NCBI GenBank assembly: GCA_012729225.1
Contig: JAAYDO010000071.1
Location: 1 to 34,572, forward strand
Direction of reading: 5' to 3'
DNA from: Bacteroidales bacterium
GTDB lineage: Bacteria; Bacteroidota; Bacteroidia; Bacteroidales; Bacteroidaceae
DNA: 34,572 nucleotides
Shown: piece after piece, positions 1 through 34,572 of the stretch
Layout of the letters: each line of letters begins with the position of its first letter
Position numbering within the stretch: position 1 is the stretch's first letter
Made by a program: the position numbers and the translations under genes
The notes under the pieces: generated by a model
The model's database searches: none
Told to the model about the DNA's origin: nothing
What the model saw: only the letters and a program-made list of their open reading frames with translations

Positions 1-68
1 AAATTAGGTCGAGTAAATTAAAAGTAAAATAAATTTGCCATGAGGGTCGTTGGAAATAAAAAATTAAT

Positions 69-98
69 GGTCATTCGTGGGCATTCACGGGCATTTAT
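69..98. repeat. Three 10-bp tandem units in the leader of the first gene
   Basis: Three adjacent 10-bp units (GGTCATTCGT, GGGCATTCAC, GGGCATTTAT) lie about 70 bases upstream of the small membrane protein gene. They are imperfect and may be chance or a local slippage product. No function is visible. The rest of 1-156 is AT-rich and shows no gene. Confidence 0.45.
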
Positions 99-165
99 GT
101 TAAATATGAAAACATGTGATTTCCATGTAATGACCATGAATTTTCATAAATAATTATTGATGTGC

Positions 166-399
166 ATGAAGTTGTTTGTCATTACAGCGGTCATTAGTGT
201 GGCCTTGGTCATTGCGGGGTTCATCATCCCTCCTGTGGGCATCATCGACGGGTCGGTGCTGACGGCGGTGGGCGAGCTCTTGGCTTTCGGCGTGGTGGCG
301 CAGCTGCCGGAGGTGGTCGGGGCTGGGAGGAGCATCAGGGTGAGGAAGGGGGACTGCGAGGTGGAGGTGGAAAATAAAAGAGAGGGGCGGGTCGGGTGA
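166..399 (+). CDS. Small membrane protein of unknown function
   Basis: Encodes about 77 residues if started at the ATG at 166; an ATG at 160 and a TTG at 157 are in frame just upstream and cannot be excluded. The N-terminal half is strongly hydrophobic (about residues 3-22, then 28-45 with a gap), suggesting one or two membrane segments. The C-terminal third is charged (Arg, Lys, Glu) and probably cytoplasmic. The 3' half of the gene is much more G-rich than the surrounding DNA, which may reflect a foreign origin. The stop codon lies inside the stem-loop that forms the shared terminator. I do not recognise the family. Small hydrophobic proteins like this are common near phage-derived or amidase loci in Bacteroidales, but nothing else here supports a prophage. 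Confidence 0.55.
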   Translation: MKLFVITAVISVALVIAGFIIPPVGIIDGSVLTAVGELLAFGVVAQLPEVVGAGRSIRVRKGDCEVEVENKREGRVG

Positions 400-416
400 C
401 TCGCTCCTCTTTTTTG
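377..416. terminator. Bidirectional intrinsic terminator between convergent genes
   Basis: A 12-bp stem pairs 382-393 with 398-409 (two G-U wobbles in RNA) around a GGGT loop. T6 follows on the plus strand, and on the minus strand the stem is followed by a T-rich run (TCTTTTATTTT). It separates the plus-strand small membrane protein gene, whose TGA is at 397-399, from the minus-strand esterase ending at 433. Confidence 0.85.
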
Positions 417-432
417 TATGGCGGGGGATCTC

Positions 433-1320
<888 letters not shown>

Positions 1321-1455
1321 TTATTAAAGTGATTGGTATGTTTCTTTTGACGATGGTGGAGTGGGCAGGGTTTAAATTCCTGTTTGGAATGTATGCCCCG
1401 GTTTTGTCTTGCAGGCACGGGCTGTTCATGATGATTCGTCTCTGGCATGATGCAT

Positions 1456-2457
1456 TTATTTGTCGCCATGATCTCTGAAGTCAATGAGTTCAGAGATGAT
1501 TTCATCAAAATCGTCAGTAAGGGTCAGGCGAAGGTTTTTGTATTTGCCTGCCTTGATCATCTTCTGAAGGAAGGGGTAGATGGGCATCTCCTTGGTCCAG
1601 AACTTTTTGCCCAGGAAAACCATTGGACTTGCAAAGCCGAAAGATTCGTAGTGGTTCTGCACGGCGTCCTGAAAGATTTCCTGCATTGTGCCGGCACTGC
1701 CGGGGGAATAGATGATGCCACCAAAGGCTACAGTCAGGATGAGATCTTCTCGCTTGCTGTTTTCAAAGAATTTTGCGATATGGGTGGCGAAGGGAGCGGA
1801 GGGTTCATGGCCGTAGAGCCAAGTGGGGATGCCCAGACTCACATAGCCTTTTTCTTGTGGGAAGCGTTTCATCACTTTGAAGGACGAAGCCAGCCAGCCT
1901 TCATCTTTGAAGGATGGGGCTGCCTGCATCATATCTACTGCCTCGTTGGTTTCCTCATTTGTTCTTCCTGCCATCCAGGCTCCCAAGTGGGTGGCCTCCA
2001 TTGCCCCGGGGCCGCCGCCGCTGAGCATGAAGAAGCCTTTTTCGGTGAGTTGTTTGCTGAGCAGCGCAATTCTTCTATACATGGGATCGGTTCTGAGCAG
2101 TGCGTGGCCGCCCATTATGCCGATGCATAGGTGGGGGTCGTGCTCTTTGAAGAACTCATCCATAGCCATGTGGACACCGTGGTCGTGGAGTGTGCGTGCC
2201 AATGACTCCTCTACTGCTTTGGGCTGTTTTCCTGTGGCGATGAAATGCTTGTAAACTTTTGTGTCGAAGCATGTGTCAAAAGATTCAGGCTTGTCTGAAT
2301 CATACCCCTCATAGAGGTCTGTGGAATTGTAGAGTGATTTGCGGGTCACGCTATAGGGCACAGACTTGAAATACTCTACGGGCATTTGTGTGCCGGGCTG
2401 TGCATGGGCAGAGGTGGCTGTAAACAAAAAGATTGCTCCTAATGCTAATTGTTTCAT
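1456..2457 (-). CDS. LOG-family (TIGR00730-like) nucleotide-binding protein with apparent signal peptide
   Basis: A Rossmann-type LOG / 'lysine decarboxylase-like' protein. I place the start at 2457, giving 333 residues; a longer in-frame start at 2511 would add 18 residues encoded by the tandem repeat and is unlikely. LOG motifs are GGGPGAMEA (147-155) and PGSAGTMQE (252-260), the latter matching the family PGGxGTxxE phosphoribohydrolase site with Gly254 to Ser/Ala changes. Family members usually cleave cytokinin-type or AMP nucleotides in the cytoplasm. Here residues 1-19 form a textbook signal peptide ending Ala-His-Ala before Gln20, so the protein is predicted to be exported, which is unusual. 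About 90 residues with no family motif that I recognise separate the signal from the core. It lies 90 bases downstream of tamB and may be cotranscribed. Confidence 0.8.
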   Translation of the reverse strand: MKQLALGAIFLFTATSAHAQPGTQMPVEYFKSVPYSVTRKSLYNSTDLYEGYDSDKPESFDTCFDTKVYKHFIATGKQPKAVEESLARTLHDHGVHMAMDEFFKEHDPHLCIGIMGGHALLRTDPMYRRIALLSKQLTEKGFFMLSGGGPGAMEATHLGAWMAGRTNEETNEAVDMMQAAPSFKDEGWLASSFKVMKRFPQEKGYVSLGIPTWLYGHEPSAPFATHIAKFFENSKREDLILTVAFGGIIYSPGSAGTMQEIFQDAVQNHYESFGFASPMVFLGKKFWTKEMPIYPFLQKMIKAGKYKNLRLTLTDDFDEIISELIDFRDHGDK

Positions 2458-2493
2458 AAGACAGTCTTTTTTTGGGTGGTTTATGAAGGGGTT

Positions 2494-2559
2494 CATTCGA
2501 TTGTTGTTCAATTGTCATTCGATTGTTGTTCGATTGTTGTTCGATTGTCATTCGATTGT
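2494..2559. repeat. Six tandem 11-bp units spanning the tamB stop codon
   Basis: Read on the minus strand, six consecutive 11-bp units follow the form ACAATCGAAYR (units ACAATCGAATG or ACAATCGAACA, one with ACAATTG). The array covers the last three codons and TGA stop (2548-2550) of tamB and runs toward the LOG gene. Because 11 is not a multiple of 3, a change in copy number would move the frame after the stop but leave the first copy (Thr-Ile-Glu-stop) unchanged. Confidence 0.9.
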
Positions 2560-5500
2560 TTTTTTGACAACCTCATTCTCTTTTTTCTCCTTTTCCCTTT
2601 TCTTCATTCTCCTGCGGATGCTCTCAAAGTCGTGGCGCCAGGAGAGGCCCACGCCTTGTGTGTTGAGCGTTGCTTTGGTGAAGTAGCGGTCGTTGGTCAG
2701 ATTGTAGGCTTTCACATAGATGTTGCCTTGCCGGCTTAGTCGCCATTTCACCTCAAAGTCTCCTACAAAGCTGGAACGGTTGGTCATTGCGTTGTCTCTG
2801 TAGCCAAAGGCGCCGTTGATGAGGAGACGCTCGTTCATCAGATGTCCTTCAAGTGTGCCTTCCACATCTAAATCATCCCATCCCTTCTCGCCTGTGGTGA
2901 GAGACGAACCGATATTCCAGTTGCTTTCCTTTCCGACCACATTGCTCAGCATCTGATTGATCTGACCGCTTAGGGTGGAGGAGAGCAGGGAGTTCATGGC
3001 CTGTCCCGAATTTCCATTTCCATTGGCGCGTGCATACTCATTAGGATAGAAACGGCCAAGTCCCAAGAGGTAGATCATCTGTGTGTTCATCTCTTCCTCA
3101 GAGTTGATCATTGACTTGACCAACTGACGGGTTTCCTCATTCACATGAGGCATGTCCATGTCGAACTTGAAGTCCATGTTGCCCAGTTTTCCTGTGATGT
3201 CGAGAATGCAGATCACCTTTGCCTTATTGTTTTGGGAGAAGGCTGTTGTGAATGTCAAGTCGCTCAGGGGTACGGAATTGATGGTGTGGTGGCAAATCAG
3301 ATGGATATTTGCATCGAAGGGGTTTCCGTTGAACTCAACGAGCGAACCTGGCTGGATGGTCAGGTCTCTGAAGATGATGTCTTGGAGATACAGACGGTAA
3401 GAGCCCGAATTGATGCTGTAATTGCCAAACATCTGGAAAGTGCCCTTGTTATACCAGCGTGCTGTCAGCTTGGCATTGCCAAAGGTGCGCATGTATCCAT
3501 CCTCCAGATTGTCCATGCGTAGCTTCACCTCGCAGTCGGGGGTGAGGTTGATGTCAAAGTTGATGAAGATGTCGCTGCTGTAGTTCTTTCTTGCCTCGTT
3601 CACGATGGTGAGCGAATCTTTCTCCACTGGCTGGTCGTCATCCATCTCATACTGAAGGGCTTTTGGATTGAATGTGAGCAGTGAGTCGCGGTCTCGGAAT
3701 TCGATGAAAGAGCTTCCTGTGATGGCGTCGGGGGTGGCTGCGTCGTAGGCAAAGACTGAGCCTTGGGTGGGGGTGACACTGGCATTCACATAGAGTGGGT
3801 GTCCGTCTGAGCCGTCAATTGTCAGGTTGCCATCGGCAAACACCGTGGCCAGGAACTTGTCGCTGTTGAAGTTCTTCTCGTCGTAGGCCAGCAGCTGATG
3901 CAGGTCTACCTGGAAATGATAAGAAAAGTTCTTCATGTTGCGGTGGGTCACCCGGCCATTCAGTAAGGATTGATTGCCAAATCTGTCATAGATATTGATG
4001 TTGCTGAAGTCGAAGAGGTGATTGCGCATGCGGATTGTGTCGCCCTCGATGTGGTAGGGTACATTTGTGGCACGCAACCTCATGTTCATATTGGGCACTG
4101 CGTCTGCAAGTATATTCACATTGTTGAATGGGCCGACAATCTGGATGGGGCCAGTGATGGATCCTGATATTTCCTTAAACACACTCTTCAGGAAACCGTG
4201 AATGAAACTTGCATTCGTATTGTGGGTGTTCACATTCAGCCGCATGTCATTTTTGGCAGGTGACACCCATCCCTTCACGGTGGTGATGCCTGTCACATTG
4301 CGTTCTCTGCCTGAAAGCCCATCTTGTGCCTTGTAGAGATCCACCATGCGTCCGTCTAACGAGATGCCATCTATTGTCTTGTCCCAATGTGCTGTGATAT
4401 GGGCATCACCCAGTGAGCCCTCTTGGATTGTGAGGTTTTTAACAGTGAGGTCTGCTCTCACGTCAGGCACGCCTGCTCCCATCACATTGTTCACCACAGC
4501 ACGTCCTGAAGCCTTTCCTGCAAAACGTACTACATTGAAGTTTGCCAATGAGAGGAAATATTTGATTTCAAGATTGTTTAGCGAAGCAACCAGTGAATCA
4601 GTGGGCAGGTTTGAGGCCTTGCCATCAATGGCGAGATAACTGTTCACATTGTTATTGGATAGTTTCACATGATGGCATTCGATGCTCTCTTTGTAGAGCG
4701 TGATGTTGGCAGGTGATATGGTCCACGTGGTATCGTTGATCAGGGCGTTTGACTTTCTGAGTGTGATGGATGTCTTCGTGCTGCCCAGTGAGTCGCTCAG
4801 CTGAACGATGGGCAGCAGCTGAATCATCACGTTGTTGCGCCCTGTTGTGTTGATGTAGAGGTCGCTCACGATTTTGTTTTGGTGCACATCTGCCATCACA
4901 TCCACACGTGCATTCATGTTGGGTTCGTCATCCTCGGTGCTTTCCTTGCTGGTCGAGGCAATGGCATGCACATTCATGTTGTCGCTTGTGGAGTTGCATG
5001 CCACAGCAATATCGTTGTACGGTTCTCCATTGTAAGTGATGAGGGGGGCGTCTAATTGGAAAGACATCTTTTCTATTGAGGCGTCCAAGTCACCGAAGAT
5101 GCGCAGAGGCTTGTCGATGCTAAAGTCGGCCTCTGTAAAGTGGTGCAGGATGGGATGGTCTGTTATGGTGAGGTCATAGGAGAACTTTGCTTTCTCCATG
5201 GCATGATGGTCTCCTTTTGATTTAAATATGATGGGTAGGTGGTGGGACATCTGATGGATGAAGCTATTTGATATGTCTGCCAGCGATGTCTGACCTTGGA
5301 TGTTTCCGGAAAGGAAATCGCTGTTCACAGTGTAACGGCTTTCTCCATCGTTGAGTTTCTCTGCATGAAATGCAAAGCCTTTCAGATGGAACCTTTCTTC
5401 AGGTGTCATTAGATTTACATCTTCCAAGACTGCTTCTCCATAGAGATGGTTGAAATCCTGCCCATGCAGATTCACATTTATGTTCATCGTGAGGTTCTCA

Positions 5501-7092
5501 TTCTCATGGTTATTGATCAAATGAAGCGCATGAGGCCTGAACTCGGAAAGGAGTAGGTTTAGGTCGATGCCTTTGGCGGGAGCGTCAGTCAAGGCAAAGG
5601 CGGCGTCTGCTTTTATGTTTTCGTCGTCGATACTTGCTGTGCCCTCCATCTCTTGCGTGTTGCTGCGAGCCTCCAGTCGGATGTTTTGATATTTGTAGCC
5701 CTTGTAGTACAGACTATGCACATCTCCTTCCACTCTTCCTGTGGGGAATGGCTTGAGCTGAGAGGTGTTGATGGCAAAGTCCAGATGGAACGATGTTGTT
5801 CCTATTGTCTCATCATTCACCAGTTTTCCTATGTTGATGCTGTCACCTTCCAGTGTTCCTGAGAGCAAATGGGTCTTGTCATAGGAGAGGTCGTAAGATG
5901 CTTTGCCCACATCGGTGATAATATCTCCATTTGATTCCACCATGCCGTCTGCATCGTAGTCCACCATGCCCTGAAACCTCAGTTCCCTGGTGAGTTCCAA
6001 CAGATGGGAGTCTTTTTCTTGGGGGGCAAAAGCTGTCACCCATGTGTGCATCTCATCATTTGAGATGTGGAGAGTCTGTATTTGTGTGTGCAGGTGTCGC
6101 CTCTCTTTATCGAGAGGATTTTCTATTTGGGCAATGGCTCGTAGTCGGATGCTGTTGTCTTCAGTGGAGAGTTGAAGGTCTTTGATCTCAATCTTCTTCT
6201 CGTTGCCCTCTGCATGCACGTTCAGTTCTATCTGAGTGTGGATGTGGGCTAATTGGGACGACACAAAAGCAAGGTCGCTTGGAGTGATGATTCCTTGGAT
6301 TGGAGTGGAGTGGAGCACAAAAGCCTTTCTCTTCTCATAAAGTCCATAATCAACAGAGAGTGTGTCAAAAGATATGTGAGAGTGGGAGAGTGATATGTCA
6401 AAGTCGGAGAGTGTAGCCTTTTGATGATTGGCTATAAGCTTGAGCTTTGTGTCATGAATGCTTAAACCTGAATGGAGTTCCTTTGCCTGCATTCTACGTA
6501 TGTCCACATTGATGGAGTCGTCGGTCAGGGTGCGCAAGATCATGTTTATGCCACAGTCGCGTAGATTCAGATGGGTTGGTTCAAGTTTGCCTGGATGCAG
6601 AACTTCAGACTTGATGCCCCAAGTCACATCTGCATGCCTCATGATGAACGATCCCACTCTCATGTCTAATGGCTTAGGTTCTTTCTTTTCTTCTTGAGAA
6701 AGAGCATCTATGATAAACTGAAAGTTGGGTTTGCTGTCAGGTGTGTCCTTGTAGAGTGTGGCTTTGACTCCAAACAGTTGGGCAGTACCAATATTGATCT
6801 GATCTGTCAGAAGAGAAAACAAATTGATGCTGGCTGACATTCGGGCAATGCTGGCTATCTTTGGTCCTTCTGGTTCATAAATGGCAACGTCATTGATAAT
6901 GATTCTGTTGAGGAAACCGAGATTCACACTTCCGATTTCCACCTTTGAGTGTAGATGGTCTGAAAGAATGTTGGCTGTCCAGTTTGCCAAAGTTCTCTGC
7001 ATGAATGGCAAACTGAATAGTAGCACAATCGCTGCATAGATTGCAATGATTGTGCCTACTATGTTTAGTAATATTTTCTCAATCCTTTTCAA
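2548..7092 (-). CDS. tamB: TamB-like translocation and assembly module / AsmA-type giant envelope protein
   Basis: A 1514-residue protein with a single N-terminal membrane anchor (about residues 7-29) and a very long repetitive beta-rich body. The C-terminal 350-400 residues carry the TamB/DUF490 domain (regions such as [10 protein letters not shown] and the following GKLGNMDF segment), ending in a charged Lys/Arg-rich tail. Relatives are periplasm-spanning beta-taco proteins that work with an Omp85 partner and move phospholipid or help outer membrane protein insertion. The start overlaps the 3' end of ribH by 14 bases, so the two are translationally linked. No Omp85/TamA gene is in the window. 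Length is typical for Bacteroidales homologs. No internal stop or frameshift was seen. Confidence 0.93.
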
Positions 7093-7573
7093 TCTTTCTT
7101 CTGAAGTCTGCCATCTTAATGGCTGTCACTGCACACTCGTCGCCTTTGTTGCCCATCTTGCCACCGGCACGTTCCTCCGCTTGCTGCATGTCGAGGGTTG
7201 TGATGAGACCATAGATGACAGGGGTGTCTTGAATGACATTAAGACGGGTTAATCCGTAGGTTACTCCTTGACAAATATAGCGGTCGTGGGGTGTGTCTCC
7301 TCGGATTACGCATCCCAATGCAATGACTGCATCAAAGTTCTTCTTAACCATCTGGGCTGTGCCATATACGAGTTCAAAACTGCCAGGAACTGTCATCACT
7401 TCAATGTCTTCAGGAAACACTCCATTCTTCATCAATGTCTGCTGAGCTCCATTTAGAAGGGCCGCAGTGATGTTTTCATTCCATTCTGCTACCACAATGC
7501 CTACCTTCATGCCAGTGGCATCAGGCACCGAATTGATGTCATAATCAGAGAGGTTGTGATTTTTTGTTGCCAT
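7079..7573 (-). CDS. ribH: 6,7-dimethyl-8-ribityllumazine synthase
   Basis: A 164-residue cytoplasmic enzyme that condenses 3,4-dihydroxy-2-butanone 4-phosphate with 5-amino-6-ribitylamino-uracil in the penultimate step of riboflavin synthesis; relatives assemble as pentamers or icosahedral shells. Visible family motifs are AEWN (29-32) for substrate ring stacking, VPGSFE (62-67), the phosphate-binding [11 protein letters not shown] (87-97) with the general acid-base His96, and AGGKMGNKG (136-144). Full length for the family. Its 3' end overlaps the tamB start. The TPR gene lies 138 bases upstream, separated by two hairpins. No FMN riboswitch is apparent in that gap, which is too short for one. 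Confidence 0.96.
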
Positions 7574-7613
7574 AGTCTTATTTATTTATATAAAGAATGT
7601 TTTGTTTCCCTCA

Positions 7614-7633
7614 TGTAAAAAGACTCTTTTACA
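7614..7633 (-). other. Small hairpin in ribH leader
   Basis: TGTAAAA (7614-7620) pairs perfectly with TTTTACA (7627-7633) around a 6-nt loop, 41 bases ahead of the ribH start. It may be a processing or translation-modulating hairpin, or the remains of a terminator. Weak A/T-rich stem. Confidence 0.35.
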
Positions 7634-7645
7634 GTGAGACTAAAA

Positions 7646-7694
7646 ATGAGAAATTAGGAATTGAATGTTTTGGCCTCAATCCCTAATTCCTCAT
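7646..7694 (-). terminator. Strong inverted repeat followed by T5, between TPR gene and ribH
   Basis: Two 19-nt arms (7646-7664 and 7676-7694) pair as ATGAG, AATTAGG, ATTGA with two internal A-C mismatches and an 11-nt loop. On the minus strand the stem is followed by TTTTT. It starts 18 bases after the TPR gene stop. It is a likely intrinsic terminator or attenuator that reduces readthrough into ribH-tamB. Confidence 0.65.
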
Positions 7695-7711
7695 TCCTTG
7701 ATGTTTTGAAA

Positions 7712-8392
7712 TCACTTAGTGGCTCTTTCGATGTACATGTCAATCTGCTGAGCGATGGCACTACGGAAATACTGGTCCTTGATTTTGTTGTAGAGTGTCA
7801 CAGCCTTGTCGTTCTGACCGAGTGATTCATACACTTCGCCAGCCTGAAGAAGACATATTGGGCTGATGGCGTCATTGTCTGCCTCTTCAGCAGCCTTCAC
7901 TAAGGTTTTCGCGCCCTTTTCCTTGTCGCCTTTTTGCACGTAGAGGTTACCCAATGCTGCTATTGCTGATGGAGAGATCATCTCGTCATCTTGAGCAGAG
8001 AAACCTTCCAGCATCTTGACAGCCTCGTCAGTCTTGTCTGTCTTGGCATATGCAAGACCGGCATACAACTTAGCAAGATTTGCAGTCTCAGTGCCGCTGT
8101 ATTCGTCCATGATTTTGAGGAAGCCCTTCACATTACCCTCTCCATTGAGTGCAATGTCATACTGTTGCTGGGCAAATGCTGTCTGTGCGCCAGCGATAGC
8201 CTTCTGTGCTTCAACTTCGCGCCCCTGCATGTAGTGTTTGTAGATGTAGAAACCAACTACGACAACCACTGCTATTCCAAGTACGACAGCAATTTTCTTC
8301 CAATTCTTTTCGATGAACGCCTCACTCTTGCTGAGCTGCACGTCAAGTGCTATTGGCTCATCATTTTTTTCTTGATGTTTGTTCTTTGACAT
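7712..8392 (-). CDS. Membrane-anchored TPR protein (YfgM-like)
   Basis: A 226-residue protein with a short charged N-terminus (about 1-30), one membrane segment (about 33-51), then helical tetratricopeptide repeats through the C-terminus (recognisable pairs near 95-125, 140-165 and 180-210, for example AGLAYAKTDKTDEAVKMLEG and AGEVYESLGQNDKAVTLY). The lack of a cleavable signal means an N-in, C-periplasmic topology. This matches YfgM / ancillary SecYEG-type TPR proteins, which act as periplasmic chaperone adaptors; the exact partner is inferred. A good Bacteroidetes promoter lies just upstream (8427-8456). Downstream is ribH. Confidence 0.85.
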   Translation of the reverse strand: MSKNKHQEKNDEPIALDVQLSKSEAFIEKNWKKIAVVLGIAVVVVVGFYIYKHYMQGREVEAQKAIAGAQTAFAQQQYDIALNGEGNVKGFLKIMDEYSGTETANLAKLYAGLAYAKTDKTDEAVKMLEGFSAQDDEMISPSAIAALGNLYVQKGDKEKGAKTLVKAAEEADNDAISPICLLQAGEVYESLGQNDKAVTLYNKIKDQYFRSAIAQQIDMYIERATK

Positions 8393-8426
8393 GATATATT
8401 ATTTTTTATTTTATTCAAAATACATG

Positions 8427-8456
8427 CAAAATTACAACATTTTCTTGAATAACAAA
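8427..8456 (-). promoter_or_regulatory. Promoter of TPR gene
   Basis: On the minus strand, TTTG (8453-8456), 18 bases, then TAATTTTG (8427-8434): full match to the Bacteroidetes primary sigma consensus, except a slightly short spacer. It lies 35 bases upstream of the TPR start. Confidence 0.65.
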
Positions 8457-8475
8457 GCCTTTGTCAGGAAAATAT

Positions 8476-11469
8476 TCACTTTTCTATTGCTTTTCGTGCT
8501 TCGTTGATGTGTTTCAGTGCTTTGTCAATGAGGTCATGAGTGCCCGATCCTTCATTCACATACTGCACAACCATGCTGGCATAGTCAATGGCTTCACGCA
8601 ATTCGGTCGATTTGTTGCGAATATTTTTAGTCTCACTGAGCAGTGGCAACAGGGTGTTCAGGTCTTCTGGTTCGGCTAAGTTGCCTGGACGCATTGTGTT
8701 GATGGCTACATTGAGGGAAGAGGCTGCCATGTTGATTTGCTCCTGAGTGAGTTCCTTTTCTGGCTTCCTGCCCACTTCCTTTGCTGTGTCTATCTGCTTC
8801 AGCAGACGAGCATAACCATGAGGAGCCCAGGGCGCGAAGGCTGGAACTTTTGTGGTGAGTGCGTTCCATTGTTCTTGGTTCTTCACTCTTTCCTGGGCAA
8901 CTTGCAGATTCTGTTCCAGCACCATCTTGTCTATTCCTTTCTTTACCTTTTGTTTTTCTCCAGTCTCCACGTTCAGACGCAGATAGTGGGTGGAGTGGCC
9001 TGTCTGATAATAGTCTGGCTGAAATTGTCTTCCGTTCAATGAAAGTGTGAAGAGATTGTCACCGTATTTGCTATCCATCTTTGAGCCATTCAACTGAATA
9101 TCCTTCAGGTTGGATTGCAGTGTGAAATCAGCGTCTTTCCATTCCTTCACATCAGGAGTGGCCATTACGAGTGGTCCATACATGATAGCACCTACCCACT
9201 GTGGAGCAAAAGGTGTGTTGGTCTCATTCTTGCCAGTAGCCGCAATATCCATTTTGTCAGGTCCCCAATTGATGTGCTGTGAGAAAGGCATAGCCACTTC
9301 AATACAGTCGCCGTCCTTCCATTCTCTACTGGCAATCTCCACGTATGAGCATGGCTGATATTTTTTGGAGATGGAACGCCCATTCAACTTTATGTCAAAG
9401 TTTTCTGTAGCCCAATATGGCACACGCAGTTTTAGGCTGAATGTGGCATTCTTTGTCTTGTCAGTGCGGGTCACGGTCAGCACACTCTTTTCGGCAGGCC
9501 ATTTGCATGCTTGCTCGATGGTCACACCTTTTTCTTTCCAGCAGGCCACAGTGGGCAGGTACAGACCCACCCACATTGTCATGTCATTCACAAAATAGGT
9601 TGCTTCCTGGTATTTTACATGGCTTTCCATGCCTGTGCCACCACAGCAAGTGGCCTGTGGTGTCTCATTACCATAAGGCTTGATAGCATTCATGCCTACA
9701 GCATACTGGTAGGTCACACCCCAATGGTCGGGATGCAGTGAGCCGACAATCTGGTTGTAGAGCACACGCTCATAGTAGTCCATATATTCAGCATTGTCTG
9801 GATCAAAACAGTTCAGTTCCTTGGTCAATTTCGCTAAGTTGTAGGCACAACATGTTTCATTGATGTCGGGATTGGGATACATGTTTCTCATGTGGTCACT
9901 CATCACACTTGTGTTCATGGAGAGCATTTGAGAATAAGGCTGACGCCACATTTCTCCATTGCCCACACCGCCCATAGCATAAGTATATCTGCCCTGAATG
10001 AGATTCCAGAAGTTATAGGCTAAGTTGTAGTAATAAGGATTTCCATTGCTGATGTAAGAGCGGAGCGCACCCACAATCATTGGGATGTGCTGGTTGGCGT
10101 GGCGTGTTCGGATATGATCCACGTTCTTAGCCACAGGGTCAAAGAAAGCCGGGGAATCAAAATAGTTGGCGGCTTCTATCAGGCGTGCTTTCTCTATTGG
10201 GTCACTCACCATTTCAGAGAGGCGAGAGAGCGATTCTGCCATACCACCCACTTCTCCTGCTATATACATATTCCACATCTCATATCTGTTGCCAGGTTTG
10301 GCTTGTCTGTCTGCTTTAGAACCTTCCTTTTTCATGTAGGTGCGATAGTGCATGCGATTCCACACCCACAGCCCCATGTCCTTGGCAATGAGCAGTGCCT
10401 TGTCTGCAATCTCCTTGTCGTCAATATGATTGGCAATATCTATAAGACCAGCCAATTGCTTGTGGATGGTGTAGTAGGGTGCCCACACCCAGTCCTCATT
10501 ATTATATGCGCGATAGCACTCTATCAATGCAGGATGGGCGGCAGGAATAGCATTCAAATATCCATATCCATAGTGACGATAGTCTTTCTTGTATTCGTCA
10601 AAATCCTTCCAGTTGCCCTTCATTTGTATCAATTGCTCCTCTGGCGCAAAGTCGCGAGCCTCCCAATAGCGGTTTAGTGTACTGTCCCACACGAATGTGC
10701 GTTCCTGACATAATCTCAATTCGTCCACCATTCTGCGGATACGCTTTCTAAGTTCAGCCTTCTCTTGTTCGTGTTTTGAACTGTTTCCGCTACAAGAGGC
10801 AAAAGCAAATGCCAGTGCACTCATGTAATGTCCCGAACCGTGACCTTTTAGTTTTGTGGTTGGAGAATCCCATCCATCAGCCTCGGTGTAGCCTTTTGTG
10901 TCCAATCCGTATGTGTCGCGATAGTTGTAGAGTTGCTGAGTTATATCGAGCGAGAGAAGTGCTTTGATGTTTAGATCTCTATTGTGAGATAAACGATTGT
11001 TGTTTAGCAATTTGACATTACATATTGAAAGTGGTTGTGCAATAGGTTTTTGTGCTGGGACATCCCATGCTTCTTTCACTACAGTTACCTTAGCAGTGAG
11101 TGGGTATCCATTCTGCGTTGTATTGTCACCAATGACAAATCCTTCCACCGTATAAATCTTGCCCGCAGGTGTTTTAAGTTCGTCAGCAGACTCCTCTTCT
11201 GTTGTAAGCAGACAGTTGTTCCATCTTGTCTGTCTCCACTCGTGAGAACCATCACTGTAAGTCACCCATACTTGCCAGGGCAGACGAGGGGCTGTACCCA
11301 CAGGAGTCTGCACATGAATGGGGGAGACTTTAATGATGCTACGCTGTTTCTTGCGGACAGCATTTTTCTGTATGTTTCCTTTGGAAGAACTCTCGCTCTT
11401 GGCTGACAAAGGCATTAATGGCATTGTAGAACATAAGATGCCGTAGAGGAAGATTGTTAAGTTATTCAT
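8476..11469 (-). CDS. Secreted beta-L-arabinofuranosidase, GH127/GH146 (DUF1680) type
   Basis: A 997-residue secreted enzyme. Signal peptide about 1-23 (Leu-Ser-Ala before Lys24). Residues about 60-135 look like an Ig-like/Big_4 beta-sandwich (WVTYSDG, YTVEGFVIG). The (alpha/alpha)6 catalytic core spans about 150-650. It holds the zinc-thiolate site of the family: ETC(C) at 538-541 corresponds to the Glu-x-Cys pair, TCCGGTG at 607-613 to the Cys-Cys pair whose second Cys is the nucleophile, and Glu506 is the candidate acid/base. Next comes a beta-sandwich (about 650-830) and a C-terminal helical tail (about 860-997) that ends in Lys. Relatives remove terminal beta-L-arabinofuranose from arabinans or plant glycoproteins. 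No SusC/SusD pair or regulator is adjacent, so it is an orphan glycosidase here. Promoter at 11563-11595. Confidence 0.92.
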   Translation of the reverse strand: MNNLTIFLYGILCSTMPLMPLSAKSESSSKGNIQKNAVRKKQRSIIKVSPIHVQTPVGTAPRLPWQVWVTYSDGSHEWRQTRWNNCLLTTEEESADELKTPAGKIYTVEGFVIGDNTTQNGYPLTAKVTVVKEAWDVPAQKPIAQPLSICNVKLLNNNRLSHNRDLNIKALLSLDITQQLYNYRDTYGLDTKGYTEADGWDSPTTKLKGHGSGHYMSALAFAFASCSGNSSKHEQEKAELRKRIRRMVDELRLCQERTFVWDSTLNRYWEARDFAPEEQLIQMKGNWKDFDEYKKDYRHYGYGYLNAIPAAHPALIECYRAYNNEDWVWAPYYTIHKQLAGLIDIANHIDDKEIADKALLIAKDMGLWVWNRMHYRTYMKKEGSKADRQAKPGNRYEMWNMYIAGEVGGMAESLSRLSEMVSDPIEKARLIEAANYFDSPAFFDPVAKNVDHIRTRHANQHIPMIVGALRSYISNGNPYYYNLAYNFWNLIQGRYTYAMGGVGNGEMWRQPYSQMLSMNTSVMSDHMRNMYPNPDINETCCAYNLAKLTKELNCFDPDNAEYMDYYERVLYNQIVGSLHPDHWGVTYQYAVGMNAIKPYGNETPQATCCGGTGMESHVKYQEATYFVNDMTMWVGLYLPTVACWKEKGVTIEQACKWPAEKSVLTVTRTDKTKNATFSLKLRVPYWATENFDIKLNGRSISKKYQPCSYVEIASREWKDGDCIEVAMPFSQHINWGPDKMDIAATGKNETNTPFAPQWVGAIMYGPLVMATPDVKEWKDADFTLQSNLKDIQLNGSKMDSKYGDNLFTLSLNGRQFQPDYYQTGHSTHYLRLNVETGEKQKVKKGIDKMVLEQNLQVAQERVKNQEQWNALTTKVPAFAPWAPHGYARLLKQIDTAKEVGRKPEKELTQEQINMAASSLNVAINTMRPGNLAEPEDLNTLLPLLSETKNIRNKSTELREAIDYASMVVQYVNEGSGTHDLIDKALKHINEARKAIEK

Positions 11470-11562
11470 CTTGCTTCGTCTAACAAGTTAATATCTTCGG
11501 TTTAGTTTTTTAGGTATTCCTCAAAGCGGAATGGAATATACTTGCTTATTGTTTTAGTGATT

Positions 11563-11595
11563 CAAAATTAGATATAATTGATGAGATACACAAAC
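11563..11595 (-). promoter_or_regulatory. Promoter of the GH127 gene
   Basis: On the minus strand, TTTG (11592-11595), 21 bases, then TAATTTTG (11563-11570): both elements are exact matches to the Bacteroidetes primary sigma consensus. Predicted leader about 85 bases. It sits in the divergent 323-base gap between the GH127 gene and the plus-strand aromatic-rich gene; the rest of the gap holds the promoter below and no gene. Confidence 0.65.
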
Positions 11596-11719
11596 TCTGT
11601 AACATCGAAAAGCACTATTTTACCATTCTTAGGACGATTTTTAGGATTATTATGCCTATCTTTGCCTGCGCAAAAGAGTGTTTTTAGGGATTTCCCCATT
11701 TACGGATAGGGATTTCGAT

Positions 11720-11750
11720 ATTGACAGTTCAATATATTTTGCGAATTTTG
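11720..11750 (+). promoter_or_regulatory. Candidate promoter of the aromatic-rich protein gene
   Basis: ATTG (11720-11723), 19 bases, then GAATTTTG (11743-11750) followed by C: one mismatch in each element of the Bacteroidetes consensus, leaving a leader of about 35 bases. An alternative -7 element, TATCTTTG at 11657-11664, matches exactly but has no -33 element. Confidence 0.4.
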
Positions 11751-11792
11751 CACCATGAAAGATTATGGATTATTCATTAATACACTAAAGAT

Positions 11793-13070
11793 ATGAAACG
11801 ATTATTGACTTTTGCATTGATGCTCATCCCATTGCTTGGTATGGCTCAAGATGACCTCTACTTCACATCTTCCAAGAAAGCCAAGGAAGAGGCGAAACTG
11901 AGAGAGGCAGAGAAGCGTCAGTTGCGCACCACCATCTCTCGTGTGATACAGGCTCAGGAGGACTCTATCCTGCCATCACATCGAGTTGCTCCTATAGTGG
12001 ACTATCAGAGCAACAAGCGTAGTGATGATGAATACAACCGTCGCTATGTGTATGGTGGACAATATGTTGCAGACTCTCTTGCTGCCCGTATTGATTCTGT
12101 ATATCCAGAGGACTATGCCAATTATGACGTGGAAGACCCTGAGTGGGACTTCCGTTTTTCTCGTCGTCTTGTGCGCTTCCGCAATCCTCGTCTCTATGCT
12201 CTTGCCAGTCCCTACTATTGGGATCTCTACTATGGCTATGGTGCTTGGGACTATCTTTATGACCCATTCGACCCATGGCATTATCACTATGGATGGAGTT
12301 ATGGATGGACTTGGGGACCTTGGGACTGCTGGTATGGCGGTATCTGGGGATATTCTCGCCCTTACGCATGGAGTTATTGGGGATGGGGACCCAATTGGAG
12401 TTATCCTGTCTATTATACAAGTCGCTACCATTACAACACAGTGCCTCGCAGCTACAACTCCTCTCGTGGTGGTAGCATGGCAGCAGGGTCACGTATCCGC
12501 ACCAACGCTGTGGGTGGTCGCTATGTGGGCACACGCACTAATGCTGTAGCTTCTCAGAATGCAGCGATGAGCGGTCGTACAGCAGTGCCAGGCAGCCGTG
12601 TTAATCCGACCACAGGACGCACCAACGCACTTGAAGGTCGTTCATCTACCCAAACTCGTGGCACATCTTATACTGATTATACCAATGTGCGCACAGGCGG
12701 AACTTCAACCACCACAGCTCCTCGCACTCAGGTTTACGACCGTAGCACAGGCACAGTGCAGCAGGGTGGTGGAACGACCTATCAACAGCCTACTCGTTCT
12801 TACAGCAATCAGAACAGTAGCAGCCGCACGAATGCTGTGCGTCAGCAACAGCAACAACAACAGCAGCAACAGCCAACTCGCACCACTCGTCAGCCTGAAC
12901 AGCAGACGCAGACTCGTACTCGTACCAATTCTGTACAGCAACAGACACCAACTCGTAGTTATACCCCAACGGTCCCAAGCACTACAACCTCATCTGGTAG
13001 TTTCGGAGGCGGAAGTAGCAGTGGAGGTGGAGGTAGTCGTGGTGGAGGCGGCGGTGGAGGCAGACGATAG
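11793..13070 (+). CDS. Secreted Tyr/Trp-rich low-complexity protein with RTNAV motifs
   Basis: A 425-residue protein with a signal peptide (1-18, Gly-Met-Ala before Gln). Residues 19-60 are charged and helical. Residues about 139-213 are extremely rich in Tyr, Trp, Gly and Asp. From 214 on it is low complexity: Ser/Thr/Arg/Gln-rich, with the short motif RTNAV (or RTNAL, RTNSV) at 236, 248, 276, 345 and 377, a run of ten Gln at 351-360, and a Gly/Ser tail ending Arg-Arg. No catalytic motif is seen. Similar aromatic-rich proteins sit next to the OmpP1-type gene in other Bacteroidales as far as I recall; their role is unknown. The gene lies 71 bases ahead of the porin gene and may share its transcript. 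Likely cell-surface or periplasmic; function not assigned. Confidence 0.85.
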   Translation: MKRLLTFALMLIPLLGMAQDDLYFTSSKKAKEEAKLREAEKRQLRTTISRVIQAQEDSILPSHRVAPIVDYQSNKRSDDEYNRRYVYGGQYVADSLAARIDSVYPEDYANYDVEDPEWDFRFSRRLVRFRNPRLYALASPYYWDLYYGYGAWDYLYDPFDPWHYHYGWSYGWTWGPWDCWYGGIWGYSRPYAWSYWGWGPNWSYPVYYTSRYHYNTVPRSYNSSRGGSMAAGSRIRTNAVGGRYVGTRTNAVASQNAAMSGRTAVPGSRVNPTTGRTNALEGRSSTQTRGTSYTDYTNVRTGGTSTTTAPRTQVYDRSTGTVQQGGGTTYQQPTRSYSNQNSSSRTNAVRQQQQQQQQQQPTRTTRQPEQQTQTRTRTNSVQQQTPTRSYTPTVPSTTTSSGSFGGGSSSGGGGSRGGGGGGGRR

Positions 13071-13141
13071 CCCGCCTTGTCTTTATTTCCATACAGATTA
13101 CTCTCTTTTTCACGTATCACATTATTATATATAATAAGCAT

Positions 13142-14713
13142 ATGAAATCATTCATCAATATCTTTCTTATCAGCACACTTATCTGTGGCGCAAGTTCAGC
13201 CTATGCGCAGGATAGTTACGACGCACAGAACTTTGCCACTTCCGACCTCAATGGAACAGCACGTTTTGTAGGTATGGGTGGAGCACTTGGTGCTCTCGGT
13301 GGCGATATTAGTGTGATGAGCACCAATCCTGCAGGTACAGCCATATATCGCAAAAGCGATGCTGCTCTTTCTTTCAGCGGTCTTTTCACCGACAAGAGTG
13401 CCATGGATCACGGGCGCGCACGCATGTCGTTTGACCAAGCAGGTGTAGTCATCGCTTTTGAAATGGATGAACCATCCAGCAAGGGTCTGCAGTTTGTCAA
13501 TTTCGGTGTAAACTATCAGAAGCATCGTAACTTCTTCTCCAATCAGAAGACAGACATTCAGAATCTCAGTGTATTTGACCAAAATGGTAATCCATTCAAT
13601 CTCAGTCAATCCTTCCAAATAGCCAATCTTTGTAACGAGGCGGCCTACAATAATTATTGGAAAGGTTCTCTTGTTGATATGGCGGCTTCCAGCAGTCAGC
13701 ATGGAGGCATTCTCAATGAATTTGATGAGACATTGGTTGATGGAAATGGTAATCCGATTCTTGACGGACAAGGTAATCAACAAATCTACCGTGTCTATGA
13801 AGGAGTTTCTGCTCGAAATGCTTATTTTGAGAAGAACAATCGTGGTGGAAGCATGCAGGCTGATGTCAATCTCTCCTTCAACATCAGCGATCAGTTCTTC
13901 CTTGGAGCATCGTTGGGAGTATATGATCTCACTTACTCTCGCGAATCTTTCTACTCAGAAACAGGTGTGGATGGCAATTCCTACAATATTGATAGTTGGT
14001 ATAAGACCGAAGGTGATGGTTTTGACATTAAGTTAGGCTTCATCTGCCGCCCTATCGAAGACAGCCCATTCCGCTTTGGTATCAACGTTCACACACCAAT
14101 TTGGTATCGTCTCACAGATCTCAATGGGGCTACACTCACTTATAAGGGACAGAGCACAGGTTATATGGCTTCTTCCTACAATGCTGAATATGATTATCGC
14201 TATCGCACACCCTGGAAGTTTGGTTTCAGTCTTGGTCACACGATTGGCAAGAGTTTTGCCATTGGTGCAGAGTATGAAGTGGAAGACCCCTCATCATGCC
14301 ACTACTCCAGCGTGGATGGAGGTGATCTCACCTATTTCCGAAACACCAACAGAATCATAGAGGAGACTCTCCATGCTCAGCACACCCTCAAGGTGGGTGC
14401 TGAAATCAAGCCTATTGAAGAGTTCTCCATCCGTCTGGGTTATAACTACATTTCCTCTCCATTCAAGGAAGGTGCTTTCCGCACCATTGGCTATGACGGC
14501 ATTTATACAGAGACAGACTACACCAACTGGGGAGCAATCAACCGATTCACATGTGGTTTGGGGTATCGCTACAAGGGTGGCTACATTGATTTAGCCTACC
14601 AGTATCAGGCACAGAAGGGCGACTTCTTTGCTTTCGATGATGAGAACCTCAAGGCAACCAAGATCAACAACAATCGTTCACAGCTCATGGCTACCCTCGG
14701 TTTCCGTTTCTGA
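13142..14713 (+). CDS. OmpP1/FadL/Toluene_X-family outer membrane protein
   Basis: A 523-residue protein with a signal peptide (1-22, Ala-Tyr-Ala before Gln). The N-terminal part of the mature protein (ARFVGMGGALGALGGDISVMSTNPAG-type region, about residues 40-67) is the hallmark of the FadL/OmpP1 family, whose 14-strand barrels let hydrophobic compounds cross the outer membrane. The rest alternates amphipathic strands, and the chain ends in Phe-Arg-Phe, the usual barrel-insertion signal with a terminal aromatic residue. The ligand is not predictable. Probably cotranscribed with the preceding aromatic-rich protein gene. Two hairpins follow the stop. Confidence 0.92.
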   Translation: MKSFINIFLISTLICGASSAYAQDSYDAQNFATSDLNGTARFVGMGGALGALGGDISVMSTNPAGTAIYRKSDAALSFSGLFTDKSAMDHGRARMSFDQAGVVIAFEMDEPSSKGLQFVNFGVNYQKHRNFFSNQKTDIQNLSVFDQNGNPFNLSQSFQIANLCNEAAYNNYWKGSLVDMAASSSQHGGILNEFDETLVDGNGNPILDGQGNQQIYRVYEGVSARNAYFEKNNRGGSMQADVNLSFNISDQFFLGASLGVYDLTYSRESFYSETGVDGNSYNIDSWYKTEGDGFDIKLGFICRPIEDSPFRFGINVHTPIWYRLTDLNGATLTYKGQSTGYMASSYNAEYDYRYRTPWKFGFSLGHTIGKSFAIGAEYEVEDPSSCHYSSVDGGDLTYFRNTNRIIEETLHAQHTLKVGAEIKPIEEFSIRLGYNYISSPFKEGAFRTIGYDGIYTETDYTNWGAINRFTCGLGYRYKGGYIDLAYQYQAQKGDFFAFDDENLKATKINNNRSQLMATLGFRF

Positions 14714-14714
14714 T

Positions 14715-14769
14715 ACAACCTCACATGGTTGTCGTTCAAATAGGGAGAAGCATTGTCTTCTCCCTGTTT
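14715..14769 (+). terminator. Two hairpins after the OmpP1-type gene
   Basis: ACAACC (14715-14720) pairs with GGTTGT (14727-14732), two bases after the TGA. Then AGGGAGAAG (14742-14750) pairs perfectly with CTTCTCCCT (14757-14765) around a 6-nt loop. The following GTTTCGTT is only moderately T-rich, so this is a plausible but not strong terminator. Confidence 0.6.
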
Positions 14770-14895
14770 CGTTATGCCACCTTCCTTGCTTTATCCCTAA
14801 ATTGGTCATTGGATCATCGTTCCATCCCTATCACAAGGAAATCCGATGTCTTTAGGAAAGAACATCTCGAAGGCATTTCGAAGGCTTCTTGAAGA

Positions 14896-15306
14896 AAAAT
14901 ACTGTAATTCAAGGGGCATTTGCCTACTGTGTAAAGAAGGGTGAAGAGATTCTGGCACGTTTTATCGCAGAACGAGTCTTGCAAGAAAGTGAGCGATGTT
15001 ATCCCTGCATCCAAAAGCCCACATATTTTCTTAAAAGACAATAATTTATGAATGCCATATAGCACCATGCTTGTGAGGTCAAAAACGCACCATTGTTCGT
15101 TGGTCATCGCACCATTGTTCATGGGCTCTTGAAGCATTGTTCGTTGCTCATTGAACCATTGTGCGTTGGAGCTTGAAAAACGCTTCGGGCACGCGAGATG
15201 TAAAGTGGCAGGGGAATCCTGCCATTTCATCCTTACGTACACCTGCTTTTATTTATCCCTCCTAATAATAGGGTCAGGGCTTGGTGAATTTGTTGAATTT
15301 GCGTTA
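14896..15306 (+). repeat. Dispersed intergenic repeat, copy A
   Basis: About 410 bases that align with copies at 21069-21513 and 34039-34505. Left part shares ATTCTGGCACGTTTT with copy C. At 15087-15177 lie four imperfect 22-25 base units built on CACCATTGTTC and ending in (C)TTGAA or CATC. TGGCAGG (15206-15212) then pairs with CCTGCCA (15218-15224), and CCCT...AGGG near 15268-15283 forms a second hairpin. Together with terminators it fills the 700-base gap between the convergent porin and MFS genes. A minus-strand reading frame of 142 codons crosses it, but the 22-base units and a frame break in copy C argue against a protein. Edges are approximate. Confidence 0.8.
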
Positions 15307-15354
15307 GTGTGTCTTTTCAATCATGCTCTACCTATTGTAAAAGTAGCGAAATAA

Positions 15355-15389
15355 AATTGCCGAGAAAGGTGTGAATCTTCTCGGCAATT
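15355..15389. terminator. Bidirectional terminator next to the MFS gene
   Basis: A perfect 12-bp stem pairs AATTGCCGAGAA (15355-15366) with TTCTCGGCAATT (15378-15389). On the minus strand it is followed by TTATTTC, preceded by the paired ATT, making a T-rich tail that ends the MFS transcript (stop at 15414). On the plus strand it is followed by ATTGTTTG. Confidence 0.85.
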
Positions 15390-15413
15390 ATTGTTTGTGT
15401 GATATGTCAATCT

Positions 15414-16865
15414 TTATTTTGTGATTGGCTTATATTTAGGTACGAGTATCTTCATGATAATCCAGCCAATAAGGTAGGCAACAGCACAGTAGCAGAAGAC
15501 AATCATATAGCCTGCGGGCTTCCCTTCAGCACTGAGGAATCGGAAGGCAGAACCTTGTTCATCTGCAAAGACAAAGAGTACGCCAGCTCCCTTGTTGATG
15601 GCATAGGAGCAGAGACCACCAAACATAGTGCCAATGCCTGTGATGGTGGCTATGGCTGATTTGGGGAACATATCGCCAATGGTGGAGTAGAGATTGGCAG
15701 ACCATGCTTGGTGACCTGCTCCTGCAAGACCAATGATGATGCAAGGCAACCAAGGTGACACCTCGGCTAATGGCTGTGCAAACATGGCAAAGATGGGCAG
15801 AAAGGCAAAGATCAGCATGGCGCGCATACGACCGGCATAGGGGTTCATGCCCATTTTCTCTACAAAGAGGCGAGGAAGGTAACCGCCATAGATGGAGAGG
15901 ACTGTGACAATGAGATAGAGCACAAAGATGAGGGCTTGACCCATGCCAGAAGAACTGGGATAGCCAAGTTCAGAGAAGTAGGCAGGCGCCCAGAAGAGAA
16001 AGAACCACCATACACCGTCGGTCATGAACTTTCCTGTGATGAAAGCCCAGGTTTGACGATACTTGAAGCATTCGAGGAGAGAGAGTTTGATTTCTTCAGT
16101 TGAGGTGCTTGCGACCTCTTTCTCTTCTTCCTGATGGTCTTTGTCTGATTCGATATATGCAAGTTCTGCAGGATTGACATGCTTGCTTTCGGATGGCTTA
16201 GAATACATGAAGACCCAAAGACCTGCCCAGATGAAGCCAATAGCACCAATGATGATGAATGCCATTTCCCAACCCAGATGTTTAGCAAGGACAGGGATGG
16301 TGAGTGGGGCAGCGAGAGCACCTACAGATGCTCCTGCATTGAAGATGGAGGTGGCATAGGCACGGTCTTTCTTTGGGAAATACTCTGCTGTTACCTTGAT
16401 GGCGGCAGGAAAGTTGCCTGCCTCACCCATGGCCAGCACTATGCGACAGGCAACGAACAGATATACGCTGATGGAGGAGACAATGAGGGCGAGTTTGGAT
16501 CCTGCTTGCACAGCACGGAGTGCTTCCTCACTCGGAATGTCTGTAATCCACATGGTTACAACACCGCAGGCGGCATGGAGACATGCACCAAGTGACCACA
16601 CAACGATGGCCCAGATATATCCTTTCTTTGTTCCCATCCAGTCAATGAACCCGCCTGCAAAGAGAGAAATGAAGGCATAGAATAGTGAGAAGATAGAAGT
16701 GATGTTGCCATAGTCGTTGTCGTCCCAATGGAAATCAGCAGAGATGAAGTCTTTCCACGTGAGTGAGAGCACCTGACGATCCATGTAATTGACTGTGGTG
16801 GCGAGGAAAAGCATCGCACAGATGGCCCAACGATAGTGGGTCATTTTGTTGGTTTTAGTAGTCAT
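15414..16865 (-). CDS. MFS transporter, anion:cation symporter (hexuronate ExuT-like) type
   Basis: A 483-residue inner membrane protein with about 12 membrane segments. The N-terminal NYMDRQVLS motif (26-34) is characteristic of the anion:cation symporter branch of the major facilitator superfamily, which includes hexuronate, glucarate and phthalate carriers. The first loop has GGFIDWMGTKKG (76-87), matching the GxxxDRxGxR/K-type loop 2-3 motif. The central loop (about 230-265) is long and rich in Glu/Lys. In Bacteroidales, ExuT-like carriers import uronates from pectin, but the substrate here is inferred from family only and no uronate catabolic gene is adjacent. Transcribed alone by spacing: folB is 158 bases upstream on the same strand. 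Confidence 0.85.
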   Translation of the reverse strand: MTTKTNKMTHYRWAICAMLFLATTVNYMDRQVLSLTWKDFISADFHWDDNDYGNITSIFSLFYAFISLFAGGFIDWMGTKKGYIWAIVVWSLGACLHAACGVVTMWITDIPSEEALRAVQAGSKLALIVSSISVYLFVACRIVLAMGEAGNFPAAIKVTAEYFPKKDRAYATSIFNAGASVGALAAPLTIPVLAKHLGWEMAFIIIGAIGFIWAGLWVFMYSKPSESKHVNPAELAYIESDKDHQEEEKEVASTSTEEIKLSLLECFKYRQTWAFITGKFMTDGVWWFFLFWAPAYFSELGYPSSSGMGQALIFVLYLIVTVLSIYGGYLPRLFVEKMGMNPYAGRMRAMLIFAFLPIFAMFAQPLAEVSPWLPCIIIGLAGAGHQAWSANLYSTIGDMFPKSAIATITGIGTMFGGLCSYAINKGAGVLFVFADEQGSAFRFLSAEGKPAGYMIVFCYCAVAYLIGWIIMKILVPKYKPITK

Positions 16866-17023
16866 TGTTATTATTTGGTTTTATGTATTTGCTAATTGGT
16901 TGGCTTTTGAGAATGTAATGAAATATTTCTTTGTGTGCTAAGGATAATGAGGCTAAGGCGAACGAGTGAGAGTTTGTGTGTCTGTTTTCAATCCACTCTT
17001 CCTGTATCAGCCTTCTCTAATGG

Positions 17024-17389
17024 TCAATCTCTTGCACTTACAAAGATTTCCACACCAGCCCCCTGACAGTCAGCACCCATAGGAGGATTTTCCTTGAGAA
17101 GAGAAAGATGAACAGAAAGGGCTTTGGGGAAGTCGGCAATGATTGCCTTTGCTATGCGACCCGCCACATGTTCCACAAGGGCAGAAGGAATGGACATCTC
17201 GCGCTTGATGGTGGCATAGATGTCAGCATAACTGATAGTGCCTTCGAGTTGGTCATGGCGTATGGCTTGTGTAAGGTCTGCTTCTACTTCTATATCAATG
17301 GTGAAGTAGGAGCCCACGATACGTTCTTGGGACATGACACCGTGATAACCGTAGAGACGAAGCCCTTTGATGATGATTTTATTCAGCAT
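17024..17389 (-). CDS. folB: Dihydroneopterin aldolase
   Basis: A 121-residue cytoplasmic enzyme that cleaves 7,8-dihydroneopterin to 6-hydroxymethyl-dihydropterin and glycolaldehyde in folate synthesis. The family pattern is complete: GYHGVMSQE (14-22) with Glu22, ISYADIY (52-58), Glu73 in the LVEHVAGRIA helix that binds the pterin ring, and Lys99 in LLKENPP, the conserved catalytic lysine. Length is typical. The start overlaps the 3' end of the upstream ribonucleotide-reductase-like gene by 11 bases, so the two are probably translated from one message. Confidence 0.95.
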   Translation of the reverse strand: MLNKIIIKGLRLYGYHGVMSQERIVGSYFTIDIEVEADLTQAIRHDQLEGTISYADIYATIKREMSIPSALVEHVAGRIAKAIIADFPKALSVHLSLLKENPPMGADCQGAGVEIFVSARD

Positions 17390-18053
17390 TGTGAGGAGTG
17401 TCGTCTTTGATGGTCATTTCATCGAGGTCATCAGTTTCCCCTGTGTATTTCTTGAGTGCGCGAGCCACACCATTAGTCCATGTGTTTATGTTCTCATTCT
17501 CAAGTTGGAGCGATCCCACAAGTTTGATGACATTGGTGAGTGGCATACGATAGCGAAGTACCCCGCTGATGAGTTTTGCGTAGTTCCAGTATTCTTTGTT
17601 GAAACGTTCAGAAAGCCCCTCGACAGTAGTCTTGTAGCCACGACGATTGACAAAGGTGAAGTCATAGCGTTTACTGCCGTCACGATTGACATGCTTGATG
17701 ATGTGACCTTTGGATACAGTCTTTGGAAGGGCTATGCCATCTTCATCGTCGAGCACTCCTGTGAATATTTCATAGGGATAGCCATCAAGAAGTCCTACGA
17801 AAGCCACCCATTTCTCTTTCTTGTTTTGAAATTTCACCACATCACAATCAAGGCTGACTGGACGTTTCTCTGTTATCTCAAATTGAGATCGGTAGGAGAA
17901 GATTTCATTGTCGAGAATGGATATGAGTTCAGACCTTTCTTGATTAATCTCACCTTCTGTAGTAGGTGCTTTGAGTGCCTTTCTCAGTTTCTTTTCTCCA
18001 AACGCAGCAAGGGTGTTGAGGATATTGACTGATAAAGATTGTATTGGTGACAT
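17379..18053 (-). CDS. Stand-alone module resembling the C-terminal region of class II (B12) ribonucleotide reductase
   Basis: 224 residues from the ATG at 18053. An in-frame ATG at 18116 is rejected because the -7 promoter element would lie inside the coding region. Residues about 64-203 resemble the segment after the catalytic barrel of adenosylcobalamin-dependent ribonucleoside-diphosphate reductase (TSCPD-type region): RPVSLDCDVVKF, KWVAFVGLLDG, PYEIFTG, RGYKTTVEGLSE, then the helix AKLISGVLRYRMP. The catalytic barrel, the cofactor-binding part and the terminal zinc CxxC segment are absent, so it cannot reduce ribonucleotides alone. It has its own strong promoter and a translational overlap with folB, so it is not simple debris. 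Role unknown; it could be regulatory or a partner of a full enzyme elsewhere. The assignment is from recalled family sequence. Confidence 0.72.
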   Translation of the reverse strand: MSPIQSLSVNILNTLAAFGEKKLRKALKAPTTEGEINQERSELISILDNEIFSYRSQFEITEKRPVSLDCDVVKFQNKKEKWVAFVGLLDGYPYEIFTGVLDDEDGIALPKTVSKGHIIKHVNRDGSKRYDFTFVNRRGYKTTVEGLSERFNKEYWNYAKLISGVLRYRMPLTNVIKLVGSLQLENENINTWTNGVARALKKYTGETDDLDEMTIKDDTPHNAE

Positions 18054-18091
18054 TTGAGTCGGTTTTTGGTTGAGAATTACTATATACAAGG

Positions 18092-18122
18092 CAAAAATAC
18101 AATACTTTTCCGACATGACAAA
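18092..18122 (-). promoter_or_regulatory. Promoter of the RNR-like module and folB
   Basis: On the minus strand, TTTG (18119-18122), exactly 19 bases, then TATTTTTG (18092-18099): a perfect match to the Bacteroidetes consensus. Transcription would start near 18085, which fixes the translation start at 18053 rather than 18116. Confidence 0.75.
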
Positions 18123-18143
18123 ATAAATGTGAGGAGAAAAGCG

Positions 18144-18151
18144 TATCTTTG
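18144..18151 (+). promoter_or_regulatory. -7 element ahead of the nitroreductase gene
   Basis: TATCTTTG matches the Bacteroidetes -7 consensus exactly and is 37 bases before the ATG at 18189. No good -33 TTTG is visible at the right distance. The two promoters in this gap face away from each other. Confidence 0.5.
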
Positions 18152-18188
18152 TGGCAAAAATATATAATTGAACATAATTACTCTGAAG

Positions 18189-18926
18189 ATGGAATCATTT
18201 ACGAATAGAAGAACTATCAGAAAATACAAGCAGGAGGACATCCCTGCGGAGAAGTTGGATAGTCTGCTTTTTCAGGCTTCAAGAGCAGCCACAATGGGCA
18301 ACATGCAGTTGTATAGTGTGGTTGTGACGCGTTCGGAAGAGATGAAGGAAAAGCTTTCACCATTGCATTTTGGCCAGCCTATGGTGAAGGGTGCGCCTGT
18401 GGTGCTCACCTTTTGTGCAGACTTTAATCGTTTCACAAAATGGTGTGAACAGAGGAATGCAGATGCAGGCTATGACAATATGCTCTCGTTGATGAATGCT
18501 GCAAGCGATACATTGCTGTATGTGCAGGCTTTCTGCACATTGGCAGAGCAGGCAGGTTATGGCACTTGCTATCTTGGCACAACATTGTATAATCCTCAAG
18601 GCATCATTGATCTATTGAAGTTGCCCAAACTGACTTTCCCCATCGCAACAATTACGGTTGGTGTGCCTGATGAGATGCCGGCTCAGCCTGACAGGTTGCC
18701 CCACATGGCATATATTCATGGAGAAACTTACCATGACTACACACCTGATCAACTTGACATTATCTATTACTTTAAGGAGCAGTTGGAGGAAAACAGGCAT
18801 TTTGTTGAGATCAACAAGAAGGACAATCTTGCACAGGTGTTCACGGACTGTAGATATACAAGAAAGGACAATGAAGACATGTCGGAAGGACTGAAGGAGG
18901 CACTGAAGCATCAAGGCTTTCTTTAG
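18189..18926 (+). CDS. Nitroreductase-family FMN oxidoreductase (NfsA-like)
   Basis: 245 residues from the ATG at 18189; a TTG at 18168 is in frame but adds a poor N-terminus. The start, with Arg-Arg-Thr-Ile-Arg-Lys-Tyr at residues 7-13, is the flavin-binding opening of the NfsA-like nitroreductases. Other marks are the SRAATMGNMQ region (about 32-41), the central helix AASDTLLYVQAFCTLAEQAGYGTCYLG (about 104-131) and PIATITVGVPDE (about 152-163). Family members use NAD(P)H to reduce nitro groups, quinones or flavins in the cytoplasm; the natural substrate is unknown. It is a single gene, divergent from the RNR-like module and convergent with dnaA. Confidence 0.9.
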   Translation: MESFTNRRTIRKYKQEDIPAEKLDSLLFQASRAATMGNMQLYSVVVTRSEEMKEKLSPLHFGQPMVKGAPVVLTFCADFNRFTKWCEQRNADAGYDNMLSLMNAASDTLLYVQAFCTLAEQAGYGTCYLGTTLYNPQGIIDLLKLPKLTFPIATITVGVPDEMPAQPDRLPHMAYIHGETYHDYTPDQLDIIYYFKEQLEENRHFVEINKKDNLAQVFTDCRYTRKDNEDMSEGLKEALKHQGFL

Positions 18927-18997
18927 CACACATTTAATCCCTCGTGGGGTGTCACGACTATATAGAATCACATGGACTTCTGATTGGATTCTAACAC

Positions 18998-19041
18998 AAA
19001 GAGAGGAGGGTTCACTTCAATAAAAGCGAACCCTCCTCTTT
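18998..19041. terminator. Bidirectional terminator between nitroreductase and dnaA
   Basis: A perfect 11-bp stem pairs GAGGAGGGTTC (19003-19013) with GAACCCTCCTC (19028-19038), flanked by AAAGA and TTTCG so that short A and T runs lie on both sides. It serves convergent nitroreductase (stop 18926) and dnaA (stop 19127). Confidence 0.85.
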
Positions 19042-19126
19042 CGTTAAACATAAGCTATCTATAGGTCTTGATTATATGATTCTTTTATCTAATGATAATC
19101 TTTGGAAATATAAGCAATGCTTAAAA

Positions 19127-20545
19127 TCAACTGTGATGAGCCTTGAGCATAGCAGTGATTTCTTCCACATCTTGACGAGTGCGTGAGTCTGCACTGATGA
19201 GGTCATTAATCTGCTTGAGTGAGTGGATGACTGTAGAGTGGTTGCGTTTGCCAATGGCAGAGCCAATCTGTACGTGCGAATTGTCAGTGAACTTGCTGGA
19301 GAGGTACATAGCCATCTGACGAGCAAGAGCGAGTTTCTGAGTGCGACAACGAGAATCAAGTTCTGAAATCTTGATATTGAAGTGCTCGCACACGCATTGC
19401 TTTACATCGTCAATAGTGACAGGTTCTGATGACTTGACCACAAATCGTGGCATTACCTTCTGAACAAGGCTCATGTTGATACTGCAATTGTAAACAACAG
19501 AGTATGCCATGAGTGAGTTAATGATGCCTTCGAGGTCACGCACACTTTCATCAATATTCTCTGCAATGAACTTGAGCACAGTGCTTGGAATATTAAGACC
19601 TTCTTTCTGTACCTTTGAAGACAAGATGTCAAGACGAAGGTTCTGTGTTGGCTTTTCTATCTCAGCCTGCATGCCCCACTTGAAACGTGTGAGCAAACGG
19701 TCTTCGAGACCTTGAATGGCGATAGGAGGACGGTCGGCAGAAAGGATGATCTGCTTGCCATTAATCTGGAGATGATTAAATATATGGAAGAAAGCGTTCT
19801 GAGTCTTGGTCTTCTCAGAGAGTTCCTGCACATCATCGAGAATCAGCACATCTATAGACTGGTAGAAGCGAATGAAGTCATTTAACTTGTTCTTCAGACG
19901 AGCATCAACAAATTGTACCATGAAGAGGTGGGCTGACAGATAGAGCACACGCATCTCTGGATGAAGCTGCTTGATGCGAAGACCGATTGCATTGATAAGG
20001 TGAGTCTTTCCACAACCAGAAGGGCCATACACGAAGAATGGATTGAAAGCCTTGGCAGGATGAGTGGCAATGGATTCGCCTACACTACGAGCCAAACGGT
20101 TGCTTTCTCCTTCAAGATAGTTGTCGAAACTGTAATTGGTGAGAAGTTGAGAATCGAGGTCTTGCACCTGTGGAGCTGTAACATCGCTTGGTGTGGAGCG
20201 TGCATCCATGCGAGGAGTTCCGTTCATCATCTTAGGAGCGATGTCTGTCTTTTCTATCACTTCGCCACCTCGCTTTGCCTTGACAACTGACACATTATAA
20301 TATAATGCCTTGATATTGTTGCCAAACACGCGACGGAAGGTTGATGCCATCAATGGTAGGAATCGCTCTTCCAACAATCTCTTGACAAACTCGCTGGGTA
20401 CATTGAGTATCAGTTTGCCGTCTTCAAAGCTGTTGAGCTCTACAAAGGCAAATGATGCAGCGAATTGCTCTGGAGTGATATTGTCTCGAATGATGTCAAG
20501 ACATTTAGCCCACAAGAGCGTAGGATGTTGTTCGGTCTCTACCAT
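19127..20545 (-). CDS. dnaA: Chromosomal replication initiator DnaA
   Basis: A 472-residue initiator ATPase. Domain I is about 1-85 (helicase-loading/oligomerisation), a variable linker about 90-135, and the AAA+ domain about 136-345 with Walker A GPSGCGKT (174-181), Walker B LILDD (234-238) and the box VII arginine in RLLTRFKWG (283-291). Domain IV (about 375-472) has the DNA-binding signature IGSAIGKRNHSTVIH (427-441). That signature departs from the common GxxFGxRDHSTV form (Ile for Phe, Asn for Asp). It binds DnaA boxes and melts the origin. Its own promoter is at 20665-20695, and the upstream region is long and AT-rich. Confidence 0.97.
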   Translation of the reverse strand: MVETEQHPTLLWAKCLDIIRDNITPEQFAASFAFVELNSFEDGKLILNVPSEFVKRLLEERFLPLMASTFRRVFGNNIKALYYNVSVVKAKRGGEVIEKTDIAPKMMNGTPRMDARSTPSDVTAPQVQDLDSQLLTNYSFDNYLEGESNRLARSVGESIATHPAKAFNPFFVYGPSGCGKTHLINAIGLRIKQLHPEMRVLYLSAHLFMVQFVDARLKNKLNDFIRFYQSIDVLILDDVQELSEKTKTQNAFFHIFNHLQINGKQIILSADRPPIAIQGLEDRLLTRFKWGMQAEIEKPTQNLRLDILSSKVQKEGLNIPSTVLKFIAENIDESVRDLEGIINSLMAYSVVYNCSINMSLVQKVMPRFVVKSSEPVTIDDVKQCVCEHFNIKISELDSRCRTQKLALARQMAMYLSSKFTDNSHVQIGSAIGKRNHSTVIHSLKQINDLISADSRTRQDVEEITAMLKAHHS

Positions 20546-20560
20546 TTTTTGATAAGGATC

Positions 20561-21005
20561 TGTGGTTAAATACAGTTATTAATATTGTAGCATTTATAAC
20601 ACACTGCTCTATGACAGTTAGCATCGAGTTTGTGTTTCATAGACTACTTTTGATTTCACGATTGCAAAGTTCGGCATTATTTTTGATAAAACAAAATTTT
20701 ATTTTTTCTACATTTTTTCACCGATACTCTAAACACGCATTATTCAGTCATTTACGTTATCATAGATAAACATAGTGTTGTTTCATGTTGCCATTTTCCT
20801 TTCAGATGATTTTCAGAGAGATATGTAAATTCCTTTTGTGTAAAAGACTCAGGTTTTATCCTTCTGGAAAATCCTTAACTCGTTCGTCTCTACACATTTA
20901 AATTTATTTTCTCTCGGAAGAATAATGCCTGTTTGTTGTTTAGACTAAATTTAAATAAACGGTTATCCTTGTCTTTAATCGGATGGCAATATTATTGTAC
21001 GAAAG
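20561..21005. other. AT-rich region upstream of dnaA, possible origin (weak)
   Basis: This gene-free stretch is AT-rich (notably 20681-20720 and 20920-20960). It holds one near DnaA box, TGTGGTTAA at 20561-20569 (one mismatch to TGTGGATAA), and two half-matching TTATCC sites near 20858 and 20963. No cluster of exact boxes is present, so an origin here is only a possibility. Confidence 0.25.
20665..20695 (-). promoter_or_regulatory. Promoter of dnaA
   Basis: On the minus strand, TTTG (20692-20695), exactly 19 bases, then GAACTTTG (20665-20672) followed by C: one mismatch in the -7 TAnnTTTG element. The leader would be about 110 bases. Confidence 0.6.
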
Positions 21006-21068
21006 TTCTATTGAACATGAGTTAGGCATGTAGGGAAAATGAAGCAGTTGTTTTCAATTGTTCGCACA

Positions 21069-21513
21069 TCAATCATACTCTTTCCTTTCATTTTTTTGTA
21101 AAAATTCATGGGTGATTTAATAGATGTATGACTTCTGTGGAAGAAAGATAAAGCAGTCTTGACAGGTTTTGTCAATGGGTTGCTCTTTCTGGAAAGTAGA
21201 TGATGCGACCCTATCTCCTGCAAACTTTATACCTCATTAATTAACAGCGAATGATGAATAATCTGAAATCTAAGAATTATGAGAACGAAATGCACGCATG
21301 GTTCAATGGTCATCGCACCATTGTTCATGGGCACTTGAAGCATTGTTCGTTGGCCATTGAACAATTGTTCGTTGAAGCATGAAGAATGCTTCAATCAGGT
21401 GAGGATTCAAATGGAGGGGAAATCCTGCCATTCCATCCTTGCGCACATATACTTTCATTTACCTTCCCCTGACAATAGGGGTAGGGTGTGATGACTTTAT
21501 TGAACTCGCCTTA
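21069..21513 (+). repeat. Dispersed intergenic repeat, copy B
   Basis: About 445 bases related to copies A (14896-15306) and C (34039-34505). It opens with TCAATCATACT as copy C does. Four imperfect 22-25 base CATTGTTC units occupy 21292-21383. The first hairpin (21410-21432) has lost one base of its 5' arm, while the second is intact as CCCCT...AGGGG near 21465-21480. Its right end reaches the stop codon of the MCE gene (21511-21513). A 71-codon minus-strand frame (21008-21223) overlaps the left part but shows no family features. Edges are approximate. Confidence 0.75.
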
Positions 21514-22410
21514 TTTGTTTTTTCTTCCAAACAGAGAGAAGTGCACATATCTCTTAGGATTAAGACGTAGGTCTTCCATCAGTTTGGAGGAATTCTGCAC
21601 GGTCGAGTCAAGATGAAGGGCAATGGAGTTGTCATTCATTAGCATGCCAAGCGAATTGTCCTTACTGTTCATGGCTGTGTTGATCTTGAATGTCATGTTC
21701 TGAACACTTTCAAGTGTGGCATCTGCTTTCTTTGCCATTCCTACCATGTCAATCTGATTGAGATTGTTGGTCGTTGTCTCAAGATTAGAGCAGATATTGT
21801 TGGTTTTAGCCATGAGTTGTGGCACGTCCTTGCCGAGTAGTCCATTGATTTGCTTCGTGGTGGTGCGGAACTCTGTAGTGAGAGCCTCCATGTTGTGGAT
21901 GGAGGTCTTGATAGATGGGTCGTTGGCAAGTGTGTTGATAGCCGTGAGGATAGAATCCATCTTAGGCAGGAGAGCCTGCACTTGAGGAATCATGTCGCCT
22001 GCTGCCGTCATGAGATCAACCATCGGAACACCTTTGATTGTGTCTCCAGGTTGAAGTATATCAGAAGGATCAGAACCCAAACGAAGATTCATCATAGCAG
22101 AGCCAAGCATCTCTTTAGTCATATAGACAGTGGTGCCTCTTGGAATCTTGAAGTTAGGATTGATGGTGATCTCTACAGTGAGGTCCTGACGGCCAGGATT
22201 GAATTGAATGGCTTTAACTGTACCAACTTTCAGTCCGTTGGCACGCACATCAGAAGCTGTTGGCATGCCCATCACGTCGGAAACCTCTACGTAGTAGGAA
22301 ACTTCATCATTAAACAGTTTGAGCCCCTTGAGGAATATGGTGCCTACATAGATGATGACGGCTGACAGTACAGCCACTGATGCTATCTTGATTTCTTTGC
22401 TGATTTTCAT
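21511..22410 (-). CDS. MCE/MlaD-family lipid transport protein
   Basis: A 299-residue protein with one N-terminal membrane anchor (about residues 8-28) and an MCE domain (about 36-115) with VRANGLKVGTVKAI (55-68) and the GSAMMNLRLG region (102-111). The rest (about 120-290) is helical with coiled-coil character (Gln/Asn/Thr-rich), as in MlaD-like proteins that form hexameric rings or tubes between the membranes. Relatives act as the periplasmic part of ABC systems that carry phospholipid. The ATPase (MlaF) and permease (MlaE) genes are not adjacent. It is 33 bases downstream of the amidase gene and likely in the same transcript. Confidence 0.92.
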   Translation of the reverse strand: MKISKEIKIASVAVLSAVIIYVGTIFLKGLKLFNDEVSYYVEVSDVMGMPTASDVRANGLKVGTVKAIQFNPGRQDLTVEITINPNFKIPRGTTVYMTKEMLGSAMMNLRLGSDPSDILQPGDTIKGVPMVDLMTAAGDMIPQVQALLPKMDSILTAINTLANDPSIKTSIHNMEALTTEFRTTTKQINGLLGKDVPQLMAKTNNICSNLETTTNNLNQIDMVGMAKKADATLESVQNMTFKINTAMNSKDNSLGMLMNDNSIALHLDSTVQNSSKLMEDLRLNPKRYVHFSLFGRKNK

Positions 22411-22443
22411 GTCTTTCCTTATATATATGTGTTATTATTTTCT

Positions 22444-23544
22444 TTAGAATGTCACGATGAATGCTTGTGGGAACTTATCCAAAATGCTTTGCCTAAGTAT
22501 CTTTGCTTCATCAAGTGTGGATGCCTGCCCATAAGTATAGATGTATCTGCCATCCTTTTGACGTATGTCGCACTTCAATCCCTTGAGTTGGCGGTCATTG
22601 CTTTTGAGTTTGTTTGATCCAGCCAATACCTGAACACAATAGATGGTCTGTTTGGCTTCACCACTTGTTGCAGAAATAGCAGAAGGCTCTTCCGAAATGG
22701 ATGTGGCAGATTCTGTAGCCGAGGCTATAACTGATGCTGACTGCGGTTTTTCCAGTTTGGAAACCTTTCCTGTCACTTGAGCCTTGTAACGGGCAATAGC
22801 ATTGTAGATGCTTTTTGCCATGGTCTGACGGCCTGACGTGGTCATAAGGAATCGCTCTTCTTCTGGAGTGGAAATGTAGCCAACCTCAAGAAGCACGCTG
22901 GGCATATAGGTGAGGCGCAATACAGCCAGATTGGCTTGAAGCACTCCCATGTCGTTGCGCCCTGCCGTGTGAACCATCTCGTTCTGCACAATCTTGGCAA
23001 AATTGACGCTTTCCTTCATGTCGTGGTCTTGCATGAGTTCAAACATGATGTCACTCTCGGCAGAGGTATTGTAATTGTATTTCTTGGCTGCATCACCTTC
23101 GAGGGCAATGACTGAGTTCTCTCTCTTCTCCACAGCAAGATTGCTTGGAGCAGTTCGCAAACAGAGCGTGTAGGACTGTACGCCCGATACCTTACGAGCA
23201 TTCTTGGGCAAAGCATTGGTGTGGATGCTCACAAAGAGGTCTGCTTTTGCATTGTTAGCTATCTCTGCTCTGCGCCCTAACTCCACAAACACATCGGTGC
23301 TTCGGGTATATACCAATTTCACATCAGGACAATTGGCCTTGAGCAGACGTCCCACTTCAAGGGTGATGCCAAGGTTTATATCCTTCTCACGATTGCTGGA
23401 AGAAGAACCTATAGCACCTGGGTCTCTGCCACCATGACCAGCATCAAGCACCACCACAAACTGACCACCATCTCCAGTGGCAAAAATAGGCAATGCACTC
23501 AACATGCTAAAAAATAGGAATGTGAATACTATATTAATTTTCAT
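22444..23544 (-). CDS. N-acetylmuramoyl-L-alanine amidase (Amidase_3) with C-terminal SPOR-like domain
   Basis: A 366-residue periplasmic zinc amidase that cuts the bond between MurNAc and the stem peptide during cell separation. Signal peptide about 1-22. The Amidase_3 domain (about 29-255) has DAGHGGRDPGAIG (34-46) with zinc His37, Glu53, FVSIHTNA (104-111) with zinc His108, and LLEVGYIS (218-225) with the catalytic Glu220. After a Ser/Ala-rich linker (about 260-300), the C-terminal 60 residues (VQVLAG, KCDIRQKDGRYIYTYG, ALAKLR-like helix) look like a SPOR-type peptidoglycan-binding fold. This layout is common in Bacteroidales. Probable promoter at 23564-23571. Confidence 0.93.
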   Translation of the reverse strand: MKINIVFTFLFFSMLSALPIFATGDGGQFVVVLDAGHGGRDPGAIGSSSSNREKDINLGITLEVGRLLKANCPDVKLVYTRSTDVFVELGRRAEIANNAKADLFVSIHTNALPKNARKVSGVQSYTLCLRTAPSNLAVEKRENSVIALEGDAAKKYNYNTSAESDIMFELMQDHDMKESVNFAKIVQNEMVHTAGRNDMGVLQANLAVLRLTYMPSVLLEVGYISTPEEERFLMTTSGRQTMAKSIYNAIARYKAQVTGKVSKLEKPQSASVIASATESATSISEEPSAISATSGEAKQTIYCVQVLAGSNKLKSNDRQLKGLKCDIRQKDGRYIYTYGQASTLDEAKILRQSILDKFPQAFIVTF

Positions 23545-23563
23545 CTGATTGCTAATTTCGATA

Positions 23564-23571
23564 CAAAGTTA
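23564..23571 (-). promoter_or_regulatory. -7 element of amidase gene
   Basis: TAACTTTG on the minus strand matches the Bacteroidetes -7 consensus exactly, about 20 bases ahead of the amidase start. No -33 TTTG is seen at the usual distance. Confidence 0.5.
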
Positions 23572-23644
23572 GCAAAAAGATGTCATATATCCCTTCTATT
23601 TTATAGAAGAAAGCAGATTCTTAAGGACATTTACGATGATAACA

Positions 23645-23688
23645 ACAAAAAATATGTGCGAGTGGGCATAGGAGAACCACTCGCACAT
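23645..23688 (-). terminator. Terminator after the TonB-dependent receptor gene
   Basis: A perfect 12-bp stem pairs ATGTGCGAGTGG (23654-23665) with CCACTCGCACAT (23677-23688) around an 11-nt loop. On the minus strand it is followed by ATTTTTTG. It closes the receptor transcript, which stops coding at 23756, and would end the possible long rodA-yiiX-receptor message. Confidence 0.9.
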
Positions 23689-23755
23689 GAAAATGTAAGA
23701 ATTGCCTTTTGCCACCACAACTATTAAGTAGTTGTTGGCAACTTGATATGAAACA

Positions 23756-25687
23756 TCAAAGTTTCAGGTTCATTTTTGCACCAGCCATCATCCAAACACC
23801 AGGTTGCTCCACATTAGCAAAATCAAAGTATTTATGGTTGGTGAGGTTGTTGGCTTGCACATAGAGGGTGTATTGAGGAACTTTCCACTGTATTTTGAGG
23901 TCAAGATTTCCAAAAGTGCCAAAGTGCTGATACTGTCCTGTCTGGGCATTATCAAATGCTCCCTCTCTATTCTTCAAAGTGAAATCCCATTGAGCGGAGA
24001 GATGGCTGAAGATGCGGTGAGAGAAGGATGCCACCATCTTGTGACGGAGAAAGGTCATGCGTGAGATATAGTTGGCTTCCGAGTCTGAGTGCACACGGTA
24101 TTTGTAGTTGTAGCAATAGCCAAGGGTGAGTTGCTGAGGGATGGCATCCTTACCAAGAAGTTTTGCAAAGTCAAAACCCATCAGAGCCTCTGCACCCACA
24201 TTGTCAATATCGCTATTGGAGGTCTCAGAAACCGACTTGCCGTTGTATCTGATCCAGTCAATCATATCTGTACCTTTACGGTAGTAGCCCTTCAATTGGA
24301 ATCGGAAATATTTGCCTGCAAAACTGGTGCCAAGGTTCCAATCACTGCTTTTCTCTGGCTTGAGCTGAGCGTTTCCAAGAATGCCAGGACCATTATAGTA
24401 AAGGTCTGTATATGTAGGAGTTCGCATGCTTTGATTAAAGGAAGCGAAAAATCTCCAACTATCATTGGCACGCCATGAAACATCAACTCCAGGATAGAGA
24501 TGCACACCACCTGAAATGGAGGTGTTGTGGTTGGCAAGCATACCGAGTGAGATGGTTAGTCGGTCAAGCAAGATGTCATGTTCGAGATAGAGCGACAGGT
24601 TGCTTCTACCATCCTTGTATTTATAATGCTCGTCATATCCAGGCACTTTGTACTTGTATTGTTCACTCTCTGCAATCTCTTTTCCTAGTCGGGTGGAAAG
24701 GATGTTTTCTCGACGGAACTCAATGCCCAAAGCACTCTTGCCAAGAGCCCATGTTGTATAGGCATTGGCGTTTGCTCCATACACATTGGTCTGATGAAAG
24801 TTCTGATAGGCTGCTGGATTGGTGCGTAGCCACACATAGTGGTCGAGCGAACGGTTCCAATACACCTGCACAGGAATGTGTACGCGACCTTTGTATTCTA
24901 CTTTTGCAGCTAAGAGATAGCGTCGGTCTTGCTCGTACTGAGAATTGGATCCTGTGCCATAGAAAGTGTTAGCACCATAGTTCATGGTACTGAAACCTGC
25001 CTGGATATTGGCATCGAATAGTGCGCTGGTGTACTTGCCGTTCCAATAGGCATTGCCCTTGTTGAAGTCATCGTTGAATGTTCCACCATCACTACGAGTG
25101 TAACTTCCGGAGATGCGATTGTTGAAAGATGAAGATACAAGTGAAAGATGGGCATTAGTACCAAATGTTCCGTATGATCCTCCTTGAACATGTGCACCCA
25201 AGGTGTTTGTTTTGTCAGTGCGTGTAACAATATTGATGGCTCCTGCAAATGCTTGACTGCCATACACACGGCTGGCTCCACCTTCTATCACCTCAATACG
25301 CTCAATATCATCTACGCTTACAGGTAGATCTACTGTGAGGTGTCCAGTATGTGGGTTGGAAATGTTGATGCCGTTGAGCAAGACGGTGAGTTGGTCTTCA
25401 GTTCCTCCATTAACTCCTATATCTGTCTGAATACCAAAGCCTCCTCGCTGTCGAACATCAACGCCTGCTGCTAATTTGAGCAGGTCATTGACAGAGTTGG
25501 CACTTGAAGCCTCTATTTCTTGACGGTTGATCACTTGGACAAGGCGAGCAGCCTTGTCGGCTGGTAGGGGTGCACGAGTGGCGATAACCTCTGTCTCGTT
25601 AAGCATTTGCTCTAACATTGCACTCTTTTGTGCATACGATGTAGTGATGGCTGTCATACATATTGCCATCATGATTGTTTTTCTCAT
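23756..25687 (-). CDS. TonB-dependent outer membrane receptor (BtuB-like)
   Basis: A 643-residue receptor. Signal peptide 1-19 (Ser-Tyr-Ala before Gln20), a TonB-box-like ETEVIAT near 31-37, a plug domain about 40-150 (LVQVINRQEIE, ERIEVIEGGASRVYGSQAFAGAINIVT) and a 22-strand barrel ending Asn-Leu-Lys-Leu. Its size and lack of a carboxypeptidase-like N-terminal extension place it with BtuB-type receptors for cobalamin or other small chelates rather than with SusC-type glycan importers. No cobalamin riboswitch is present: only 13 bases separate it from the upstream YiiX-type gene, so it is transcribed with that gene. The ligand is therefore not assigned. Confidence 0.92.
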   Translation of the reverse strand: MRKTIMMAICMTAITTSYAQKSAMLEQMLNETEVIATRAPLPADKAARLVQVINRQEIEASSANSVNDLLKLAAGVDVRQRGGFGIQTDIGVNGGTEDQLTVLLNGINISNPHTGHLTVDLPVSVDDIERIEVIEGGASRVYGSQAFAGAINIVTRTDKTNTLGAHVQGGSYGTFGTNAHLSLVSSSFNNRISGSYTRSDGGTFNDDFNKGNAYWNGKYTSALFDANIQAGFSTMNYGANTFYGTGSNSQYEQDRRYLLAAKVEYKGRVHIPVQVYWNRSLDHYVWLRTNPAAYQNFHQTNVYGANANAYTTWALGKSALGIEFRRENILSTRLGKEIAESEQYKYKVPGYDEHYKYKDGRSNLSLYLEHDILLDRLTISLGMLANHNTSISGGVHLYPGVDVSWRANDSWRFFASFNQSMRTPTYTDLYYNGPGILGNAQLKPEKSSDWNLGTSFAGKYFRFQLKGYYRKGTDMIDWIRYNGKSVSETSNSDIDNVGAEALMGFDFAKLLGKDAIPQQLTLGYCYNYKYRVHSDSEANYISRMTFLRHKMVASFSHRIFSHLSAQWDFTLKNREGAFDNAQTGQYQHFGTFGNLDLKIQWKVPQYTLYVQANNLTNHKYFDFANVEQPGVWMMAGAKMNLKL

Positions 25688-25700
25688 GTGATTGTCTTAT

Positions 25701-26447
25701 TTAAAAGAATTTTCCTATTATTTTTATTTCTTTGCTTCTGCTGATACTTCCAGGATTAGTTCCAGGTTCTCCTTCTGGAACGTCCATATTCCACCGCTTA
25801 TAGTAGTCTTTCCAAAATGACGTGACGTTACCGCTCTTGTCATGGAATGACATAGGCTCTTGGGGAAAGATTTCTTTCCCTTCAGAATCAAAGAATGAGT
25901 AGTGGACGAGTTCGCTACAGTAGATGGCTGAATCACTGGGTGAATACTGGAAATCGTAAGGTTTTCCAAGAAAAGATTTTGCTTTTTCTACTGATGCGGA
26001 AATGTTGGAAGTGTCTTTGAGCCTGCCTGCTAATACCATCGGATTACCAGATTCGGTGTGATCGCAATGCTCAAGAAACTGTTGAATAGGATTTAGCCAG
26101 ACGCCATGTTGGGAGGAGGCTTCGAGTGCGTAGATGCCGTTGGGCTCTTTGCATACGATGGCTACATGAGATACTTGCTGAAGGTCGATTCCTTCAGTAA
26201 CAGACACGATGGCTTGAGTAATACCATCTCGCATGGGACTTGCTACACAAAAGAGCAAATCTCCATTTTGAAGCGCGGTGATGTCTATGAGATCATCCGA
26301 TGTTCCTGATAAAACATCTTCAGAACTGCAGACAGAACTGTTGGTTGCTGAATGCCTGTTCATCGCCATTTCGGCAGCAGAAGATTCAGGACATGCAACA
26401 GCCAAAGTGGCTACACTAAGCACGCCAATCTGAATCTCTTTCTTCAT
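25701..26447 (-). CDS. YiiX/NlpC-P60-like cysteine hydrolase (DUF830 type), secreted
   Basis: 248 residues from the ATG at 26447. An in-frame ATG at 26528 would add 27 residues of charged, non-signal sequence ahead of a hydrophobic signal segment (about 5-19), so the inner start is preferred but not certain. The core has GDLLF (62-66), VSHVAIV (92-98) with candidate catalytic His94, YALEASS (106-112), and YCSELVHY (176-183) with candidate nucleophile Cys177, which is the circularly permuted papain-like pattern of YiiX. Such enzymes cut peptide or amide bonds in cell-wall peptides or lipids. It is 61 bases after rodA and 13 before the receptor gene. Its wall-linked context suggests a peptidoglycan role, which is inferred. 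Confidence 0.8.
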   Translation of the reverse strand: MKKEIQIGVLSVATLAVACPESSAAEMAMNRHSATNSSVCSSEDVLSGTSDDLIDITALQNGDLLFCVASPMRDGITQAIVSVTEGIDLQQVSHVAIVCKEPNGIYALEASSQHGVWLNPIQQFLEHCDHTESGNPMVLAGRLKDTSNISASVEKAKSFLGKPYDFQYSPSDSAIYCSELVHYSFFDSEGKEIFPQEPMSFHDKSGNVTSFWKDYYKRWNMDVPEGEPGTNPGSISRSKEIKIIGKFF

Positions 26448-26567
26448 ACTGAGAAAGATAGCATCATTGTGGCGTGTGAAGTGATGCCAAATGACAGCCT
26501 CACGCTTTTTGAATGTTTTTTTGTTCATTGAACTTTTAATGAATGATTATAAAAAAATTAATATAGA

Positions 26568-26584
26568 CCAGCATGGCTGGTTTT
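26568..26584 (-). other. Short hairpin after rodA
   Basis: A short CCAGC...GCTGG hairpin follows the rodA stop (26590). On the minus strand the run that follows (CTATATTAATTTTTTT) is T-rich but offset, so it may be a weak terminator that lets some readthrough into the YiiX-type gene. Confidence 0.35.
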
Positions 26585-26589
26585 ATTGT

Positions 26590-28056
26590 TTATAGTCTTT
26601 TCAGGTTTCGTTCAGCATCCATTCTGAGGAATATGAAGAGTAGGAGAGTGAATCCCCAAAGGGATGATCCTCCGTAGGAGAAGAACGGCAGTGGAATACC
26701 TATCACAGGTGTGAGCCCCAATACCATTCCTACATTTATAAATAGATGGAAGAGGAATATGCTCAACACACAATAGCCATAGACTCGTCCCATCGTATCG
26801 GTTTGACGTTCAGCCACGACAATAAGTCTCCAGATGAAGAGCAAATAGACAATAAGCACTCCTGCTGCTCCTACAAATCCTTCTTCTTCTCCAACTGTAC
26901 AGAAGATGAAGTCGGTATGTTGCTCGGGTACATATTTCAATTTGGTCTGCGTACCATTGAGAAAGCCTTTTCCCAAAAGTCCACCAGAACCTATTGCAAT
27001 CTTGGCCTGATTGACATTGTATCCTGCTCCCCTTGGATCATCTTTCATACCTAACAGCACCTCAATACGGATTCGCTGGTGATTAGCCATGTGATCGAAA
27101 ATGTTGCTGGAGAGGTAATATAATGCCACAGATGTGATGCCAAAAGCAGCAATTAAGATATAACGCATGAGGCGTGTATGGATGGCCAAAGCCACAATGT
27201 AACCTATCATCAAAACACATAGGCCAAGCATGACATAACACACATCAAAGGGAATAACAAAAATGGAGAAAAGCATGGCAAGAAGGGTTGCGCCAAAGCA
27301 GATGTAAGACATGAGTTTGACTGCAAAAGGCTTGCGACAATATACAGCCACCATGCCTATTGTGAAGATCATGGCCAAAAGAAGTACAGAGAACTCTCCT
27401 ATAGAAACTGGCATGTTGGTAATGAACTCATCACTGTATTTCATGCCGACCACAAAATAGACCACGTAGGCAAAGCCTGTGAAGAGCAGAGAGCCTGTCA
27501 TCCCCTCACGATATAGCATCAAGAAGAATGCTAAATAGACAAGGGCTGACCCTGTCTCTTTTTGCCCAATAATCAGCAACATAGGGAAGACTATCAGAAC
27601 AATCGCTTTGCCAATATCCTTAGGTTTCTTAATATTGAAGCCATATTTGTCCATCAGCTTGCTCAATGCTAAAGCCACTGCAAACTTGGCAAATTCGGCT
27701 GGCTGAATCTTGACAGGACCAATAGGAAGCCACGATCGAGAGCCTTTGGTGTCTGGTGCAATGACTATAGTGACAAGCAACAAGAGCATTAGCCCTCCAT
27801 AGATGACAAAAGCTGCAGTGTCGTAGAACCGCTTCTCGATGAGCAACAACACAGCAGCCAGCACCAATGAAGTACCAGCCCATACAATCTGTTTGCCAGA
27901 GTTTGTTTCCCAGGAAAAGAGGTCTGTGTTGTTGAAATCATAGCAAGCTCCGCATACACTGAACCATCCCCACACGATTAGTATCACGTAGAGCAGAATG
28001 GTCACCCAGTCAATGCTGAGAAAGAAACCTTTGCTATTGTTCTCTTGTCCAATCAT
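26590..28056 (-). CDS. rodA: Rod-shape peptidoglycan glycosyltransferase RodA (SEDS family)
   Basis: A 488-residue polytopic membrane protein of the SEDS family, with about ten membrane segments. It polymerises lipid II glycan strands in the elongasome together with its transpeptidase partner. The family region GKGFLNGTQTKLKYVPEQHTDFIFCTVGEEEGFVG (about 352-386) is intact, as is the conserved PLPFFSYGGSS (about 456-466) near the C-terminus. The long middle loop contains extra hydrophobic segments (about 195-290), as in other Bacteroidales RodA. Its gene follows the mrdA gene by 148 bases on the same strand, as expected for the pair. Confidence 0.96.
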   Translation of the reverse strand: MIGQENNSKGFFLSIDWVTILLYVILIVWGWFSVCGACYDFNNTDLFSWETNSGKQIVWAGTSLVLAAVLLLIEKRFYDTAAFVIYGGLMLLLLVTIVIAPDTKGSRSWLPIGPVKIQPAEFAKFAVALALSKLMDKYGFNIKKPKDIGKAIVLIVFPMLLIIGQKETGSALVYLAFFLMLYREGMTGSLLFTGFAYVVYFVVGMKYSDEFITNMPVSIGEFSVLLLAMIFTIGMVAVYCRKPFAVKLMSYICFGATLLAMLFSIFVIPFDVCYVMLGLCVLMIGYIVALAIHTRLMRYILIAAFGITSVALYYLSSNIFDHMANHQRIRIEVLLGMKDDPRGAGYNVNQAKIAIGSGGLLGKGFLNGTQTKLKYVPEQHTDFIFCTVGEEEGFVGAAGVLIVYLLFIWRLIVVAERQTDTMGRVYGYCVLSIFLFHLFINVGMVLGLTPVIGIPLPFFSYGGSSLWGFTLLLFIFLRMDAERNLKRL

Positions 28057-28204
28057 TATTGTAATTTATTGCCTTTCTGAATTTATATGAATGAATACTT
28101 TCACGTCTCTTTTTATTGTATATAGTATACGACTTCCTTCATGCGCCATGTATAATCTCTTCTAAATCTTCTATTGAATGTTTCCGCTCTCATTATAGAA
28201 GTCT

Positions 28205-30049
28205 TTACCTCTCTCTTGTACCATAGTTTATATGGCGGCTCTGGAAGGTTGCTGCTTTAGCCTCGCTTATAGGGGAGAGTTCGCCATTGATGTATTGTTC
28301 CATCATCAGTGCACCGATAGGCACACCAAAGTGAGCACCAAATCCACCGTTCTCTACATACACGGCGATAGCTATCTTTGGGTTGTCCTTTGGAGCAAAT
28401 CCCATGAAGGCAGAGTGGTCATGACCACGATTCTGGGCCGTACCAGTCTTTCCACAAACTTCATACATAGGGGTGTTAGCACCTCTGCATGTACCTCCAA
28501 GCACGGCTTTACGCATGCCTTCTACTACAGCATCATAGTATTTCTTTTCCACCTTAGTGTGATGTTTTACCAAAAGACTATCTGCCAAATGCCCGCCTTC
28601 CACATGTTTGACCACATGAGGAGTGATGTAGTAGCCTCTGTTGGCTATTGTTGCACCAAGGTTGGCTATCTGAAGAGGAGTGAGTGTCACCTCTCCTTGG
28701 CCTATGGAAATGGAAATAACGCTCAATCCAGACCATCTACCTAATCGTCGGTCATAATATTCAGCATTAGGTATCATACCACGTGCCTCACCAGGAAGGT
28801 CTATTCCCAGTTTATAACCAAAACCCATAGATACCATATAATCTTTCCAAGTCGTCATGGCATCTTGAATGGTTTTGTATTTATTGCGATTGCTAAGCAT
28901 TTGAAAAAGTCCCCAACAGAAATAACTATTACATGAAGTGGCAATAGCAGGTATGAGAGGCAGTGGTGATCCATGGGCATGACAACCCACTTTCATGCCA
29001 GCAAAACGAAATCCATGACTACAAGAATAGGCAGTAGAAGTAGTAATGATGCCTTCCTGCAGAAAGGTTAGACCTTGTGAAATCTTAAAGGTTGATCCTG
29101 GAGGATAAGTACCCGAGATAGCACGATTCAGCATAGGTTTCATTGGATCACGCTGCATCTCCATCATCTGTGCTCCACGCTGTTTCCCCTCCATTCGATG
29201 AGGATCATAACTTGGGGCACTGACCATGCAAAGTATCTCACCAGTAGAAGGTTCTATAGCCACAATACTTCCCATTTTCCCCTCCATAAGTCGTTCGCCA
29301 AGAGCTTGTAGCTTTGTGTCTATAGAAAGTGTGAGATTCTTTCCTGGCACAGGCTTGCGGTCAAAAGCACCATTGCGATAATTCCCTTGAATACGTCCAC
29401 GTGCATCACGCAAGAGTACTTCCACACCCTTGACGCCTCGAAGTTCTTGCTCGTAACTACGTTCTACACCTTGTTTGCCAATGAAATCTCCTGGAGAATA
29501 ATATTCATCTTTTTCCACATCGGCAGGTGATACCTCTGCTACATCACCTAAGATGTGAGCACCATGGTCTGTGGCATAACGACGTATGGTGCGTTCACGA
29601 ATATAGAATCCATGAAACCGGAAGAGTTTTTCCTGAAAAACACCATACTCCTCTGCACAGATCTGTGGAAGGAAAAGTTGCTGTGTGTAAGTAGAATAGC
29701 CCGGGTTTTTCTTTCGGTCCTTAATAAGTTCCATTCTTTCGTCAAACTGTGCCTTCGTGATGCCGATTGTGTTGCAGAAATCAAGTGTATCAAGATGATT
29801 GATTTCTCGCATAATAACCATAATGTCGTATGCTGGTTGGTTATAGACAAGAAGTTCTCCATTGCGGTCATAAATCACACCACGGGCCGGGAATATGATA
29901 TTGTTGAAGAAAGCATTGTCGTTAGCACGACTCTTATATTCTTCACTTGTCAATTGAAGAAAAGCCAACCGAGCAATGTAGCATAGCACTATAGTCAATG
30001 CTATGCCTGCTAAAACAAACTTACGATATTCGTACACATGGCTTTTCAT
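28205..30049 (-). CDS. mrdA: Penicillin-binding protein 2 (elongasome transpeptidase)
   Basis: A 614-residue bitopic enzyme: one membrane segment near 11-31, the class B dimerisation/pedestal region (about 50-240), then the transpeptidase domain (about 245-590). Active-site motifs are S319-T-F-K322 (SxxK), S372-C-N374 (SxN) and K534-T-G536 (KTG). It cross-links new glycan strands made by RodA. MreD lies 16 bases upstream and rodA downstream, so the gene is within the wall-elongation cluster. No odd residues in the motifs. Confidence 0.97.
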   Translation of the reverse strand: MKSHVYEYRKFVLAGIALTIVLCYIARLAFLQLTSEEYKSRANDNAFFNNIIFPARGVIYDRNGELLVYNQPAYDIMVIMREINHLDTLDFCNTIGITKAQFDERMELIKDRKKNPGYSTYTQQLFLPQICAEEYGVFQEKLFRFHGFYIRERTIRRYATDHGAHILGDVAEVSPADVEKDEYYSPGDFIGKQGVERSYEQELRGVKGVEVLLRDARGRIQGNYRNGAFDRKPVPGKNLTLSIDTKLQALGERLMEGKMGSIVAIEPSTGEILCMVSAPSYDPHRMEGKQRGAQMMEMQRDPMKPMLNRAISGTYPPGSTFKISQGLTFLQEGIITTSTAYSCSHGFRFAGMKVGCHAHGSPLPLIPAIATSCNSYFCWGLFQMLSNRNKYKTIQDAMTTWKDYMVSMGFGYKLGIDLPGEARGMIPNAEYYDRRLGRWSGLSVISISIGQGEVTLTPLQIANLGATIANRGYYITPHVVKHVEGGHLADSLLVKHHTKVEKKYYDAVVEGMRKAVLGGTCRGANTPMYEVCGKTGTAQNRGHDHSAFMGFAPKDNPKIAIAVYVENGGFGAHFGVPIGALMMEQYINGELSPISEAKAATFQSRHINYGTRER

Positions 30050-30065
30050 TGTTTGCGAAGATCAA

Positions 30066-30587
30066 TCAATAATGGCTATTTTTTCTTTTGGAGCGAACAA
30101 GCAACTCTATAAATATAATAATAATAGTAGTCAGGACTGTACTTCCTGCTATGGAGATGAGTGTTAATTGCCAGTCGGACAATGTGAATGCATCAAGCAT
30201 GTAGAAAGCCCCATGTAAAACCAGCATAAGGATTAATACAAACAGTATGTATCTCCAAAAGCCCATCGTGGTGATAGACGGAACAAAATCTTCGGCAGAA
30301 TCTCGTGGAGACATCATCTTGAGAATGACTGGCTGAATCATGCCCACAAGCGTGAGAGAAGCAGCAGCCATTCCTGCTGTATTGGTGAAGATGTCAAAGA
30401 GAAGTCCCATGATGAATCCCCAGATCAAGATGGCAGATCTTGACGTGCCACGGTGCACACACACAAGCATGTAACCAATCACTAAAGGAGTGATATAGTC
30501 AAGCAAGTGTATTTGATTGAATACCAACACTTGAAAGAGCAATAAGACGAAGAGTCTCAAAAGACGCATTAGAAATGTTGAATTCAT
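30066..30587 (-). CDS. mreD: Rod shape-determining protein MreD
   Basis: A 173-residue integral membrane protein with about five hydrophobic segments and a short basic C-terminus. It is poorly conserved in sequence; the assignment rests on topology, length and position between mreC and mrdA. Its start overlaps the mreC stop by four bases (ATGA), showing translational coupling. MreD is thought to link the MreC and RodA-PBP2 parts of the elongasome. Confidence 0.9.
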   Translation of the reverse strand: MNSTFLMRLLRLFVLLLFQVLVFNQIHLLDYITPLVIGYMLVCVHRGTSRSAILIWGFIMGLLFDIFTNTAGMAAASLTLVGMIQPVILKMMSPRDSAEDFVPSITTMGFWRYILFVLILMLVLHGAFYMLDAFTLSDWQLTLISIAGSTVLTTIIIIFIELLVRSKRKNSHY

Positions 30588-31618
30588 CTGACTGTATCTT
30601 TTGTTTCTGTATTCTGACCAGTGGAAGACTGAGTAGGATTTGCTACCGAGTGTTGCCTTTCAAGCATTTCCTTAATCCTTTCCAATTCTATTCTCTCTTT
30701 TTCTGCCTGCTGTTCAGCCTGAATCTTCTTTTGTTCTTCAACAGCCTCCCTGTCTTTACTTCTGTAGAGGTTATTTTTCTTTGCTGGGTCTTCAGCCATT
30801 TGTTCCAGGGAACGACGTTCAGATGTCATATAGTTTGTGATAACCGAAACATCACGCAGAGTAGGGAAGTTTGCGAATAGTTTTACTCTTAACATATATG
30901 ACATTCCATCTGTTGAATCACCAATACGCTGAACTACACCGATTGGCAATCCTGCAGGGAAAATGTCGGAGTAACCATTGGTTTCAACAATTTCACCTTT
31001 CTTCACTGAAGCATGTCGAGGAATACTTGTCACATAAGCAATATCTGCATAACCACGTTGCCAAATCAATGAACCAAAATACTCGGAGTTGCGGAGACGG
31101 CAACTGATCTTACTGTTCATGTTGAGCAATGGCATGACAATGCTATAGTGACGGCTTGTCATATAGACTATGCCTACCACACCCCTGGAACAAATCACGC
31201 CCATCTCGGGACGAATTCCGTCAGCCTCACCTTTATTGATAGTGATGAAGTTGTTGGACTTGTGCAAGGTCATATTGACCACCTGTGCTGATACCACATC
31301 GTACTTCAATGGCAAGGCAGGCATGCGTTTGATGCTGTCCCTCTCATATTCATCAATCTTTTGTGTCATTTCATAGATTTGTTCACGCAACTCTTGATTG
31401 ACAGCTTCTAACTCATGATTTTTCTCTTGAAGATGCAGATATGACGTAATGCCACTAATGACGTTGTAGGTGGATCCTACCACGCCATTAGCTGTTGTGA
31501 AATAAACACTTCTTTGATATCCATTGTAACTAAAGAGGAAAAACAAACTGATTCCCTCAAGCAACAGAAATACAAACCAGTGTTTGTTATGTATTATTAA
31601 ATCAATCAGTGCACGCAT
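30584..31618 (-). CDS. mreC: Rod shape-determining protein MreC
   Basis: A 344-residue bitopic periplasmic protein: membrane segment about 14-30, coiled coil about 61-93, then the two beta-barrel subdomains of MreC (about 105-270, including SAQVVNMTLHKSNNFITINKG- and VVGIVYMTSRH-type strands). The last 70 residues (about 275-344) are extended and rich in Glu, Lys, Gln and Ala, longer than the usual tail, as seen in several Bacteroidales. It binds PBP2 and helps activate it. It is seven bases after mreB. Confidence 0.95.
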   Translation of the reverse strand: MRALIDLIIHNKHWFVFLLLEGISLFFLFSYNGYQRSVYFTTANGVVGSTYNVISGITSYLHLQEKNHELEAVNQELREQIYEMTQKIDEYERDSIKRMPALPLKYDVVSAQVVNMTLHKSNNFITINKGEADGIRPEMGVICSRGVVGIVYMTSRHYSIVMPLLNMNSKISCRLRNSEYFGSLIWQRGYADIAYVTSIPRHASVKKGEIVETNGYSDIFPAGLPIGVVQRIGDSTDGMSYMLRVKLFANFPTLRDVSVITNYMTSERRSLEQMAEDPAKKNNLYRSKDREAVEEQKKIQAEQQAEKERIELERIKEMLERQHSVANPTQSSTGQNTETKDTVR

Positions 31619-31625
31619 TGTGCAT

Positions 31626-32648
31626 TTATCTCATCAAGAACTGGTAGTTATTAACATTTTTCAGTGCAATGCCTGTACCCTTGGCTACAGAGTGCAATGG
31701 ATCCTCATCCACATGGAATGGAATCTGAATCTTGTCTGTCATACGTCTGTCAAGACCACGGAGAAGGGCACCACCACCTGTCAGCCAGATACCGTTCTTC
31801 ACAATATCAGCATAGAGCTCTGGTGGAGTGTGCTCCAATGCCTGAAGTACAGCCGTCTCAATCTTCGCAATCGTTTTGTCGATGCAGTGTGCGATCTCTT
31901 GGTAACAAACGGCAATCTCGAGTGGGAGAGCTGTGATACGGTTAGGACCATGAACAATGAAATCCTCTGGAGCTTCATCTCCAAGATCGGTAAGAGCAGA
32001 ACCCACATTAATCTTAATGCGTTCAGCCATACGCTCAGACACTTTGACATTATGCTGACGAGCCATGTAGTCCTGAATGTCGGCAGTAAGTTCATCACCA
32101 GCCACACGGATAGAGTTGTTGCTCACAATGCCACCCAAAGAAATCACTGCGATTTCGGTTGAGCCACCACCTATATCAACAATCATCTGACCCTCTGCTG
32201 CCTCAACATCGATACCGCAACCAATCGCTGCTGCCATAGGTTCAAAGATGAGATACACATCGCGTCCGCCTGAATGCTCAGCACTGTCACGCACCGCACG
32301 AAGTTCTACTTCAGTAGAGCCTGAAGGCACACCGATCACCATGCGGAGAGAAGGAGTGAAGAGGTGATGACCAGTCTTCACCATACGGATGAGACCACGC
32401 ATCATCTGTTCGCAAGCATAAAAGTCCGCTATCACACCGTCGTGCAATGGACGGCAAGTGCGGATTCCCTCATGCTCCTTGCCATACATCATCTTGGCCT
32501 TCTGACCAACAGCAATCATCTTGTTGGTTTTCTTGTCAAGTGCAACGACTGATGGCTCATCTACCACCACCTTGCCATTATAAGTGATAATGGTGTTGGC
32601 AGTGCCAAGATCCATTGCAATATCTTGTGTCAAAGAGAAAAATCCCAT
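31626..32648 (-). CDS. mreB: Rod shape-determining actin homolog MreB
   Basis: A 340-residue cytoplasmic actin-like ATPase that forms membrane-bound filaments directing wall growth. Nucleotide-site motifs are DLGTANT (13-19), VDIGGGSTEIAVI (157-169) and the adenosine motif LTGGGALLRG (289-298). Length is typical. It lies 89 bases downstream of the IMP cyclohydrolase gene. No strong promoter consensus is visible in that gap, so it is likely read from the upstream message or a divergent promoter. Confidence 0.97.
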   Translation of the reverse strand: MGFFSLTQDIAMDLGTANTIITYNGKVVVDEPSVVALDKKTNKMIAVGQKAKMMYGKEHEGIRTCRPLHDGVIADFYACEQMMRGLIRMVKTGHHLFTPSLRMVIGVPSGSTEVELRAVRDSAEHSGGRDVYLIFEPMAAAIGCGIDVEAAEGQMIVDIGGGSTEIAVISLGGIVSNNSIRVAGDELTADIQDYMARQHNVKVSERMAERIKINVGSALTDLGDEAPEDFIVHGPNRITALPLEIAVCYQEIAHCIDKTIAKIETAVLQALEHTPPELYADIVKNGIWLTGGGALLRGLDRRMTDKIQIPFHVDEDPLHSVAKGTGIALKNVNNYQFLMR

Positions 32649-32737
32649 GTTTTATTTACTATATTTATTCAATTCTTACTTGTTGTATTCTTTTTCACCC
32701 TGTTCACATCAAGGTGTGTTTCTCCATGAATCACTCT

Positions 32738-33331
32738 TTATTTTGTGAAATATTCATGAATGGCTGTGTCATAATGGCTGGAAGTGGCGAATGCACGTTC
32801 TGCAAACTGCTTACGCTGAGCCTTGGTTGTTTCAGCACCCTGCGCCTTCACAATATCAAGCAATGGTTTGTATTCAGCCTTGCTTGGCACAATCACAACA
32901 TCATTGAAATTCTTTGCAGCCGCACGGATCAACGAAATACCGCCAATGTCAATCTTTTCAATAATAGTAGGCTCGTTATTTGTGTTTCTCACAGTCTCCT
33001 CAAAAGGATAAAGATCAACAATGACGAGGTCTATCTCTGGAATTTCATATTGCTTCATTTCCTGCTGATCGCTTTCCAATTCGCGACGACCGAGGATGCC
33101 ACCGAACACCTTTGGATGAAGTGTCTTAACACGACCGCCAAGGATGGATGGATATGTAGTCAGATTTTCTACTTTCTCACATGGATAACCCTGACTCTCG
33201 ATGAAAGACTGTGTGCCACCTGTTGAAAGGAATTTCACGCCATTCTTGTTCAACTCTGCAAGCAACTCATCAAGTCCATCCTTGTGGAACACAGAAACGA
33301 GTGCTGTCTTGATTTTTTTTACGTCAGCCAT
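32738..33331 (-). CDS. purH: IMP cyclohydrolase, single-domain (PurH N-terminal half)
   Basis: A 197-residue MGS-like protein matching only the IMP cyclohydrolase half of bifunctional PurH. It keeps STGGT (36-40), GGRVKTLHPKVFGGIL (65-80), DLVIVDLYPF (101-110) and IDIGGISLIRAAAKN (127-141), which hold the FAICAR ring-closure site. It stops (Tyr-Phe-Thr-Lys, stop) just where the AICAR transformylase domain starts in bifunctional enzymes, and the following 89 bases do not continue that domain. It thus catalyses the last step to IMP only; a separate formyltransferase is expected elsewhere. Its position ahead of mreB matches the conserved Bacteroidales order. Probable -7 element at 33423-33430. 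Confidence 0.92.
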   Translation of the reverse strand: MADVKKIKTALVSVFHKDGLDELLAELNKNGVKFLSTGGTQSFIESQGYPCEKVENLTTYPSILGGRVKTLHPKVFGGILGRRELESDQQEMKQYEIPEIDLVIVDLYPFEETVRNTNNEPTIIEKIDIGGISLIRAAAKNFNDVVIVPSKAEYKPLLDIVKAQGAETTKAQRKQFAERAFATSSHYDTAIHEYFTK

Positions 33332-33422
33332 TTTGTCCTAAAAATTTGTCTATTGGTGATAATTATTGATGTCGTAAACTGCACATGCACGTGCGATTGT
33401 AAATATTAGCTTTTATAATATG

Positions 33423-33430
33423 CAAAGTTA
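33423..33430 (-). promoter_or_regulatory. -7 element of the IMP cyclohydrolase and mre cluster
   Basis: TAACTTTG on the minus strand, followed by C, is an exact match to the Bacteroidetes -7 consensus. No -33 TTTG is found at 18-21 bases. The leader would be about 85 bases. This could drive the whole purH-mreBCD-mrdA-rodA cluster. Confidence 0.5.
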
Positions 33431-33491
33431 GGCATTTATTCCGAGACTATGGGAATGTTTTGACTTTTTTTCTTTCTTTACATGTTTTTTT

Positions 33492-33523
33492 CTTGTAGGA
33501 AACAAAACTTTGTACTAATTTTG
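33492..33523 (+). promoter_or_regulatory. Promoter of the TonB-domain protein gene
   Basis: CTTG (33492-33495), 20 bases, then TAATTTTG (33516-33523): one mismatch in the -33 element. Transcription would begin near 33530, so the ATG at 33551, not the upstream ATG at 33482, is the start. Confidence 0.6.
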
Positions 33524-33550
33524 AACCACGAACAACAAAACAAACATCAT

Positions 33551-33985
33551 ATGCGACAGTTGATATTCTTATTGCTGCTCATGTCAGCCACATCGTTAAG
33601 AGCCCAATTCCACTTTGATTTTTCACCTCGCAGAACTCAAGAGGAACAAAGAAGAGAGACGTTTACTCCACCTCAATTCAAGGGTGGTGAATCTGGCATT
33701 ATTTCTTATATTAAAAAGAAATTTGAGCAACCTGAAGAACGTGAAGAGCGAGACGGCAGGATTATTGTGGCTGTCCTTGTTGATGCCAAAGGAAAGGTGG
33801 AACAGGCACAAATAGTGCGTTCCGTCTCTCCCACACTGGACCAAGAGGCACTTCGGGTGTGCAAACGCATGAAATTCAAACCCGCCAAGCAGGGGAATAA
33901 AAAGGTGAAAGGTAGAATAGACATTACTTTCCCAATAAGAAGGGGACGATTGTCATTCAACAATCTGCCGACCATTGATGTGTAG
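33551..33985 (+). CDS. Secreted TonB C-terminal-domain protein
   Basis: 144 residues from the ATG at 33551, chosen because the upstream ATG precedes the promoter and the inner start opens a clean signal peptide (1-18, Leu-Arg-Ala before Gln). The mature chain has a basic/Glu-rich segment (25-68) and a TonB_C fold (about 69-131: GRIIVAVLVDAKGKVEQ, ALRVCKRMKFKPAKQG, ITFPIR). Unlike true TonB it lacks a retained inner-membrane anchor and Pro-rich arm, so it cannot transmit ExbBD energy by itself in the usual way. Similar free TonB_C proteins are common in Bacteroidales; their role is unclear. Transcribed divergently from the IMP cyclohydrolase gene. Confidence 0.85.
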   Translation: MRQLIFLLLLMSATSLRAQFHFDFSPRRTQEEQRRETFTPPQFKGGESGIISYIKKKFEQPEEREERDGRIIVAVLVDAKGKVEQAQIVRSVSPTLDQEALRVCKRMKFKPAKQGNKKVKGRIDITFPIRRGRLSFNNLPTIDV

Positions 33986-34038
33986 GAGATTCTTCTTGAA
34001 CATGGAATCATAAGGCTTTTTCATCCTGATTCTCCATT

Positions 34039-34505
34039 TCAATCATACTTCTTCCCTTCTATTTTTCGCCAAAATGATGGGCGATTCAAAGGGTATTTTC
34101 CTACAGTGCAAGAGGGACAAAACGATTCTGGCACGTTTTGTCTCTGAACGACTCTTGCAGGAATGTGAATGGTGTCATCCTTATATCTAAGAATCTACAT
34201 ATCTTCTTCAAGAACAACGATTTATGGAAACCACAGAGTGCCATGCTTATGAGGTCAGAAACGCACGCATGGTTCATGGGTCATCGCACCATTGTTCATG
34301 GGCACTTGAAGCATTGTTCGTTTGCCATCGCACCATTGTTCTTTGCCCATCGCATCATTGTTCGTTGGAGCATGAAGAACGCTTCGAGCATACGAGATGA
34401 AAAATGGCAGGGAAATCCTGCCATTTTATCTTCACACACGCCTGCTTTTATTTACCCTCCTAATAATCGGGGTAGGGTGTGGTAAATCCGTCTAACTCAC
34501 GTTGA
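34039..34505 (+). repeat. Dispersed intergenic repeat, copy C
   Basis: About 467 bases related to copies A and B, and the best preserved. GACAAAACG (34116-34124) pairs with CGTTTTGTC (34134-34142) around ATTCTGGCA. Five imperfect 19-25 base CATTGTTC units occupy 34263-34376, one more than in A and B. AAAATGGCAGG (34401-34411) pairs perfectly with CCTGCCATTTT (34417-34427). TTTACC...GGTAAA encloses the second C/G hairpin near 34450-34487. It fills the gene-free stretch from 33986 to the end of the window. A 115-codon plus-strand frame crosses it and is judged non-coding. Edges are approximate. Confidence 0.8.
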
Positions 34506-34572
34506 TTTTTGGTTCATCCCCGAATTGCGTTGGTTTTGTCATGCAATCCGAGCAGTAGTAGATTGAAGTATT

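Follow-up and report, generated by a model that had tools for sequence, protein, structure and literature searches.

An intergenic repeat family of a Bacteroidaceae genome, very likely an IS982-type MITE, with a conserved internal array of 22-bp dyads

In a stretch of 34,572 nucleotides from the genome of an uncultured gut bacterium of the Bacteroidaceae (the window), three similar blocks, here called copies A, B, and C, lie outside genes, and each contains a short tandem array. What kind of element do they represent, and why has the array been kept? The original prediction had described them as an undescribed, dispersed intergenic repeat family and had named a REP- or MITE-like element, a structured RNA, and a termination or insulation element as candidates.

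Copies in the genome and their position relative to genes

Copies A, B, and C could be aligned over their whole length, with an identical order and orientation of parts and a mean column identity of 76% (n = 3), and Tandem Repeats Finder returned a period of 22 for all three. The copies are thus homologous, as predicted, with a unit of 22 bp instead of the 22 to 25 bases assumed. The predicted limits of the blocks were near those obtained with a profile, except that copies B and C start 55 bp earlier (Table 1). A search of the source genome (2.89 Mb in 213 contigs, 88.8% complete) with copy C gave at least 50 matches with an E value of ≤0.001 when 40 of 197 candidates were scored (a set that did not include copy B), and these were counted as at least 40 places, including copy C itself. 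A 117-position profile built from the tails of 36 copies (R1; E values of such models are rough) gave 139 matches with 150 of 1,070 candidates scored. Subtraction of 11 opposite-strand shadows, counted by hand, left about 128 places, a density of one per 23 kb. Indeed, the family is large, dispersed, and intergenic and not confined to the three copies of the window, and its parts keep their order over about 500 bp.

Ninety-eight copies were worked on, i.e., the 3 in the window, 38 other places found with copy C, and 57 further R1 matches with at least 47 bits. The full-element profile alignment had 99 rows, since it held a weak second row in locus L145 that was left out of later counts; the left end was reached in 31 rows, the right end in 63, and both in 25. 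Among the 23 two-ended copies that were examined for target duplications, 21 were 481 to 546 bp long and the remaining two 327 and 335 bp. A coding region was ruled out by the 22-bp unit and the varying unit number, and no Pfam match was obtained with the longest frame of copy C (34138-34485, 115 amino acids), in agreement with the prediction that the repeat does not encode a protein.

Table 1. Coordinates of the three copies and their parts in the window
Feature	Position	Strand	Remarks
Copy A of MITE, left part missing	14904..15304	+	Full-element profile positions 104-528 of 529
Copy A array block (lead altered, not parsed)	15082..15180	+	Block profile match
Copy A TGGCAGG hairpin, 1 mismatch to consensus	15204..15226	+	
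Copy A right terminal repeat, 4 mismatches	15287..15305	-	
Copy B of MITE, both ends recognizable, site empty in relatives	21014..21511	+	Full-element profile
Copy B left terminal repeat, 6 mismatches of 19	21014..21032	+	
Copy B array block, 100 bp	21287..21386	+	Block profile
Copy B TGGCAGG-type hairpin, 2 mismatches, one arm broken	21410..21432	+	
Copy B right terminal repeat, 4 mismatches of 19, overlapping mlaD stop	21494..21512	-	
Copy C of MITE, begins at stop codon of TonB_C gene 33482-33985	33984..34502	+	Full-element profile
Copy C array block, 122 bp	34258..34379	+	
Copy C TGGCAGG hairpin, agrees with consensus	34403..34425	+	
Copy C right terminal repeat, 2 mismatches	34485..34503	-	

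The copies strongly avoid divergent promoter regions. With genes called by our own codon-score caller (which overlooked one or more genes, among them the TonB_C gene preceding copy C), only 2 of the 98 copies overlapped a called gene. Within 300 bp, a gene 3' end was faced by 66 of 72 right ends and by 44 of 57 left ends. When both neighbors were within 300 bp, 32 copies stood between convergent genes and none between divergent genes, and between tandem genes 9 copies had one orientation and 2 the other (P = 0.065). Stricter gene calls gave convergent, divergent, and tandem counts of 23, 0, and 7 versus 1 or of 19, 0, and 5 versus 0; with looser limits, the counts were 35, 2, and 15 versus 3 (P = 0.0075). 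Thus, the bias toward one orientation between tandem genes is only suggestive. In the window, copy A lies between convergent genes, copy B at the stop codon of mlaD, and copy C at that of the TonB_C gene. A tandem repeat of an 11-bp unit of the CATCTCGAAGG type adjoins copy A on the left (14863-14894), at the missing left end, and sequence like it also adjoins left-truncated copies in loci L146, L178, and L023. In locus L034, near position 2018, a copy stands directly 3' of a tRNA-like sequence (judged by eye), with a hairpin that extends into the element; in the window, ARAGORN found no tRNA.

Ends of the element and its mobile relatives

Comparison with relatives argues for insertion of copy B. 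The gap between mlaD (PF02470) and a dnaA-like gene, whose name was assigned from sequence alone, is 965 bp here versus 359 to 387 bp in 26 of 28 genus-mates, so that these relatives have no insertion where copy B lies. The exceptions were 479 bp in G015, where inspection by eye showed no array, and 596 bp in G044, where the start assignment ran into the gene. Ten of the gaps were also aligned; loci L278 to L304 largely repeat the same genomes and were not recounted. In relatives, mlaD is followed by a hairpin (GTTGTTATTTGAATTTTGTTCAAACAACAAC); its counterpart in the window (20546-21013) appears, by eye, to be weakened, and copy B now stands between it and mlaD.

According to the original prediction, the repeat had neither a terminal inverted repeat nor a target-site duplication. 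Terminal repeats were hidden with three copies alone and became visible because full copies were aligned: the outer ends are inverted repeats, with AACGTGAGTTCGACGAATT as the left consensus and AACTCACGTT as the right terminus. Copy B has both ends, copy C has the right end, and copy A has the right end, its left part being gone. The end pattern ACGTGAGTTYGAYGAA was present with up to 2 mismatches at 62 + 48 sites in the genome, compared with 8 + 2 for the reversed control. Nine of the 18 exact end sites were close to contig ends, and the contigs with these nine sites break off within an insertion sequence (IS) that bears the ends of the MITE; this is expected, since identical young copies break an assembly. 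PF13612, the model of IS982-type transposases, matched above the cut-off at three places in the genome, two of them beside MITE-type ends, and the broken IS982 genes on contigs C183 and C131 adjoin such ends. Two of the three transposase fragments scanned also matched NF033520, with scores below the cut-off of 130 bits because the sequences are fragments. A full-length IS with such ends was found in three genus-mates (G006, G008, and G011), the lengths of the three elements being 1,041, 1,050, and 1,053 bp. Of the 45 genomes of the genus, including the source genome, 22 matched PF13612 (18 above the cut-off) and 35 contained the 18-base end pattern.

Target duplications were also found in some copies. 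Among the 23 two-ended copies, 4 had duplications of at least 5 bp (TAAGACA, TATGTTTA, TTAAAATA, and TGAAT), whereas 0.8 was expected from mispaired flanks; the excess was reached in only 0.5% of 2,000 shuffles. The other 19 had no duplication of this length, and the mean length of direct repeats at the junctions was 3.13, compared with 2.10 for mispaired flanks. Of the three full-length ISs in relatives, only the one in G011 was flanked by a duplication (AAGAT, extended to TAAGATA when the outer A and T are included). ISPi1 of Prevotella intermedia, a relative of ISPg3, makes a 7-bp target duplication (PMC4755523).

Inverted ends, target duplications in some copies, and ends shared with an IS982-type IS bear out the suggestion that the family is MITE-like. 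We consider it very likely that it is an IS982-type MITE, most copies of which have decayed. The copies would be non-autonomous transposons of about 480 to 545 bp that an IS982-family element (ISPg3/ISPi1-like) with the same terminal repeats formerly mobilized in trans. Survivors would now be found at the 3' ends of genes because an insertion is least harmful there. As side observations, loci L065, L067, L068, and L073 of the source genome have the same IS982-type start with a different interior and are perhaps further MITE families, and loci L184, L181, and L167 hold truncated copies beside an IS982 remnant or the end of another element, i.e., nested insertions.

REP and BIME elements are palindromes that occur outside genes in more than 100 copies with regular spacing and serve as protein binding sites; the element described here resembles them in copy number and in its regularly spaced palindromes but has IS982-type ends. 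Like BrickBuilt of Porphyromonas gingivalis, it is an intergenic, noncoding MITE with an internal array, IS-like ends, and few host species (PMC4596501). BrickBuilt, present in 19 copies in strain ATCC 33277, has 23-nucleotide direct repeats between a leader and a tail, and its ends resemble those of a resident IS (PMC4596501). Its AGAYCATARTATCCTCTCRTRTG unit and GAGACCTTTGCA-type ends differ, when compared by eye, from the 22-bp CATTGTTC unit and the ACGTGAGTTCGA-type ends found here, and the accessible text of PMC4596501 does not report an array whose conservation exceeds that of the arms. The ends of two other P. gingivalis elements, ACGTGAGTTCGA... of MITE239 and ...TCGAACTCACGT of MITE700, are nearly identical to the ends found here; according to the same source, both elements are without a mini- or microsatellite, unlike the MITE here, and ISPg3 is the IS with matching ends (PMC4596501, Table 2). 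ISPg3 is placed under IS5 there, whereas the partner IS found here matches IS982 models. PINSR of P. intermedia, a 188-bp repeat found 177 times in one strain and 184 times in another, is likewise intergenic, thought to be noncoding, and confined to one lineage but, compared by description only, is reported to be without terminal inverted repeats (PMC4755523). An IS982-derived MITE of Cardinium is also lineage specific and thought to be maintained by an IS982-family partner; an internal array, as found here, is not mentioned in the accessible part of that report (PMC9769881). The family itself was not described in the accessible text of PMC5771137, PMC10969869, or PMC6989115. The family was absent from the literature searched, and to that extent the label "undescribed" applies to it, but elements of its kind have been described in Porphyromonas and Prevotella.

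The conserved internal block

The block consists of a lead, AAAACGCACGCATGGTTC, and 22-bp units (CATTGTTC) built on GAAC-N4-GTTC-like dyads. In the 57 copies chosen only by their tails, mean pairwise identity was 0.85 in the lead, 0.78 in the units, and 0.82 in the last unit; to the left it was 0.63 at the left end, 0.57 in the left arm, and 0.52 just before the block, and to the right it was 0.63 in the hairpin, 0.53 in the tail, and 0.58 at the right end. Since these copies were picked by the tail, the conservation of the block cannot stem from that choice. In the other 41 copies, identity was 0.81 to 0.85 within the block and 0.57 to 0.71 outside it. The lead was found at 102 sites in the genome with up to 3 mismatches, 50 of them exact, with no site for the reversed control, and the best 18-mer of the block was exact in 30 of 55 complete alignment rows, compared with 2 of 31 for the best one outside the block.

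The register was kept as well. In 72 of the 73 copies in which both anchors were found, the block was 56, 78, 100, 122, or 144 bp long, and register-breaking indels were present in 1 of the 73 blocks, compared with 14 of 34 for a 135-bp piece of the left arm and 23 of 35 for a 92-bp end piece. Deletion runs in the profile alignment were alike in the block (0.76 per 100 bp, lost whole units included) and in the arms (0.66 per 100 bp), and no block could be parsed in 26 of the 99 rows, including copy A.

If the MITE were neutral and its minisatellite homogenized itself, by exchange of units between copies or by recopying through slippage, the register would also be kept. Indeed, the number of units differs among copies and linkers also occur inverted, so recombination acts on the block; distances in the block barely correlate with those in the tail (Spearman coefficient, 0.07, versus 0.24 for left arm and tail), and a minisatellite within a MITE has a precedent in BrickBuilt (PMC4596501). 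However, conservation is highest in the lead, a sequence that does not repeat the units, and identity rises sharply at the edge of the block, from 0.52 to 0.85. Moreover, no two of 39 blocks were identical, the best pair agreed in 94% of positions, and only 1 of 741 pairs shared a tract of at least 50 identical consecutive bases, which speaks against recent conversion. We regard self-homogenization as rather unlikely; the block is probably constrained, and its near-unchanged state amid decay suggests that the cell still uses it.

Could the block act as RNA? RNAalifold gave no consensus pair for 36 tails; with 39 blocks, the plus strand likewise had none, and 5 weak pairs were predicted for the minus strand. 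The TGGCAGG hairpin was 82% paired, a value reached by 107 of 500 shuffles, and had 6 doubly changed pairs versus 3.2 in shuffles, with 40 of 500 as high, which is a weak signal at most. Nested pairing of the four units amounted to 62.4% and pairing of the neighboring units 3 and 4 to 72.9%, values that 486 and 490 of 500 shuffles, respectively, reached as well. In favor of a dispersed structured RNA or a regulatory RNA gene, the consensus folded better than its shuffles (z = -6.2), but single blocks folded barely better than shuffled ones (mean z of -1.25 and -1.05 on the two strands; 25 of the 39 blocks). A known RNA family was ruled out: no Rfam match reached its gathering score, and two low matches were far beneath theirs. 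With no consensus structure in the tail or the plus-strand block and with pairing below nearly all shuffles, the predicted structured RNA was not borne out, and we consider this explanation very improbable.

Termination or insulation, also suggested originally, fits the position at gene 3' ends, but a simple scan detected no terminator-like site around copy B (20900-21600) or copy C (33900-34572). In its most specific form, the array would be a (possibly bidirectional) intrinsic terminator that insulates convergent genes, with self-complementary neighboring units pairing and with A and T tracts at the borders that would let it act in both directions. In keeping with this, TTTTT follows the array of the source genome on the minus strand, and in two of the other genomes described below the right border was T rich: among the 8 bases right of the array, 5 to 7 were T in 9 of 9 arrays of G174, and at least 5 were T in 5 of 9 arrays of G298. 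Most of these arrays also fold into long hairpins. However, the arrays of G015 and G265 are without such border tracts, and the pairing of units is not kept in the source genome, as described above. An intrinsic terminator thus appears improbable. A sigma-70 scan found 1 site around copy B and 2 around copy C, with shuffle means of 2.1 and 1.4; a promoter-like TTTG...TATGATTG was seen by eye within the left arm.

The 22-bp register, which is about two helical turns, the absence of conserved RNA pairing, and the conservation at the level of sequence fit a protein-binding array. The lead and the 22-bp units would have been under sequence constraint in place while the remainder of the element decayed, the array would offer candidate binding sites on one helix face to a DNA-binding protein, and the putative protein would mark or block the ends of transcription units. 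For this reading as a whole, i.e., an IS982-type MITE with an array that persists as a DNA-level site at transcription unit ends and is probably bound by protein there, we see the chances as evenly balanced. That binding of a protein at such ends is the reason for the constraint on the block is plausible, with doubt slightly exceeding belief.

MITEs are usually read as debris. If the reading of a retained, protein-bound array is true, a MITE segment that has survived the loss of its own ends at about 100 loci, in exact helical register, would mean that a bacterium keeps mobile DNA for its own use on a genome-wide scale. The family also supplies concrete targets, the 18-mer and the 100-bp block, in gut bacteria with a little-explored chromosome biology.

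Distribution of the family and 22-bp arrays in other genera

The MITE appears to be restricted to this species, as far as the searches reach. The R1 profile had no match in 300 other genomes of the family from 30 genera (12 candidates scored per genome, with stricter filters), a DNA search of 44 genus-mates gave a single match of 48 bp (in G023), and an exact search with a 20-mer that was present without mismatch in 18 of 41 copies gave none in a GTDB set of 84,980 species, from which records near the source genome may be absent. Neither plasmids and phages (searched with 301 bp of copy C) nor IMG/VR (20-mer) gave a match, and at three viral matches to an 18-bp linker motif, no array was present. 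The prediction had pointed to related Prevotella genomes. By MlaD, the named relatives, at best 82% identical, are mostly metagenome-assembled genomes from the rumen or other gut sites, and the nearest of them are mostly labeled Bacteroidaceae, Bacteroidales, or Prevotellaceae and are not named Prevotella species.

The profile of the block alone (R2) reached further. In the source genome it gave 172 matches, many of them mere pieces (150 of 1,400 candidates scored), and weak matches (E ≤ 0.001, at best 41 bits) came from 52 genomes among the 398 others of the family that were searched, with 10 candidates scored per genome. Twelve of 30 genera were matched, the source genome being counted. An array was visible in 9 of 14 loci whose middles were inspected, and 40 further stretches from six genomes were examined with Tandem Repeats Finder. 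The period was 22 in all loci of G174 (9/9), G298 (9/9), and G265 (6/6), in 3 of 6 loci of G177, and in 1 of 6 of G135; in G015 it was 21 (4/4). The dyads were genome specific, with GAACATATGTTC in G174, CGCACCGTGGTGCG in G298, and GGAACAATGGTTCC in G265, and the linker GTTGGCACTT of G174 is one of the three commonest linkers in the source genome, too.

In G174, the inverted repeat GGTTCTTCTGCAATTTGGTTGAAA (accepted with up to 9 mismatches of 24, background windows having at least 10) was present on both sides of the array in 5 of 9 loci, with spans of 162 to 175 bp, on one side only in 3 of 9, and on neither side in locus L214. The G174 loci (L208 to L216) appear as inverted-repeat elements of about 162 to 175 bp with four GAACATATGTTC dyads. 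Identity in their arrays was 0.86, compared with 0.26 to 0.73 beside them, in loci that had been found through the array.

The arrays in other genera may be homologous to the block of the source genome or may be convergent. Taken together, they could belong to a Bacteroidaceae class of chromosomal sites in which several dyads in a strict 21- to 22-bp register, with genome-specific half-sites, are recognized by a lineage-specific protein that organizes transcription unit 3' ends, but we put this forward only tentatively. Equally speculative are two further parts of the same reading, that such sites are kept as their carrier elements decay and have been spread by MITEs of different transposon families and that the putative protein serves termination, supercoil relief, or chromosome folding. 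An architecture that stays the same while its letters differ from genus to genus would suggest a common process with a fast-changing recognition code. Neither an array that outlives the ends of its MITE nor cross-genus 22-bp dyad arrays were found in the literature searched, which was mostly without subscription papers. In the window itself, units like TTCGATTGTTG, with a period of 11, 22, or 33, occupy positions 2493-2559 and overlap the start of the frame 1456-2511; this array is perhaps another of an 11/22-bp type.
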